Below are positions 1-64,000 of a DNA stretch of 64,000 bases, piece by piece. Location: contig NZ_CP093397.1 of NCBI RefSeq assembly GCF_029027585.1, positions 1,415,405 through 1,479,404 of the forward strand, given 5' to 3'. The stretch's first letter is position 1. Each line of letters starts with the position of its first letter. The notes under the pieces are model-generated. The model was not told the origin of the DNA. It did not search any database and worked only from the letters and a program-made list of their open reading frames with translations. The stretch is from Sulfurimonas sp. Its GTDB lineage: Bacteria; Campylobacterota; Campylobacteria; Campylobacterales; Sulfurimonadaceae. Made by a program: the position numbers and the translations under genes.

Positions 1-364
1 TTTTGATGGTACAGGTATGGGGCTTGCAAGTACAGATAAAAGTTTAGACAATAACTTTAGTAAAATTGATGTAACAACTCAAGATGGAGCTGAAAAAGCA
101 ATCATCACTTCTGATTATGCTCTAAGACATCTTGATAAAACAAGAAGTGACATTGGTTCTGTTCAGAATCAACTTGAATCTACAATCAGAAATATTTCTG
201 TAACTCAAGTAAATGTACAAGCAGCGGAATCTCAAATTCGTGATGTTGACTTTGCAGCAGAAAGTGCAAACTTTGCAAAACTAAACATCTTAGCTCAGTC
301 TGGTTCATATGCAATGAGTCAAGCTAATGCTGTTCAGCAAAATGTATTAAGATTATTACAATAG
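1..364 (+). CDS. Flagellin, C-terminal part (5' end outside window)
   Basis: The reading frame is open from base 2 and ends at a stop at 362-364; the start lies upstream of the window. The visible residues match the last third of the complete flagellin at 498-1679: the end of the variable surface domain, then the D1 helix and the C-terminal D0 helix that packs in the filament core, ending in the typical LLQ. A block of 185 bases (152-336) appears identical to 1467-1651 of the neighbour, so the two are tandem paralogues whose 3' ends are kept alike. Function as an exported filament subunit is secure; which of the two is the major subunit cannot be told. Confidence 0.95.
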
Positions 365-383
365 TAATTAATCTTTAACTTCT

Positions 384-408
384 TATTCCCAAGTTTTACT
401 TGGGAATA
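384..408 (+). terminator. Hairpin after first flagellin gene
   Basis: A perfect 10-bp inverted repeat, TATTCCCAAG and CTTGGGAATA, with a 5-base loop lies 20 bases after the flagellin stop. No clear U-tract follows, so it is a likely but not textbook terminator; it may also protect the 3' end of the transcript. Confidence 0.6.
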
Positions 409-446
409 CATATAAAATTACTTTTCTCTTTACTCTTCAAATCTTT

Positions 447-462
447 TGGAACACACATTGCT
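447..462 (+). promoter_or_regulatory. Sigma54 (RpoN) promoter of second flagellin
   Basis: TGGAAC, five bases, then TTGCT match the -24/-12 consensus, with the GG and GC doublets exactly 10 bases apart. Predicted transcription start is about 473, followed by a Shine-Dalgarno AGAAAGGAT at 484-492 and the ATG at 498. In Campylobacterota some flagellin genes are read by sigma54 and others by sigma28, so this fits the family pattern. Confidence 0.75.
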
Positions 463-497
463 TTAAATCATAATATACCTCTCAGAAAGGATTTATT

Positions 498-1679
498 ATG
501 GGATTTAGAATTAACACAAACATTGCGGCAATGAACGCGCATAGAAACTCACAGATGACAAACTTAGGACTAGATAAGAGTCTTAACTCACTATCTTCAG
601 GTTTAAGAATTAACAAAGCAGCAGATGATGCATCTGGTATGGCTATTGCGGATTCACTTCGTCAACAAGCTCAAGGCTTAGGTCAAGCGATTGCAAATGC
701 GAATGATGGTATTGGTGTTGCCCAAACAGCAGATGGTGCTTTAGATGAATATATAAATATATCAAATATTATAAGAACTAAAGCTATTCAAGCGGCATCT
801 GATGGACAAACACTTCAAACTCGTGCAGCTATTCAAAATGATATTAGCAGATTAATGGAAGAAGCACAGAATATCGCTTCAACAACTTCATTTAATGGAC
901 AATCGCTTTTAAATGGTGCTTTTACAAATAAAGCATTTCATATTGGTGCGTACTCAGGTGAAACTGTAAAAATATCTATAGAAGACACTCAAGTAGCCAA
1001 AGTTGGAAAATTTGCATTAACCTCAGGTACAGTAATAGCCGCCAAAACTGCTGGAGATGGTGCTTCTGCTATTGTTCTTGATGTTACAATAACAAATGCT
1101 GATGGCACAACAGATCAAGTTAGCATTACTGGTTCAGTCGCAACTGGTGGAACAACAAGTGCTCAAAATGCACAAGTTGTTGTTGATTTATTTAATGCAC
1201 AAGCTCAATCAGTTGGAGCAGATGTTAGAGCTAGTGCTTACGAAACATCAACAGCAGGTGAATATGGAATTCGTTTAGATTCAGGATCAGATATAACAGT
1301 TACTACTCAAACTTTTGATGGTGCTGGTATGGGACTTACGGCAGATACAGATATAGACCTGACCAATAACTTTAGTACAATAGATGTTACAACCCAAGAT
1401 GGAGCTGAAAAAGCCATTATTATTGCGGATTATACTTTAAGACAGATGGACAAAACAAGAAGTGATATTGGTTCTGTTCAGAATCAACTTGAATCTACAA
1501 TCAGAAATATTTCTGTAACTCAAGTAAATGTACAAGCAGCGGAATCTCAAATTCGTGATGTTGACTTTGCAGCAGAAAGTGCAAACTTTGCAAAACTAAA
1601 CATCTTAGCTCAGTCTGGTTCATATGCAATGAGTCAAGCTAATGCTGTTCAACAGAATGTATTAAAACTACTTCAGTAG
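498..1679 (+). CDS. Flagellin, complete
   Basis: A 393-residue filament subunit. The N-terminal D0/D1 region (about 1-150) holds the GFRINTNIAAMNAHRNS start and the SLSSGLRINKAADDASGMA helix; the middle (about 165-300) is a short variable surface domain rich in Thr, Ser and Ala, the usual place for O-glycosylation; the C-terminal D1/D0 helices (about 305-393) end in KLLQ. The segment around residue 90-115 (RTKAIQAASDGQ) is of the epsilonproteobacterial kind rather than the enterobacterial one, which in known relatives avoids TLR5 recognition. It has no signal peptide, as expected for type III export. It sits behind a sigma54 promoter and meets the Maf gene tail to tail with a 2-base gap. Confidence 0.97.
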   Translation: MGFRINTNIAAMNAHRNSQMTNLGLDKSLNSLSSGLRINKAADDASGMAIADSLRQQAQGLGQAIANANDGIGVAQTADGALDEYINISNIIRTKAIQAASDGQTLQTRAAIQNDISRLMEEAQNIASTTSFNGQSLLNGAFTNKAFHIGAYSGETVKISIEDTQVAKVGKFALTSGTVIAAKTAGDGASAIVLDVTITNADGTTDQVSITGSVATGGTTSAQNAQVVVDLFNAQAQSVGADVRASAYETSTAGEYGIRLDSGSDITVTTQTFDGAGMGLTADTDIDLTNNFSTIDVTTQDGAEKAIIIADYTLRQMDKTRSDIGSVQNQLESTIRNISVTQVNVQAAESQIRDVDFAAESANFAKLNILAQSGSYAMSQANAVQQNVLKLLQ

Positions 1680-1681
1680 TT

Positions 1682-3670
1682 TTAATACTCTTCATTTATA
1701 GTTTTATCTAACTCAATCTCGTACAATTCTATTAGTCTGTAGAGTTGTATTGTAATAATTTTTTTCATTTTCTTGATATGTTTTTTATGATTATTTAACT
1801 CTTTTGTATTAAAAATATCTATAACAGTTGAAGCGATACCTAAAAAATAAATAGTCAGTATCTCTCTTAACTCACTTTCATAAGAATTTAAAATATTTTG
1901 CATTAAATGCATATAATTTTGTAGAAAAATATCTTTATTTGAAGAAGCGCTTTGGGAAAATTTTTCTATGAAATTATGAAACTTTTTAATTTGTATTGCT
2001 TTTTTGTCTAGTTCAATTAATTCATCCGATGATAATTCAGCAAAAGAATAAGCATTAAACATGTTTAAAAGTTGTGATTGCAGATGAGTTTTATCTAAAT
2101 CAGTAAGATTAATATTTGAAGCTTTTAGTGGTATAGTTTGCTCAAAAAAAGCGCCATCGCTTAAATTATAAATATTTTGATTATCTGATTTGAAGCTGTG
2201 AGTATAACCATTTAGTTTTGGAATTGATGTTGCTAATAATGGGGTGCTTGATACGATATCTTTGAAATTACCTTTCACCTGAAGTACTGTATCTGAAATA
2301 GAAACACTCGTTTGAATTTCATTTACTTTTGATGTATCTAGTGAACTGGACCTGTGGTGGTCTTTTGCATGAGTTGAACCATCATCTGAGAGTGCAAAAT
2401 CTAAGCCAAGTAGATAAGTTTGCTGAGTATTAAAAATAAGCGAGATTGCATATGCAAACTCTCCAACACTCGAAGAAACAAGTCTGGTATTAAAAAGCCT
2501 GTATGCTGTTCTATCTTCAGTTAGATATATCTTATCTTTATCAAATTTTTCAAAAAGTATATCTGGAACTGAAGCACTAAAAATAAAGATAGAATTGTGT
2601 AAAAAATCTAAATTATCAAATGAGTTGATAAGATTTACAGTTTCAGTAACTTTTTCATCTATTTGAATAACTATATCAGGCTTTATATTGACTTTATTTA
2701 GTGTTTTTAGTGCAGCAAATACAGTAACTAAGATAAATTTCTCTTTATTCGTTTTTAACCAATCTATGTTTGTATGAAGTGATGGACCAGCACCGATGAT
2801 AAGTATGGGCTTATTTGATAAAAATTTCTCGTTATTTTTTTTACTTAGTTCTAAAAATTTATAGTTGTCTTTTAGCTTTGATAAGATAGATATATTTTTA
2901 TGTAATAGATACTCGATAGGGTAACTTGTTTCAGTCCTTGATACAAGTAGAGTTTGAATCTCTTTTATTTTTTGATCACTTGCATGAGAAAATAATGAAA
3001 ATTTTAGATGATAGTTATGTATAAATGATTTTGAATAAAATGTATTAAATTCATTATGAAATTCATCTTTATTTTGAGCCACTGAGAAATATACAATTTT
3101 TTCAGCTAATATATCTTGATAATTGAGTGTAAAAAGAGAGAGTCTAAAAAGTTCTATGTCATCTTCGACAATAAGTAAGAGTTTTGCACCAGTTTTATCT
3201 AGAATTTTTGGTATATGTAAGCCCAGTCCAACTCCTAAAAATATAAACTTTTGCATTTCTATGAATTGCATAGAAGCATCAACGGCTGAGTCATGGTAGT
3301 GCATAATTGGTGCTGTCGTTGCGTAGGTAGTTAGTGCATCCTCTCGTTCTAGTTTATCAAGAGCCTTTTGTGTAAATGAAAGGTTATAACCACTTTTAAA
3401 AGATTGATTATTTTTTTTAAAGTTTATCTTTTTTGTTAGTTCTTGCGAAAATTTTTCAGAGTTTTGGTTGTATAAATATGCCCCACTAGACAATTCTACT
3501 ACATCAAAATAACCATCTTTATATTCTAAATCATATTTTTGAGGGTATCTTCCATCTGATATTAGTGTATCCAATGCTACAAGTTTATTATAGATGGTTT
3601 TATAGTTTTTTTCAAAGTATGTCATATTTATTTGGTAATTTGAAACAGCTAGCTCTTCAATATTTTGCAC
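1682..3670 (-). CDS. maf: Maf-family flagellin glycosyltransferase (DUF115)
   Basis: A 662-residue protein of the motility accessory factor family, which transfers CMP-activated nonulosonic acids (pseudaminic or legionaminic type) to Ser/Thr of flagellin in the cytoplasm before export. The central DUF115 domain (about 230-480) carries the family hallmarks ILIIGAGPSL (about 289-298) and PDIVIQID (about 331-338); an N-terminal Rossmann-like half has LGVGLGLH (about 145-152). Its position next to the flagellins and opposite the nonulosonic acid genes supports the role. Convergent with the flagellin and divergent from the CBS-cupin gene. The donor sugar is not shown by the sequence. Confidence 0.9.
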   Translation of the reverse strand: MQNIEELAVSNYQINMTYFEKNYKTIYNKLVALDTLISDGRYPQKYDLEYKDGYFDVVELSSGAYLYNQNSEKFSQELTKKINFKKNNQSFKSGYNLSFTQKALDKLEREDALTTYATTAPIMHYHDSAVDASMQFIEMQKFIFLGVGLGLHIPKILDKTGAKLLLIVEDDIELFRLSLFTLNYQDILAEKIVYFSVAQNKDEFHNEFNTFYSKSFIHNYHLKFSLFSHASDQKIKEIQTLLVSRTETSYPIEYLLHKNISILSKLKDNYKFLELSKKNNEKFLSNKPILIIGAGPSLHTNIDWLKTNKEKFILVTVFAALKTLNKVNIKPDIVIQIDEKVTETVNLINSFDNLDFLHNSIFIFSASVPDILFEKFDKDKIYLTEDRTAYRLFNTRLVSSSVGEFAYAISLIFNTQQTYLLGLDFALSDDGSTHAKDHHRSSSLDTSKVNEIQTSVSISDTVLQVKGNFKDIVSSTPLLATSIPKLNGYTHSFKSDNQNIYNLSDGAFFEQTIPLKASNINLTDLDKTHLQSQLLNMFNAYSFAELSSDELIELDKKAIQIKKFHNFIEKFSQSASSNKDIFLQNYMHLMQNILNSYESELREILTIYFLGIASTVIDIFNTKELNNHKKHIKKMKKIITIQLYRLIELYEIELDKTINEEY

Positions 3671-3719
3671 TATATCTCCTCATTATTAGTATGAATTATA
3701 GCAAATATATTCTGTTTTA

Positions 3720-3735
3720 TGGTATGAAACTTGCT
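3720..3735 (+). promoter_or_regulatory. Candidate sigma54 promoter of nonulosonic acid genes
   Basis: TGG, eight bases, TTGCT gives GG and GC doublets 10 bases apart, as in the -24/-12 consensus. Transcription would start near 3746, at or next to the ATG at 3747, implying a leaderless message; no Shine-Dalgarno is visible before that ATG. The match could be chance. Confidence 0.35.
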
Positions 3736-3746
3736 AAATAATTCCT

Positions 3747-4493
3747 ATGAATAGTAAATTTATAATAGATTCTAATACAAATATTTTAATAGCAATGCAG
3801 AAGATAGATGCTAATAAAGAAAACTTTTTATTGTGTGTTAATAATGAAGGTATATTAGATGGTACTTTAACAGACGGAGATATCCGTCGCTTCATTGTAA
3901 AAAACAAAAACCTTAATATTGATGTAACAGATGTGATGTCTAAGAGTTTTGAATCATTAGATATAAATGATACATTTAGAGATATAGCGCAAAAGTTTAA
4001 ATCACGCAGGATTAAATTTCTTCCAATATTAAAAAATAAAAAAATAAAAAATATTTTAACAAAAAAACAATTTCATATAATGCTACTAGAAGATATAGAG
4101 ATAGATTTGCTTAAAGATTTTTCTATCTATGATAACAAGATATTAGAGCATGAAATTTATAATAAACCTTGGGGTTTTTACAAAAGTACACTTTACACAG
4201 AGATGGCTCAATCAAAGATAATAACAGTATTTCCAAATGAAGAGTTAAGTCTGCAAGAGCATAAAAAAAGAGAAGAACACTGGGTAATCATAAAAGGTAA
4301 GGCAAAAGTTATCTTAGGTGACTCAGAGTTACTTTTAAATGCTGGAAAATATGTATATATTCCAAAGAGTGTAAAGCATCAGATAGTGAATTTAAGCAAG
4401 AATGAGAACTTAATTTTTGCAGAGGTTCAACTAGGTGAATACTTTGGAGAAGATGATATCATTAGATACACAGATAAGTACAATAGGATATAA
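3747..4493 (+). CDS. CBS-pair and cupin protein, likely sugar-nucleotide related
   Basis: 248 residues. The N-terminal half holds two CBS motifs (about 1-60 and 62-118, with TDGDIRR at 42-48), which bind adenosyl ligands. The C-terminal half (about 135-248) is a cupin like that of type II mannose-6-phosphate isomerase, with HKKREEHWVIIKG around 172-184 and a further His near 211. In several flagellar glycan loci a CBS pair precedes a nucleotidyltransferase; here the nucleotidyltransferase is absent and a cupin takes its place. It is 2 bases before the NeuB gene. A role as isomerase or regulator of the sugar pathway is inference only. Confidence 0.7.
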   Translation: MNSKFIIDSNTNILIAMQKIDANKENFLLCVNNEGILDGTLTDGDIRRFIVKNKNLNIDVTDVMSKSFESLDINDTFRDIAQKFKSRRIKFLPILKNKKIKNILTKKQFHIMLLEDIEIDLLKDFSIYDNKILEHEIYNKPWGFYKSTLYTEMAQSKIITVFPNEELSLQEHKKREEHWVIIKGKAKVILGDSELLLNAGKYVYIPKSVKHQIVNLSKNENLIFAEVQLGEYFGEDDIIRYTDKYNRI

Positions 4494-4495
4494 GC

Positions 4496-5377
4496 ATGAA
4501 GTTTGATTTTAATTACGAAGAACCAAAAGTTATAGCGGAGATTGGTTGTAATCATATGGGTGAGATGAAAATAGCTAAAGAGTTAATCTCTCTGGCACAT
4601 AGTAGCGGAGCTAAGTATATAAAATTTCAAAAAAGAAACAACAGAGAGCTTTTAACACAAGCTCAATATGATACACCGCATCCAGTTCCTAAAAATTCTT
4701 ATGGAGATACTTATGGGGCTCATAGAGAATTTTTAGAGTTTAATGTAGCTCAACATAAAGAATTAAAAGAGTATTGTGATGAGTTGGGCGTAGTGTATTC
4801 TACTTCTGTGTGGGATGTTACTAGTGCAAAAGAGATGATAAGTTTTGAGCCTGAGTTTTTAAAAGTCCCATCAGCATGCAATAATAACTTTAAAATGTTA
4901 AAAGTTCTTCGTGATGAGTTTAAAGGTCAAGTACAATTATCCATAGGTATGACTACAAGAGAGGAAGTGGAAGAGATTATCAGCTTTTTTGAGCAGACAA
5001 ATCAAGCAAAGACAAGACTACTTATATATTCATGTACATCTGGTTATCCTGTGCCATTTGAAGATGTATCGCTATTAGAGATAAACTGGCTTTATGAAAA
5101 CTATGGTGATAGAGTAAATGAGATAGGTTTTTCAGGACATCACTTGGGTATATCTGTAGATATAGCAGCTTATACATTAGGTGCAAGATGGATAGAAAGA
5201 CATTTTACTAAAGATATAACTTGGAAGGGAACTGACCATGGGGCATCACTTATGGCTGATGGTATGAGAAGACTAACTAGAGACTTGTCAGCAGTTCACA
5301 AAGCACTTACATATAAGAGTGATGAAATCCTGCCAATAGAAAAAGTTCAGCGTGATAAACTAAAAAGTAGAAAATAG
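4496..5377 (+). CDS. NeuB-family nonulosonic acid synthase lacking the SAF domain
   Basis: 293 residues of NeuB-type TIM barrel, the enzyme that condenses phosphoenolpyruvate with a six-carbon aldose or its phosphate to form a nine-carbon 2-keto-3-deoxy acid. Family motifs include IAEIGCNHMG (13-22), IKFQKR and the GFSGHHLGISVDIAA and RHFTKD stretches near the C-terminal end. Usual NeuB proteins are about 335-350 residues and end in an antifreeze-like SAF domain that helps bind substrate in the dimer; this one stops where that domain would begin. It lies between a CBS-cupin gene and a methyltransferase, with a 2-base gap before and 1 base after. The exact sugar product is unknown. Confidence 0.85.
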   Translation: MKFDFNYEEPKVIAEIGCNHMGEMKIAKELISLAHSSGAKYIKFQKRNNRELLTQAQYDTPHPVPKNSYGDTYGAHREFLEFNVAQHKELKEYCDELGVVYSTSVWDVTSAKEMISFEPEFLKVPSACNNNFKMLKVLRDEFKGQVQLSIGMTTREEVEEIISFFEQTNQAKTRLLIYSCTSGYPVPFEDVSLLEINWLYENYGDRVNEIGFSGHHLGISVDIAAYTLGARWIERHFTKDITWKGTDHGASLMADGMRRLTRDLSAVHKALTYKSDEILPIEKVQRDKLKSRK

Positions 5378-5378
5378 C

Positions 5379-6224
5379 ATGAGTTGTTATCTTTGTGGTT
5401 CATCGGAGTTTAAATATAGAGATGGTGAAGTACGAGATAACAAAGAGCTAAAAGTAAAAGAGTGTAAAGAGTGTTCGTTAGTTTACTTGTCTGATTTTTC
5501 TCATGTAGATGCAGGGTTTTATGAAGACTCAAATATGCATGAGAGTTTTGATTTGAACAAGTGGAACAAAGAAACAGATGCAGATGATAAAAGACGATAT
5601 GAATTTACAAGAGAGCTTATAAAAGATAAAGATATCCTTGACTTTGGAAGTGGTAATGGTGGGTATCTAAATTATGCATCTAAGAAGGCAAAAAGTATCT
5701 CTGCTTTGGAGTTAGAAACAGCAATATCTGCACAATATAAAGAGTATGGTATAGAGTTGTTTAGAGATATAAAAGAGTTAGACAAGAAGTATGATGTTAT
5801 AACTATGTTTCATGTCATGGAGCATTTACCTAATCCTAAAGAGATGATAAAACAACTCTCCTCAAACTTAAAAGAGGGTGGAAAAATCATCATAGAAGTT
5901 CCAAACTCTAATGATGCTCTGCTCTCGTTGTATGAGAGTGAATCTTTTTCTAAATTTACATACTGGTCTTGTCATTTGTTTTTGTTTAATGAAAAAACAC
6001 TACAAGAGCTAATACATCAATGTTCTCTTAAAGTAGATTATATTAAGCATATTCAGCGTTACCCTCTCTCAAATCACCTTTACTGGTTAAGCAAAGATAA
6101 ACCTGGTGGACATCAAAAATGGGGTGAATTTTTAGACTCAGATGCCTTAAGTGATGCTTATGAAAGTTCTTTAGCATCTCTTAGTAAAACAGATACTATA
6201 ATAGCTCAAATATCTAAAGGTTAA
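5379..6224 (+). CDS. Class I SAM methyltransferase with zinc ribbon
   Basis: 281 residues. An N-terminal zinc ribbon has CxxC at 3-6 and CxxC at 29-32. The SAM-binding motif ILDFGSGNGGYL lies at about 86-97, and the HVMEHLPNP stretch around 125-135 is typical of the Methyltransf_23 group often found with sugar and lipopolysaccharide modification genes. It sits inside the plus-strand nonulosonic acid operon, 2 bases before the CMP-sugar synthetase, so methylation of the nonulosonic acid or its precursor is likely, though the target is not proven. Confidence 0.85.
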   Translation: MSCYLCGSSEFKYRDGEVRDNKELKVKECKECSLVYLSDFSHVDAGFYEDSNMHESFDLNKWNKETDADDKRRYEFTRELIKDKDILDFGSGNGGYLNYASKKAKSISALELETAISAQYKEYGIELFRDIKELDKKYDVITMFHVMEHLPNPKEMIKQLSSNLKEGGKIIIEVPNSNDALLSLYESESFSKFTYWSCHLFLFNEKTLQELIHQCSLKVDYIKHIQRYPLSNHLYWLSKDKPGGHQKWGEFLDSDALSDAYESSLASLSKTDTIIAQISKG

Positions 6225-6226
6225 AT

Positions 6227-7378
6227 ATGAACATTGCATTTATACCAGCTCGTTGTGGAAGTAAGGCTATCCGTTTTAAAAATATAAAAGAGTTTTGTGG
6301 AAAACCATTAATATATTGGAATCTACTTGCTTTAGAAAATGCAACTCTTGTAGATGAAGTTTTCGTTGCAACTGATTGTATTGAGATAAGTGAAGTTGTA
6401 GAGAGCTTTGGATTTGATAAAGTAAAAATATATATGCGTGATAGAGTTAATGCTCAAGATGAATCATCAACAGAAGATGTAATGTTGGAATTTTTAAGTA
6501 AAAATAGCTTTAGTGCAGATGCGTTATTTATGCTTGTTCAAGCAACTTCCCCAACAACTCAAAGTCATGACTTTGATGGAGGGATAAAAGAACTTTTAAA
6601 ATCTAAAAAAGATTCTTTGTTAAGTGTAGTAAGAGAGAAAAGATTTTTTTGGAATAATGATGGCAATGCACTAAATTATGACTATAAAAACAGACCTAGA
6701 AGACAAGACTTTGATGGTTATCTGCTTGAAAATGGTGCATTTTATATTAATAGCGTGAGTAATATTTTAAGAGATGAAAATCGTCTAAGTGCTGAAATAG
6801 CTTTTTATGAAATGCATGACTATACATCTATAGAGATAGATGAAAAGCATGACTGGAAAATAGCTGAAGAATATATGAAAGAAAATGTACTTTACAGATA
6901 TGTCAAAGAGAGAAATATAAAGCTCTTTTTATCAGATGTAGATGGAACACTTACAGATGCAGGTATGTACTACGGTGAGAATGATGAAGAGTTAAAGAAG
7001 TTTAACACTCATGATGGAAAAGGTTTTGAGTTGCTTAGAAAAGCAGGAATAAAAACTGGAATAATTACAAGTGAAGATACTAAAATAGTAAGAAATAGAG
7101 CCAAAAAATTGAAAGTTGATTATCTTTACCAAGGGCTAGAGCATAAGGGTAAGCTAGATATTGTTAAAGAGATTTGTTCTACGGAAGGTATCTCTTTAGA
7201 TGAAGTGGCTTATGTTGGTGATGATGTTAACTGCAAGGAACTTTTAGAGGCTGTAGGTGTATGTGCATGTCCTAAAAATGCACTGCCTAGTGTAAAGAGT
7301 ATTCCCAACATCATAGAACTCACACTTCGTGGAGGAGATGGAGCAGTTAGAGAATTTGTAGATATTATTTTAAGATAG
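6227..7378 (+). CDS. CMP-nonulosonic acid synthetase fused to KdsC-like HAD phosphatase
   Basis: 383 residues, two domains. Residues 1-220 are a CMP-sialate synthetase fold with the nucleotide loop IPARCGSKAIRFKN (6-19) and ENGAFYI (168-174). Residues 230-383 are a KdsC/CMAS-type HAD domain with DVDGT (237-241), a Lys in HKGKLD and GDD (331-333), so the phosphatase site looks intact. Such fusions are known from animal CMAS and from some bacterial KDN or sialate pathways. The combination suggests a 9-phosphate intermediate dephosphorylated and activated by one protein to give the donor for the Maf transferase. Its tail overlaps the convergent glycosyltransferase gene by 9 bases. Confidence 0.88.
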   Translation: MNIAFIPARCGSKAIRFKNIKEFCGKPLIYWNLLALENATLVDEVFVATDCIEISEVVESFGFDKVKIYMRDRVNAQDESSTEDVMLEFLSKNSFSADALFMLVQATSPTTQSHDFDGGIKELLKSKKDSLLSVVREKRFFWNNDGNALNYDYKNRPRRQDFDGYLLENGAFYINSVSNILRDENRLSAEIAFYEMHDYTSIEIDEKHDWKIAEEYMKENVLYRYVKERNIKLFLSDVDGTLTDAGMYYGENDEELKKFNTHDGKGFELLRKAGIKTGIITSEDTKIVRNRAKKLKVDYLYQGLEHKGKLDIVKEICSTEGISLDEVAYVGDDVNCKELLEAVGVCACPKNALPSVKSIPNIIELTLRGGDGAVREFVDIILR

Positions 7379-8425
7379 TATATCTGATACTATTTTTTCT
7401 AAGTTAATACTCATCTGTTCTATTGGTTTAGTGTTTACTTGTGTACCTATCATTAGTTTTGTTTTAGTAATTAGTTCTTCTTTGTTCTCCACCCAAACCA
7501 TAAGATTATTGTCTATCTGATATTTGTCATAGTGGCTTATAAAACTTCTAGTAGAGATTGTCGGTGTACCTAAAAAACAAGCTTCTGTATTTATAGTTCC
7601 ACCACCACCGATGAACAAATCACAAAATTTTAATAAGTGCTGAATTTCAACTTTTTCTTCTAAAATGATAGCAAATGGAAACTCTTTTTTGAGGTACTCA
7701 CTCTCATATCTTGGGATGATTATGATATTTGAATTAGTTAAATCTTTTATCTCTTGCAATGCTTCATAAATAATAGGGTATTTTTTATCTACATAGCTAG
7801 ACTTATATTCCTCTTCTCTGATGATAATCGTACGCTTGGAATAATCCATATTATAATGTTTCAAAATCTTTTTTACATAAGATATGTTGTACTCAAATTT
7901 ACATAACCATATTAGGGGGTCTATGAAGTTATATTCATATATTTGACTTTTATCTAGCCCAAATCTTTCTATGACATTGTTTGGAACTACAAATGGTTTA
8001 AACATTTTAGTCGCAAGTGGTATGGTAAGTCTTGCCTGAGGTAAGGCTTTTGTAAAGTTTGTAGTATGGTCCGAGAGGGGTATATCATAGAAATTGATAA
8101 TTGGTATACCAAGTCCAAAAGCAACACGACAAGCATCAACTGATGAGAGGCAAATCAGTCTATCTATATGATGTTCACTTATAAATTTCATAAATTTAAT
8201 TTGTCTATCTATAGATGCTTCAAATTTTGACTTTAGGCTACTGCCCCCAAAATTACCAATATTTACATATTTTAACTTATATAAATCAAGTAACTCTATG
8301 GTTTCTTTATATCCTTCTCCACCTCTTGTAGTTATAAATACAGATAAATTTTTCTTTTGTATTTCTTTTATAATTGGTTCAAAAAATAAAACTGATTTTG
8401 GGGTAACTAGGTCAAACCAAATCAT
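7370..8425 (-). CDS. DUF354-type predicted glycosyltransferase
   Basis: 351 residues. It starts MIWFDLVTPKSVLFFEPII, and has GGGGTINTEACFLGTPTIS near 270-290, the signature of DUF354, a two-Rossmann-fold family resembling GT-B glycosyltransferases and found mainly in archaea and in bacterial surface-glycan loci. No enzyme activity has been firmly set for the family. It overlaps the preceding methyltransferase gene by 14 bases and is the last gene of the long minus-strand run from fliD, so it is probably co-expressed with flagellar glycan genes. Confidence 0.8.
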   Translation of the reverse strand: MIWFDLVTPKSVLFFEPIIKEIQKKNLSVFITTRGGEGYKETIELLDLYKLKYVNIGNFGGSSLKSKFEASIDRQIKFMKFISEHHIDRLICLSSVDACRVAFGLGIPIINFYDIPLSDHTTNFTKALPQARLTIPLATKMFKPFVVPNNVIERFGLDKSQIYEYNFIDPLIWLCKFEYNISYVKKILKHYNMDYSKRTIIIREEEYKSSYVDKKYPIIYEALQEIKDLTNSNIIIIPRYESEYLKKEFPFAIILEEKVEIQHLLKFCDLFIGGGGTINTEACFLGTPTISTRSFISHYDKYQIDNNLMVWVENKEELITKTKLMIGTQVNTKPIEQMSINLEKIVSDILS

Positions 8426-9122
8426 CTACATCTCCAAAAAAACAAAGTCCAACTTTAGCATAGTCTTCATAACTAGTTATAGCGTTGTCTTTTTTAATAA
8501 TTTCCCACGCTTCTATCATCCCCTTTGACCAAGATATATCATCAAAAAGTACAATTGCATTTTCACTAAGAAATGGTTTTATATTTTTAAAATATTCTAA
8601 TGTCGCATCCCTGTCATGATGCCCATCAATAAAGGCAAAGTCTATAGATTTTATATTTGGTAAAATGTTTGGCAGTACATCGCTAAATCTACCTACATAA
8701 GATTTTATATTTAATGCATCAATATCTTTAAAATTCTTCTGAGCGATTTGTGCAGTTTGTGGAGAGCCTTCAATTGTATGGATAGTGCCTTCATTCTTTA
8801 ATGCCTTAGACATATAGATAGATGAAAATCCACAACAAGTTCCAAGTTCAAGAATAGTTGCTGGCTGATGTTTTTTAATGATTGCATATATAAGATGTGC
8901 AAAGTCATTTTTTAAACCGATTTTGCATAAACTTTTTGTGCTTATATTTTTGGTCACACCTTTGTACATTTGCTCAGAACTTCGCTTATCATCAGGATTT
9001 CCAGCACCATAGTCTAATACTTTTATCTGTTTATTTTCTTGAATAATTTTATCTCTTAATGATTCAATATCTTTGAAAATACTCAAGTCGTTATCATTAA
9101 GAATATTTAAATATTTTTGCAT
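8412..9122 (-). CDS. Class I SAM methyltransferase (Methyltransf_24 type)
   Basis: 236 residues. The SAM-binding motif TILELGTCCGFSSIY lies at about 89-102 and the acidic FIDGHHDRD near 164-172 is typical of the O-methyltransferase-like Methyltransf_24 family. A 1-base stop/start overlap (TAATG) with the upstream asparagine-synthase-like gene and a 14-base overlap with the downstream gene indicate translational coupling. Sugar O-methylation is the likely role from context. Confidence 0.82.
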   Translation of the reverse strand: MQKYLNILNDNDLSIFKDIESLRDKIIQENKQIKVLDYGAGNPDDKRSSEQMYKGVTKNISTKSLCKIGLKNDFAHLIYAIIKKHQPATILELGTCCGFSSIYMSKALKNEGTIHTIEGSPQTAQIAQKNFKDIDALNIKSYVGRFSDVLPNILPNIKSIDFAFIDGHHDRDATLEYFKNIKPFLSENAIVLFDDISWSKGMIEAWEIIKKDNAITSYEDYAKVGLCFFGDVDDLV

Positions 9123-10873
9123 TACATATAAACCTTTTTATACCATTTACAAAATAAAAATATAGAGTAAAGATGTTGTTTAAATCTACCACTCTTACCT
9201 TCTTCGTATAAAAATATAATGAAATTATCATTAAAAACTCCTATTTCAGAGTTTACTTCTTGGATTAGCTTTAGTATTTCAATGCCAAAACCACTATACA
9301 ACCATTCTATAAAAGGTGAGCTAAAACCTTTTTTTTGTCTGTTAATTATTGAGTCAGGTAAATAAGGCTTAGCTACTTTTTTTAATATTTCTTTGTTGGT
9401 AGTCCCTATTTTAATACTACTCTTTACACCAAGAAGGTACTCAACAAGTTTGTGATCTAAAAAAGGGGCTCTTAACTCAACAGAATGAGCCATAGACATA
9501 CGGTCAACCTTAGTCATAAGCACCTCAGGTATCCAGATGTTAAAATCTATATAGGTTAACCATTGAATTGGTTGATATGAAGAGTTGTATGGATGCAGTG
9601 GGTAATTTATCTTTTTTGATGAGAGTTCTTGAAGTTGTGCATAAGAAAAGGTCTCCCCACTTGATTGGTATACTTGTTTGTTCTTTAGTCTGCGATTATT
9701 ATATTCCCACTCTTTTGTGAGTTTGAATTCTTTTTGTTCTTTAGGTTCATTGTTGTAATAGTCTAGCATTTTAAAGTAGTTGTCATAACCTAAAAAACTC
9801 TCATCACTTCCCTCACCACTTAGACAAACTTTTATGCCTGCATTGTGAATATGCTCAGATAGGATATATGTTGGGATGGTAGCAGAATCAGCCATAGGTT
9901 CATCAAGGTGATATAAAACTTTATCTATAGTATCTAAGTAGTCATTTCTAGATATTGTGTACTCGTGATGAATGGTTCCAATATACTCAGATGCAACCTT
10001 AGCAAAATCAAGTTCACAATAATGTTTATGTTCATCATAACCAATAGAAAAGCTATGTACATCATGTTTAGATTTTTGTGCATAAAGAGCGGTTATAAAT
10101 GAAGAGTCTAGTCCACCAGAGAGTAATGTCGCAACCTCTACATCTCCGACAAGACGCTTCTCTACAGCTTCGTGAAGTAAAGTATCTACTTTAGTAATAA
10201 TTTGTTTTTCATCAGTATGTATGATTGGTATATTGTCAATATTATAGTAGCTATCTATTGTTAAGTTATCGTTTTGATATGTCAGGAAAGATGACGCAGG
10301 AAGTTTTTTAATACCTTTATAAAAAGTATTGTCACCTTGGGGTGATTGGAATGCTAGGTATTGCCATAGTGCTTCTTCATTAAACTCTGGTAGTTTTTTT
10401 AGCATTTTTAAAATGGCTTTTATCTCAGATGCAAAGTAAAATGAGCCATCTTCTTCATAGTAGTAAAAAGGCTTTTTTCCAAAACGATCTCTTGCACAAA
10501 AATACAGCTCTTTTTTTTTATCATATATACAAAATGAAAACATTCCATCGAGCATATTTAGAAATTCTAAGTTGTATTTTTGGTATAAGCGAATTATAAC
10601 TTCACTATCACTCGCAGTCTTTACATCTAAATTATGCTCTTTGATTAGTGTTTTATAATTATATATTTCACCATTAAATACTAAAATAATATTGTCAAAT
10701 ATCATTGGTTGATTTGCTTCAGCATCTAGGTCGATGATGCTAAGCCTAGAGTGCCCAAAATATGCTCCATCATTTAATACAAATGATTGGTTGTCGTAAC
10801 CTCTATGTTTGATGGAGTCTAAAACATCTTTATGATTAAAGGAGTTTTTGTTTGAGCCAATTATTCCGCACAT
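9122..10873 (-). CDS. Asparagine synthase-like glutamine amidotransferase (copy 1)
   Basis: 583 residues. The N-terminal Ntn glutaminase domain begins MCGIIG with the catalytic Cys2; FNGEIYN (66-72) is typical. The C-terminal synthetase domain has the ATP pyrophosphatase loop SGGLDSS at 252-258 and the MTKVDRMSMAHSVELRAPFLD stretch (longer motif abridged: key residues are R and the SVE-R-PFLD set) near 470-490. Proteins like this in surface-glycan loci amidate sugar carboxylates rather than make asparagine. Start overlaps the end of the upstream methyltransferase gene by 13 bases. A second copy lies at 19979-21775. Free asparagine synthesis cannot be excluded. Confidence 0.88.
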   Translation of the reverse strand: MCGIIGSNKNSFNHKDVLDSIKHRGYDNQSFVLNDGAYFGHSRLSIIDLDAEANQPMIFDNIILVFNGEIYNYKTLIKEHNLDVKTASDSEVIIRLYQKYNLEFLNMLDGMFSFCIYDKKKELYFCARDRFGKKPFYYYEEDGSFYFASEIKAILKMLKKLPEFNEEALWQYLAFQSPQGDNTFYKGIKKLPASSFLTYQNDNLTIDSYYNIDNIPIIHTDEKQIITKVDTLLHEAVEKRLVGDVEVATLLSGGLDSSFITALYAQKSKHDVHSFSIGYDEHKHYCELDFAKVASEYIGTIHHEYTISRNDYLDTIDKVLYHLDEPMADSATIPTYILSEHIHNAGIKVCLSGEGSDESFLGYDNYFKMLDYYNNEPKEQKEFKLTKEWEYNNRRLKNKQVYQSSGETFSYAQLQELSSKKINYPLHPYNSSYQPIQWLTYIDFNIWIPEVLMTKVDRMSMAHSVELRAPFLDHKLVEYLLGVKSSIKIGTTNKEILKKVAKPYLPDSIINRQKKGFSSPFIEWLYSGFGIEILKLIQEVNSEIGVFNDNFIIFLYEEGKSGRFKQHLYSIFLFCKWYKKVYM

Positions 10874-11874
10874 TTTTTAGCTATCACTCCTATTCCACCT
10901 TCTAACACATGAAATTTTATTACTTCTAAATTTAAACGAGTTAGCCATTCTTTTACTTCTTGAGTTGTATACCTTTGTGATATTTTTGGATAAAACCAAT
11001 CAAAAACAACCATATGATTATCTTCAAAACTCATGTTCTCATTCCAAAAAGTTTTTAAAAATTTATAATATATAAACCTCTGTAAGTTATATTCTCCTTT
11101 TTCAATGTCGAGTTCTTGTATCTCTTGGGAGATAGTAATCTTTTTTTTATATAAATCTTGTGCTAATTTTGTTATTGGAAGTAATTTATCCCAGGCATCT
11201 TGTGGTTTTAAGTCACATACTAAGCTTCGTATAAAATCATCAGTAAAGTCCCGAATAGGGGCTGCTTTTCTATATACATCAAACAGTATAATTCCACCTG
11301 GTTTTAAAACATTAGTTAATGATTTTATACCTTCAAAAGTATTGCCTGTATGTTGTAATATAGCATGACATACAACGGCATCAAAAGAGTTTTGTCTAAA
11401 TGGAGGTGTAATTAAATTACCTTTGAAGTAATGGATATTGTTAAACAGGTTTTTTAGTTTATTTTTTGCCTCGTATACAGCATCACTAAGATCTGTTGCG
11501 TAAATTTCTTTTGTATATTTTGCAAATATATACTCGACTCTTCCGCTTCCAATAGCTGGATCGTAAACTATCTTATCAGCTATATACTTTTTTAATTCTA
11601 GTTCATCTATACCATACCTATCGAAAAAAAGATTCTTTGAATATACTTTAGAACCTTCATTGTGTCCCATATTAGAGTTTTTCCATTGCCAACCAAAGGC
11701 TTTTGTTGTATGTTCTACCTCTTCTTTCATACTTTCTGTTTTATCAGAGATAATGGAAAAATCTAAAATACCATTATTTCTTTTATAAACTCTTTTACAT
11801 GAACTACAAATAATATCACCACTTTGATACTTTATATTCTGAGTACATTCGACGCACTTAAATATATCTAACAT
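10861..11874 (-). CDS. SAM methyltransferase with N-terminal zinc ribbon
   Basis: 337 residues from the ATG at 11874, chosen over the upstream TTG (11886) because GGAAG lies five bases before it and the family begins at MLDIFKCVEC. The N-terminal Trm112-like zinc ribbon has CVEC and CSSC pairs (about 7-10 and 24-27). The class I methyltransferase core follows, with YDPAIGSGRVEY near 105-116 and HAILQHT near 170. Similar zinc-ribbon methyltransferases occur in glycan loci. Target unknown; context suggests a sugar of the flagellar glycan. Confidence 0.8.
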   Translation of the reverse strand: MLDIFKCVECTQNIKYQSGDIICSSCKRVYKRNNGILDFSIISDKTESMKEEVEHTTKAFGWQWKNSNMGHNEGSKVYSKNLFFDRYGIDELELKKYIADKIVYDPAIGSGRVEYIFAKYTKEIYATDLSDAVYEAKNKLKNLFNNIHYFKGNLITPPFRQNSFDAVVCHAILQHTGNTFEGIKSLTNVLKPGGIILFDVYRKAAPIRDFTDDFIRSLVCDLKPQDAWDKLLPITKLAQDLYKKKITISQEIQELDIEKGEYNLQRFIYYKFLKTFWNENMSFEDNHMVVFDWFYPKISQRYTTQEVKEWLTRLNLEVIKFHVLEGGIGVIAKKCAE

Positions 11875-11875
11875 A

Positions 11876-12979
11876 TTAACTTCCAATACTTTGAATTATT
11901 ATTTTTTTATACTTGTCTAAAGATTTTTTTAAAGTAAATTTCTTAGATATCTCAAACATTTTTTTTGCAAGAGTAACTTTTTTATTTTTATCTTTTAAGA
12001 TATTTAAGATATTTTTACTTAAACACGCTACATCATTAATTTTACAAAGATTTGTTCCTTTTTCATCTAAAATTTCATTATACCCCTCGAACTTATAGGA
12101 GATTACCGCCGTATTAGCACTCATAGCTTCCAATAAAATATTAGGAAACCCTTCATAATAAGAAGCAAAAACAAATAATTCACATTCATGTAAATAATCA
12201 TAAGGTAATCGTACTTCGCCTAGAAGATGAACCCGTTTGGATAAGTTTAATTCTAAAATTTTGTTTTCAAGGACTTCTCTTAGTTCACCTTCACCTATTA
12301 TAATTAAGTTGTGTTCAATTTTATCTGCAATTTTCTCAAAAGCAAGTATTATGTCCAATTGACCTTTTTGTGGATGTAGTCGTCCAATATTTAAAATATA
12401 TTTTTCACTTATCTTTTTATAATATTTTTCTACTTTATCTACACCATTATACACAGTTTGTAACTTAGGTTTTAATTTAGCATCTAAGTCAGAAATCTCA
12501 TTAGAAATATAATTACTTACACAGATTATTTTATCCGCTAATGGATAGTATTTTATCATCATATCTTTGTATTCATCAAAGCTGAAAAGATGAATTTTTT
12601 TAGCTTTCATACTCTCAAAAACTGCTCTTTGGCTTACGATTTTTTTGCATTTATAGCTTGTTTTTAGAGATATGATATTGCTGTATTCTCCAAATGAAAA
12701 AATTAGAATAGGTTTTATTTTATCTATGATTTTATTAAGTTTTTTTACTCTATATTCTAGTAAAAACGAGGCAGTACTTGGCTTAGATACATCTACTTTA
12801 ATAGTTTTTATCATTTTTATTGTAATACCATTATTTAAGTGATAGGCTACTTTTTTATCATTTTCTGATAAAACAATAAAAATAGAATAGTCTTTATACA
12901 GATAGTTTGCTAGATTTGAAACAACTTTTTGTATGCCACCTGTTTCTAAGTTTTGGGTAAATAGGATTATATTTTTCAT
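11876..12979 (-). CDS. GT4-family glycosyltransferase
   Basis: 367 residues from the ATG at 12979, which overlaps the upstream stop as ATGA; the longer form starting at 13042 reads through the neighbour's end and is unlikely. GT-B fold: N-terminal TGGIQKVV loop near 12-19, C-terminal NIGRLHPQKGQ and IGEGELRE, and the EGFPNILLEAMSA motif containing the family EX7E pair. It would move a sugar from a nucleotide donor to a growing glycan. Donor and acceptor are unknown. Confidence 0.87.
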   Translation of the reverse strand: MKNIILFTQNLETGGIQKVVSNLANYLYKDYSIFIVLSENDKKVAYHLNNGITIKMIKTIKVDVSKPSTASFLLEYRVKKLNKIIDKIKPILIFSFGEYSNIISLKTSYKCKKIVSQRAVFESMKAKKIHLFSFDEYKDMMIKYYPLADKIICVSNYISNEISDLDAKLKPKLQTVYNGVDKVEKYYKKISEKYILNIGRLHPQKGQLDIILAFEKIADKIEHNLIIIGEGELREVLENKILELNLSKRVHLLGEVRLPYDYLHECELFVFASYYEGFPNILLEAMSANTAVISYKFEGYNEILDEKGTNLCKINDVACLSKNILNILKDKNKKVTLAKKMFEISKKFTLKKSLDKYKKIIIQSIGS

Positions 12980-13731
12980 AGCTTTTTCGCTACTAGAAAA
13001 AAGTTTGGTGTAAACTCTTTTAGTTTTATTAGATCTAAGCATAATCCAATAATATTATTTATTGTAAACATAATTAAGAGTATTGGTAAAAAAATAGTAT
13101 TTCTAAGTATTTTATATTTACTTGCTAGGTTCCAAATAAAACCGTTTAACATAGATACTATAGCTGTTCCAAAATAACCTTGATAATGGAACTCTAAAAT
13201 CTCAAAGTCATACTTTTTACATAGCTCCTTTAACCCATATTCACTAAATCTAAAAAAGTCATATGGAGTAGCATGGGCTTGATATATAAATGGTACGGAA
13301 AGAATGAGTATTCCACCCTTTTTAAGAACTCTTTGCACCTCACATAGTGCTTTATATGGCTCATCAATATGCTCTAACACTTGCGTCAAAATAACACTAT
13401 CAATGGAGTTACTATCAAATGGTAGGCTTTTTATATCTGCATCTATAAATTTTTCTTTTGAAGTTTGAAACATATGTTGGTGAATTTCACTTTTATCAAC
13501 TGCAATATATTTGTCTACATGTGGCAATATTAATTTTTTATATATTGCATTACCTGAACCAATATCTGTACATATACCATTTAAATATGGTAACGATTTG
13601 ATAAAAGAATTATGAAGATGCTTATGATTTAAATATCCCATATTTGATATATATATATATGGTGCTTTATTTTCACCTGTTAAAATGGGTATGAGCTTAT
13701 GTGAAATATAATCCATAACTTTCTTGATCAT
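12976..13731 (-). CDS. SAM methyltransferase (Methyltransf_11 type)
   Basis: 251 residues. CTDIGSGNAIY near 34-44 is the SAM loop and VLTQVLEHIDEP near 112-123 the post-motif II stretch. The C-terminal 55 residues include a hydrophobic run (IFLPILLIMFTINNIIGLC) that could contact the membrane. Overlaps its neighbours by 4 bases at its 3' end and 1 base at its 5' end, so the genes are coupled. Substrate unknown. Confidence 0.82.
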   Translation of the reverse strand: MIKKVMDYISHKLIPILTGENKAPYIYISNMGYLNHKHLHNSFIKSLPYLNGICTDIGSGNAIYKKLILPHVDKYIAVDKSEIHQHMFQTSKEKFIDADIKSLPFDSNSIDSVILTQVLEHIDEPYKALCEVQRVLKKGGILILSVPFIYQAHATPYDFFRFSEYGLKELCKKYDFEILEFHYQGYFGTAIVSMLNGFIWNLASKYKILRNTIFLPILLIMFTINNIIGLCLDLIKLKEFTPNFFLVAKKL

Positions 13732-14717
13732 TAGATTTTTATACCTCTTCCTTCACATCCATTATATCCCATATGTACATCAATATCTTTATATCCAAGT
13801 TCTTCAAACCATCTTTTAAATGTTTCTATCCTTACAGGGTTATCATACATAGGTGAAAGCATATCAAACAAATCCATTACCGCCCATTGTTTCAGTTTGT
13901 CTTGTGATAGTCCTGTCGAAGTATAATCTGGTACTAGTAATCTCCAGTTAATTCTATTCGCTCTTTTTGCAGAAAATAATTTTCTATTTAATTTAAATAT
14001 AGGCCACATTATTTTAACATGTTGCTTACACCACCAATATAATAATTTATGATTTAACCTCTTGGTAATTGGTCTTACCCAATATTTAGTATGAAACCAT
14101 GTTGTACTTAAAAAAGGATAGTTATCAGCAGCTATTTTACCTTCACTTTTTAGTTTAGTAGTTAATGACTTTAGTGCTTCTCTTGAGTCAGGAGTATGTT
14201 GTAGTACTCCAAAACAATAAATTTTATCTGCAATATCATTTTTAAAAGGCATATTATAAATATCAGCTTGAACAATTAATACATTTTCTTTGTCACTGTG
14301 ATGCTGATAACTAGCTTCAACAGCACTGCTATAATCAAAAGAGAGTACCATAGCCCCAGTATTTGCTGCAAATTGAGTAAATCTACCTGCTCCACATCCT
14401 GCTTCAATAATAACTTCACCTTTTAGGCTCTCGCCCCACTTTGTTTCATTTTTAAATCTTTCTTCAGAAGAATTCACACTACTAAATTTATCATGTTGAT
14501 CACTATGGTGGATATTCCATTGCATACCAAAGCTGTCTGCATAGTTTGTCATAGGTACAAATCTTGGGATATAGTTGATTATAGGATAATTACTACTACA
14601 ATTTACACAAGTAAGAGTTCCACTTATTACCTTATCCCCTTTTTCGATTATATTTTGATATTCTAAGTTACTATTGCATTTAATACAAATCAGATAATCT
14701 ATGTATTTTTTATTCAT
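13731..14717 (-). CDS. SAM methyltransferase with zinc ribbon
   Basis: 328 residues. The zinc ribbon uses C11, C14, C37 and C40; the SAM loop VIIEAGCGAGRFTQF lies at about 99-113, and CFGVLQHTPD near 168 follows. The C-terminal third is long and basic, as in methyltransferases acting on complex glycan or lipid-linked substrates. It is one of at least five methyltransferases in this island, pointing to a heavily methylated glycan. Confidence 0.82.
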   Translation of the reverse strand: MNKKYIDYLICIKCNSNLEYQNIIEKGDKVISGTLTCVNCSSNYPIINYIPRFVPMTNYADSFGMQWNIHHSDQHDKFSSVNSSEERFKNETKWGESLKGEVIIEAGCGAGRFTQFAANTGAMVLSFDYSSAVEASYQHHSDKENVLIVQADIYNMPFKNDIADKIYCFGVLQHTPDSREALKSLTTKLKSEGKIAADNYPFLSTTWFHTKYWVRPITKRLNHKLLYWWCKQHVKIMWPIFKLNRKLFSAKRANRINWRLLVPDYTSTGLSQDKLKQWAVMDLFDMLSPMYDNPVRIETFKRWFEELGYKDIDVHMGYNGCEGRGIKI

Positions 14718-14718
14718 T

Positions 14719-15831
14719 TTATATCTTTGCTAAGTTAGATATTATATACGCTAGTTGCGATAGTTCAAGTTTCGTATATAGCGGTAATGATAAAACTTCA
14801 TCTCCAAACTTTTTTGCGATTGGGAAAGCACTATCTTGAAAAGAGAAACTATTTTTGTAATAATTAAGTATATGAATGGCTCTATAATTTACAGCAACAC
14901 CGATGCCGTTACTTTGAAGCTTGCTAACTACTTTATCTCTATTTTTCATTTTTATAATAAAAAGATGTCTTGCTGATTTAGTATTTTTAGGAACTTTTAT
15001 ATACTTGACACCTAGTTTATTTAGAGCCACTTCATAGTACCTAGCTATCTCTTCTCTTTTAGAGAGCCTTTCTTCTATCTTCTCTAACTGTCCTATCAGT
15101 AAAGCTGATTGTATATCTGAGATATTATATTTCCAGCCAAGGACCTTCATATCCCAATGGGCAAATTTATCTGTATATCTTGAAGATGCATCTTTGTTTA
15201 TGCCATGAAGTCTTAACTGATAAAGAAGTTTGGCTACTTCATCATTGTTAGTTGTTATTGCTCCACCCTCACCACTTGTGATATTCTTAGTCGCATAAAA
15301 AGAAAAACAAGCAACATCACCTAACTCCCCAACTCTAACCCCATCTCTCTCACCCTCGATGCAGTGAGCAGCATCTTCGATGATTTTAAGGTTATGTTTA
15401 TTAGCTATCTTTTTGATTGCTTTCATGTCACACATATTTCCATAAAGATGTACGGGCATGATAGCTTTTGTTTTTGGCGTTATTGCAGCTTCTATAAGTG
15501 TGGCATCTATGTTTCCAGTAGATTCTTCTATATCTACAAAGACAGGAATAGCCCCCGCATGGAGAATAGCATTTGAGGTAGCTACAAAACTCATAGGTGT
15601 AGTTATCACTTCATCACCATCTTTGATACCAAGAGCAAGTAAGCTTAGATGCAAGGCCGCTGTACAAGAACTTACAGCTACACAATGCGTAGCATCTAAA
15701 TAAGTTGCAAATTTTTCTTCAAATTCTTTAGTTACATTTGCGTTTGTTAAAAATATCGATTTAAGAACGCTAGTAACTCTACTTATATCTTCTTCATCAA
15801 TATTGTGTTTAAAGAATTCTATTTTTTGCAT
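14719..15831 (-). CDS. DegT/DnrJ/EryC1 sugar aminotransferase
   Basis: 370 residues of PLP-dependent aminotransferase. The Schiff-base Lys is K182 in ATKNITSGEGG, with D153 in EDAAH for the pyridine nitrogen. Family members (PseC, ArnB, LegC and relatives) place an amino group on a keto-sugar nucleotide. It lies directly behind (1 base gap on the transcript) the 4,6-dehydratase gene that would make such a keto sugar, so the pair should yield a 4-amino-4,6-dideoxy or similar sugar for the flagellar glycan. Confidence 0.9.
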   Translation of the reverse strand: MQKIEFFKHNIDEEDISRVTSVLKSIFLTNANVTKEFEEKFATYLDATHCVAVSSCTAALHLSLLALGIKDGDEVITTPMSFVATSNAILHAGAIPVFVDIEESTGNIDATLIEAAITPKTKAIMPVHLYGNMCDMKAIKKIANKHNLKIIEDAAHCIEGERDGVRVGELGDVACFSFYATKNITSGEGGAITTNNDEVAKLLYQLRLHGINKDASSRYTDKFAHWDMKVLGWKYNISDIQSALLIGQLEKIEERLSKREEIARYYEVALNKLGVKYIKVPKNTKSARHLFIIKMKNRDKVVSKLQSNGIGVAVNYRAIHILNYYKNSFSFQDSAFPIAKKFGDEVLSLPLYTKLELSQLAYIISNLAKI

Positions 15832-16869
15832 CTAATGAATTACTTTCTTACCATCTTTTAAAACTATTGGAACTTGTCTCATCCAAATCTGCTTTTCCCA
15901 TTTATGGTGGTTATTTTTGTACCACTCAATGGTATTTTTTAAACCATCTTCAAACTTTATGCAAGGTTGCCAATTTAAAATATCTTTAATTTTTTGTATA
16001 TTTGCTATATGACAGTCAACTTGACCAGGTCTATCGTCTATATATTTTATTTTAGATTTATCAATATTCATTGCTTTTGCAACTTCAAGGGCTATATCTT
16101 TTATAGATATAGTCCTTCCTGTACCAAGATTAAAAACTTCGCCTTGAACTTTTGAAAGGGGGCTGTTTAAAATCTTGTCTATTCCTAAACAAGTATCGTG
16201 TACATTTATCCAGTCTCTTGAAGCCAAACCTTGACCGTGAACTGTTAAATCTTCATCAAGTAAGGCACTTGTTATAAAACGAGGTATAGCTTTTTCTAAA
16301 TGTTGAGAAGCTCCATAGTTGTTAAATGGTCTGATGATAGTAGCTGGTATGTCATAAGTTTCTACATAAGAGTAAACCAACCTATCTGCACCAACCTTTG
16401 CAGCAGCATAAGGTGACATAGGATTTAGTGGATGATGTTCATCCATTAGTTCACATCCAGATGCAGTTCCATAAACTTCAGAAGTAGATATATGGATAAA
16501 TTTCTCAACTGTATTTTTATTTTGCAGTACAGCATTTGATACTGTTTGAGTACCTATAACATCTGTTTCAAAAAAGTCTCTATTGTCAAATATAGACCTT
16601 GTAACATGAGTCTCAGCAGCGAAGTGAATCACATAGTCAGCTTTACAAACGAGAGAATCTACTAGGGCAGAATTAGTCACATTTCCATACCAAAACTCAA
16701 ACCTATCATTTATATTATTTACATTTACTGGAAAATTTTCTACACTTCCAGCATAAGTAAGTAGGTCTAAGACTATTATTTTAGAATCTGGATATTTGTT
16801 GTAAATATAATTTACAAAGTTAGAACCGATAAAGCCAGCTCCACCTGTAATGAGGTATGTTTTAGACAT
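15832..16869 (-). CDS. RmlB-like NDP-sugar 4,6-dehydratase
   Basis: 345 residues, extended SDR fold. The NAD loop TGGAGFIGS is at 8-16, TSEVYG at 129-134 and the catalytic YxxxK at Y154/K158. It has the length and motifs of dTDP-glucose 4,6-dehydratases, but nucleotide and sugar preference are not settled by sequence; LegB-type or CDP/GDP-sugar dehydratases are alternatives. No rmlA, rmlC or rmlD is in the window, which argues against simple rhamnose synthesis here. Overlaps the upstream WbqC gene by 8 bases. Confidence 0.87.
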   Translation of the reverse strand: MSKTYLITGGAGFIGSNFVNYIYNKYPDSKIIVLDLLTYAGSVENFPVNVNNINDRFEFWYGNVTNSALVDSLVCKADYVIHFAAETHVTRSIFDNRDFFETDVIGTQTVSNAVLQNKNTVEKFIHISTSEVYGTASGCELMDEHHPLNPMSPYAAAKVGADRLVYSYVETYDIPATIIRPFNNYGASQHLEKAIPRFITSALLDEDLTVHGQGLASRDWINVHDTCLGIDKILNSPLSKVQGEVFNLGTGRTISIKDIALEVAKAMNIDKSKIKYIDDRPGQVDCHIANIQKIKDILNWQPCIKFEDGLKNTIEWYKNNHHKWEKQIWMRQVPIVLKDGKKVIH

Positions 16870-17554
16870 CTGAACTCTCTTTAGTTATAATTTTTTTGCT
16901 ATCTTTGCCATAGTTAAACAATAAATCTATTATAGACAAATATGGTAAAAAGTCTCCATGTAATTGCTTGTATGATGGATGTTTATACTCTTGAAAAAGT
17001 AATTTTATCTTATTATTATCAAACAATTTTTTATCTATATAATCTTGTGCAGCTTTACCAGTATGATAACTTGACGCATTAAAGTGTTTGCAAATATTTA
17101 TGAGTCTATCGTTTTTATCTCCACCAATACCTAAATCGGATGATAGATAAAATTTTGTATCTAATTTTAAGTATTTTGAGATATCTCTTATAATGCTTAT
17201 AGATATGTTACTAAGTGAGTTGTTATCTGAGTTTATATTGTTTTGAAGAATTGGATATATCTCATCAAAGTATTTTGATTTTGAGTAAAATTGCTTTAAA
17301 GATTTTAGATGTTTGACTCGCCAATTTTTAGTATCGTCAACAAATACTTCGTTTATATTTTTGCTTGTTGATGAATTTACAGGGATGCTAAGCCAAGAGC
17401 TGTCATTGAGCACTTTGATTTTATTTCTATTTCTCCAGTCATTTTTTGTGTATTGAACATCATCATAAAAAACAAATATATCAACATTTATTATTTGCTC
17501 AAAATATCCAATCCATGGAATATATGATGGTTGGAGTATAGCTACTTTAGTCAA
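16862..17554 (-). CDS. WbqC-family protein
   Basis: 230 residues beginning VAILQPSYIPWIGYFEQI, followed by DVQYTKNDWRNRN: these are the hallmark residues of the WbqC family found in O-antigen and exopolysaccharide loci. Its biochemical role is not established; genetic context in other bacteria links it to amino- or acyl-sugar biosynthesis. Here it lies between the dehydratase and a radical SAM gene, overlapping both by 8 bases. Confidence 0.85.
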   Translation of the reverse strand: MTKVAILQPSYIPWIGYFEQIINVDIFVFYDDVQYTKNDWRNRNKIKVLNDSSWLSIPVNSSTSKNINEVFVDDTKNWRVKHLKSLKQFYSKSKYFDEIYPILQNNINSDNNSLSNISISIIRDISKYLKLDTKFYLSSDLGIGGDKNDRLINICKHFNASSYHTGKAAQDYIDKKLFDNNKIKLLFQEYKHPSYKQLHGDFLPYLSIIDLLFNYGKDSKKIITKESSDV

Positions 17555-18542
17555 CTTCTACAGCACCTTCACTGTCTGAAATACCAAGAGAAGAGTCTTT
17601 GTTTTTTTGAGCATTCTCCACAAGTTTCCAATAGTTATGTTTCCAAGATCTATATTTCCAATCAGGACAGTTTTTACATAGGGCTATTTCATCACCTTTC
17701 TTTTGAAGGTGCTTATCTCTATAGTTAGTAAACTTATCCCCATGCCAGATATTTTTTATAGATGCGTTATTGATATTTCCCATATTTGTATTTGCTGCTA
17801 TATCGTAACCACACATCATAATTTGACCACGAGAATCTATATTTAATCTTTCAAAGAGAAAAGGACATGGAATTCTCTCCTCTGGTGGTAAGTAAGGTGT
17901 GTCATCAGCAGATTCACTTGCATCATTTATACCCCAAGTTAGATATTTTCTTTTTTGAAAATTATCTACATATGGTAACCAAAACTTCTCTACTTCATCT
18001 ACATCTATATTATTTTGGTTTATTGCAGATGCAATGATTTTTGTATTTGAATTCATCTCATTTCTTAGTTTATATACAGTTTTTAGATTTTGGACAAGTT
18101 CATCAAAATTAAGACCTTTTCTTACTATATCATAATCACTTTGCTTTGAAGCATCTACTGAAAATTCTAGCATTTCCACATCTATCTCTAACAAACTCTT
18201 AGCAAGAGGTTCATTCATCAATGAGCCATTAGTTATGATGCCTAGTTTACAGCCTTTTTCTTTTGCATATACCATTAGTTCTAAAAAATCTGGATGCATG
18301 GTAGGTTCACCCCCACCACTTATTCTAAGCCATGCACCATGATGTCCAACTTCATCAGCAATTTTTTTAAAAATTTCAGGTGACATATATTTTGCGTCTT
18401 TATAGTCTGCACGAATATCTGAATTTGTATATGGGCAGTTTGGACATAGAGCATTACAAACATAAGAGAATGATAAAACTGACATCATTGGAAACTCTTC
18501 TGCCTCATCTTTAAGAGCGTAGTTGTTTTGCGTATGTTTCAT
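17547..18542 (-). CDS. Radical SAM/SPASM protein (copy 1)
   Basis: 331 residues. The radical SAM cluster motif CxxxCxxC is C29/C33/C36, followed by GGGEPTMHPD-like SAM-binding residues near 76-85. The C-terminal part has a SPASM-type cysteine set (PCPFLF, MMCGYD, CKNCPDW) for auxiliary iron-sulfur clusters. SPASM proteins modify peptides or sugars by radical chemistry; no peptide precursor is nearby, so a sugar substrate is more likely. Coupled by 4 bases to the GNAT gene. Confidence 0.87.
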   Translation of the reverse strand: MKHTQNNYALKDEAEEFPMMSVLSFSYVCNALCPNCPYTNSDIRADYKDAKYMSPEIFKKIADEVGHHGAWLRISGGGEPTMHPDFLELMVYAKEKGCKLGIITNGSLMNEPLAKSLLEIDVEMLEFSVDASKQSDYDIVRKGLNFDELVQNLKTVYKLRNEMNSNTKIIASAINQNNIDVDEVEKFWLPYVDNFQKRKYLTWGINDASESADDTPYLPPEERIPCPFLFERLNIDSRGQIMMCGYDIAANTNMGNINNASIKNIWHGDKFTNYRDKHLQKKGDEIALCKNCPDWKYRSWKHNYWKLVENAQKNKDSSLGISDSEGAVEVD

Positions 18543-18997
18543 ATATATAAGTCCTTTTTAAATATATTTCCATTATAGTTTATATTGTTATATTTTTTTA
18601 TTTTTTTATGCATTAAAGTATATTTTTCTTTTATAAATAGTGTTTTAGAAGCTTTATTTGACTCTTCTATCCAAGAGAGAAGATATGTTAGTCCATTTTT
18701 AATTGCATGTTTTTCAATCTCTTTAAGTAGCAAAGTTCCTATACCTTTGTTTTTTTCTTTTACAAAGATAGTTACTTCATTTTTTTTGTCTATATATAAA
18801 ATAACTACTCCCAAAAGCATTTTGTTTTGAGTAGCTATCATATTTACTATAGAGTTGTTTTGTAGCCAATTTCTTGTCTCTTGATAAGTTACAATCTCCG
18901 TAAAAAGGTCATCTTTGTAATTATTTCTTAGTGCTATATATTGGTCTAAATATTGTAAATTCTCTTTTAAAGCAACAATATCAATCTTCATTCTCAT
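18539..18997 (-). CDS. GNAT-family N-acetyltransferase
   Basis: 152 residues. The acetyl-CoA motif A appears as EKNKGIGTLLLKEIEKHA near 80-97, and the WIEESNKASKTLF stretch is typical of motif B. Start could be 18997 or the in-frame ATG at 18991. Placed between two radical SAM genes and behind an aminotransferase further downstream, so N-acylation of an amino sugar is a reasonable guess, not proven. Confidence 0.75.
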   Translation of the reverse strand: MRMKIDIVALKENLQYLDQYIALRNNYKDDLFTEIVTYQETRNWLQNNSIVNMIATQNKMLLGVVILYIDKKNEVTIFVKEKNKGIGTLLLKEIEKHAIKNGLTYLLSWIEESNKASKTLFIKEKYTLMHKKIKKYNNINYNGNIFKKDLYI

Positions 18998-19982
18998 CTT
19001 CTTTCCACCAAAAAGGTCTAGCTTCTTTTTTGAGTTCTATATTTTTATTTTCATGATATGTTGCACCAGCTACTTGCCAGTCTGGACAAGTTTTACAAAT
19101 ATCTGGTATATCTTCCCACCTATGTTCTATATGTGGTTTTTTTACTACTTTTGTATGTTCTTGCCATAACTCTTTTAAAGATGTGTCTTTTGCATTACCT
19201 ATGATGGTTTTACCTTCATAATCAACAGCACAAGTTACTACATTTCCATTTTCATGTATAGCCATAGTATTCATCGCCCATGGACAAGCTACTCTAAACT
19301 CAGTATCGTAGTCTAAGTTATTTGCTACTACATCACCAGAGTTTGTCCACGAGAGCATATTTCTAGTTTTTACTTCAGCACCAAGAGGTTCCCAGTGCTC
19401 TCTAAAAGCTTCAACTTCGTGTCTATTCTCATCCATAACTGAAAACTGACACTGAATAACTGGAAACTCTAAGCCTAACTCATCTCTTCTTTTTAGGAGT
19501 TTCTCTACAGATGCATAAACTCTATCTCTCTCTCCCCCAACTCTTATCTTGTTAAAAGTTTCACAAGTGAAACCATCAAGCGAGATTATAAATCTTTTAA
19601 GCCCAGATGTAAGAATTTGGTCTATCCAGTCATGTCGTTCTAGTAAAACTCCATTAGAATTTAAAACCATGTTTGTAAGCCCTGCATCTCTACCGTACCT
19701 AAGTAGTTCATATAGTGTCTCACGAAGAGTTGTAGCCTCACCATAAAAAGTTGGCCATATCTCAGTATTTGGTTCTTCTTTGGCTATCTCATCAACTATC
19801 TTTTTAAAAAGATCTGTATCCATATGTTGTTTAGTTCTCTCCATGATGCGGTGGTTACAGTGGATACAGGCTTGGTTACATACAGAGGTGCTCTCTATAA
19901 TTATCTGAGGTGGAAACTCCCACTTTTGAAGTTTCCCTTCAATTTTAAGTAGTCTATCTTTTGTTTCTTGTGTTATTTTCAT
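18981..19982 (-). CDS. Radical SAM/SPASM protein (copy 2)
   Basis: 333 residues from the ATG at 19982, which forms an ATGA overlap with the upstream amidotransferase gene; the longer frame from 20024 is unlikely. CxxxCxxC is C35/C39/C42 and the SAM-binding region follows with PTFYGEATT. The C-terminal SPASM cysteines include VACPWAM, VTCAVD and CKTCPDW. It is clearly related to copy 1 (17547-18542) in layout and in the CPDW ending, suggesting paired steps in one pathway. Confidence 0.87.
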   Translation of the reverse strand: MKITQETKDRLLKIEGKLQKWEFPPQIIIESTSVCNQACIHCNHRIMERTKQHMDTDLFKKIVDEIAKEEPNTEIWPTFYGEATTLRETLYELLRYGRDAGLTNMVLNSNGVLLERHDWIDQILTSGLKRFIISLDGFTCETFNKIRVGGERDRVYASVEKLLKRRDELGLEFPVIQCQFSVMDENRHEVEAFREHWEPLGAEVKTRNMLSWTNSGDVVANNLDYDTEFRVACPWAMNTMAIHENGNVVTCAVDYEGKTIIGNAKDTSLKELWQEHTKVVKKPHIEHRWEDIPDICKTCPDWQVAGATYHENKNIELKKEARPFWWKEDENED

Positions 19983-21775
19983 TTTATTCCCTCGTACCAA
20001 ACTGCTAGTGTATATAAATTCCAAATTTTTGCGTGTTGTTTTTTTTGTATCTTAAAAGTGTCTAGTAAATTTTTTATATATATTTTATTAAATTCAAAAT
20101 TATCTATCATATTAGAATGAAGTATTGTAGTATAAACTTCATCAAAATACTCTTCTTCTATCCATTGATATACAGGAAGTACAAAACCCTCTTTAGGTCT
20201 GTTTATGATTTCATCATCAAGATACTTAGATGCACTTTTTTTGAGTATATATTTATTAACAGTATTTTTTATTTTAAGTGATGATGGAATTTGTGCGGCA
20301 AACTCGACGATACGGTAATCTAAAAAAGGTGAGCGAACCTCTAGCGAATGTGCCATTGAGAGTCTATCTGTAAATGGAAGTATTTGATTTACTAGTAGTT
20401 CTTTTTCATCTATCTCTAAACATTTATCGAGCATAGTCTTAGCTGTAGTAGTGATATTTTTATAAGGATTTGGGATATCTATGTTACTTAGAAATAAAGA
20501 GTTTAATTCATCATCACTAAAAACATTCAACTTATTTCTCCAAACAGCTATATCTTCATCTGCTATATGTTTTAAAAACTCAAATTCTTCTTTTGAATCA
20601 AAAGGTTTTATATGTTGAGTATTGTTAAGATAATTCTCTATCGGAGTTGAAAGTCTATGAGTTAAGTAACTTCCAAAAAGTTCATCAGCCCCATCACCGC
20701 AGAGTGCTACTTTTACATTTTTCGAGATTAGTTTAGTTAAAAAATAAGTGCTTATAGTACCTGAAAATGGCTCATCAAAAGCTCGAAGTGCATCTGATAA
20801 TTCATCAAAAACTTCTTTTGAATCTAGTATATATTCATAATGATTTGTTCCAAGTTTTTCAGATAATTTTCTGGCATGATACAAATCACTTTGTTTATTT
20901 TTAAAATCGTCTTTATAACCAAGAGAAAAAGTCATAAGATTTTTGTTATGAGTTTGGGTAATGATAGAACAAACTAAACTAGAGTCCAAACCACCACTTA
21001 AAAATGCTCCATACTCAACATCACACTCTGTTCTTATTTTCACGGCATCTTCTAAGAGAGTTATCAATTTCTTAGATATCTCATGTTCAGATAAATTTGT
21101 TTTTTTAGAAAAATCTAAATCCCAATATTTATTTTCTACATAAGTTTTTAACCTTAAATCATACTCAATATAAGATGCACTATTTACTTGTTTTATATCT
21201 TCATAGATTGTATCTGGTGCAGAAGTATTTTTTAGTTGAAGATAGTTTATTAAAGAGTGTTTATCTATTTTAAAATCATTTTTGATCTTTAGAAGTGCTT
21301 TTATCTCTGATGCAAAATAGAACTCTTTATTTATAGAGGTATAATAAAGTGGTTTTTTTCCAAGTCTATCTCTATATAAAAGTAGCTTTTGTTTATCTAC
21401 ATCATATAAAGCTATTGCAAACATACCGTTAAGTTTATTTACGAAATCTACTCCATATTCTAGATACATATTTGGAATAATCTCCCCATCACTATGTGAA
21501 GAAGAAAAAGAGTAGCCTTTAGAAATAAGCTCATTACGAAGTTCTTTATGATTGTATATCTCACCATTAAACACAACAACGATTGATTTGTCTTTTGAAT
21601 AATAAGGTTGAGAACCAGACTCTATATCTACTATAGATAATCTTCTCATTGCTAATGAGATTGTCTTAGAATTAAAACTACCTAGTGAATCAGGTCCTCT
21701 GTGAACTAAGGCATCGTTCATGTCTTTGAGTAGTTTATTGTTTTGATGTGCTACAAAACCAACTATACCGCACAT
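19979..21775 (-). CDS. Asparagine synthase-like glutamine amidotransferase (copy 2)
   Basis: 598 residues. Cys2 in MCGIVG is the glutaminase nucleophile; FNGEIYN is at 69-75; the ATP loop SGGLDSS is at 260-266, and DRLSMAHSLEVRSPFLD lies near 465-481. It shares domain order with copy 1 but is a diverged paralogue. It heads the group amidotransferase, radical SAM, GNAT, radical SAM, WbqC, all with 4- to 17-base overlaps, which suggests these proteins act on one intermediate. Confidence 0.88.
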   Translation of the reverse strand: MCGIVGFVAHQNNKLLKDMNDALVHRGPDSLGSFNSKTISLAMRRLSIVDIESGSQPYYSKDKSIVVVFNGEIYNHKELRNELISKGYSFSSSHSDGEIIPNMYLEYGVDFVNKLNGMFAIALYDVDKQKLLLYRDRLGKKPLYYTSINKEFYFASEIKALLKIKNDFKIDKHSLINYLQLKNTSAPDTIYEDIKQVNSASYIEYDLRLKTYVENKYWDLDFSKKTNLSEHEISKKLITLLEDAVKIRTECDVEYGAFLSGGLDSSLVCSIITQTHNKNLMTFSLGYKDDFKNKQSDLYHARKLSEKLGTNHYEYILDSKEVFDELSDALRAFDEPFSGTISTYFLTKLISKNVKVALCGDGADELFGSYLTHRLSTPIENYLNNTQHIKPFDSKEEFEFLKHIADEDIAVWRNKLNVFSDDELNSLFLSNIDIPNPYKNITTTAKTMLDKCLEIDEKELLVNQILPFTDRLSMAHSLEVRSPFLDYRIVEFAAQIPSSLKIKNTVNKYILKKSASKYLDDEIINRPKEGFVLPVYQWIEEEYFDEVYTTILHSNMIDNFEFNKIYIKNLLDTFKIQKKQHAKIWNLYTLAVWYEGIK

Positions 21776-23031
21776 CTATTTTACTAGTCTGTCAAATATT
21801 TTTAGATACATTTTTTCATTTTCTTGTAAAAGTTTTATGGCAAATTCTCTTGATTTTAAACTTATCTCTTTTAGTTCATTAAATTTTTTATTTTGATACT
21901 CTATGAGTCTATTTTCTAAATTGTATAGGTTAATATTTACTATGGGAGAGTTGTCAAAAAAGTCTATGTAGTAATTACTATTTACAATCTTATACATATC
22001 ATTGATACTTTCATCTAAATACAAAAATACTATTTTACCTTTTATCATTGCTTCAAGCGCTGAAAAACTAAAAAAGCCATCAGTTAATTGTTCTATATAA
22101 AAATGTGAGCTATCTAGTTTTGAGAGGATTATATCTCTTTTTTCGGCGTAGCAAAATTCTAAATTATTTATATGATTATTGGACTTTCTTAAACTGTTCT
22201 CTATGAAGTTACTACCTTTTCTTACTTTATCATTAGCATAATGAATTATCTTTATATCATCCGTATTTTTAAAATTGTAAGTATATTTTTTATTATTAAT
22301 ATCATCTATAATATGTCCATGATAAACTAAAATATCTATTTTTTGTAAGAAGTCTATGTAGTTGACAGTAGCAATTATTAAATTCACATACTTAGACCAA
22401 TGGTATATCCTAGATTCTATTTTTTTATCTAGATGAAAATATTTTTTTAAACTCATCATGTGACCTAGCTTTTGTACACGATTTGAGTTTTGTTTTATGG
22501 ACCATACATCACTTCCATAAGGGAAAAGGATGACTTTTTTATTGAAAAGTTGATATATAATTGGTTCAATACGCCAAAAAATAGTTCTTTCTAAAAGCCA
22601 CTGTTGAAGTAAAGAGTATAAATGTCAAATTTATTTAAAGCCCAAAGAAATGATATATATGGACCAAAAAGATAAGGCTCTTTATGTAAAAATTTATTTT
22701 TACATATATCACTAAAAGAGATATCATTATGAAAATTTCCATTTGACCAATCATCAAAGACAAAAAGTGTAGTATTAAAGCCGTTTTGTTTAAGTAGTTT
22801 ATTTAGTAAGTAAAAAGTTACGATAGGTACTGTTCCTAATAGTATTTTTTTTTCAGGATTAGGAGTAAGTAGTTTCTTGTATATAAAAAGGATAATAAGG
22901 CTTAATAAAAATGGTACTATAATAAGTAAATCAACTATATATCTTTTAAAATTATATTTTAACTCATTTTTGAAATTGATAGCAGGTTCATTATCATCAA
23001 ATAAAAAACTCCAACCAGCTTCATTTCTCAT
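21776..23031 (-). pseudogene. Frameshifted glycosyltransferase-like gene
   Basis: Two frames make up one gene: 23031-22591 (146 codons, with a membrane-like segment LLIIVPFLLSLIILFIY near 35-51) and the frame ending at 21776, which is open upstream to about 22600 and reads WLLERTIFWRIEPIIYQ before its first ATG. The join needs one extra base near 22600-22606. The rejoined product would be about 420 residues. The C-terminal part (FYIEQLTDGFFSFSALEAMI) resembles the donor-binding half of GT-B transferases. Either a real 1-base deletion or an assembly error; the conserved sequence on both sides favours error or very recent loss. Confidence 0.7.
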
Positions 23032-25132
23032 ATAGAGACCTTCAGAATATTTCTAAAATCATTTATAGTGTGTTTTTCTAATTGTTTAGATGTATGCTCA
23101 AGGTAACTCTTAGTTACTCTTTGTACTAAATCTTTATCATGAATGAACTTATTGGCAATTAATATATAGTCATTTTTATCTTTTGCAAAAGATAGAGCTA
23201 AATTTAATTTTTCACCTTTATAGTCATATATTACAACATAAGGTTTCCCTTTAGCTCTATACTCTTCAAGTGCCCTACCTCCACCAAAAGGAAAAGGTGT
23301 TAGCCATAAGTCTATAACATGAGCATATACATGAGCATCTATGTGACCTGGAAAATAAAACCTATCAGATAAGCCTAGTGCTTCCACTTTGCGTTTAACT
23401 TCACTATTTTCCCACCACAAGCTAAGTAAATAGTATGTGGATTTTTTTTCATGATAGCAGCAACAGTTTGTAAGTACTCATCACTATCTAGCTTTATAAG
23501 TCTCCCGATGCTACCAAGTATAAAACTATCTTTGGGGTATGAAGCTCTGATTTTGTTAATTTCCTTTATATCAACATCAGGGTTATATATTTCTAAATCT
23601 ATAGGGATTTCAAAGTGTTTAAACCTTTTATCCGTAGTATTAAAGTGAGAGATTTTCACATCAATAGCATCTAGATCATACTCATCATTTCCATGACTCC
23701 AATAAATCTGTTTAGGTGCAGTTTTGCTAGTAAATAAGAAGTTATATTCTGCTCTGTTGTGATAACCTATGAGTATATCAATTTTATCTTTTATAAGTAA
23801 TTTTCTGGTTTTTAAAGTTTTTTCTATTATTGAATAAAAAGCATAGTTACTTTTAAAAAACTTATGATGTAAGTCAACATATTTAAATCCAAGTGCTTTT
23901 AATTCTTCAACTTTTTTATCATCACTTCCTAGCATTTCCATAAGATTTAAATCATATACTATAAATTCATATTGTTTATCTGGATTTTTCTTGATAGATT
24001 CTAGTAAAGACATCATTACATGATTTACAGATAAATCTAGGATTCTGTGAACTAAGATGGCTACTTTTATCTTTTTTTGATTAGGGTTTATTTTTTTATT
24101 ATTTGCTTTGAGCTTGTATTTATCTATAAGTGTATTTTTTACATATGATTCAAATGGACGCTCAACAGCATCGTTAAAATCTTTATGTTCCTTTTGAGTC
24201 TGAGCAACTCCGTTCCATGAAAACTGAAGTGGATAGTATATAAACATCACCAGTTCATCTTGGTCTTTTGTTATAGCTTCAAGGTATATAGGAAGTAAAA
24301 TGTTATACATCTCTTTAAAATCTTCAAAAAAATCAAAAGCATAGTTAGTGATATAAAAAAATCTATACACTTGTTCTTTTTGTTTTATTGTGTCAAGGTC
24401 AAAAAAATCAGATTTAAATATAATTTTTGCCTGTATATTTATAAATTTTTTAAACTCTTCGGGCGTATAAATATACTTTACAAAATGAAAATTAGTGAAG
24501 ATATCATGCATTGTGTCATAGTTACTTATCTCTAGTAGGCACTTTTGTCTATTTTTATCAAATTCTTTTTTATCTTGAAATTGCTTTAAAATAAATGCTA
24601 TGAAGATATTATTCATACTTGTTTCTTGTTTATTTATTGATGTAAATAGTTGCATCTGCAGATTTAGTATCTGCGGAGTAAGTTCGTATTGATGTGTTTG
24701 TAAGTAAGTTGTTATGTTTAATAGTTTTATTATTAATTCAGCAGTGGCTTTTTCATCAGCACCTTCTATTAAGTGCTTTAAAAATGAAAATATCATTACT
24801 CCAATATTTTTATTATCTATCTTAGCAGGAAGAAGAGAGTTTATAATTTCTATTTTTCTATTTTTTATAGTTGTGATAGTTTGAGTTATGTTTTGAGTTA
24901 TTTGTGCTTTAATATCATCGGAAAAGTTAACATTGTCAAAGTTTAGTTGTGAAACTTGTGGGTATGTGGTTCGCAAGAAAAAATCATAAAATGAGGCAAT
25001 TGGCACATTTATGCAGTTTGATGGAGCATCTGTTAAAGGAGCCCCATCATAGAAAAATAATTTTTTATCATCTTTATGCCTATCAGCCACCGTAAGTGCA
25101 ACTACAGAGTCGAAAAAAATAGACACTTTCAA
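23028..25132 (-). pseudogene. Frameshifted large glycosyltransferase gene
   Basis: The frame from 25132 ends early at 23375 after LGSIGRLIKLDSDEYLQ and YLACGG, and the frame ending at 23028 continues without a break in sense: ENSEVKRKVEALGLSDRF, then FPGHIDAHVYAHVIDLWL and FPFGGGRALEEYRAKGKP. Adding one base in the GGTGGG tract near 23410-23416 rejoins them into about 700 residues. The N-terminal 300 residues are helical with no clear domain; the C-terminal half is a GT-B glycosyltransferase resembling SPINDLY/GT41-like proteins. It is the first gene downstream of fliD. Confidence 0.75.
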
Positions 25133-25158
25133 TATTCATTAGACCTCTTCATAAGATC

Positions 25159-26559
25159 TTATTTACTAGCATATTCAGCATTTATCATCATTTGCATAGA
25201 TGAAAATTGAGCATTTATTTTACTTATTATGGCATCATAAGCTATAAACCTTTTTGACATAATCTCATAACGAGTATCAAGGGAGTTCTTGGAATTTAAA
25301 TGAGTTTTAGAAAGGTTTTTACCTTCTGTTTTTAAGTCTGCCTCAAAAGTGCTTAAAAGTTTTCCGTAGCCAGTATATCCTTTGAGTTTTGTATCAAAAG
25401 TTTTAAAGAAACCTGCTACATCATCTCCATCATTATCTTTCCCACCAGTAAAAAACAACTTTACTGCATCTGGGTCATCCTTTAGTTTCTTTTCAAAGAC
25501 ATTTTTATCAAAGCTCATTGCACCATGTCTGTCTATATCTACACCATAGTTAAGAAGTAAATCTCCATCATTTAGAGAAGTTATTGCCCTTGTTAAGTCT
25601 CTAGAGATTGATTTAACAAAACTATCACTATTAAAAACACCCTCAGCACCAGTTTCTCTATTTTTAAGTGTCATATCGTGCAGGTTAGTCATAAGCGCAT
25701 TATAACTATCTACAAACTGTTGAAGTTCATCTGTTATACCTTTTGTATTTTGAGAAATAGCAACTTTTGAGATATCCCCTTCTTTATTAAGCGTAATATC
25801 TACACCTAAAATAAGGTCACTAAACTCGTTACTTGATCTAGTCATAGAAATGCCATTATATTTAAACTCTGCATCTACTGCTGTTTGTACTTTTTCATAA
25901 CCTGTTGGGTTTGTAGTTGCGTTATATGCAGCAAAAAGAGCAGAATCCAAATTACCACTTGTATCAGAAATAGTTAAAGTTTGATTTTCACCTGTTGATT
26001 TGGATGTAATTATTAAACTAAATGCACCATCTCCAGTTTGTAAAATAGATGCTGAAATATCATCTCCAGCCTCATCTGTAATAGCTTGCGTCAAATCACT
26101 AAGAGTCATCCCAGCAGTATATGCAATGTTTATAGTTTTATCAGGGTTAGCAGGGTCTGAGCCAATTTTTATCTCAAGGGTTCCATTTAATGAAGCAACA
26201 TTTGTAAGTTTACTTGCAACTGCTCCAAATTTTGTTATATCTTTTTTAGCAAGTGTAATAGTTTCAAGGTTAAAAGATTCTACATTAGCCCCTGCATCTA
26301 TTTTTACTTTAGATTTGCCAGTCACTTCTACGCTTTTAGAGTCAAATATTGTACTGTAACTAAGAGCAGAAGCACTGGCTTTAAAAGTCTTCATCATAGA
26401 TGTTAATAGTTTTTGTGCATCTTGTCTTTGGTTATTAAGAGTGATTTTTCTCTCTATTGGTTTAATGATTCGAGAGGTATCTGCTGCTTTTAACTTATCT
26501 ATTACATCAGCAGTTAAAACACCTGAACCGATACCGAGGGAGCTTATTGCAGAAGCCAT
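25159..26559 (-). CDS. fliD: Flagellar cap protein FliD (filament hook-associated protein 2)
   Basis: 466 residues. The N-terminal FliD domain begins SAISSLGIGSGVLTADVIDKL and the C-terminal FliD domain includes LQQFVDSYNALMTNLHDM and GVDIDRHGAMSFDK, with a final coiled-coil region. FliD forms the cap under which flagellin folds at the filament tip. AAAAAGGATTT precedes the ATG. It starts the long minus-strand run of glycan genes 26 bases ahead of the first, so capping and glycosylation genes may share a transcript. Confidence 0.95.
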   Translation of the reverse strand: MASAISSLGIGSGVLTADVIDKLKAADTSRIIKPIERKITLNNQRQDAQKLLTSMMKTFKASASALSYSTIFDSKSVEVTGKSKVKIDAGANVESFNLETITLAKKDITKFGAVASKLTNVASLNGTLEIKIGSDPANPDKTINIAYTAGMTLSDLTQAITDEAGDDISASILQTGDGAFSLIITSKSTGENQTLTISDTSGNLDSALFAAYNATTNPTGYEKVQTAVDAEFKYNGISMTRSSNEFSDLILGVDITLNKEGDISKVAISQNTKGITDELQQFVDSYNALMTNLHDMTLKNRETGAEGVFNSDSFVKSISRDLTRAITSLNDGDLLLNYGVDIDRHGAMSFDKNVFEKKLKDDPDAVKLFFTGGKDNDGDDVAGFFKTFDTKLKGYTGYGKLLSTFEADLKTEGKNLSKTHLNSKNSLDTRYEIMSKRFIAYDAIISKINAQFSSMQMMINAEYASK

Positions 26560-26592
26560 AATAAATCCTTTTTAAATTAAAGTATAACACTA

Positions 26593-26619
26593 ATATCGAC
26601 AATAAAGCAATAAAGTTAA
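26593..26619 (-). promoter_or_regulatory. Sigma28 (FliA) promoter of fliD
   Basis: On the minus strand GTCGATAT (26600-26593) matches the GCCGATAA-type -10 of sigma28; the -35 side (TTAA at 26619-26616, 15 bases away) is a weaker match to TAAA. The same GTCGATAT octamer drives the divergent fliS gene. Confidence 0.6.
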
Positions 26620-26634
26620 ATTTTAAATTTGCTA

Positions 26635-26661
26635 TAAAGAAAATTTATTTCGTGTCGATAT
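26635..26661 (+). promoter_or_regulatory. Sigma28 (FliA) promoter of fliS
   Basis: TAAA (26635-26638), 15 bases, then GTCGATAT (26654-26661): a close match to TAAA-N15-GCCGATAA. Transcription would begin near 26668, which supports the fliS start at 26705 rather than the upstream ATG at 26669. Confidence 0.75.
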
Positions 26662-26704
26662 ATCTTACATGAAAGAAACTAACAATGATGAAAAAGGATC
26701 TAAA

Positions 26705-27079
26705 ATGTATGGTAATTTAGCTCATAATATTTATGCACAAAATAACATCGGTATTGAGTCCCCAGCGAAGCTTATTGAGATGCTGTATGAAGGTGTACTT
26801 CGTTTTAATGCACAAGCAAAGAAGGCTATAAAAGATGGCGATGTAGAAAAAAGAGTTTACTGGATAAACCGCTCGATAGCTATTCTTACAGAGTTGATAG
26901 TTACCATCGATACAAATCAAGGAGATATTTCTTTATACTTAGAAGGTCTTTATAATTATGAAATAAAATTATTAACACAAGCGTCTATGGAAAAAAATAT
27001 TGATAAACTTGATGAAGTTAGTCAAGTTTTTAAAGGTTTGTTAGAGGCATGGAGAGAAAGTACAGATGTGGCTAAATAA
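26705..27079 (+). CDS. fliS: Flagellin export chaperone FliS
   Basis: 124 residues from the ATG at 26705, chosen because AAAGGATC precedes it and FliS proteins begin with MY...; the frame is also open from 26669 but that is at the predicted transcription start. Motifs include NNIGIESPAKLIEMLYEGVL and the helical bundle with DIGDISLYLEGLY-like residues (actual: QGDISLYLEGLYNY). FliS binds the flagellin C-terminus in the cytoplasm and hands it to the export gate. It overlaps the next small gene by 14 bases. Confidence 0.92.
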   Translation: MYGNLAHNIYAQNNIGIESPAKLIEMLYEGVLRFNAQAKKAIKDGDVEKRVYWINRSIAILTELIVTIDTNQGDISLYLEGLYNYEIKLLTQASMEKNIDKLDEVSQVFKGLLEAWRESTDVAK

Positions 27080-27320
27080 CCTACAAATAGCAATAATTGA
27101 AAAAAATACAGATAATATAGACGAACTTTTAGACAATATGCCAAAATTTGAGAAAGTTAAAGATATGGAATCAGCCTCATATCTTTTAAGAGAAGCGGCT
27201 GAGCTAATCTACACACTTCAAGATGAAACAAAAATAATTATGAATAAGATGGAGAAAAATCTAAAGTTTTTAGAGTCAATACAGCTAGAACCTACAAATA
27301 AACTAGACTTAAAGTCATAG
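27066..27320 (+). CDS. Small helical protein downstream of FliS, possibly FliT-like
   Basis: 84 residues, nearly all predicted helix, with acidic N-terminal half and heptad-like spacing (ELLDNMPKFEKVKDME, ELIYTLQDETKIIMNKME). It overlaps fliS by 14 bases, the place FliT holds in many flagellar operons, and has FliT-like length. Sequence identity to FliT is not visible by eye, so the role as FliD chaperone is inference. Meets the convergent SDR gene with a 6-base gap. Confidence 0.65.
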   Translation: MWLNNLQIAIIEKNTDNIDELLDNMPKFEKVKDMESASYLLREAAELIYTLQDETKIIMNKMEKNLKFLESIQLEPTNKLDLKS

Positions 27321-27326
27321 TTTAGA

Positions 27327-28016
27327 TTACTTCTTACAAATTCCAAATCTCAAACTTCTTATAGTGTATTCACTAACAACAGCACCTTTTCTCATACTCA
27401 AAATATGTTCTATTGCATCTGCTATATCAGATGCTAATAGTTTTTCATCTTCTTTATCACTTGTTGTAAATCTAAGTTCATCATAAAAATTACTCTGTGT
27501 CATGTCGGGGTTTATGTTTGTAACACTTAGTCCACTTTTTCTGCTCTCTTCAAAGAGTGAGTCACCAAAGGCTTTTAAACCAGCTTTTGTTGCACTATAA
27601 ACACCTGCAAATTTACTAGTTTTTATGGCTTCTATGCTATTTATATTTATTAGGTAACCATCATTTTTTCTCAAACTCCGAAGTAGGGCATTTGTAAGCA
27701 ACATAGGAGCAGTTAGATTTAAAAAAGTCATCTCTTTTATAACTTTGGTACTTAACTCTTCATGAGGTTCAAACCTTCCAAAACCAGCGGAATTTATAAG
27801 TATAGATGCATCTTCATTTTTTAACACTTCACAAATTCTTCCAGTTGCTTTTTCATCTGATAAGTCAGCTTGAAAACAACTAAAATTTTTACTATTAAAA
27901 TCTTTGTTTGTTATGCTTCTGCTAACTCCAACAACTCTGTATCCAAGCTTCAAAAGTCGTAAACTTATTTCTTTACCAATTCCACTACTAGCTCCCGTTA
28001 CCACTGCTGTTTGCAT
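27327..28016 (-). CDS. Short-chain dehydrogenase/reductase
   Basis: 229 residues from the ATG at 28016, as MQTAVVTGASSGIGKEI is the normal SDR beginning; the longer frame from 28076 runs into the divergent gene. Cofactor motif TGASSGIG at 7-14, then NSAGFGRF (NAG-like), catalytic Ser in ININSIEA and YSATK as YxxxK. Substrate unknown; sequence resembles the YdfG/short oxidoreductase group. Confidence 0.85.
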   Translation of the reverse strand: MQTAVVTGASSGIGKEISLRLLKLGYRVVGVSRSITNKDFNSKNFSCFQADLSDEKATGRICEVLKNEDASILINSAGFGRFEPHEELSTKVIKEMTFLNLTAPMLLTNALLRSLRKNDGYLININSIEAIKTSKFAGVYSATKAGLKAFGDSLFEESRKSGLSVTNINPDMTQSNFYDELRFTTSDKEDEKLLASDIADAIEHILSMRKGAVVSEYTIRSLRFGICKK

Positions 28017-28043
28017 TTTAAACCTTTTAGCTATAATTTCTTT

Positions 28044-28868
28044 ATGAAAAACATATATATTACAGATCTTGATCATACATTTTTGAGAAATGATTTATCT
28101 ATAAGTGATTATACTAAAAAAATCTGGAACTCTTTTAGTGACAGCTCGATTATGGGTATAGCAACGGCAAGAACTCATATGAAAACTGTACATTTTTTAA
28201 AGGGAGTAGAGGTAAATGCTCCTATGATTTTACTAGATGGAGCACTCATAGCGACTATGGACAAAAAAATCATTGAGACAAAAACTCTTTGTCGTAATGT
28301 TAGTGATATGATAATTGATGAGGGTTGGAAGTTTGGGATTTATCCTTTTGTACTCTCGTTAAGTGATGAGAAAAACCTAAGAGAGAGTTTCTTACACGAT
28401 AAGGTTCTTAACAAGTACCAAATAGAAGTACTCAAACGCTACTCAGGTGATGATAACCTTAAGAGTTTTGATGGCATAAGAGCAGAAGATAAAAACTTCA
28501 AAATTGTTTATATGGCAGATGAGGAACTATTAATTGAACTTCATGAACACTTAGTAAATATTTTTGGCGATGATTTGAAGTACATCTTAGCTCCTGAAGC
28601 CTATGTAGGATGTCACTTCTTGACCATACTAAACAAAGATGCAGATAAGGCTCACGGCATAAAAAGTGTGAGTGAATATCTCGGATTTAATTTGCAAAAC
28701 TTAACTGTTTTTGGGGATAATCTTAACGATATAGGAATGTTTAACTTAGCAAATACAGCAGTAGCTGTAGCAAATTCACATGATGATGTGCTTGTGTTAG
28801 CAGATGTAGTCTTAACTTATACAAATGAAGAAGATGCAGTTGCAAAGTACTTAGAAAGTTTAAGCTAA
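28044..28868 (+). CDS. Cof-type HAD-IIB phosphatase
   Basis: 274 residues from the ATG at 28044 (TTTCTTT before it, no strong Shine-Dalgarno; the longer frame from 28011 overlaps the SDR gene). Motif I is TDLDHTFLR with the nucleophile Asp and acid Asp; motif II is GIATARTH; motif IV is FGDNLNDIGMF near 232-242. The HAD-IIB cap lies between. Such enzymes dephosphorylate sugar phosphates or cofactors; substrate not identifiable. Confidence 0.85.
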   Translation: MKNIYITDLDHTFLRNDLSISDYTKKIWNSFSDSSIMGIATARTHMKTVHFLKGVEVNAPMILLDGALIATMDKKIIETKTLCRNVSDMIIDEGWKFGIYPFVLSLSDEKNLRESFLHDKVLNKYQIEVLKRYSGDDNLKSFDGIRAEDKNFKIVYMADEELLIELHEHLVNIFGDDLKYILAPEAYVGCHFLTILNKDADKAHGIKSVSEYLGFNLQNLTVFGDNLNDIGMFNLANTAVAVANSHDDVLVLADVVLTYTNEEDAVAKYLESLS

Positions 28869-28893
28869 TTCTTTAAAAAGATTATTTAAAGTT

Positions 28894-28930
28894 ATATTAA
28901 CTATAATAATAATGAATGAATAGTTAATAT
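28894..28930. promoter_or_regulatory. Inverted repeat between HAD and porin-like gene
   Basis: A perfect 11-base inverted repeat, ATATTAACTAT and ATAGTTAATAT, separated by 15 AT-rich bases. It lies 26 bases after the HAD stop and about 60 bases before the outer-membrane protein gene. It could be an operator for a dimeric regulator or a weak terminator; no U-tract follows. Confidence 0.4.
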
Positions 28931-28988
28931 CTAAGTTAGCACATTATTAGAATATGATTGTTGATTAAACAAACAATGAGGAAATGTA

Positions 28989-29534
28989 ATGAAAAAGATA
29001 ATTTTAGGAATATTAGGAACAGTAATACTTACGACTGGGTTGCTTGCAAAGGACAATATGTATATTGGTGCAGAAGTTGGATATACTAATCATACTATTG
29101 AAGATGATGATTTTAAGAGTAATTCTGAAGCAACATATACAGCATATAAAATTGGTAAATATTTTGATGAATACAGACTAAGTATGTCATTAGAAAATTC
29201 TAGTAAAATAGGCATAAATGCAGACTACTTATTTATACAAGAAAATACTAGCTTTACACCATATTTAGGTGCCACTATTAAATACAATTATGTTAAAGAG
29301 TCTTATACTCGGAAAGCTACTTTTAAAAAAGAAACTTACTCGAGAAGTGTTATATTCTTAGGTGTAACTCTTGGTTTTATTTATGAAATAAATGACAGTT
29401 TTGAGCTAGATACCAGGTGTGGAGCAGAAATATCTAAATATCATATAAGTGATAGTAATGGAAATGATCGGGGTAGAACATCTGCAAACCAAATATCGTG
29501 TGGAGTAGGGATTAATTATCTTTTTAGAGATTAA
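28989..29534 (+). CDS. Small outer-membrane beta-barrel protein
   Basis: 181 residues. A signal peptide (MKKIILGILGTVILTTGLLAK, cut near 20) precedes alternating polar and aromatic strands such as MYIGAEVGYTNH, FTPYLGATIKYNYV and VIFLGVTLGFIYEI. The last strand is GVGINYLF. The size and pattern match OmpA-like 8-strand barrels. One Cys pair (TRCGAE and QISCGVG) may form a disulfide. GAGGAAATGTA precedes the ATG. Function unknown. Confidence 0.8.
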   Translation: MKKIILGILGTVILTTGLLAKDNMYIGAEVGYTNHTIEDDDFKSNSEATYTAYKIGKYFDEYRLSMSLENSSKIGINADYLFIQENTSFTPYLGATIKYNYVKESYTRKATFKKETYSRSVIFLGVTLGFIYEINDSFELDTRCGAEISKYHISDSNGNDRGRTSANQISCGVGINYLFRD

Positions 29535-29614
29535 ACATTTTTTCGTCCCTAAAAATAGTTTATTTAAAAGAAAATGACATGTCAGTTATCACTCTCATTA
29601 GAATTGCGCATAGG

Positions 29615-29655
29615 AAAGAAGTGTACTAAAAGTCTAAGATTAGATATACTTCTTT
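29615..29655 (+). terminator. Hairpin before sugar transporter gene
   Basis: AAAGAAGTGTA and TATACTTCTTT can pair over 11 bases (one wobble pair) around a 19-base loop. It lies 80 bases after the barrel protein stop and 23 bases before the transporter start. A terminator for the barrel gene or part of the transporter leader are both possible. Confidence 0.35.
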
Positions 29656-29678
29656 AACTATATAAAAGGCCCTATTTC

Positions 29679-30911
29679 ATGATAATCATCGGTATACTTT
29701 TTTTCATATTTGGCTTTGTAACTTGGCTCAATGGCTCTTTGATTCCATTTTTAAAAGTAATTTGTGATTTAAATGAGTTTGAAGCACTTTTTGTAACTTT
29801 CGCGTTTTACATAGCTTACACAGTTATGGCTTTTCCAATGGCTCTTGTTTTAGAAAAAACTGGTTATAAAAATGGCATGGCAATAGGTTTAGCGGTTATG
29901 GTTGTTGGTAGTTTACTTTTTATTCCAGCAGCACTAACCGCGAACTATTTACTTTTTTTACTAGCTCTTTTTACTCTAGGAACAGGACTTACGATCTTAC
30001 AGACCGCTTCAAATCCCTATGTCGTTTTAGTTGGACCCATAGAGAGTGCTGCGATGCGTATAAGTATTATGGGACTTATAAACAAAAGTGCAGGGGTTTT
30101 AGTTCCTCTTCTCTTCACTACTCTTATACTCTCAGATATTGGCTCTTTAACCACAGATTCTATCGATACTGAGGAGTTAGCATCTAGACTAATAATACCT
30201 TATATTGTAATGGCGATTGTCTTAAGTGGACTTATCGCTTTAGTGAAATTTTCATCTATTCCTGAGTTGGAGTTTGAAAAAACAAGTAAAGATGAAAAAG
30301 GAAATATTTTTGCTTTTCCACGCGTTATTTTAGGTGCTGTAGCTTTGTTTTTTTATGTAGGTATTGAAGTTATTGCTGGAGATACTATAGGACTTTATGC
30401 CCAAAGTTTAGATGTTGCAAATGCAACAGCCCTAACATCATACACTATGATTTTTATGGTTTTTGGTTATCTAGTTGGAGTCTTTTTTATACCAAAAAAA
30501 CTCTCACAAGAAAAAGCACTTATAGCTTCAGCTCTTGGTGGAATTTTACTACTTTTATGTGTTGCTTTTAGTTCTACAACTTCTCACTGGATTTCTGAAG
30601 TTTTATGGGGATGGAGTGGCATCGCTACTCTGCCAAATACGGTCGCTTTTGTTGCACTTCTTGGGTTTACAAATGCACTTGTTTGGCCTACTATTTGGCC
30701 TTTAGCTCTTGAAGGTCTTGGAAAATTCACTGCTCAAGGAAGTGCCTTGCTTATCATGGCAATAGCAGGTGGAGCAATTTTACCTCTTGTTTTTGGTAAA
30801 GTAGCACAAGTTAGTGGCGATATGCAGACCTCTTATTTAGTGGGAATTGTTTGTTATGTATTCATACTTATTTACGCTTTAAAATGGCACAAAAAAACTT
30901 CTTGGAGTTAA
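29679..30911 (+). CDS. FucP/GluP-family sugar:proton symporter
   Basis: 410 residues, about 12 membrane segments, major facilitator superfamily. It opens FFIFGFVTWLNGSLIPFLK, the hallmark of the fucose/glucose-galactose permease group, with TLGTGLTILQTASNPYV near 105-121 and LGFTNALVWPTIWPLAL near 325-341. Family members import L-fucose, glucose, galactose or N-acetylglucosamine. It is 1 base before an aldose-epimerase-like gene and next to the peptidoglycan-salvage operon on the other strand, so a cell-wall sugar such as GlcNAc is possible but not shown. Confidence 0.88.
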   Translation: MIIIGILFFIFGFVTWLNGSLIPFLKVICDLNEFEALFVTFAFYIAYTVMAFPMALVLEKTGYKNGMAIGLAVMVVGSLLFIPAALTANYLLFLLALFTLGTGLTILQTASNPYVVLVGPIESAAMRISIMGLINKSAGVLVPLLFTTLILSDIGSLTTDSIDTEELASRLIIPYIVMAIVLSGLIALVKFSSIPELEFEKTSKDEKGNIFAFPRVILGAVALFFYVGIEVIAGDTIGLYAQSLDVANATALTSYTMIFMVFGYLVGVFFIPKKLSQEKALIASALGGILLLLCVAFSSTTSHWISEVLWGWSGIATLPNTVAFVALLGFTNALVWPTIWPLALEGLGKFTAQGSALLIMAIAGGAILPLVFGKVAQVSGDMQTSYLVGIVCYVFILIYALKWHKKTSWS

Positions 30912-30912
30912 A

Positions 30913-31692
30913 ATGTTTAAAATCATAGAAGTAAAAAATAACTCAGCAACTGCTAAAATAGCTCTTCAAGGAGCGCATCTTTTTCATTATCAACGCACAG
31001 GAGAAACACCTCTTTTGTGGCTAAGTGAGAGTAGTGATTTTGAAAAAGGAAAAGCCATAAGAGGTGGAGTCCCCATCTGTTGGCCTTCTTTTGGCAATAA
31101 TAATCCAGATTTGCCACAACACGGCTTTGCAAGAACTTCAATTTTTGAGCATCTACAAACTAAAGAGATAGATGCTAATACTACGCAGGTCACTTTAAAA
31201 CTATGTGAGTATAAACTTGAATTAGAAGTGAAAATAACCATTGGTAATACTTTAGAAATCCTACTTACTACTACAAATAAAGATACAAAAACTTTTAAAC
31301 TCACACAAGCTTTACATACTTATTTTAATATTTCTTATATTTCAAATATTAAAATTAGAGGTCTAGATGCAAAACCATATTTAGATGCTTTAAAAAATAA
31401 AATTTTTATTCAAAATTCATATATAACATTTGAAAAAGAGATAGACAGAGTTTATCAAGAGGTTGATTCAAGGATAGAGTTAGTTGATATAGATAGGACT
31501 ATTAGCATAGAAAATGAAGGCTCATTATCAGTAGTTGTTTGGAACCCTTGGATAGATAAATGTAAAAGAATGAGCGGTATGAGTGATGAGGCATATAAAG
31601 AGTTTGTTTGTATAGAATCAGCTAATGCTTATGATGATTTTAAACTGTTAAAACCAAATCAAAAGTATAGGCTAAAAGCTATAATTTGTTGA
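30913..31692 (+). CDS. Aldose 1-epimerase family, D-hexose-6-phosphate mutarotase (YeaD-like)
   Basis: 259 residues. GGVPICWPSFGNNNPDLPQHGFAR (abridged: GGVPICWP and HGFAR near 52-78) and LTQALHTYFNIS near 130 are the galactose-mutarotase-fold motifs of the glucose-6-phosphate 1-epimerase group. It would interconvert anomers of a hexose phosphate. Paired with the sugar importer 1 base upstream, so it probably handles the imported sugar. Overlaps the convergent transglycosylase gene by 14 bases. Confidence 0.85.
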   Translation: MFKIIEVKNNSATAKIALQGAHLFHYQRTGETPLLWLSESSDFEKGKAIRGGVPICWPSFGNNNPDLPQHGFARTSIFEHLQTKEIDANTTQVTLKLCEYKLELEVKITIGNTLEILLTTTNKDTKTFKLTQALHTYFNISYISNIKIRGLDAKPYLDALKNKIFIQNSYITFEKEIDRVYQEVDSRIELVDIDRTISIENEGSLSVVVWNPWIDKCKRMSGMSDEAYKEFVCIESANAYDDFKLLKPNQKYRLKAIIC

Positions 31693-32653
31693 GTTGTATA
31701 TGAGAATCATAAGCTAATCTCATAACACCAATAGCGTAGTTTGAAGAGTTGTTGTAGCGCATAATTTTTTTTGTGTATTCTTTGAAATATGCTAAATCTT
31801 CTTTATCACAACTGAAACATTTATATTTTTTACCATGTTTATTTTTTGCATATACAAGTGAAGCATTTTTATGTTTAGCTTCGTATTTGTACCAGTCAGA
31901 TTCTAATTTCTTAATATCGGGCATTTTATCCCAGTCTATAAGTTTAGAATAAGCAGCCTTTTTATGAAGAAATCTACTAGCTGAAATGATGGCATCTTCC
32001 ATCTTTGTTAAATCAGCTATTTTGTTTTTATAACCCTTTGTGTAAATAAAACTATTTGGCATAAACTGAGGGATACCAACTGCCCCCGCGTAAGAACTTG
32101 GCAAGTTACATTGTTCAGGTGTTACACCTTTTTCATAACAATGTTTAATGATTGAAATCATATTTGTTTTGCCCATTTTGAGAAGCCATTTTTCGCGTTT
32201 AGTTTTAGCTTTTGTTCTTACAACGATGGTGTTAAAAACTATAAAAGCATCATGAGTTGGTTTGATTTTTCCAAGTTTAGTCTCTTTCATAAGTATAGAT
32301 GCGATTATCTCACGATTTACACCGTAAGTTTTTTCACTATAATCATAAACTTCTTTGTACCTTTTTAGATGTTTTACTATCTTTGGAACATGATTTACTA
32401 AAACTTTATTTGCTTTTCGCTCATTGTTCTTATGATTTGTAATATGACGAGGTTGCAGGTACTTCCAGCTAATCTCATCATACTTTTGTGTTTTAAAATA
32501 CGATAGCAAAAACTTGTTTGCGTATTTATATGAAACACCGCTCTTTACAGCTTTGTTACAAATATCTTCATAATCTTTGTTTTGAAAGTCACAGTTTGTA
32601 TATTTTGCATTTAACATAGATGCTAAGAGTAAAAGTAGTAGTATATTTTTCAT
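31679..32653 (-). CDS. mltB: MltB-family lytic murein transglycosylase
   Basis: 324 residues from the ATG at 32653, which forms an ATGA overlap with the upstream gene and starts a signal peptide MKNILLLLLLASMLNA. The catalytic Glu lies in ILMKETKLGK, and YAGAVGIPQFMPNSF (near 175-189) is the MltB family core, followed by DAIISASRFL. It cuts peptidoglycan in the periplasm to 1,6-anhydro-MurNAc ends, the substrate class for the salvage enzymes in this operon. Some homologues in related bacteria are lipoproteins; here no lipobox Cys is evident at the cut site. Confidence 0.87.
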   Translation of the reverse strand: MKNILLLLLLASMLNAKYTNCDFQNKDYEDICNKAVKSGVSYKYANKFLLSYFKTQKYDEISWKYLQPRHITNHKNNERKANKVLVNHVPKIVKHLKRYKEVYDYSEKTYGVNREIIASILMKETKLGKIKPTHDAFIVFNTIVVRTKAKTKREKWLLKMGKTNMISIIKHCYEKGVTPEQCNLPSSYAGAVGIPQFMPNSFIYTKGYKNKIADLTKMEDAIISASRFLHKKAAYSKLIDWDKMPDIKKLESDWYKYEAKHKNASLVYAKNKHGKKYKCFSCDKEDLAYFKEYTKKIMRYNNSSNYAIGVMRLAYDSHIQLNKL

Positions 32654-33303
32654 TTGTTTATATTTTCCAGTCGTTGAGGTGTTCCTATATCGTGCCACAT
32701 ATTATTATAAATTTCTCCGCTTATATTTTGTTTTTTTATCTCATTTCGCAGTATTGGTGCTAAAGATGCTTTTCCCTGTTTGAGATGTTTAAAAAGTTTT
32801 GGCGAATAATACCCAATACCTGAGAAGGTATAGTTAATGTCAACATTATTTACAAGTAAATTATCTTTTATACCAAAATCTCCATCTCTATTATGCTCTG
32901 GATTAGGTACTAAAATAAGATGAGCTAACTTGTTTTTTAAATCAAAATCTACATCAAAATCATAATCACAAAAAACATCTCCATTAACAACCAAAAATGT
33001 TTCATCATCAAAAAAAGGTAGGGCTTTTTTTATGCCACCAGCACTTTCCAATGCTCCTTCATCTTGCTCATCAGAGTATATAATATTCAGATTCCATTTT
33101 GAGCCATTTCCAAGAAGCCCAGGTATTTTAAAACCTAAATGGGCTATATTTATAACCACATCTTTAAAACCTAATCGGGCTAATCTCTCTAGATGCCAAA
33201 CAACTAAAGCTTTTCCTTTTACTTTCAGAAGAGGTTTTGGCAAAGTATCTGTAAGTGGTCGCATTCTCTCTCCACGGCCAGCACATAGTATCATTGCTTT
33301 CAT
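32650..33303 (-). CDS. murU: MurU-like N-acetylmuramate 1-phosphate uridylyltransferase
   Basis: 217 residues of sugar nucleotidyltransferase: MKAMILCAGRGERMRPLT with the G-G-R-x6-T-PKPLL signature (1-27) and VVNGDVFCDYDF near 97-108 for the metal-binding Asp. Length and sequence match MurU rather than RmlA. MurU makes UDP-MurNAc from MurNAc 1-phosphate in the Pseudomonas-type recycling route. The gene is coupled (ATGA) to the AmgK-like kinase, the partner that makes its substrate. Another NDP-sugar pyrophosphorylase role is possible but the gene pair argues for MurU. Confidence 0.85.
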   Translation of the reverse strand: MKAMILCAGRGERMRPLTDTLPKPLLKVKGKALVVWHLERLARLGFKDVVINIAHLGFKIPGLLGNGSKWNLNIIYSDEQDEGALESAGGIKKALPFFDDETFLVVNGDVFCDYDFDVDFDLKNKLAHLILVPNPEHNRDGDFGIKDNLLVNNVDINYTFSGIGYYSPKLFKHLKQGKASLAPILRNEIKKQNISGEIYNNMWHDIGTPQRLENINK

Positions 33304-34238
33304 TGAGCTTCTTCTAGTAATTTTGCTAATTCTTTTGTTTCGTTGTAAAGCTTAGCTGTGTCGATAGTGTACTTTAAAGTGAGTGGTATATCTTTTAAAT
33401 AACCATCTTTTTTATCACGAAGATAAAGTCTTGAGAAGATGCCAAGAACTTTTATGTGTCTTTGTAAACCCATAAAATCAAACCATTTTATAAAAGTTTC
33501 ATCATTAACATCTAAGCCTTTTTTATCACGAAACTCTAAAACAAGTTTCAAAATTTCCTCTCGCTCATAATAGATATAACAATCTTTTAAAAGTGAAACC
33601 AAGTCATAAGTAATAGCTCCACTCATAGCATCTTGATAATCAATAACACCGATTTCATTTTGTGAAGTTATCATAATGTTTCGTGAGTGAAAATCTCTAT
33701 GAACAAAAACATCTTGAGGCTGAGAAAGCACAACATCACTAATGGCATCTAGACTCATTTGTATAAGTTCTATTTGAGATTCATTTAAAACAAGAGCAAG
33801 ATTTTTTTCTAAATACCACTCTTTCATTAAGTCCATTTCAAAGTGTAAAAAAGCTTTGTCATAAAGTGGCAAGTCTTTTGTATCTGCTTTTTGCATGTTT
33901 ATAATTACATCGATAGCACTAGAATAAAGTGCTTTAAAATTATCGTTATTTAAAACATTTAAATAGTGAGTATTTCCAAAATCTTCTATGATTAAAAAAC
34001 CGTCTTTTACATTTTTTTCTAGTATTTCAGGTGCATTAAGTCCAACTTTTAAAAGTCTTGAAGTGACATCTATAAAAGGAGCAAGTGAGTCTTTTTCAAG
34101 TGAAGAATCCATCAACAAAAAGCTTTTTTCATTGAGTGATAATCTATAATATTTTCTAAAACTAGCATCAGCAGATGCCACACTGATGTTATAGTTTTTA
34201 TATGGAGTAGTTTTTAGCCATTTGTTTATTTCATCCAT
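33300..34238 (-). CDS. amgK: AmgK-like anomeric MurNAc/GlcNAc kinase
   Basis: 312 residues from the ATG at 34238, favoured over GTG 34247 because AGGTGG precedes it. Aminoglycoside-phosphotransferase fold with the catalytic loop VHRDFHSRNIM near 177-187 and the metal Asp in GVIDYQDAMSG. AmgK phosphorylates MurNAc (and GlcNAc) at C1 for MurU. In the known pathway MurNAc is freed from MurNAc 6-phosphate by MupP; no MupP-like gene is in this operon. Confidence 0.85.
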   Translation of the reverse strand: MDEINKWLKTTPYKNYNISVASADASFRKYYRLSLNEKSFLLMDSSLEKDSLAPFIDVTSRLLKVGLNAPEILEKNVKDGFLIIEDFGNTHYLNVLNNDNFKALYSSAIDVIINMQKADTKDLPLYDKAFLHFEMDLMKEWYLEKNLALVLNESQIELIQMSLDAISDVVLSQPQDVFVHRDFHSRNIMITSQNEIGVIDYQDAMSGAITYDLVSLLKDCYIYYEREEILKLVLEFRDKKGLDVNDETFIKWFDFMGLQRHIKVLGIFSRLYLRDKKDGYLKDIPLTLKYTIDTAKLYNETKELAKLLEEAQ

Positions 34239-35307
34239 AGATGCCACCTAAAATAGAGTCTTTTTTTGCTCCCGTCACGCAACTTAAATTTACTTCTTGG
34301 TTGTGAATACGCTTGTATGCTAACCAGGCAAAAGCCATAGACTCCATAAACTCACTACTAACACCGACTTCATCAGTAGATGCTACTTTTACTTTGCATA
34401 ATTCTTGGAGTCTTTGCATTAAAAAGGCATTTTTAACCCCGCCACCGCAAACTATAAGAGATTTAATACTGTTGTTTTTAACATCATTTGCAATGGAGAG
34501 AGCTGTTAGTTCTAAAAGTGTTCTTTGTATATCTTCATCTTTTAAAGTTTGAAAAATAGGTAAATAGTTTGCAAGCCAAGTATCATTAAAATACTCTCGA
34601 CCTGTGCTTTTTGGAGGAAGTTTTGTAAAGTAAATATCTCTAATCATAGCATCTAAAAGATTAGCGTCTATGCTTCCACTTTTTGCAAATTTTCCATCTT
34701 TATCGAAGGGTATATTTTTACATTTTTGTATCCACATATCCATCAAAACATTTCCGCAACCTGTGTCCCAACCTCTTAGATTTTCACCTAAGATAGTTAT
34801 GTTTGCCATACCGCCAATATTTAAAACAGCACTCTCTTTTTCTTTAAATATAAACTGATGAAAAGCAGGAGCAAAAGGAGCACCTTGTCCGCCATTTGCT
34901 ATGTCCATTCTTCTAAAATCTGCTACAACTTTGATATTTGTTTGGGCGTTTACTACATTAGGGCAACCTAGTTGCATAGAAAAAGGATTGTCCCCATTTG
35001 GCTTATGCCAAAGTGTTTGACCGTGTAAACCAATAGCATCTATACTCTTTGCATCTATGTTTTGTTTTTGTAAAAAAGTGTTTATGGCATCTGCAAATAA
35101 ATGACCGAGTTTATTATCAAGTGTACCAATTTGTTCTAAAGTAGTTGAGCTGTTAATAACGTTTAAAATCTCTTCTTTTAATTCTGCATCAAAAGGAAAC
35201 TCAAGTGAAGAAATTAACTTACAATTTGATTCATCTATCTCACAAAGAGTCACGTCAACTCCGTCCAAACTAGTTCCACTCATAACACCGATATATAACT
35301 CACTCAT
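34231..35307 (-). CDS. anmK: Anhydro-N-acetylmuramic acid kinase AnmK
   Basis: 358 residues. YIGVMSGTSLDGVDVTL (5-21) is the AnmK phosphate loop, GLHGQTLWHKP near 93-103 and DTGCGNVLMD near 180 are further family motifs. It opens the 1,6-anhydro ring and phosphorylates to MurNAc 6-phosphate in the cytoplasm. Overlaps the symporter gene by 8 bases and the AmgK gene slightly, so it is clearly part of this operon. Confidence 0.93.
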   Translation of the reverse strand: MSELYIGVMSGTSLDGVDVTLCEIDESNCKLISSLEFPFDAELKEEILNVINSSTTLEQIGTLDNKLGHLFADAINTFLQKQNIDAKSIDAIGLHGQTLWHKPNGDNPFSMQLGCPNVVNAQTNIKVVADFRRMDIANGGQGAPFAPAFHQFIFKEKESAVLNIGGMANITILGENLRGWDTGCGNVLMDMWIQKCKNIPFDKDGKFAKSGSIDANLLDAMIRDIYFTKLPPKSTGREYFNDTWLANYLPIFQTLKDEDIQRTLLELTALSIANDVKNNSIKSLIVCGGGVKNAFLMQRLQELCKVKVASTDEVGVSSEFMESMAFAWLAYKRIHNQEVNLSCVTGAKKDSILGGIYG

Positions 35308-36768
35308 TACTATCTCCTAACTGCATAATACTAAAAGCAATAAGCGTCCCAATAACTATCTGCCAAGAAAAACCAATACTGATGCCAAAGGTATAAGGTT
35401 GAAGAGCTAAAACACTTAAAAAACCACCTACAAGTGCAAAAGGAACAAGCTTGTCATTTCCTCTTGAAGTAAAAATAGCCGAGAAGAAAACTCCTAAAAG
35501 TCCAGTATATGCAAATGCCATAACACCAAGAGCAAAACTTATCAAAGATAGGTCGCTATATTTTTGCCAAAAGTAACTAACTATTGCCATTAGTGAGAGA
35601 ATAACAGCAAAAAAGACAACAGCTAACCTTGATACTTTTACAAAGTGCATCTCATCAACTTTGCCTTTTGTCATTTTCCAAGGTCTATACAAATCTTCAA
35701 CTGCAACAGAAGCCATAGCTCCTAAAACAGAGTTAGTAGATGAAAGTGCCGCTGCAATCGCTCCAACAGTTACTAAACCACGAAGTCCATCTGGCATCTC
35801 ATTTAAGATGTAGTACATAAATATAGTAATGTTTTCTCCGTTAAAATTCTGCTCAACTATACTGTTTTGATAAAAAACAAAAAGTAAAGCACCGATGCTC
35901 AAAAAAAGTAAAACTACGGGAATAGTTAGTAGTATTGAAAGTATTAGAGATTTTGCTGCTTCTTGTTTATTTTTACAAGAGAGAACTCTTTGTGTCATAT
36001 CTTGGTCAAGTCCAAAAGCGGCAATATTTAAGAGAAGCCAACCAGTTAAAAGTCCTATGACGCTAAACTTTCCATCTAAAGAAGTATCTACAAAACGAAG
36101 TTTATTGGATTCATTTAGGGTGTTTAAAATATCTGTGCTTCAAGAGAGTAGTATAAAAATACAAGCACTACAACCCCAGCTCCGACATAAGTAACTGCCT
36201 GAATAATATCACTAAGTATGATGGATTTTATACCACCAAAATATGCGTAAGACAAAGCACCAAGCATCAAAATACCAATAGAAGAGAATAGATGCCAAAA
36301 TGAAATATCGCTAAATAAGATCATAGAAATTGCTAATGCACCTATGTAAAGTCTGGCTCCACTTGCCATGACTCTACCAATCAAAAACATTACTCCAGCC
36401 TGTTTTTTAGCTGTTTCACCGTATCTTGATTCAAGAAGTTCATAAACTGTTATAGCCCTAATGGCATAAAATCTTGGTATCAAAACAAAAGCCACAAATA
36501 TAACTCCAAGTAAAGCAGAAAAGTAAAAACCAATAAAGGTAAAATCATATTTGAAAGAAAATTCTGGACCACCTAAAAAGGTAGCTGCGGATTGTGAGGT
36601 AGCAAGAACTGAGATGGCAACACCAAACATTGGCATTGAAGAAGCACTTACAAAATAATCTCTTGAGCTCTTTATTTTAATGCGAGAAAACATAAAAGAA
36701 GTGATTGCTAAAATAGCAAAATAAGCTATAAAAATAAACCAATCAAGAGAAGAAAAGCTACTGTGCAT
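35300..36768 (-). pseudogene. Frameshifted sodium:solute symporter (SSS family)
   Basis: The frame from 36768 (214 codons, about 6 membrane segments) ends early at 36124 after VLVFLYYSLEAQIF. The frame ending at 35300 is open upstream to about 36130 and continues ILNTLNESNKLRFVDTSLDG, then the FGLDQDMTQRVLSCKN motif typical of SSS transporters. One base missing near 36130-36136 rejoins them to about 490 residues. By position between the exported NagZ-amidase and AnmK it probably imports anhydro-MurNAc or a related product with sodium; this is inference. Sequencing error is a strong possibility. Confidence 0.78.
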
Positions 36769-38444
36769 TATGGCTTTTTAAGTCCTAAATATTTTACTTC
36801 TCTTCTAACAATTTTCATAAACCTTTTACCAGGGTCTACTTTTTTAGTTCTGTACTTGGCATCTTTTTCTAACCAAAGAGGAGTTTTTTGCATTTTTTCG
36901 TACTCGTAATGACCTAGAAGATATTTTATATCTGGATACTTTATCTTTAGATATTCAACAAGTCTTACATTAGCTATTCTTTGAGCCTTTGTTAAGTCAT
37001 CTTTTTTATTGTCTCTTCCACCTACATTTTCTATACCAATAGAAGAGTAGTTTAAACCTATAACATGTCTTGCCATCCAATTATCAGGCATAAGTTGTGT
37101 AATGGCTCCATTTCTTTCAACTAAAAAGTGAGTTGAAACATTTAATGCTCCTGCTTTTGCAATGTCGCCTCTGTCGCTATAAAGTGTTTCTCCCTTAAGT
37201 CGTTTGAAGCAGTCTTCATATTTCATAACCGCAGTCCAGTGAAGAACTATAGCTTTAGGTTTTATTTTTATGTTTTTGACTTTTAATCCATAGTGCTGTT
37301 TTATATAATCTTTAGTCAATTTAATTCGCTTAGGAGTAAAACTTATAGGACGGTGTTTTATCGAGTTTTTAGTAAGTAAATATTCTATTCTTTTGTTTGA
37401 CTCTATTATTCTCTTATATGAAATTTTGCCTTTTTTTACTTGAGAATAAATCACTTTAACCAATTCATCTGCACTGTTATTTGAGAGTTGATTTCCAAAA
37501 AGTAAAATATCCACACCAGCGTTTATTGCAAGGGTCACGCTTTGTCTTAGTGAGTAGTGTTTTGTTATTGCTTTCATTTGCAAGTCATCACTAATAATCA
37601 GACCTTTGTATCCCATCTCTTTTCTAAGAAGTTTTGTGTTTACTTTGTATGAAAGTGTAGCTGGATATTTTTTATCAAGATGTGAGTTAAAAACATGGGC
37701 AGTCATTATCATATCTACATCATTTGATTTTATGAGATTTTTATATGGTTGTAACTCTTTTTTACTCCAAGTTTTTGAAATATCCACAAAACCCTTATGT
37801 GAATCATCAAGAGAAGAACCATGACCTGGAAAATGTTTTAAAACACTTATAATATTTTGTTTTCTTTGAGCATCTATGAGAACTTTTGCATATTTAGTTA
37901 CTTTTTCGCTTGACTTTCCATAAGAGCGTTCAAGTCCTACTATAACTTTGTTATCTGGGTTTACTTCCAAATCAACAACAGGAGCAAAGTTCGTATTTAT
38001 TCCTGCTTTTTTTAACATTTTAGCTTCATCGTTATAAAGTTCTTTTGCATCACTAAAATGCATATATGTTATCTCTTTTGCAGATGGAAATCTATCAAAT
38101 CCATAGTAGTGTTTAAGTCTTGCTACATTACCACCTTCTTGGTCAACAGAGATTAAAAGAGGTTTAAGAGAGTATTTTTTTAACTGAGTTGTTAACTCTT
38201 GGAGTTGCTGTGGCGAGTCTATATTTTTAGTAATACTTCTTTTTTTATAATGTTTATCAAATAAAATTACACCACCTAATTCGTATCTTTTTATATCTTT
38301 AACTATCTGTGTATCTTTGTTTACGCTTTGTTCCTCAAAACCTATGACTAGCATTCGTCCTATCATTTTTTTTAGTTTTTTATTTGATATGGGAGCTGCG
38401 TTAAGAGTTAAAAAACTAAGTAAAAGTATTAAAATATATTTCAA
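36768..38444 (-). CDS. Exported NagZ (GH3) fused to N-acetylmuramyl-L-alanine amidase
   Basis: 558 residues. Signal peptide 1-16 (MKYILILLLSFLTLNA). Residues 25-345 are a glycoside hydrolase family 3 domain of NagZ type: SVDQEGG near 99-105, KHFPGHG at 203-209, His in DDSHKGF, and nucleophile Asp in LIISDDLQM. Residues 370-558 are an Amidase_2 domain with zinc ligands likely H402 (LHWTA), H512 (GHYE) and D537 (VDPG), plus Glu in IGIENVG. One protein would strip GlcNAc and peptide from anhydro-muropeptides. NagZ and AmpD are usually separate and cytoplasmic; here both are exported together. Confidence 0.9.
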   Translation of the reverse strand: MKYILILLLSFLTLNAAPISNKKLKKMIGRMLVIGFEEQSVNKDTQIVKDIKRYELGGVILFDKHYKKRSITKNIDSPQQLQELTTQLKKYSLKPLLISVDQEGGNVARLKHYYGFDRFPSAKEITYMHFSDAKELYNDEAKMLKKAGINTNFAPVVDLEVNPDNKVIVGLERSYGKSSEKVTKYAKVLIDAQRKQNIISVLKHFPGHGSSLDDSHKGFVDISKTWSKKELQPYKNLIKSNDVDMIMTAHVFNSHLDKKYPATLSYKVNTKLLRKEMGYKGLIISDDLQMKAITKHYSLRQSVTLAINAGVDILLFGNQLSNNSADELVKVIYSQVKKGKISYKRIIESNKRIEYLLTKNSIKHRPISFTPKRIKLTKDYIKQHYGLKVKNIKIKPKAIVLHWTAVMKYEDCFKRLKGETLYSDRGDIAKAGALNVSTHFLVERNGAITQLMPDNWMARHVIGLNYSSIGIENVGGRDNKKDDLTKAQRIANVRLVEYLKIKYPDIKYLLGHYEYEKMQKTPLWLEKDAKYRTKKVDPGKRFMKIVRREVKYLGLKKP

Positions 38445-38918
38445 TTATTTCCCCTTGTTATAGATTAGTACATTTATATCATCTATTGCATTAAAAATCA
38501 GTTGTTTTGTTGCTTCTTTTGTAACTTTATGTGGTTCAAAGTGATCAGATACGATTTTAAAAATATATCTGTTTTTAATCGCTTTTGTTGCTTGGATAAA
38601 TCCAGCTGATTCCATATCAACAAGTTCGTAGATGCTATCGTTTGTAACAGCTTCATTAACACAGCTTAAATTGTTTGCGAAACCATCTATGAGTTGCCCA
38701 ATTTTATAGCTTTTGTTTGCTCCGCAAATTCCTATATTTACAATGATGTCAGTTTTACTCATTTGTGGTAGAATTTTTTTGGAAGCATTAAACATACTTT
38801 CTCTTCCAATCCCGCTTACAATGAGAGTTACTTCACTATTTTGTTTTGACTTAGTAAGTTTATATTTATCGACAAAAGCTTGAGCTTCTGACTTTAAAGC
38901 ACAGATGATATATAACAT
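38445..38918 (-). CDS. Short nucleoside phosphorylase-like protein (MTAN fold)
   Basis: 157 residues from the ATG at 38918 (MLYIICALKSEAQAF), or 162 from 38933. The fold of methylthioadenosine/SAH nucleosidases is suggested by IICALKSEAQAF, IVSGIGRESMF, VNIGICGA and the ribose-binding VDMESAGFIQA, with the later SDHFEPHK holding the catalytic-type Asp. It is shorter than the usual 230 residues, missing part of the middle. It abuts the NagZ-amidase gene with no gap. Substrate unknown; it may be a nucleosidase or a hopanoid-type phosphorylase. Confidence 0.75.
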   Translation of the reverse strand: MLYIICALKSEAQAFVDKYKLTKSKQNSEVTLIVSGIGRESMFNASKKILPQMSKTDIIVNIGICGANKSYKIGQLIDGFANNLSCVNEAVTNDSIYELVDMESAGFIQATKAIKNRYIFKIVSDHFEPHKVTKEATKQLIFNAIDDINVLIYNKGK

Positions 38919-38955
38919 GTTACAATTATACAAAATTATATAGGAAAATAAGATT

Positions 38956-39294
38956 ATGGCAGTATTAGATGCAAATTATTCAGATATAGACCATGATAAA
39001 ATGGCAAAAGCTATAGGTTTAAAAGTTAAACATATACCTATTTTGATAGCTAGTTTTTTAGAAGAATCTGCTTCTAGTTTGAATAAATTAGCAGAGGCAA
39101 TAAAGTCTAAAAATTATCAAGATATAGAATTACAAGCGCATTCCATTAAAGGAAGTGCAGGTAATCTTCGTTTTAATGAAGTTTATGAAATGTCAAAAGA
39201 GATGGAACTTTGTGCGACAAAAGCAAAGGTTGATTTTGACTATAAAGCTCATTTAGATGCTATTAAAAAAGCAGTAGCAACTATATCTACTTAG
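38956..39294 (+). CDS. Hpt-domain phosphotransfer protein
   Basis: 112 residues forming a four-helix Hpt domain. The phosphorylated His is H62 in LQAHSIKGSAGNLRF. No kinase or receiver is joined to it; a hybrid kinase elsewhere would supply phosphate. AGGAAAATAAG precedes the ATG. Divergent from the nucleosidase-like gene with about 20-35 bases between starts. Confidence 0.88.
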   Translation: MAVLDANYSDIDHDKMAKAIGLKVKHIPILIASFLEESASSLNKLAEAIKSKNYQDIELQAHSIKGSAGNLRFNEVYEMSKEMELCATKAKVDFDYKAHLDAIKKAVATIST

Positions 39295-39339
39295 AAAAAA
39301 TTTGGTAATTTTTAAAAAATAAGATATACTTCCACCGCT

Positions 39340-39458
39340 CTTCTTTAGACCTGTGCAATGATATTTTTAGATAATGTGTCAGGGTAGGAATACAGCAGCA
39401 CACCTGAGTTTATTATGTGCCGCAGATATCTGGAGAGGGGCACCTTTATCTAAATCGT
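39340..39458 (+). ncRNA. ffs: Signal recognition particle RNA (4.5S type)
   Basis: The conserved helix 8 core is seen as GTCAGGGTAGGAATACAGCA with the GGAA tetraloop and AGCAGC-like internal loop (39378-39400), followed by the matching strand ending CACCT. An outer stem pairs TTTTAGATAA (39364-39373) with TTTATCTAAA (39444-39453). The RNA binds Ffh and targets nascent membrane proteins. Ends are approximate. Confidence 0.85.
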
Positions 39459-39500
39459 AAAGAGTAAAGTTTATATAACCCCCTAATTTATTACCATTAA

Positions 39501-39734
39501 CTACTTAATATCTTCTCTAAATTTTGAAATTCCGCATGGCTGATTTGGTGATGGTGGATTATTTTTTAGATAGTTTAAATCTTCTAAAGTCTGTGTTAAA
39601 ACTTTTTTTTGCTGAAGTATTGGTAGCATTAAATTATCTTTCTCATTAAGAGGAATACTCCAATTAAGTAATATTTTTTGAACCTCGTCATCAAGCTCTT
39701 TAAGGGCATTTTCTATATGTTTTATTGAATTCAT
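39501..39734 (-). CDS. Small helical protein, hypothetical
   Basis: 77 residues, mostly helical, with HIENALKELDDEVQKIL and ILQQKKVLTQTLEDLNYL suggesting a coiled coil, then a Pro-rich tail NNPPSPNQPCG. No known domain recognised. It fills the gap between SRP RNA and rpmI and runs against both. Coding status is probable from its length and composition but not certain. Confidence 0.5.
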   Translation of the reverse strand: MNSIKHIENALKELDDEVQKILLNWSIPLNEKDNLMLPILQQKKVLTQTLEDLNYLKNNPPSPNQPCGISKFREDIK

Positions 39735-39769
39735 AAAATTATTGTAGCTAAATCTTAGAAACTTTTGGG

Positions 39770-39797
39770 TATAATCCCATTCTCAAATAGTGAGAAT
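39770..39797 (+). promoter_or_regulatory. Promoter -10 and leader hairpin of rpmI-rplT
   Basis: TATAAT at 39770-39775, then a 7-bp hairpin ATTCTCA/TGAGAAT (39779-39797) at the expected transcript start, 20 bases before the rpmI ATG. A -35 is not obvious, as is common in these bacteria. Confidence 0.55.
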
Positions 39798-39816
39798 TTT
39801 ATGTAAAGGATTATCG

Positions 39817-40008
39817 ATGCCAAAAATGAAATCGGTAAAAGGCGCTGTAAAGCGTTTTAAAGTTAAGAAAAATGGTTCTGTTAAGCGCGGTTCAGCGTTC
39901 AGAAGTCACATCTTAACTAAACAAGATGCAGCTACTCGTCGTAAGCAAAACAGCCCTAAGGTTGTTGCAAAAGCTGACGAAGCAAATGTTAAGGCTATGA
40001 TAAATTAA
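39817..40008 (+). CDS. rpmI: 50S ribosomal protein L35
   Basis: 63 residues from the ATG at 39817 (AAAGGATTATCG before it): [20 protein letters not shown] is the L35 beginning, with [13 protein letters not shown] in the middle. The frame is open from 39790 but that extension is outside the family. infC, the usual upstream neighbour, is not here. Confidence 0.95.
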
Positions 40009-40105
40009 TTTATCGTAAATCTCCAATTTTAAATAATTGGGCAAGACCACTTAATGTGTGGCACCTTGAACACTAAAAGTGTCTGGGTAAAGAAAAAGGA
40101 AAGAA

Positions 40106-40465
40106 ATGCCAAGAGTAAAAACAGGTGTTGTTCGTAGAAGAAGACACAAAAAGATATTAAAATTAGCAAAAGGTTTCTATAGTGGTCGTCGTAAACACTT
40201 TAGAAAAGCTAAAGAACAGATTGAAAGATCGTGGGTATATGCTCATCGTGACCGTAAGCAAAAGAAGCGTGATTTCCGTAGATTATGGATTGTTCGTATC
40301 AATGCAGCGAGTCGTTTAAATGGAATGACTTATTCTACCTTCATGAATGGTGTTCACAAAGCTGGCATCGAGCTTGACCGTAAAATTCTTGCTGATATGG
40401 CGATGAATGATGCAGCAGCATTTAGTGCAGTTGTAGAAGCGTCTAAGGCGGCACTTAGCAAATAG
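40106..40465 (+). CDS. rplT: 50S ribosomal protein L20
   Basis: 119 residues: [24 protein letters not shown] and [20 protein letters not shown] are diagnostic. L20 binds 23S rRNA early in assembly and in other bacteria also represses its own operon by binding the leader. The 97-base gap after rpmI holds several short stems (CCAATT/AATTGG, CCAC/GTGG), which could be part of such control. AAAAAGGAAAGAA precedes the ATG. Confidence 0.96.
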
Positions 40466-40476
40466 TATTTGTTAAG

Positions 40477-40506
40477 TTAAACTCTCACACTTTGTTGAGA
40501 GTTTAA
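40477..40506. terminator. Bidirectional terminator after rplT
   Basis: An 11-bp perfect stem, TTAAACTCTCA and TGAGAGTTTAA, with an 8-base loop, lies 12 bases after rplT and overlaps the last codons of the convergent gene. A-rich and T-rich flanks are short, so strength is uncertain. Confidence 0.6.
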
Positions 40507-42193
40507 ACCTTGTGTAAAAATAAAACGGAGTTACCCTTAGAATTGTAGTAAATCCCCAAAGATGAATTTCTCGAAACAAAAACACCCCTTCCATTAAAAG
40601 ACTTAGTATTTCTAAATATTTTACTTAGTATTTCAGTATCAAATCCTTCACCCTCATCACTCACTTGAGTTACTATATAGTTTATCGAATCGTTAGTAAT
40701 CTTATTTATAGTTATAAAAATCTTTTTTGTACAATCTTTTTGAATTTCTTGAAGAGTTTGAAGATATATATCATTTTCTATAAGTTTATGTTTTGTCTCT
40801 GTATCTAGTTTAAGGTTTCCGTGCTCATAAGCATTCATATAAAGTTCAGTAAATACAACGCCTGCATCATATCTTTTCTTCACATCATCAGTTAAAGATT
40901 CCCAAATAGTTGTGTACCACTCATTTGCATTTTCTATCTCATTGAAATTAGTTATAAAACTTTTTTCAGCAATGATAGTATTCTTTAAATCAAGAGAGTT
41001 TATAAATATAAAAGTTATATCATCTTCTGGTGTATCAATTTTCCAAAGTAGTCTTTCTTTCATAGCGTCTTTTGTAAAGGAGTCTAAAAAATCCTTTTCA
41101 ATATATTCTATATAAAGTTTATTTTTAAATCGAGTTGAGTTCTCCACCATTCCATCTGTATAAAATAGATACTTTGTAATATCTGAAGTGTTATAAGAAG
41201 AAACTTTAAAATCATGAATATATCTACTTATAGGAGTGTTATTTGATTTTAATTTTATGATTTTATGATTGTTATTTTGCATGAGTATCGCAGGCATTGC
41301 AAATTTTGCATAATGAAGAAGTTTCTTTTTATCATCATGTAGAAGATAGTCTATTGAGAGTGCCTCTTCTTCAAGTAAAATAGGTTTGATGTAATCTAAA
41401 GACTTATCTATAAGTTTATGAAAATCAAAATTATCTTCTTTTTTCATGTTATCTATGGTGTGGTTTATAAAAGAGGTTATTAGCATAGAGCTAAGTGAAG
41501 CCGAAAGACCTTTGCCCATTCCATCAACAAGTAGGTAAAATGATAAAGATGAGTTTATACTTCTCGCACTATAAGAATCTCCACTTAAAACATCTAAGGG
41601 TTGATACATAAAATCTATTAATGAGATAGAACTCATATCTATCATTTTGTAGTAAAAATCATTTCTTAAGATATTTAGTTCTTTTTCAAAGGCTAAATCT
41701 TCTTGATGTGAGATATATTTTTCTTTTTCTTCAAGTGCTTCTAGTTTGGAGTTTTTTTGTCTTTGTAGATGCTCTTCTACAAGTATAAGTTTTGAAGTAG
41801 ATATAAGTGCGCTGATAACTTCTTTAGGTTTGATAGGTTTTTTATAAAGTTATTTACATTTAGGTTTAATGCTTGAATGATGACATCTGCTTCACTTATG
41901 ACAGTCACTAAGATGATAGGTATAGTTTTATCAGACTTTCTGATTTTTTCTATCATTTCTAAGCCATTAAGCTTAGGCATAGCATAGTCAGTTATTATGA
42001 CATCGATATCATTTGAATCATATTTTTCATAACCATCTTGACCATCATCCGCAAAGATTATTTTTTCAACATAATCTTCAAAAATTGCATCATATAAAAG
42101 TTGTGTAGTCTTATTGTCTTCGATGCAAAGAAGCGTCAATGATTGCATAAACTCTAAAATCGTATCATCAATAATTAACAGATTCTTTTGCAT
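40503..42193 (-). pseudogene. Frameshifted receiver - PP2C phosphatase - HATPase regulator
   Basis: The first frame (42193-41777) is a receiver domain with LLCIEDN acidic pair and phospho-acceptor D69 in VIITDYAMPK; it goes wrong just where the conserved KKPI motif should be. In the other frame the sequence reads NFIKKPIKPKEVISAL, then a coiled coil (41646-41770), then a SpoIIE/PP2C phosphatase (DVLSGDSYSA, VDGMGKG) and a C-terminal anti-sigma-factor-type HATPase (ELYMNAYEHGN, DEGEGFD, GRGVFVSR). One base missing in the six-T run 41838-41843 joins them to about 560 residues. The layout matches HsbR-type partner-switching regulators. Probably an intact gene with a base-calling error. Confidence 0.82.
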
Positions 42194-42200
42194 ATTTTAC

Positions 42201-44176
42201 CTATACTTTAAATTTACTTAGTTCATCTTGAAGACTTTGAGCCTCATTTGATAGTAGATTAGAACTATTTTTAACATCAATTCTAAATTTTATATTTTCA
42301 TTTGAAAGCTGAATCATCTCATCCATGTTTGTTATAAGCTCTTTAGTTTTAGTAGCAATGTAAGTGCTTTGATACATAACATCTTTTGATTGTCCTGTTG
42401 TTTTTAACAGGTTTTCTTTTGTTTGCATTGAATCTTCTATTAGCTCTTGAGCAGATTCAGATATTTGTATCATATTTTTTGAAGTTGTATTTGTTTCTTC
42501 TGAAATTTCAACAACATTTTGTGTAATAAGATTTACATTTGCACTTATTTCTCCAAGAGATTTTTGAGTTCTCTCAGCTAGTTTTCTTACCTCATCTGCA
42601 ACAACTGCAAAACCTCGTCCATGCTCACCTGCACGAGCCGCTTCTATGGCAGCATTAAGTGCGAGTAAGTTAGTTTGGTCTGCTATATCAGAGATGATTG
42701 CTAAAACATCTTTAATATTTTTAGCCTGTTCTGTTAAAGAAGATACTTTTTGAGCTAACTCTTGTTGGTGTTGTGTCCCATCATCTATGGTACTTACAAC
42801 GGCATCTAGTTTAGATACGAAACTGTCTAAAACAGTAAATGTCTGATCTAAATCTTCTGTAACACTGATGGAAGCTTCTTCAACAGCATCTAGTTTTTCT
42901 CCAATTTCAGCCACTAAAATATTTACATTTGTGATTTTTATATCTGCTATATCACCATTTTTTGTAAGTTCTTCAACGACAAGATTTAGGTTTTTACTCT
43001 CTATACTTGTGGCATCTGAAACTGATTTTGCCTGAATTACACTTTGTCTAAATTGAATTATCATTGTATGAATTGCTTTAGATATTTGAGATATTTCATC
43101 TCTTCCTTCTACAACAACTTCACATGTTAAATCAAGGTTATCAGAAACACAGTTTATTTTTTGTAAAGAGTTTTTAACACTTGCATTTATACCATTAGAG
43201 ATACTGAGTATGATTAAGAAAATGATAGTTGCAAAAAAACCATAACTAGCTAATGTTGTAAAAGCTTTTGTTTTGAGCTTTCTTCAATTTCTTTTAAAAG
43301 GATAGAGTTTTGTCTAGCAAGTTCATCATCAACTTGTTTTAAAAGATTGATTTTTTTTGAAATTGTTTTAAACCAAACAACACTGTCTATGCCAAAATTA
43401 CCTTCATTGGCTTTAGCTTTTGCAATATCTCTCATTTTATTAACTTCCCCAATCACAGGAGAGTTCATTTTCTTTTTATAAAATTCTTTTGTTTTTGTAG
43501 TTGCCATGCTTAAAAAAGAGTCCATATAAGCATTTTGTTCCGCTATAAGAGTTATAAACTTTGCAAACATTCCGTTGCCAAATTTATCTGCACCAAAGGT
43601 ACCACTTAAAACAGCTCTCTCTATCCCTACTCTCTCTTTAGACTTTAAAAAGTTTGTATAAGCATCTAGGGCTTTTACAAGTTTTTGAGTATCTGCTAGT
43701 TTTGCTGTTAAAGCGACAATATTTAAGATTTTTTTATTCATTTTTGTATAGTAAGTTACTTCATCTTTTACACTAATACTTAAGGAATCTACTTGAGAGC
43801 GAATTTGATTTACTCTACTCATGTCCTCGTTAAAAGCTAAGAGTTCATTTTTTAACTCCTGCGGGAAAGAGTTTAAATCTAGAGTTGCTGTGTAATTGTC
43901 AAGTTCAGTATTCTTTTTACTCATAAGAACTCTTTGTTTAGGCAGTGCATCTGAGAATTTTTTACCTTTAGAACCTATAAAACCAGCACTCATACCTCTT
44001 TCTTTTTGAGTTTCATGTATTAAAAGACTTAATTTTTGTGAAAGTATATTTAGATGTTTTGCTTGTTCTATCGCAGTTTTTTCATGCAAAGATTTGTTTA
44101 GCGTTATAGCCATAATGATTAAAGCAAAAGAGATAACCATTCCCGCTATAAGTTTTAGTTTATTCTTGATACTCAT
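42201..44176 (-). pseudogene. Frameshifted methyl-accepting chemotaxis protein with NIT sensor domain
   Basis: The frame from 44176 has a first membrane helix (about 8-27) and a periplasmic nitrate/nitrite-sensing (NIT) type domain, including LSLLIHETQKERGMSAGF. It stops early at 43250 after [11 protein letters not shown]. The other frame continues with [20 protein letters not shown], the second membrane helix, a HAMP region, and the highly conserved signalling tip [20 protein letters not shown] and [15 protein letters not shown]. One base is missing near 43258-43265. About 655 residues when joined. It overlaps the STAS gene start by 4 bases, so it belongs to the same operon. Confidence 0.85.
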
Positions 44177-44463
44177 TTTATTTTTTTTGCATTAAAGGTT
44201 GAGGTAAGATTTAAATCATCTATAAGATGAAATAGTTGTTCATTTCCAATACGCATATCAATAGTTATGTTATCTTTTAAAACTAGTTTATTAAAGTAAC
44301 CAATAACAGAAGATGTAATAGAAAGAGAATCAATGATTTTAATAACTATACTTTTATGCTCAGCTGATACATTATCTGTAAGAGATTTAATCTCAGAAAA
44401 ATTTGCAATACTTTTAATATTTCCTGTAATTGTAATAGTGCTTGACGATGATGTGATTTCCAT
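44173..44463 (-). CDS. STAS-domain protein (anti-anti-sigma type)
   Basis: 96 residues with the STAS pattern: ITITGNIKSIANFSEIKSL, then VIKIIDSLSITSSVIGYF, where the Ser in the DSLSITSS segment is in the place of the phosphorylated Ser of SpoIIAA-like proteins. It is likely the substrate of the PP2C phosphatase and HATPase kinase domains encoded two genes downstream. Preceded by AAAGGATATACTT. First gene of the three-gene module. Confidence 0.75.
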   Translation of the reverse strand: MEITSSSSTITITGNIKSIANFSEIKSLTDNVSAEHKSIVIKIIDSLSITSSVIGYFNKLVLKDNITIDMRIGNEQLFHLIDDLNLTSTFNAKKIK

Positions 44464-44513
44464 AAGTATATCCTTTTTGTTATTTGTATTAGATTAGTAT
44501 ATAACTATAAATA

Positions 44514-45704
44514 TTAATTTTTGCTAAATTTGTTTATATCTGTTATCCATTCTTTCATCTTTTTTTCATAGCCTATATCTTTTAACTCAACAAATTTGAT
44601 ATGTTTTGACATGTAGGTTTGTTTTATATAACCACCAAAATCATGCGGATATAAATAAGCTTCATTTCTCTGTGTTATATTTTTAGGTATTTCTAGCATT
44701 AAACCTTCATTGATTTCTTTAAGAGCAGAGTTGATTGCTAAGTAAGAAGAATTTGATTTAGGAGAGGCGCATAGATACACTACAGCCTGAGCTAAGATGA
44801 TTCTAGCTTCAGGAAAACCTATCTTAGAAACACTTGTCAAACATGAAGTTGTAAGGGTTAGAGCCTGAGGATTAGCATTTCCTATATCTTCACTTGCTAA
44901 AATTACAAGTCGCCTTGCTATAAAATCAGCACTTTCTCCACCATCTATAAGTCTAGCAAGATAGTAGATGCCAGCATCCATGTCTGAGCCTCTTATGGAC
45001 TTTATAAGAGCACTTGTTAAATCATAGTGAACACCTGCTTCACTACTTCCAACACTTAGAGCATTTGGTCTTAAAGACTTTAAAAGCTTTAGTGTTATGT
45101 TGGCTGCTATACTTGAAGAAAACTCTAAAAGTTTTAACATTGCTCTGGCATCTCCTCCACTACTCTTAACTAGATATTCTTTTGCATCTTTATCACATTT
45201 TAACTCTGTAGTATTTAGTGCTGTATCTAAAAGTAGAAATAGCTTTTCATTGCTTATATACTTTAATTCAAAAAGCATAGAACGAGAGCGAATAGCAGAA
45301 GTTAAAGAAAAGAAAGGATTCTCAGTTGAAGCACCTATGATTAAAACAGAGTTATTCTCCATTACTGGAAGTAAAACTTCTTGTTGATTTTTTGCTAAAC
45401 GATGAACTTCATCTATGAAAATAAGTGGTTTTTGTAAAGTGTTTTTGTGTTTATCAAAGATTTTTCTAAGTTGTTCTATCTTTATTGAAGTTGCGTTAAA
45501 CTCGTAAAAAGGAAGCTCCATAACCGAGGCTATAATTCTTGCAATAGAAGTTTTTCCACTTCCAGGGGGACCATAAAAAAAGCTATGTCCAAGAGAGAGA
45601 TTTTCACATAAGATACGAAGAGGAGCATCTACACAACTCAGATGCTCTTGACCAACTAAGTCATCAAAAGTTTTAGGTCTTAAAAGATGCGTAAAATCAC
45701 TCAA
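44514..45704 (-). CDS. rarA: Replication-associated recombination protein A (MgsA/RarA AAA+ ATPase)
   Basis: 396 residues. Starts LRPKTFDDLVGQEHL; Walker A GPPGSGKTSIA near 45-55, Walker B LIFIDEVHRL near 95-104, sensor 1 IIGASTENPFF, and the RarA-type C-terminal tetramer domain with AGIYYLARLIDGGE. Acts at stalled replication forks. Two bases before its start lies the end of the pseudouridine synthase gene. Confidence 0.95.
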   Translation of the reverse strand: MSDFTHLLRPKTFDDLVGQEHLSCVDAPLRILCENLSLGHSFFYGPPGSGKTSIARIIASVMELPFYEFNATSIKIEQLRKIFDKHKNTLQKPLIFIDEVHRLAKNQQEVLLPVMENNSVLIIGASTENPFFSLTSAIRSRSMLFELKYISNEKLFLLLDTALNTTELKCDKDAKEYLVKSSGGDARAMLKLLEFSSSIAANITLKLLKSLRPNALSVGSSEAGVHYDLTSALIKSIRGSDMDAGIYYLARLIDGGESADFIARRLVILASEDIGNANPQALTLTTSCLTSVSKIGFPEARIILAQAVVYLCASPKSNSSYLAINSALKEINEGLMLEIPKNITQRNEAYLYPHDFGGYIKQTYMSKHIKFVELKDIGYEKKMKEWITDINKFSKN

Positions 45705-45706
45705 GA

Positions 45707-46495
45707 CTATTTTTCGCCTCGCTCTCTTTTGCTTTTTTCTTCAGCTTTTAAAAATGTAAATAAAGCAGAGTATTCACTTCTACTTAAAAATCTAGTTTTT
45801 CCCGTTGGTAGATTATTTAACCCAACCTCTGCAAAACTAATGCGTTTTAAGTCTGCAACTTCTGTACCAAAATGAGCAAAAAAGCGTCTAATTTCTCTAT
45901 TTTTACCTTCTGATATTGCTATTTTTAAAATAGAGTAATTATGCTCATTTTTTTGAATTTTGTAACCTAAAAAAGGTGCAAAAGTCATACTTGTGATTTT
46001 AGAGTGAGAATGTCCACCTGCAGTAGCATCTAGGAGCTCAAGTCCATTCATCATAGCTGTTTCCATTTCTGGGGTTACTTGACCTTTTATTTTCACTTTG
46101 TAGATTCTCTCTAAGTTTGAGTTCATCAAAGCAGTTGCAATTTTTGAAGCGTCTGTAAGAAGCAAAACTCCTTCTGTTAAAAAGTCTAATCTACCAACAG
46201 GAATAAAGTGTTTATACTTTGCATCTAAAGAATCATAGATAGTTTTTCTATCTCTTGGGTCTTTTTTTGTTACAAGCTCACCTTTTGGTTTGTTATAAAC
46301 TATAACTGTATATTTATCGCGAGGAGTTATTTGTTTTCCACTCACATAAACGATAGTTTCTTTTTCATCAACTTGTGTCGCGGGGTTGTCTTGTATTTCA
46401 CCATCTACTCTAACATATCCATCTTGGATAGCTTTATCGGCCTCTCGTCTGGAGTAGCTTGAGTGGTGAGCAATATATTTGTTTAATCTCATCAT
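45707..46495 (-). CDS. Ribosomal large-subunit pseudouridine synthase, RluB/RsuA family
   Basis: 262 residues. N-terminal S4 RNA-binding domain (MRLNKYIAHHSSYSRREAD), then the catalytic Asp in VGRLDFLTEGVLLLT near 100-114, and KNREIRRFFAHFGTEV near the C-terminal end. RluB (23S rRNA position 2605) is the best fit, RluF or RsuA are alternatives. Start may be the first or second of two adjacent ATGs. Confidence 0.9.
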   Translation of the reverse strand: MMRLNKYIAHHSSYSRREADKAIQDGYVRVDGEIQDNPATQVDEKETIVYVSGKQITPRDKYTVIVYNKPKGELVTKKDPRDRKTIYDSLDAKYKHFIPVGRLDFLTEGVLLLTDASKIATALMNSNLERIYKVKIKGQVTPEMETAMMNGLELLDATAGGHSHSKITSMTFAPFLGYKIQKNEHNYSILKIAISEGKNREIRRFFAHFGTEVADLKRISFAEVGLNNLPTGKTRFLSRSEYSALFTFLKAEEKSKRERGEK

Positions 46496-46499
46496 ATTT

Positions 46500-47465
46500 T
46501 TATGAAATTCCTTTTTCTATAAGCGTATGAATATGTAGTACGCCTTTTATTTTTTTATTTTTATCTGTAATTACAAGAAGTTGTATTTTTTTCTTTTCTA
46601 CAAGTACGAGGGCTTCGCTTGCAAGCATATTCTCATCTTTACAAGTCATAGGATTTTTTGTTGCATATTTTAAAACATTTTGTTCTAGGGAAAAATCATC
46701 TTGAAGTAAGGCTCTACGAATATCTCCATCACTAACAATTGCTATGAGTTTATCGTTGGCATCTACGACTAAAACTGTTCCTAAGCGCCCTTCACTAATT
46801 TTTAAAATGGCATCTTTAACTTTTGTGTCTTCTTTTACGATAGGGATATTTTTAGTCTGCATAAGGTTTGAAACTTTTACAAAAAGTTGTTTTCCTAAAG
46901 CTCCCCCTGGGTGAAAAGAAGCAAAATCACTTTTTTTAAAATTTCTAGCTTTCATAAGGCAAACCGCCAAGGCATCCCCTAGTGCTAAGGTAAGAGTAGT
47001 TGAACTTGTAGGTGCAATGTCAAGTGGACAAGCCTCTTTTTCAACTATAACATCTATGACTATGTCACTATGTTGCCCTAGTGTAGAGTTCTTGTCGCGT
47101 GTCATTCCAATAAGAGGCGTTTTAAACCTTTTTATGTGAGGTAAAATAGAACTAAGTTCTTCACTCTCTCCGCTGTAACTAATGGCAATAACAACATCTT
47201 CTTTACTTATCATTCCCAAATCACCATGAAGTGCTTCTGTTGGGTGAAGAAAAAAACTAGGAGTTCCAGTAGATGCAAAAGTTGCTGCCATTTTTGCACC
47301 AATCAAACCACTCTTACCAACACCTGTGATGATTAACTTTCCTTTACATGAAAGAATAATATCAACAGCTTTCTCAAAAACATCACTACTGATGTTTTTA
47401 GCTGAGTCAAGTAGTGTTTGTGCTTCAATATTTAAAGTTTCTTGTGCAATTTCTTTGTAATTCAT
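46500..47465 (-). CDS. kdsD: Arabinose-5-phosphate isomerase KdsD
   Basis: 321 residues. SIS domain (about 35-165) with GVGKSGLIGAKMAATFASTG and HPTEALHGDLGM, then two CBS motifs (about 205-260 and 270-320, with VSDGDIRR). It makes arabinose 5-phosphate for KDO and lipid A core, or in some bacteria for related sugars. Divergent from purN. Confidence 0.93.
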   Translation of the reverse strand: MNYKEIAQETLNIEAQTLLDSAKNISSDVFEKAVDIILSCKGKLIITGVGKSGLIGAKMAATFASTGTPSFFLHPTEALHGDLGMISKEDVVIAISYSGESEELSSILPHIKRFKTPLIGMTRDKNSTLGQHSDIVIDVIVEKEACPLDIAPTSSTTLTLALGDALAVCLMKARNFKKSDFASFHPGGALGKQLFVKVSNLMQTKNIPIVKEDTKVKDAILKISEGRLGTVLVVDANDKLIAIVSDGDIRRALLQDDFSLEQNVLKYATKNPMTCKDENMLASEALVLVEKKKIQLLVITDKNKKIKGVLHIHTLIEKGIS

Positions 47466-47497
47466 AATGTGATTATATCCTTTTTAACTTCATAAGA

Positions 47498-47503
47498 TAT
47501 AAT
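47498..47503 (+). promoter_or_regulatory. Promoter -10 of purN
   Basis: TATAAT ends only six bases before the purN ATG (47510), so the transcript would start at or next to the start codon, giving a leaderless message. No Shine-Dalgarno is seen. Confidence 0.45.
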
Positions 47504-47509
47504 CCGTTT

Positions 47510-48064
47510 ATGAAAAAAATAGTTATACTCTTTAGTGGAGAGGGTTTTAATGCCCAAAATATTGTAAAAGAACTGCATAACAAAGAGTGTTATATTGCAT
47601 GTGGAATTACAAATAAAAGAGATGCAAAAGGTTTGCAAAAATTACAAGACTTAGGTGTGAAAACAGAAATTTTAGAACATACTAGTTTTGCATCTAGAGA
47701 AGAGTTTGACGCAAAACTTGTAAAACTTGTAAAGACTTATGAGCCAGATTTGGTAGTTTTGAGTGGGTTTATGAGGATTTTAAGTGAGGTTTTTACTTCC
47801 AGTATTCATGCAATAAATCTTCATCCATCTTTACTTCCAAAGTTTAAAGGCGCAAAAGCCATTGAGAGAAGTTTTGAAAGTTCAGATATAGATGCTGGAG
47901 TGAGTGTTCATTATGTTAGTAGTGAGTTAGATGCTGGAGATATTATTTTACAAACTTCTTTTGAAAAATCGCCAAATGAAACATTGGAGAGTTTTTCTGC
48001 TAAGATTAAAGAAATAGAGTACGAAATAATGCCACAAGCAATTGTGAAAGTTTTAAATACTTAA
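47510..48064 (+). CDS. purN: Phosphoribosylglycinamide formyltransferase
   Basis: 184 residues. MKKIVILFSGEGFNAQNIV, the VVLSGFMRIL loop, catalytic INLHPSLLPKFKGAKAIE (Asn and His) near 103-120 and the Asp in SSELDAGDIILQ all mark PurN. It adds the formyl group from 10-formyl-THF to GAR in purine synthesis. A palindrome follows its stop. Confidence 0.95.
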   Translation: MKKIVILFSGEGFNAQNIVKELHNKECYIACGITNKRDAKGLQKLQDLGVKTEILEHTSFASREEFDAKLVKLVKTYEPDLVVLSGFMRILSEVFTSSIHAINLHPSLLPKFKGAKAIERSFESSDIDAGVSVHYVSSELDAGDIILQTSFEKSPNETLESFSAKIKEIEYEIMPQAIVKVLNT

Positions 48065-48103
48065 AACTTTTCTCTCGCCAAAGGCGTAGCTTTAGTGACT
48101 GAG

Positions 48104-48129
48104 TATAATCTGGACTAGTTCAGATTATA
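48104..48129. terminator. Near-perfect palindrome between purN and nnrD
   Basis: TATAATCTG, eight bases, CAGATTATA; the centre also contains ACTAGT, so nearly all 26 bases are symmetric. As RNA it is a 9-bp hairpin 40 bases after purN; as DNA it could be an operator 24 bases before the nnrD start. Confidence 0.45.
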
Positions 48130-48153
48130 AGAGATATAACTTGAGGAGTGAAG

Positions 48154-49515
48154 ATGCAAAAACTGTTTGATGAAGTCCGAAGTTTAGATAAGAGATGCTA
48201 TGAAGAATTTACTCTTAGTGAAGATGTTTTAATGGAACATGCTGCTAATGGAATGGCTTCATATATTCGTGAAAATTTTTCAAAATTCTCTAGTGTGATT
48301 GTTGTTTGTGGGAGTGGAAATAATGGTGCAGATGGAATAGCTCTAGCAAGACAACTTCATAATGATTTTGATGTTAGCATCTACTACGCAAAAGAGCCAA
48401 AGTCAATGATGGCACGACTTCAAGAAAAAAGAGCAAAAGCTATTGGCGTAAAAGAGTGTACTGAAATAGAATGCAGTGCTGTTTTAGTTGATGCTTTAGT
48501 TGGAACAGGATTTAAAGGCGAATTCAGTAATGAACTAAAAGAACTCATAAAAAAACTAAATGATTCTCTCGCTTTTAAAATCTCTTGTGATATTCCTTCT
48601 TACGGTTTTAAAGCTGATATTACTTTAACTATGGGTGCTTTAAAAAAGAGTTTATATCTAGATGCAAGCAAAGATGCGGTTGGTGAGATAAAAGTTATAG
48701 ATTTAGGTATTTCACGAAGCATCTATGAAGGTCAAACAAATTGGAAACTGCTTGATATAAAAGATTTAAAATTACCAACACGAGATAAAAAAGATTCACA
48801 TAAAGGCAGTTTTGGACATTTGGCAATAGCGTGTGGAGATAAGAGTGGAGCTAGTATTTTAAGTGCTTCATCTGCTCTTAGATTTGGAGCTGGTTTAGTT
48901 ACTTTAGTTGGTTATGAAAATGAACAAATTCCATACTCTATCATGCATGCATCTGAACTTCCATCAAATACGACTGCTCTTGCCTTAGGTATGGGTTTAG
49001 GAAATGAATTTAGCGATAAAGAATTAGATATATTTTTAGATAATACTCTTCCTCTTATAGCAGATGCTGATATTTTTTATATGCCAATTTTAAGTAAAAT
49101 TTTAAAACGAAATGATGTAGTTCTTACTCCTCATGCTAAAGAATTTGTAGCACTTTTAAAGCATACTAAATTAGCAGATATAAGCGTAGAAGAGTTGCAA
49201 AAAAACCGTTTCAAATTCGTAGAAATTTTTACAAAAAGTTATCCAGAAATTACTTTGATACTAAAAGGGGCAAATGTCATCATCGCTCAAAACGATACAT
49301 TTTATGTAAATCCAAATGGAACATCGGCTTTAGCAAAAGGTGGAAGTGGAGATGTTTTAAGTGGTTTGGTCGCTTCACTTTTAGCACAAGGGCATAACCC
49401 TTTAGACTCAGCAAAAAATGCTTCTTTAGCGCATACACTTTTAGCACAAAATTATAGCGGTGCTGATTTTTCTCTTACACCAGAAGATTTAATAGCAGGA
49501 ATATGCGATTTATAA
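48154..49515 (+). CDS. nnrD: Bifunctional NAD(P)HX epimerase/dehydratase
   Basis: 453 residues from the ATG at 48154, chosen because AGGAG lies five bases before it; the GTG at 48148 overlaps that site. N-terminal YjeF_N epimerase domain (about 1-200, VVCGSGNNGADGIALAR) and C-terminal YjeF carbohydrate-kinase-like dehydratase (about 205-453, KGGSGDVLSGLVASLLAQG near 405-423). The pair repairs hydrated NADH and NADPH. Confidence 0.93.
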   Translation: MQKLFDEVRSLDKRCYEEFTLSEDVLMEHAANGMASYIRENFSKFSSVIVVCGSGNNGADGIALARQLHNDFDVSIYYAKEPKSMMARLQEKRAKAIGVKECTEIECSAVLVDALVGTGFKGEFSNELKELIKKLNDSLAFKISCDIPSYGFKADITLTMGALKKSLYLDASKDAVGEIKVIDLGISRSIYEGQTNWKLLDIKDLKLPTRDKKDSHKGSFGHLAIACGDKSGASILSASSALRFGAGLVTLVGYENEQIPYSIMHASELPSNTTALALGMGLGNEFSDKELDIFLDNTLPLIADADIFYMPILSKILKRNDVVLTPHAKEFVALLKHTKLADISVEELQKNRFKFVEIFTKSYPEITLILKGANVIIAQNDTFYVNPNGTSALAKGGSGDVLSGLVASLLAQGHNPLDSAKNASLAHTLLAQNYSGADFSLTPEDLIAGICDL

Positions 49516-49553
49516 GATTTCTTATGCTATAAATCAACAATTAATATTAAAGA

Positions 49554-49579
49554 GCACAAAAGTGCGAGGGCATCATGCC
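49554..49579 (+). promoter_or_regulatory. Two tandem hairpins in thiG leader
   Basis: GCAC-AAAA-GTGC (49554-49565) is followed by GGCA-TCA-TGCC (49569-49579), 12 bases ahead of the AAGGAAA ribosome-binding site. The TPP riboswitch core is not present. The structure may tune translation or be incidental. Confidence 0.3.
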
Positions 49580-49601
49580 GAGTGAAACTAAGGAAATAAT
49601 A

Positions 49602-50381
49602 ATGGATAATATACTTAAAATTGGAAAATATGAACTGGGTTCTCGCCTAATAGTTGGTAGTGGAAAATATGATTCTTTTGAAACTACAAAAAACGCTACT
49701 CTTGCATCTGGGAGTGAGCTTATTACAGTTGCTGTTCGTCGTTTAAATATTACAGACCCAGATAAAGAAAATTTAAGAGATACTTTTGCAGGAACTAATG
49801 TAAAGTTTTTACCAAATTCTGCTGGTTGTGTAACGGCAGAAGAGGCTATAACTACTTTTAGACTTACTCGTGAAGCTACAGGTATTGATTTAATCAAGTT
49901 AGAAGTTATTGGTGATACTAAAAAGACTCTTTATCCTGATGTTTTAGAAACTATAAAAGCTTGTGAAGTTTTAGCAAAAGAGGGCTTTACTATTATGGCA
50001 TATACTTCAGATGACCCAATCATGGCAAAAAGACTTGAGGATGCAGGAGCTCATGCTATTATGCCTCTTGCTGCTCCTATTGGCAGTGGTTTAGGTATTC
50101 AAAATCCTTATAACATTGTGTTTATCCGTGAAGCTGTAAGCGTTCCTGTAATCGTAGATGCTGGAATTGGTTGTGCAAGCGACTCTGCTTATGCGATGGA
50201 GTTAGGTGCTGATGGTGTTTTAACAAATACAGCAATCGCTCAAGCGCAAGACCCTATGATAATGGCTGAGGCTATGAAATATGCAGTAAAGGCTGGTAGA
50301 ATGTCTTACTTAGCAGGTAGAATAGCAAAGCGTCCATACGCAACTGCGTCAAGCCCTGTAAATGGGATGATACAGTTTTAA
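49602..50381 (+). CDS. thiG: Thiazole synthase ThiG
   Basis: 259 residues from the ATG at 49602 (AAGGAAATAAT before it); the frame from 49575 has no such site. Motifs [11 protein letters not shown], the Schiff-base Lys in [10 protein letters not shown], and [24 protein letters not shown] mark ThiG. It builds the thiazole phosphate of thiamine with ThiS and an iminoacetate source. Other thi genes are not in the window. Confidence 0.95.
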
Positions 50382-50653
50382 ACTTCTATCTTACTTGATA
50401 AATGGGTCATCAATAAAAGTTGACCCATACCTTCAAAAAATTTATCAACACCCATCTCTTTTGCATCTATTGATTTTTTTAAAGCTAGTAAAAAAACTTC
50501 TTGAGAATCTTCAGATGCTTGCATATAAGTATCTATAATATATTCAAAATCCATAGAGTGAATTTTACCATTCACATCAAAATCTATGTTTGAGTCACTA
50601 TTTATATTTTCTTCTAAAAGTAGTTTTTTGCATTTTTGTGAAATTGTAAGCAT
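50378..50653 (-). CDS. Small hypothetical protein downstream of NSS transporter
   Basis: 91 residues, acidic N-terminal half ([19 protein letters not shown]) and helical C-terminal half ([21 protein letters not shown]). No domain recognised. It directly abuts the transporter gene (no gap) and overlaps the thiG stop by 4 bases on the other strand, so it is probably co-transcribed with the transporter. Confidence 0.6.
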
Positions 50654-51990
50654 CTATAAAATCCCTATTAGTGAAAGCATAACTATAAACATAGCAACAG
50701 GAGTGATGTAGCGAAGTGAAAAGTACCAAGCTTCAAAAGCAAAACCGAGTTGAGGTTTTAAGATAGCCTCAACTCTTTGTTTTTCAATGACAAAACCGAC
50801 AAATATTGCCATAACAAGACCACCAAGAGGAAGCATAAAAGCAGCAGTAAGATGATCAACCCAATCAAAAAAGTTTTTATCTCCCCAGGTTAGATACTCT
50901 TTAAATCCATCTATATTTGAGAGTAGGGCGATGATACCGATGAGGTAGAAGAACAGTCCCATAGATATAGATGCTTTTAGTCTGCTCCATGAGTATCTAT
51001 CTATAAAATACTGAACCATTGGCTCAACCAAAGATACAGAAGAGGTAAGTCCTGCAAAAGCTAAGGCTATAAAAAATAAAATGGCAAAAATATTTCCAAT
51101 AATTCCCATCTCAAAAAAGCAGCAGGAAGAGAGATGAAAACTAAACCTGGACCTTTTGCTGGACCTGAGCCATACTGGTAAAGAAAAGTAAAAAGCATAA
51201 GACCAGCTACTATTGCTATAGCTGTGTCTAAAAATACAACCCAAAAAGCATTTGTTACAAGGTTAGAACCTTTCTCCATAGAAGCAGAGTATGTCATGAT
51301 AGCACCCATACCAAGAGAGAGGGTGAAAAAAGCATGTCCAACGGCTGTTACAAAGGCATTTGAGTCTATTTTAGACCAATCAGGAGTGAACATAAAATCT
51401 ACTGCTTGAGAAAACGAGTCTAGAGTTGTTGCGTAGGCAAACATACCAAGAAGAATTATCATGAGTGTTGGCATCAAAACCATGTTCATTTTCTCTATGC
51501 CACCTTTGATTCCTTTTGTTAAAACATAAGTTATCCAAATGAAGGCTAGAGAGTGGTAAAAAAGTTGAGTCCAAACACCACTATGAAGCATAGCATTAAA
51601 GGTATTTTCTGCTTCTTTTACATTTGCTGGAAGGTAAAAAATAGATGTAACGATATAGTTAAATATCCAGCCAATAACAACAGAGTAAAAAATCATAATA
51701 AAAAGACCAGCTAAACCTTGAAAACCACCAAGTTTCCATAAATGCTTGTGTGTTGGTGCTAAATCTTCAAAACAAGTAACGCCGTCTTTTCTTCCTAAGT
51801 AACCGATGAGCATCTCCGCTATCATGATAGAAAAGCCTATAATAAGGACTGTAAAAAGGTAAATTAAAACAAAAGCTCCACCACCATATTCACCAGCGAT
51901 ATAAGGGAATTTCCATATATTTCCAAGTCCAACAGCACTTCCAGCAGCCGCTAAAATAAACCCTATCCTACTAAATCTAGCTATTTTCAT
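50654..51990 (-). pseudogene. Frameshifted sodium-dependent transporter (NSS/SNF family)
   Basis: The frame from 51990 starts FILAAAGSAVGLGNIWKFPY, the neurotransmitter:sodium symporter signature, and runs to about residue 285 where VFISLPAAF is followed by an early stop. The other frame reads AAFFEMGIIGNIFAILFFIA and continues the remaining membrane segments to 50654. The six-A run at 51113-51118 lacks one base. Joined length about 445 residues with some 11-12 membrane helices, as in bacterial SNF transporters that take up amino acids. Base-calling error in a homopolymer is the simplest reading. Confidence 0.85.
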
Positions 51991-52063
51991 AAATCAAAAC
52001 CCTTTTTAATTGGGCTTATTATACATGAAATTCTAAATATATAAAAGAATTACTAAAAAAGCA

Positions 52064-52092
52064 TTGACATTTTGTAACTAATTGACTATAAT
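52064..52092 (+). promoter_or_regulatory. Sigma70 promoter of tRNA cluster
   Basis: TTGACA (52064-52069), a 17-base spacer and TATAAT (52087-52092): a full consensus promoter. Transcription would start near 52099, 37 bases before the first tRNA. Confidence 0.85.
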
Positions 52093-52135
52093 TTCGCCTC
52101 ATTAATCAGCAGTTTGCTTGGTTTTTGTAGAAGGT

Positions 52136-52213
52136 CGGGGTGTAGCTCAGTATGGTTAGAGTACCTGGTTTGGGACCAGGGGGCCGAAGGTTCGAGTCCT
52201 TTCACCCCGACCA
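52136..52213 (+). tRNA. tRNA-Pro (anticodon TGG)
   Basis: Acceptor CGGGGTG pairs with CACCCCG; anticodon stem CCTGG/CCAGG encloses TTTGGGA (anticodon TGG); GTTCGAGTC is the T arm; CCA is encoded. First gene of the cluster. Confidence 0.95.
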
Positions 52214-52238
52214 CCTTTTATATTTATAACTTTCGTAT

Positions 52239-52316
52239 GGTGAGATTAGCTCAGTTGGTTAGAGCACTGGTTTGTGGTGCCGGGGGTCGCGGGTTCGAAT
52301 CCCGTATCTCACCCCA
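52239..52316 (+). tRNA. tRNA-His (anticodon GTG)
   Basis: GGTGAGAT pairs with ATCTCACC, giving the extra G-1:C73 pair that is unique to tRNA-His; the anticodon loop TTGTGGT holds GTG; GTTCGAATC is the T arm and CCA is encoded. Confidence 0.95.
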
Positions 52317-52361
52317 TTCAATAGACTTAAATATAAATTTTTTAACAATTATAAAATAGTA

Positions 52362-52438
52362 GCGTCCGTGGCTCAACTGGATAGAGTTTCGGATTTCGGC
52401 TCCGAGGGTTATAGGTTCGAATCCTATCGGGCGTACCA
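52362..52438 (+). tRNA. tRNA-Arg (anticodon TCG)
   Basis: Acceptor GCGTCCG pairs with CGGGCGT (wobble pairs allowed); stem TCGGA/TCCGA encloses TTTCGGC with anticodon TCG; GTTCGAATC T arm, encoded CCA. Confidence 0.93.
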
Positions 52439-52504
52439 CCTTATTAACGACAATATGAGCAAAGCCCATATTATCTACGCTAGCCGCTTGGGCATTGAAG
52501 CTTT

Positions 52505-52565
52505 GATTTTTAATTAAAATCAAGAAATCAAGAAATCAAGAAACAAATCAAATTTAGTTTGATTT
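52505..52565 (+). repeat. Short direct repeats and hairpins between tRNA genes
   Basis: AAATCAAG occurs three times in tandem (52517-52540), preceded by a GATTTT/AAAATC hairpin and followed by an 8-bp hairpin AAATCAAA/TTTGATTT (52545-52565) that ends five bases before the next tRNA. It may be a tRNA-processing or termination element; no coding signal is seen. Confidence 0.55.
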
Positions 52566-52569
52566 ATAT

Positions 52570-52646
<77 letters not shown>

Positions 52647-52702
52647 TTAATATAAGATAAAGAATTTTCAACTATAATTCTACTCTTATTCAACAATCAC
52701 AT

Positions 52703-52787
52703 GCGGATGTGGTGAAATTGGTATACACGCCAGACTTAGGATCTGGTGCCGCAAGGCGTGGAGGTTCAAGTCCTCTCATCCGCACCA
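52703..52787 (+). tRNA. tRNA-Leu (anticodon TAG)
   Basis: GCGGATG pairs with CATCCGC; CCAGA/TCTGG encloses CTTAGGA with anticodon TAG; a long variable arm (TGCCGCAAGGCGT) marks a class II tRNA; GGTTCAAGTCC T arm, encoded CCA. Last of the five. Confidence 0.95.
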
Positions 52788-53055
52788 TTGACAAGCCTCT
52801 TAATCATTAATTTTTAAAGACTTTTTAAAACATAGGTTATATAAAAGCTTACATTACTAATTTTAAATCACTCATTTTTATAGAGATTATCTAAAACTAT
52901 TTACCAATACAATCAATATTATAATTTTTCCATAAACCACATTTTTAAAAAATTGCACTTATTTTTAGAATGGGGGGGGATTGTATATTTTTTAATCATA
53001 TAACTGTATGAAGTATGTGTGCTAAGCGATATAATAATTCCATAAAACATATTAT
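52788..53055. other. Intergenic region upstream of guanidine operon, with G8 tract
   Basis: About 270 bases with no credible gene. The notable feature is an uninterrupted run of eight G at 52972-52979, rare in such AT-rich DNA, about 50 bases before the operon's -10 box. The part next to tRNA-Leu is T-rich and may hold the terminator of the tRNA cluster, but no strong hairpin is visible. Confidence 0.6.
53030..53035 (+). promoter_or_regulatory. Promoter -10 of guanidine operon
   Basis: TATAAT at 53030-53035 with start expected near 53042, just ahead of the riboswitch P1 strand at 53056. No good -35; an AT-rich upstream region and the G8 tract precede it. Confidence 0.6.
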
Positions 53056-53189
53056 GAGGTTGAATACCTTACAACTATTAATGGATAACTAGGGTTCCGA
53101 TGAATTAATTTCATGTCTGGTCCGAGAGTTATCAACCTCTTGAGTAGAGGTCACACGGAGGGATAAAAACCCGGGAGGGTATCAACCTC
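53056..53189 (+). promoter_or_regulatory. Guanidine-I riboswitch (ykkC-yxkD leader)
   Basis: The conserved blocks of the class are all present in order: ACTAGGGTTCCG (53088-53099), TCTGGTCCGAGAG (53116-53128), then after a hairpin CACACGGAGGGATAAAA (53152-53168) and CCCGGGAGG (53170-53178). The P1 stem is GAGGTTGAATACC (53056-53068) with GGTATCAACCTC (53178-53189), one bulged A. The inner hairpin is ACCTCT/AGAGGT with loop TGAGT. The aptamer senses guanidinium. It ends about 25 bases before the AGGAG of the first gene; no intrinsic terminator follows, so control of translation is more likely than of termination. Confidence 0.93.
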
Positions 53190-53226
53190 TTGGTATGTTT
53201 ATCTTAAATCTACTCAGGAGTTCTTT

Positions 53227-54294
53227 ATGAAACTTTTTTTTAAATTAACCTCAAAATTATTAGTTGCCACTGCATTAGTTAGTACGCTTGGTTCATCATT
53301 TCTTATGGCACAAACAAAGGATAAGTTTCAAGTAGCTTGGACTATATATGTTGGCTGGATGCCTTGGGGTTATGCTGAAAATCAGAGTATCGTTGATAAA
53401 TGGGCTGAAAAATATGGCATAGAAATTGAAATGGTTCAAGTAAATGACTACATAGAATCTATCAATCAATATACAACTGGTCAATTTGATGCTTGCGTAA
53501 TGACAAATATGGATGCACTAACTATCCCTGCAGCAGGTGGAGTTGACTCTTCTGTTCTTATTATGGGTGATTTTTCTAACGGAAATGACGGTGTAATTTT
53601 AAAAGACAAAAAAACTTTTAGTGATATTAAAGGTCAAACTGTAAACCTTGTTGAACTTTCTGTTTCTCATTATCTTTTGGCACGTGGACTTGAGTCTGTT
53701 GGTATGAATGAAAGGGATGTTAAAGTTATGAATACTTCGGATGCTGATATTATTGCAGCATTTACTTCAGATGAAGTGACAGCAGTTACAACATGGAACC
53801 CTCAACTTAATGAACTATCAGCTATGAAGAATGCAAATCTTGTATTTGATTCTAGCAAAATCCCAGGAGAAATTATTGATATGCTTGTTGTTCATACGGA
53901 CACTTTAAATGATAATCCAAAACTAGCTAAAGCATTAACTGGTGCTTGGTTTGAAGTTATGGCACTAATGAAAAAAGGGGATAAGGAAGCATTAGAGTTT
54001 ATGGCACAATCTTCAGGAACAGACCTAGCAGGATATAAAAGCCAATTAGATTCGACTATGATGTTTTATGATGCTAGTGATGCATTAAAGTTTGCACTAA
54101 GTTCAGATCTTATAGCAACTATGAAAAAAGTAAGTGAATTTTCATTCAAGCATGGAATACTTGGTGATGGTGCACCCGATGCAAACTTCATAGGTATGGA
54201 GTTTCCAAATTCTAAAACATTAGGTGATACAAACAACATAAAACTTCGTTTTGTAGATACATATGTGAAGATGGCTAATGAACGGAAACTCTAA
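53227..54294 (+). CDS. ABC importer, periplasmic binding protein (NitT/TauT type)
   Basis: 355 residues. A signal peptide covers about 1-28 (ending SSFLMAQ). The rest is an NMT1/SsuA-like binding protein: VAWTIYVGWMPWGYAEN, QFDACVMTNMDAL and TTWNPQLNEL are family-type stretches. It would bind substrate in the periplasm; its operon and the guanidine riboswitch argue for guanidine or a guanidine-releasing compound. AGGAG lies before the ATG (53216-53220). The binding residues for the cation cannot be named from sequence. Confidence 0.9.
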   Translation: MKLFFKLTSKLLVATALVSTLGSSFLMAQTKDKFQVAWTIYVGWMPWGYAENQSIVDKWAEKYGIEIEMVQVNDYIESINQYTTGQFDACVMTNMDALTIPAAGGVDSSVLIMGDFSNGNDGVILKDKKTFSDIKGQTVNLVELSVSHYLLARGLESVGMNERDVKVMNTSDADIIAAFTSDEVTAVTTWNPQLNELSAMKNANLVFDSSKIPGEIIDMLVVHTDTLNDNPKLAKALTGAWFEVMALMKKGDKEALEFMAQSSGTDLAGYKSQLDSTMMFYDASDALKFALSSDLIATMKKVSEFSFKHGILGDGAPDANFIGMEFPNSKTLGDTNNIKLRFVDTYVKMANERKL

Positions 54295-54302
54295 GGTTCC
54301 CT

Positions 54303-55127
54303 ATGAAACGACTTATGAATAAAAAGCCATCAAAACTTGGTTCATTATATTTAGGACTGCTACCATTTATTTTGGTAGTAGTAGTTTATTTATTTACTTC
54401 TAATGCAAGACTTGCAGATAATCCAAATGATAAACTATTACCTTCTTTGTCAAGTTTCTCATTGGCTATAGACAGGATGGCATTTACACCTAGTAAACGC
54501 ACAGGTGAAATACTATTTGTTCAAGATACAGCCTCTTCTCTAGAACGACTTGGACTTGGAATATTTATTAGTGGTGTATTGGCACTTTTGATGGCTATCC
54601 CTTTAGGATTAATTCCATATGTACATTCAGGACTCTCACCTTTTGTTGCAGCATTTTCAATGGTGCCCCCAATGGCTGTATTACCTATTTTATTCATTGT
54701 TTTTGGAATGGGTGAGATGGCTAAAGTAGCTCTGATTGTGATTGGGGTGACACCCATTTTAGTGCGGGACTTACAACAACGAGTCAGTGAGATACCAGTT
54801 GAACAACTTATAAAAGCACAGACATTAGGAGCTTCAAGTTGGACAATAGTTTTACGTGTAATCTTACCTCAAATAATACCAAGGCTTCTTGATGGGATAA
54901 GAATAACTCTAGGTACAGCTTGGATATTTTTAATCTCTGCTGAAGCAATTGCTGCAACTGAAGGCCTTGGTTATCGTATATTTTTAGTACGTCGTTATCT
55001 TGCTATGGATATTATTCTTCCGTATGTAGTATGGATAACATTCTTAGCATTTTTGTTTGATTACTTACTGAAAAAGGCAACATATAAGATGTTCCCTTGG
55101 TACGAAGTTGGAAAGGAAACTAAATGA
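54303..55127 (+). CDS. ABC importer, permease
   Basis: 274 residues, about six membrane helices, BPD_transp_1 family. The coupling-helix loop that contacts the ATPase is LIKAQTLGASSWTIVLRVILP near 175-195 (key EAA-type residues A, G). Starts 8 bases after the binding protein and overlaps the ATPase gene as ATGA. Inner-membrane half of the predicted guanidine importer. Confidence 0.92.
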   Translation: MKRLMNKKPSKLGSLYLGLLPFILVVVVYLFTSNARLADNPNDKLLPSLSSFSLAIDRMAFTPSKRTGEILFVQDTASSLERLGLGIFISGVLALLMAIPLGLIPYVHSGLSPFVAAFSMVPPMAVLPILFIVFGMGEMAKVALIVIGVTPILVRDLQQRVSEIPVEQLIKAQTLGASSWTIVLRVILPQIIPRLLDGIRITLGTAWIFLISAEAIAATEGLGYRIFLVRRYLAMDIILPYVVWITFLAFLFDYLLKKATYKMFPWYEVGKETK

Positions 55128-55903
55128 GCCTAGTAACTATTAAAAAATTAGATAAAGCATACGGAGATAATCTAGTACTAGAAAAGATTAGTATAGATAT
55201 ACAAGAGGGTGAGTTTTGTACACTCGTTGGACCTTCTGGATGTGGAAAGACAACATTTTTAAAAATGTTACTTGGTCAAGAAACACCTACAAGAGGCACA
55301 TTCTTACTTGAAGGAAAGCCTTTCCCGAGTGAACCTGGAGTAGAGAGAGGTATTGTATTTCAGAAATACTCTGTCTTTGCACACCTTAGTGTTTTAGAAA
55401 ATGTGATGCTAGGTATTGAGCTTGGAGAGTCAAAGTTTTTTGGAAAGCTCTTTGGTAAAGCAAGAGCTAAAGCAAAAGAGACAGCTATGGAGATGCTTAA
55501 ATCAGTAGGTATCGCAGGTTCGGCAAACAAATATCCAAGTGAGCTCTCAGGAGGTATGCAACAGAGACTCTCAGTAGCACAATCTCTTGTGAAAAAGCCA
55601 AAAATATTACTACTTGATGAGCCCTTTGGAGCACTAGATCCTGGTATTAGAGCTGATATGCATGAGTTGATACTTGATTTGTGGAGAAAGAATAACCTGA
55701 CTATTGTCATGGTCACACATGATTTAAATGAGAGTTTTTATCTAGGAACAAGGCTCTTGGTCTTTGATAAAGTTTATACAGATCCTAGATTCCCAAATGC
55801 TTATGGTGCAAAGATTACATATGACATCCCTGTAGGCGATGAGCGAGAAGTTCTTAAAAAAAATAGACAAATCAATCAATTAAGGAGAAAAAGTGATTAT
55901 TGA
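55124..55903 (+). CDS. ABC importer, ATPase
   Basis: 259 residues. Walker A GPSGCGKTTF near 38-47, signature LSGGMQQRLSVAQ near 143-155, Walker B ILLLDEPFGALD near 163-174 and the switch His in MVTHDLNE. A loop after FAHLSVLENVMLG is longer than usual (KFFGKLFGKARAKAKE). Powers the importer. Its end overlaps the next gene by 11 bases. Confidence 0.93.
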   Translation: MSLVTIKKLDKAYGDNLVLEKISIDIQEGEFCTLVGPSGCGKTTFLKMLLGQETPTRGTFLLEGKPFPSEPGVERGIVFQKYSVFAHLSVLENVMLGIELGESKFFGKLFGKARAKAKETAMEMLKSVGIAGSANKYPSELSGGMQQRLSVAQSLVKKPKILLLDEPFGALDPGIRADMHELILDLWRKNNLTIVMVTHDLNESFYLGTRLLVFDKVYTDPRFPNAYGAKITYDIPVGDEREVLKKNRQINQLRRKSDY

Positions 55904-56630
55904 ACAGACAAAAATAAAACCAGAAAATATACTCTTAGAAGAGATACTACCCGGTGGCGCTAAATGGTCGAAAATAATTCGCCGTGGAGATAAGATACGT
56001 ATTAGTAGTAAAGATGGATTAGCTTCCATTTCAGCAATGTTTTACAATGCTGATAATACAGCAGAGCGTTTTAACTCTGCAGACACTATAAAAGTGCAAC
56101 ATAATGCTTTTTTTACTAAAGGACAATCTCTTTACTCAGAGCTAGGCCGTGTACTTTTATCTATTACCGATGAGACTACAGGAGGTCTTTTTGATGTAAT
56201 TACAGGAATTAGTAATCCTAGAATTTTAAAAGAGAACTTTGGTGATGGCGTTTATTGTGACTTAGGAAATCGCTACTATAAAAGTGATCGTGAAAATTTT
56301 TTAATAGAGCTTGGAAAATACGGCATGGGTAAACGCGATATGGTACAAGCAATCAACTTTTTTAGAAGAGTAGATGTAGTTGATGGAAATAAACTAGAGC
56401 TATCTTCTAACCGTGGAGATGCTGGCAGCTATATAGATTTACGTGCTGAGATGAATGTACTTCTTGTACTTTCTAATACACCTCATGTTATGGAAAAAGG
56501 TGAGTACAATCCAAGTGATATAGAACTTACACTCTATAAAGGATCTCGTATAACAGAAGATGACCTTTGCAGACAGTTTAGTCCACAATCACAGCGTGCA
56601 TTTATAAATAATGACCGCTACTTTGCTTAA
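55893..56630 (+). CDS. Urea-carboxylase-associated protein 1; carboxyguanidine deiminase subunit
   Basis: 245 residues of DUF1989, UAAP1 type, from a GTG start with AAGGAG before it. Family stretches are LPGGAKWSKIIRRGDKIRI, SAMFYNADNTAERFNSADT and GSYIDLRAEMNVLLVLSNTPH. UAAP1 and UAAP2 are known to form the zinc enzyme CgdAB that removes ammonia from carboxyguanidine to give allophanate. Unlike UAAP2 it has only two Cys and lacks the CGNHD/GGHC set, so it is likely the non-catalytic partner (inference). Confidence 0.88.
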   Translation: MIIEQTKIKPENILLEEILPGGAKWSKIIRRGDKIRISSKDGLASISAMFYNADNTAERFNSADTIKVQHNAFFTKGQSLYSELGRVLLSITDETTGGLFDVITGISNPRILKENFGDGVYCDLGNRYYKSDRENFLIELGKYGMGKRDMVQAINFFRRVDVVDGNKLELSSNRGDAGSYIDLRAEMNVLLVLSNTPHVMEKGEYNPSDIELTLYKGSRITEDDLCRQFSPQSQRAFINNDRYFA

Positions 56631-56639
56631 GGAGAAAAA

Positions 56640-57260
56640 ATGACCAAAAATATTGAAAATGCAATTTATAATGAAAAAATCTCAGCAGGTGTACCTTGGA
56701 GTTATATTGTAAAAAAAGGACAAACTCTTCGTATTATTGACCTTGAAGGATGTCAAGCAGTTGATACACTTTTTTATAATGCAAATAATCATGAAGAACG
56801 CTATTCAGCTAACGATACAGTAAGAGAACAAGGAAGTATCTTTGTTACAACAGGGACAAAACTTATCTCTACTGATGATAATGTAATGATGGAAGTAATT
56901 GGAGATACTTGTGGAAACCACGATACTCTTGGGGGACACTGTAGTGCCGAGAGTAATACAGTGAGATACGCACTTGATAGAAAGTATATGCATAGTTGTC
57001 GTGATAATTATCTTTATGAAATTGGTGAGTTAGAGATGGATCCTAAAGATTTAACTAACAACATAAACTTTTTTATGAATGTACCTGTTAAAGAAGATGG
57101 TCATCTTATTATTGTTGATGGTATATCAAAACCAGGTGATTATATCGATATGAAAGCTGAGATGGATATTTTGGTATTAGTGTCAAACTGTCCGCAGTTA
57201 AACAACCCTTGTAATGCTTACAATCCTACTCCTGTTCAAATGGTTATTTGGGAAGACTAA
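56640..57260 (+). CDS. Urea-carboxylase-associated protein 2; carboxyguanidine deiminase subunit
   Basis: 206 residues of DUF1989, UAAP2 type. VPWSYIVKKGQTLRIIDLEG and CQAVDTLFYNANNHEERYSA open the fold; GDTCGNHDTLGGHCSAESN and HSCRDNYL carry the Cys/His residues likely to hold zinc. Pairs with UAAP1 9 bases upstream as carboxyguanidine deiminase. AAGGAGAAAAA precedes the ATG. The gene is followed by the second riboswitch rather than running straight into the carboxylase. Confidence 0.9.
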   Translation: MTKNIENAIYNEKISAGVPWSYIVKKGQTLRIIDLEGCQAVDTLFYNANNHEERYSANDTVREQGSIFVTTGTKLISTDDNVMMEVIGDTCGNHDTLGGHCSAESNTVRYALDRKYMHSCRDNYLYEIGELEMDPKDLTNNINFFMNVPVKEDGHLIIVDGISKPGDYIDMKAEMDILVLVSNCPQLNNPCNAYNPTPVQMVIWED

Positions 57261-57276
57261 GCGTATACTTTTTATT

Positions 57277-57324
57277 TTATAGGACGACCTATAAGATGTA
57301 AGTTTGTGGGACGACCCAAGCAAA
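57277..57324 (+). promoter_or_regulatory. Guanidine-II riboswitch (mini-ykkC), inside operon
   Basis: Two hairpins with ACGA loops, the hallmark of the class: TTATAGG-ACGA-CCTATAA (57277-57294) and TTTGTGGG-ACGA-CCC followed by CAAA (57303-57324, small bulge). The closing base pairs are G-C next to each loop, as required for guanidinium binding by the paired loops. It ends ten bases before TGAGGATT, the ribosome-binding site of the carboxylase, so translation control is likely. Confidence 0.9.
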
Positions 57325-57346
57325 TTATAGTTATGAGGATTCATAG

Positions 57347-60300
57347 ATGTTTTCAAAAGTGTTAATAGCAAATCGCGGTGAGATTGCTTGTCGTGTTATT
57401 AAAACCCTAAAAAAAATGGGTATATCATCAGTGGCTGTTTATACAGCTGCCGATACAGATTCATTGCATGTAAGTTTGGCTGATGAGGCTTTTTATATTG
57501 GTGAAGGTCTGGCAAGGGAGAGTTATTTAGATATCAATAAGATTTTAAGAATCGCTAAACAAAGTGGTGTAGAAGCTATACACCCTGGATATGGTTTTTT
57601 AAGTGAAAATGCCGTATTTTCACAAGAGTGTGAGGCTAATGGGATTACTTTTATAGGCCCAAGAGTCGAACATATGCAAAAGTTTGGGCTTAAACATACT
57701 GCCCGTGAACTCGCAGAGATAAGTAATGTACCATTACTCCCTGGTTCATCTCTACTCAAAGACTTAGATGAAGCAATAAAAGAAGCTAGAAAAATTACTT
57801 ATCCTCTTATGTTAAAGAGTACAGCTGGTGGTGGTGGTATTGGAATGCAACTCTGTTATGATGAAGCACAACTTTGTGATTCTTATGAATCAGTAAAACG
57901 CCTCAGCGAAAATAACTTCTCAGATGGTGGTATGTTCTTAGAAAAATATGTAGTAGCTGCTCGTCATATAGAAGTGCAGGTTTTTGGTGATGGTAAAGGG
58001 CATGTTGCAGTTTTAGGTGACCGTGACTGTTCTGTTCAAAGACGCAATCAAAAGGTGATAGAAGAGACTCCTGCAGTCGGCATCAGTGATGAGATAAGAG
58101 AGGCTCTTTATAAAACAGCTAAAGATCTTACCTCTTCAGTAAATTACCTCTCAGTCGGAACAGTTGAATATGTTTATGATACTACAAGCGATGAGTTTTA
58201 TTTTCTTGAAGTAAATACAAGATTACAGGTTGAACATGGTATTACCGAAGAGGTGAGCGGTGTTGATTTAGTAAAATGGATGATACTTCAAGCATATGGT
58301 GATAACCCTGAACTTTATGAGTATAAACATATGCTAGCAGGACATTCAATTGAAGTTCGTGTGTATGCAGAAGATCCATCTAAAAACTTTCAACCAAGTT
58401 CAGGAATTCTTACAAATGTAGAGTTTCCTGGTGATATTCGCTGTGATACATTTATAGAAACTGGTCTCGAAGTGTCAGCATTTTATGATCCTATGATTGC
58501 AAAGTTAATTGTCAAAGGTGAAAACCGCGGGGATGCTTTGAAGAAAATCTCTCAAGCAATTAATGAGACAAGAATAGATGGAATTGAGACAAACTTGAAA
58601 TATCTTGGTGCAATTGTTGAGTCTGATGTATTTCAAAACGCAACGCAGACAACAAAGTATCTAGACAATTTTCTTTTTTCTGCAAACTCTATAGATGTAC
58701 TTCGTCCGGGAACTCAAACAACCATTCAAGATTCTGAGGGTAGAACAGGATACTGGAATATTGGTGTACCACCATCAGGTGCATTTGATGCTTTTTCTTT
58801 TTCGTATGCTAACAAAATACTGGGTAATACTAAAGATGCTTCAGGATTTGAGATAGTTATTTCAGGACCATCTCTGCGTTTTAATTGTGATTGTGCTATT
58901 GCTTTATGTGGTGCAGATATAGATGCATACTTAGATGGAAACATCATCACCATGAACAGAGCTATTGAAGTAAAAGCAGGCAGCGTACTTAAGCTTAAAA
59001 AAGTTAGTAATCAAGGCTTTAGAACATATCTTGGAATTCGTGGTGGTTTGGATGTCCCTGAGTATTTAGGAAGTCGTGCTACATTTGAACTTGGTAAGTT
59101 TGGTGGTCATGCAGGACGTAGTCTTATTTCAGGTGATGTTATTAATATTGCCAATATGATTGATTCTGATGTAAGTAATAAAAATATAACACCTTTTAGA
59201 GCACTAGAAAATGAGTGGGAAATAGGTGTACTCTATGGTCCTCATGGCGCACCTGACTTTTTTACAGACTCTGACATTAAGACTTTTTTTGATACCTCAT
59301 GGGAGATTCATTACAACTCCAATCGTACAGGTATTCGTCTCATAGGTCCAAAACCTGAGTGGGCAAGAACAGATGGTGGCGAAGCAGGACTTCACCCATC
59401 TAACATTCATGATAATGCTTATGCAATCGGTGCTGTAAATTTTACAGGTGATATGCCAGTTATACTTGGCCCTGATGGTCCAAGTTTGGGTGGTTTTGTC
59501 TGTCCGGTAACAATAGTAAGTGCGGAACTTTGGAAAATGGGTCAGCTTCGTGCAGGTGATAAAGTTAAATTTGTGCTAATAGAGCATGAAAGTGCAAAAA
59601 TGATGATAGATGCACAGGAAGAAGCTCTCGAATCTTTAACTACTTATGATGAGAGAGAATTTCTCTCAAGTAAGCCTATAGGCTCACCGATTATTTACAG
59701 TGATGAAGCTAAAGATAATGTGCCTTCAATAGTATTTCGTCAATCAGGTGATTGTAACTTACTTGTAGAGTATGGTGAGATAGAACTTGATATTGACCTT
59801 CGTTTTAGAGTCCATGTTCTCATGGAAGCTTTGAATGAATCTAATATAGCAGGAATCATTGATATTACTCCAGGTATCCGCTCTTTACAAGTTCATTTTA
59901 ATCCTAAAGTGTGTGAGCGTTTAGCATTAATAAAGAAATTAAAAGAGATAGAACTTACACTTCCTTGTATAGATGATATTAATATCTCAACTCGTGTCGT
60001 TCACCTTCCTCTTTCGTGGGATGATGAGTCAACACGTGTGGCGATTGACAAGTATATGAAAACAGTGCGTCCTGATGCTCCTTGGTGCCCGAGTAACATT
60101 GAATTTATTCGCCGTATTAATGGATTAGAGAGCACTGAAGAGGTTAAAAAAATCGTATTTGGTGCAAGTTATCTTGTAATGGGACTTGGAGATGTTTACC
60201 TAGGCGCTCCTGTTGCAACTCCACTTGATCCTAGACATAGACTTGTAACAACAAAATACAATCCAGCACGTACATGGACACCTGAAAATGCAGTGGGTAT

Positions 60301-60949
60301 TGGTGGGGCATATATGTGTGTATATGGTATGGAAGGACCTGGTGGTTACCAGTTTGTTGGACGTACTGTACAGATGTGGAACCGTTATCATCAAACAGAA
60401 GATTTTCATGAGGGTAAACCTTGGTTACTGAACTTCTTTGATCAGATAAAATTTTATGAGGTAAGCTCAGATGAACTTCATAAGATGCGTGAAGATTTTC
60501 CAAGAGGTCGTTTTAAGCTTAAGATTGAAGAGAATACCTTTAATCTCAAAGAGTACAAAGAGTTTCTAAAAGAAAATGATTTATCGATAAAAGAGTTTAA
60601 GCAGACTCAGCAAAAAGCTTTTGATGAAGAACGTAATATGTGGGAAGATACAGGTATTGCTAACTTTAGTATGGAGAGCGGTGAAGTTTTACAAGAGAGA
60701 ATGGAAGTTATAGAACTAGGTGCAGATGTAGAAGCTGTAGAATCTCCTATTCAAGGAAGCATGTGGAAAGTTCTTGTAAAACTCGGTGATGTTGTAGAAG
60801 AGGGCGAAGTACTTGCTATAGCAGAGTCTATGAAAATGGAAGTTGATATAGAAGCACCTGAACATGGAAAAATAGCAAAAATTTTGTGTAGTGAAGGTGA
60901 AAATATTAGTGCGGGTAAAATACTATTTATCATTGAACAAATAATTTAA
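57347..60949 (+). CDS. Biotin-dependent guanidine carboxylase (urea carboxylase family)
   Basis: 1200 residues. Biotin carboxylase domain about 1-445 (FSKVLIANRGEIACRVI, ATP-grasp loop STAGGGGIGMQ, EVNTRLQVEH). Carboxyltransferase halves: AHS2/KipA-like about 475-770, with GLHPSNIHDNAYAIG in its C-terminal part, and AHS1/KipI-like about 795-1015, the latter with NPARTWTPENAVGIGG. Biotin carrier domain about 1130-1200 with the biotinyl Lys K1163 in ESMKM. Enzymes of this family placed with UAAP genes and guanidine riboswitches carboxylate guanidine rather than urea; an Asn/Asp active-site difference is reported to tell the two apart, but I cannot number it here. No allophanate hydrolase domain is fused. 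Confidence 0.92.
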   Translation: MFSKVLIANRGEIACRVIKTLKKMGISSVAVYTAADTDSLHVSLADEAFYIGEGLARESYLDINKILRIAKQSGVEAIHPGYGFLSENAVFSQECEANGITFIGPRVEHMQKFGLKHTARELAEISNVPLLPGSSLLKDLDEAIKEARKITYPLMLKSTAGGGGIGMQLCYDEAQLCDSYESVKRLSENNFSDGGMFLEKYVVAARHIEVQVFGDGKGHVAVLGDRDCSVQRRNQKVIEETPAVGISDEIREALYKTAKDLTSSVNYLSVGTVEYVYDTTSDEFYFLEVNTRLQVEHGITEEVSGVDLVKWMILQAYGDNPELYEYKHMLAGHSIEVRVYAEDPSKNFQPSSGILTNVEFPGDIRCDTFIETGLEVSAFYDPMIAKLIVKGENRGDALKKISQAINETRIDGIETNLKYLGAIVESDVFQNATQTTKYLDNFLFSANSIDVLRPGTQTTIQDSEGRTGYWNIGVPPSGAFDAFSFSYANKILGNTKDASGFEIVISGPSLRFNCDCAIALCGADIDAYLDGNIITMNRAIEVKAGSVLKLKKVSNQGFRTYLGIRGGLDVPEYLGSRATFELGKFGGHAGRSLISGDVINIANMIDSDVSNKNITPFRALENEWEIGVLYGPHGAPDFFTDSDIKTFFDTSWEIHYNSNRTGIRLIGPKPEWARTDGGEAGLHPSNIHDNAYAIGAVNFTGDMPVILGPDGPSLGGFVCPVTIVSAELWKMGQLRAGDKVKFVLIEHESAKMMIDAQEEALESLTTYDEREFLSSKPIGSPIIYSDEAKDNVPSIVFRQSGDCNLLVEYGEIELDIDLRFRVHVLMEALNESNIAGIIDITPGIRSLQVHFNPKVCERLALIKKLKEIELTLPCIDDINISTRVVHLPLSWDDESTRVAIDKYMKTVRPDAPWCPSNIEFIRRINGLESTEEVKKIVFGASYLVMGLGDVYLGAPVATPLDPRHRLVTTKYNPARTWTPENAVGIGGAYMCVYGMEGPGGYQFVGRTVQMWNRYHQTEDFHEGKPWLLNFFDQIKFYEVSSDELHKMREDFPRGRFKLKIEENTFNLKEYKEFLKENDLSIKEFKQTQQKAFDEERNMWEDTGIANFSMESGEVLQERMEVIELGADVEAVESPIQGSMWKVLVKLGDVVEEGEVLAIAESMKMEVDIEAPEHGKIAKILCSEGENISAGKILFIIEQII

Positions 60950-60962
60950 TAAAGGAAATCTA

Positions 60963-61001
60963 GTGAGAATATCAGATTTAAAAAAACAGTTATATAAATA
61001 A
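60963..61001 (+). other. Detached N-terminus of allophanate hydrolase
   Basis: GTG at 60963 with AAGGAAAT before it starts VRISDLKK and stops at 60999-61001. If one A is removed from the seven-A run 60980-60986, it reads ISDLKNSYINKTLTPREL and continues in the hydrolase frame, matching the usual family beginning (DLxxxY...LTPRE). This is strong evidence for a 1-base insertion. Confidence 0.7.
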
Positions 61002-61020
61002 AACACTAACTCCAAGAGAG

Positions 61021-62298
61021 TTGATGAAACAGATAAAAGAACGTATTAAAGCTAATATAGATAACCCAATTTGGCTTTATACATTAAGTGATGATGAGTT
61101 AGAGATATACTTAAAGAGATTAGAAGAATGTGATGTATTGTCACTTCCTCTTTATGGAATTCCTTTTGCAATAAAAGATAATATCGATTTAAAAGATATT
61201 CCAACTACGGCTGCTTGTCCTGATTATAGTTATCTGCCAAGTGAATCTGCTTATGTGGTGAAAAAACTGATAGAAGCTGGAGCTATTCCTGTTGGAAAGA
61301 CTAATTTAGATCAGTTCGCAACAGGACTTGTAGGCACACGCTCACCTTACGGTGTTTGTAAAAATAGTATTAATCCTGAGTATATATCTGGAGGATCTAG
61401 TTCAGGGAGTGCTGTGAGTGTAGCTCTTGATATGGCAGTATTCTCACTTGGAACAGACACTGCCGGTTCAGGTCGTGTACCTGCGGCATTTAACAATCTT
61501 GTAGGATTAAAACCATCAAAGGGAGTTCTTAGTACATCAGGAGTTGTTCCTGCATGTCGTAGTTTAGATTGTGTATCTATTTTTGCAAATGATACAAAAG
61601 ATGCAAGAATTGTATTTGATATAGCTGCATCATTTGATAAGAGTGACCCATACAGTAGAAAGATGCCTACTGTAGATAATAGTGCACTACTGAGCTTCAC
61701 ATTTGGAGTGCCTAAAAAAGAGCAGTTGGTATTTTTTGGGGATGATGCAGCTAAAGAACTTTTTTATCAATCAGTTGAGTCTTTTAAGGCAATGGGTGGT
61801 GTTTTAGTTGAGGTGGACTTTACACCTATGCTAGAAGCGGCAAATTTACTTTACTATGGTCCATGGGTAACGGAGCGATATGTTGCTGTAAAAGATATGA
61901 TTGAAAACAGACCAGATAGTTTTATAGAAGTGACAAAGAATATTATTTTATCAGGTAAGACAAAAAGTGCTGAAGATTATTTTAATGCAGAGTACAAACT
62001 CAAAGCATATAAACGCCAAGCAGATATGCTCATGGCAGATATTGATTTCGCATTGACACCTACAACAGGAACTATTTATAAAATAGATGAGGTAATTGTT
62101 GAGCCTATACAGCTAAATACAAATCTAGGTTACTATACAAACTTTATGAATTTATTAGATTTTTCAGCATATGCTGTACCAGCAGGTTTTAGAGAAAATG
62201 GACTTCCATTTGGTGTGACACTTTTTTCAGACGCTTTTGATGATAGAAAACTGATGCTCCTTGGTGAAAAATATATGCAAATAAGTTCATATGAGTGA
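61021..62298 (+). CDS. atzF: Allophanate hydrolase, amidase domain
   Basis: 425 residues as open here, from TTG 61021 or ATG 61024; the natural start is more likely GTG 60963 (see the detached N-terminus). Amidase-signature fold: catalytic Lys K52 in FAIKDNIDL, GGSSSGS at 124-130 and nucleophile Ser S150 in DTAGSGR. It splits allophanate to ammonia and CO2, the last step of the guanidine route. Full-length homologues are about 600 residues and include a C-terminal domain that here is a separate reading frame. Confidence 0.9.
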   Translation: MMKQIKERIKANIDNPIWLYTLSDDELEIYLKRLEECDVLSLPLYGIPFAIKDNIDLKDIPTTAACPDYSYLPSESAYVVKKLIEAGAIPVGKTNLDQFATGLVGTRSPYGVCKNSINPEYISGGSSSGSAVSVALDMAVFSLGTDTAGSGRVPAAFNNLVGLKPSKGVLSTSGVVPACRSLDCVSIFANDTKDARIVFDIAASFDKSDPYSRKMPTVDNSALLSFTFGVPKKEQLVFFGDDAAKELFYQSVESFKAMGGVLVEVDFTPMLEAANLLYYGPWVTERYVAVKDMIENRPDSFIEVTKNIILSGKTKSAEDYFNAEYKLKAYKRQADMLMADIDFALTPTTGTIYKIDEVIVEPIQLNTNLGYYTNFMNLLDFSAYAVPAGFRENGLPFGVTLFSDAFDDRKLMLLGEKYMQISSYE

Positions 62299-62677
62299 GT
62301 TTATAGAACTTGCAGTATGTGGTGCACATATGAGTGGACTTCCACTCAATTATCAGTTGAGAGAACTTGGAGCTACATTTGTTAAGTCTACATTCACAGC
62401 TAAAGGTTACAGACTTTTTAATGTGCCAGAAAAAACACCTTCTCGTCCAGGAATGCTACGTGATGCTAGTAGTGAATATTTTATGGAGCTTGAAGTATGG
62501 AGTATTCCATTGGACAATTTTGGAGCATTTATGATTCAGATAGCTTCACCTTTGTGTATAGGGAGTGTAATATTAGAAGATGAAAGTTCAGTCTATGGTT
62601 TTTTATGTGAGAGTGATTACCTTAGAGATGCACAAGAGATTAGTTCTTACGGTGGTTGGAGAGCCTATCTAACCTGA
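62291..62677 (+). CDS. Allophanate hydrolase C-terminal domain as separate gene
   Basis: 128 residues starting MSEFIELAVCGAHMSGLPLNYQL, followed by the YRLFNVPEKTPSRPGMLRD stretch and IASPLCIGSVILED: all typical of the C-terminal domain of the allophanate hydrolase family, normally in the same chain. The start overlaps the end of the amidase gene by 8 bases in another frame (ATGAGTGA). It could be a true split with translational coupling or a 1-base frameshift. Confidence 0.85.
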   Translation: MSEFIELAVCGAHMSGLPLNYQLRELGATFVKSTFTAKGYRLFNVPEKTPSRPGMLRDASSEYFMELEVWSIPLDNFGAFMIQIASPLCIGSVILEDESSVYGFLCESDYLRDAQEISSYGGWRAYLT

Positions 62678-62789
62678 AGAGGGATGTATAGATTTTTTAC
62701 TAATCAATGATCCAGTAATCCTTTTCAATATATAGGAATAGTCGGTTTAACTCTTTTGCTGTCGTATCAATAAGCTCTTTTAATAGATT

Positions 62790-63647
62790 TTAACCAATCT
62801 TCCTAGCAGTTAAAAAAAGATAATCTTTTCCCGTAATTACAACTCTATATTTCTTTTGTTGAAGGTATTTTTTACAAAAGTGTATGTCTTTTAAAACTAG
62901 ACTCATTTCGCTAAAAGCATAGTTTGGTGCTTTTGCTCCATAAATCATCTCAGCATCTATCCATCTGCAATTTGGAAAACCTAGTATTATAGCTCCATCT
63001 TTTTTTAGATAGTTTTGATAGATAGACATAAAAGTAGAGTTAAAGTTTATGTTGGAACTTTGCAATGTTCCTATGGAAATGATTAAGTCAAATTTACCTA
63101 AATTCAACTCATCTAAAGCATTTATATCATGGCGGATAAAGCTTATGTTTTTGTCATCAAAGTCATTTTTTGCAAACTTTATTGCTGAAGTGGAGTAGTC
63201 AATGCCTACAAATTCTTTATCTTTAAACTCATCAACTCCAAGCATCTCTTTTATAACTTTAAACTCATCGCCTCTATTTATCCCAAGGTTTAAAATTCTT
63301 TTTTTGTCTTTGATGTTGATAAATCTTAGGGCTTGTTGATAGTAGTATAAAAAACTAAACTGTTTTGTTTTATCGATAGAAAAAAATTCACTATCAACTC
63401 CATACTTTTCTGTACCATTTTGAGTTTTGTGAAAAGATGAGCTTGTGTCTAGCTTGTAAAATCTTAGTATAGTTTTGTTGTTTTCATAAATGGGGGAGAG
63501 CATTTTCATAAAAAAAAGTTGTGCTAAATCCACAAAGGCTTTATAGCCTATAGAGTCCACTTCTTCATTTAAAAGTTTAACTTCTAAAATCTCTTTTTCT
63601 TGTCCCTTTGAGTTTTGAAATAACTCTAGCAGTTCTTTAGTTTTCAT
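62790..63647 (-). CDS. Class I SAM methyltransferase-like protein
   Basis: 285 residues. ILNLGINRGDEFKVI near 118-132 is a diverged SAM loop, FVGIDYSTSAI near 145-155 and FDLIISIGTLQSSNIN near 180 follow. The first 110 residues are a helical extension. It overlaps the GAF-domain gene upstream by 11 bases. Substrate unknown; with a GAF sensor partner a signalling or secondary role is possible. Confidence 0.75.
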   Translation of the reverse strand: MKTKELLELFQNSKGQEKEILEVKLLNEEVDSIGYKAFVDLAQLFFMKMLSPIYENNKTILRFYKLDTSSSFHKTQNGTEKYGVDSEFFSIDKTKQFSFLYYYQQALRFINIKDKKRILNLGINRGDEFKVIKEMLGVDEFKDKEFVGIDYSTSAIKFAKNDFDDKNISFIRHDINALDELNLGKFDLIISIGTLQSSNINFNSTFMSIYQNYLKKDGAIILGFPNCRWIDAEMIYGAKAPNYAFSEMSLVLKDIHFCKKYLQQKKYRVVITGKDYLFLTARKIG

Positions 63648-64000
63648 TCATCAAAACAAGTTCTAAACTACCACTAACATAGTTTGCAAAAAATGTAAGT
63701 ATTTCTAGGTCCTTATCATTAAAATCGCCTCTTGAACGATTTAAAAGCTGTATAACACCTATAACATCTCTTTTTGAGTCAAAGATTGGAACTGATATAA
63801 TATTTCTTGTCACATAACCACTTTTTTTATCTATATTAGATAAAAATCTTGGGTCATCATAGGGATTGTTGACAACTTGAGGTTTTTGGATTTTATAAGT
63901 ATCGCCAACTATCCCAGCATCTAGACCTATAACTATGCGACCGATACCATCACTATGTTTAGTCCAAAGCATTTTATCCTCAGCATCTACTATAAATATA
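63637..64000 (-). CDS. GAF-domain protein, C-terminal part (5' end outside window)
   Basis: The frame is open to the window's end. FIVDAEDKMLWTK, then IRNIISVPIFDSKR-like residues (actual TRNIISVPIFDSKRDVIGVI), QLLNRSRGDFNDKDLEILT and FANYVSGSLE show the second half of a GAF domain, which ends the protein. GAF domains bind cyclic nucleotides or other small ligands. What lies N-terminal is not visible. Confidence 0.85.
   Translation of the reverse strand, partial: IFIVDAEDKMLWTKHSDGIGRIVIGLDAGIVGDTYKIQKPQVVNNPYDDPRFLSNIDKKSGYVTRNIISVPIFDSKRDVIGVIQLLNRSRGDFNDKDLEILTFFANYVSGSLELVLMNEN

Follow-up and report, generated by a model that had tools for sequence, protein, structure and literature searches.

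We propose, at a probability of about 85%, that the 64-kb stretch of Sulfurimonas sp. DNA analysed here (the window) contains a guanidine-assimilation operon, comprising an importer, carboxyguanidine deiminase, guanidine carboxylase and allophanate hydrolase, whose single transcript carries two guanidine riboswitches, both of the ON type: a guanidine-I element that would open the first gene, and a guanidine-II element that would raise translation of the guanidine carboxylase gene (gca). Ligand binding in Sulfurimonas sp., the ON direction and the single transcript are presumed in this reading. Rfam matches and gene order bear out a first-pass annotation of the same DNA, which had placed two different classes of guanidine riboswitch in one operon and the second where it could act separately on the carboxylase; control of the guanidine carboxylase apart from import and deimination is supported by this position. 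The annotation had also taken the layout to be unusual, and here it was mistaken, as the layout has been published (PMC12186494, PMC12508155). The arrangement is real and conserved, yet already described in other bacteria.

Genes of the proposed guanidine-assimilation operon

All genes of the operon lie on the + strand. The first (53227-54294) encodes the substrate-binding protein of a putative guanidine/'urea' ABC importer (TIGR03427, 544 bits, cut-off 334), and it is followed by genes for an ABC transporter permease (54303-55127) and an ABC transporter ATP-binding protein (55124-55903). UAAP1 (55893-56630; TIGR03425, 267 bits, cut-off 206) and UAAP2 (56640-57260; TIGR03424, 342 bits, cut-off 285) are the carboxyguanidine deiminase subunits CgdA and CgdB. 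The 1200-aa urea carboxylase family protein encoded at 57347-60949, the presumed product of gca, was assigned from TIGR02712 (1877 bits, cut-off 1304) and its Pfam domains, and downstream lie the amidase part of allophanate hydrolase (61021-62298; TIGR02713, PF01425) and, as a separate gene, the allophanate hydrolase C-terminal domain (62291-62677; PF21986). Carboxylase, CgdA/B, allophanate hydrolase and ABC importer are found together, as in a guanidine carboxylase operon. Although the family model is named for urea carboxylase, CgdA/B and the riboswitches point to guanidine, not urea, as the substrate of the carboxylase.

The split of allophanate hydrolase (61021-62677) into an amidase gene and a C-terminal-domain gene, with an 8-base overlap, recurs in most mapped Campylobacterales operons. 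The start of the hydrolase (60963-61024) seems to be out of frame: a GTG at 60963 and the lead-in NKTLTPRELMKQ stand in different frames, separated by an A-run. An error, a genuine change and frameshifting are all possible.

The guanidine-II element upstream of gca

Between UAAP2 and the carboxylase gene, where the first-pass annotation had described a guanidine-II (mini-ykkC) element with two ACGA-loop hairpins, positions 57276-57318 of the + strand match RF01068 with 31.5 bits (E 9e-5 in a scan of 301 bases against all of Rfam), and a genome-wide RF01068 search returned the element as the sole match in the 2.6-Mb genome (E 1.8e-4). P1 (57276-57283/57288-57295) and P2 (57307-57310/57315-57318) are joined by a linker and each carries an ACGA loop; in both, the tetraloop is of the ACGR type and closed by G-C pairs, as expected of RF01068 members, and the predicted fold is two hairpins (z -2.8). 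The two GGACGACC hairpins (57282-57289 and 57309-57316) account for both occurrences of GGACGRCC in the window, where 0.08 would be expected and none of 100 shuffles reached two. Among 22 elements from across the order the stems covary, with 95.1% of cells paired and 85 double-change cells, a result seen in 0 of 500 shuffles, and slid-alignment controls for the same 22 elements fell far below the true pairing.

The window's copy shares with the RF01068 family the two hairpins with ACGR loops ahead of a start codon, but lies 0.5 bit under the gathering cut-off of 32 bits because of its A+U-rich P1 and short linker. An Rfam scan at the gathering threshold misses the element and an E-value scan recovers it. 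The first-pass annotation would have counted a score below the family threshold against the element. The score is indeed half a bit too low, but we do not take this as a refutation because copies at the corresponding position in two same-genus genomes reach 32.0 and 32.4 bits, and those of other relatives up to 41.2 bits. From its sequence, then, we identify 57276-57318 as a guanidine-II element, the half-bit shortfall being outweighed by loops, covariation and placement.

The element precedes the urea/guanidine carboxylase gene near its ribosome-binding site, GAGGA at 57335-57339 (+ strand). The gap from the conserved P2 to GAGGA is 16 nt, or about 8 nt if a window-specific extension of P2 is counted, and not the ten bases given before.

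According to the accepted guanidine-II model, a kissing interaction frees the ribosome-binding site via an anti-Shine-Dalgarno linker (PMC9094411). By analogy with the family, from which both the ON direction and the translational action are inferred, guanidine would cause the P1 and P2 loops to kiss and gca translation to rise. The sugE leaders of relatives have a pyrimidine-rich linker of the anti-Shine-Dalgarno type, which neither the window's guanidine-II nor the other gca leaders have, and across 26 leaders we found no segment consistently complementary to the Shine-Dalgarno sequence. Two candidates for such a partner were rejected. The 3' arm of the window's P1 could pair with the carboxylase Shine-Dalgarno, with one bulge, but this would be about 8 kcal/mol worse than P1, and the leaders show no consistent partner. 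A third hairpin 5' of P1 has a 3' arm that pairs no better than shuffled arms. Many relatives (loci L049, L050, L055, L077 and others) do have a small hairpin ending 2-4 bases before P1, and it is weak in the window.

The guanidine-I leader and the first Shine-Dalgarno region

The upstream leader had been called guanidine-I, and a covariance-model match confirms it: a guanidine-I aptamer at 53078-53179 (+ strand) matches RF00442 over its full length, with 89.5 bits against a cut-off of 63, and is the single copy in the genome. A run of eight G lies about 100 bases upstream of it (52972-52979). G tracts of this kind can cause phase variation in Campylobacterota.

One strand of the guanidine-I P2 stem-loop, CUCUUGAGUAGA (53137-53148), is complementary at 12 of 12 positions, with one G-U pair, to UCUACUCAGGAG (53209-53220), a segment ending with the Shine-Dalgarno of the substrate-binding-protein gene. 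Within the 64 kb, the + strand has no other such match. Relatives change both sides of the helix together (UGAGUA/UACUCA, UAAAUA/UAUUUA and UGAAUA/UAUUCA). With the 12-mer positioned by the best match in each species, 95.8% of cells were paired and 15 were double-change cells (12 distinct strand pairs; 0 of 500 shuffles), and every slid control was far lower; seven of the 12 pairs showed no double-sided change. Thermodynamic prediction of the ligand-free fold has the helix closed, and the Shine-Dalgarno region sequestered, with pair probabilities of 0.91-1.0, and puts the cost of an open site at 8.5 kcal/mol. The same predicted fold includes a hairpin over the 3' end of the aptamer, followed by a poor U-tract (53171-53193, + strand).

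No terminator with a good U-tract was found after guanidine-I, either in the window or in most guanidine-II-bearing relatives; a weak one, which sequence alone might not reveal, may still be present in the window's guanidine-I. When set against RF00442, its expression platform looks translational rather than terminator-based. Without ligand, the P2 strand would pair over 12 nt with the Shine-Dalgarno region of the first gene, and folding of the ligand-bound aptamer would free the start site. Because a proper terminator is lacking and the 12-bp Shine-Dalgarno helix covaries, both guanidine switches probably act on translation here.

Relation to known two-switch operons

The two-class layout has been described in a review for Raoultella terrigena, Erwinia rhapontici and Klebsiella michiganensis, in which guanidine-I acts on the importer and deiminase genes and guanidine-II on those for carboxylase and allophanate hydrolase (PMC12186494); these bacteria belong to a different phylum from that of the window. 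In Vreelandella (Halomonas) boliviensis, likewise, a guanidine-I precedes the operon, a guanidine-II lies between cgdB and gca, and the importer and pathway genes are the same; there both RNAs bind ligand, guanidine-I with a Kd of about 44 uM and guanidine-II with Kds of about 93 uM for guanidine and 83 uM for methylguanidine (PMC12508155). In that work guanidine-I is presumed to act through a terminator, and mgdH and mgdL lie between gca and atzF (PMC12508155). The window differs from V. boliviensis in lacking both a canonical terminator and the mgd genes, and in having a Shine-Dalgarno helix that covaries and an allophanate hydrolase divided between two genes.

Our literature search returned no report of a terminator-less guanidine-I that pairs with a Shine-Dalgarno sequence, a result that is not proof of absence. 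A guanidine-I that is likely translational is the window's own feature relative to known two-switch operons. At slightly short of even odds, we would extend this to Campylobacterales as a model in which both riboswitches act translationally on a single long mRNA, the guanidine-I P2 stem-loop pairing directly with the first Shine-Dalgarno and guanidine-II standing before gca, with possibly different ligand ranges (guanidine versus guanidine plus methylguanidine).

Pantoea and Serratia plasmids also have the two-class layout, and there a strong terminator follows guanidine-I. One Serratia plasmid (L142:2338-3505) carries two equally scoring guanidine-I copies separated by about 1.07 kb. A repeated small gene precedes or follows each of them, and the arrangement looks like a duplication.

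Alternative readings of the second switch

The guanidine-II element might respond to methylguanidine or another related ligand as well, in which case the two switches would gate different compounds. We consider this rather unlikely. In V. boliviensis, the guanidine-II at the corresponding position showed equal binding of guanidine and methylguanidine, and guanidine-I bound only guanidine (PMC12508155), but in the window gca is followed directly by the hydrolase, without the intervening mgdH and mgdL of V. boliviensis, and the guanidine-II loops are of the ordinary ACGA type.

Less probable still is that guanidine-II mainly serves a second transcript, started from an internal promoter just upstream, from which carboxylase and hydrolase would be made without the importer. 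The first-pass annotation had suggested an internal start here, and a TATACT box is present at 57264-57269; by eye, TAAAAT-like boxes stand at about the same distance in relatives with guanidine-II before sugE. However, the + strand has no -35 partner or scored sigma-70-type site there, and other species with the same layout do not conserve the box at that place, many having a small hairpin instead. The upstream genes are also tightly packed, and no terminator was found just before gca. We therefore set the internal promoter aside, as relatives give it no conserved support.

That the two hairpins are a chance occurrence or a decayed remnant with no function, as a score just below the curated cut-off might suggest, is very improbable given covariation unmatched in 500 shuffles, a place and spacing kept across genera, and two intact loops.

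Distribution among Campylobacterales

A search for both classes in 299 genomes of the order Campylobacterales found guanidine-II in 25 and guanidine-I in 16. Fifteen of these 16 have both classes on one strand, at a distance of about 3 to 6 kb, and the sixteenth has a guanidine-II of 29.3 bits in the right gap. In every mapped guanidine-I locus of this sample, guanidine-II immediately precedes the carboxylase, and the same was seen in separately fetched loci; among named loci, the two-switch layout is present in Sulfurimonas, Sulfurospirillum, Arcobacter-like and Poseidonibacter, among others. In three genomes, an additional guanidine-II copy precedes cgdA. Where guanidine-II-only genomes were mapped, the element precedes a 105-aa gene, which proved to be sugE in both cases tested. 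Outside the order, one Chromatiales genome has guanidine-II before gca, and several alphaproteobacteria have candidates, some of them weak, before cgdA instead.

Six Campylobacterales guanidine-I loci are without guanidine-II: five are Sulfuricurvum by name or layout, and one is a 'Campylobacterales bacterium'. We considered the rule that a guanidine-I acting on translation governs the first gene alone, which would call for a second switch. Sulfuricurvum, with a guanidine-I terminator and no guanidine-II, fits this rule within Campylobacterales, but counts as a single event because it is one lineage. The rule fails in Pantoea and Serratia, which combine a terminator-type guanidine-I with guanidine-II; a translational guanidine-I is therefore no general explanation for the second switch.

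Some relatives carry additions. Three loci (L053, L055 and L056) have two guanidine-I elements separated by 1.6 kb. The first precedes another gene, which in L053 has a weak match to Opr-family porins, and the second precedes the importer. Extra genes occur inside relatives' two-switch operons (L049:6689-8495 and 12196-13928), among them fatty-acid-desaturase-like, metallo-beta-lactamase-fold lactonase-like, xylose-isomerase-like TIM barrel and EamA transporter genes, and these are perhaps routes for substituted guanidines.

These data add sulfur-oxidising Campylobacterales to the Enterobacterales and halomonads already known to have the two-class guanidine switch; within the order, and leaving aside the Sulfuricurvum lineage, the switch is a constant feature of the guanidine-I operons sampled. 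Why a single ligand should be sensed twice per transcript could be studied in this operon as a compact natural system, since variants are available among its relatives: some have two guanidine-I elements, some an additional guanidine-II before cgdA, and some a terminator-type guanidine-I but no guanidine-II.
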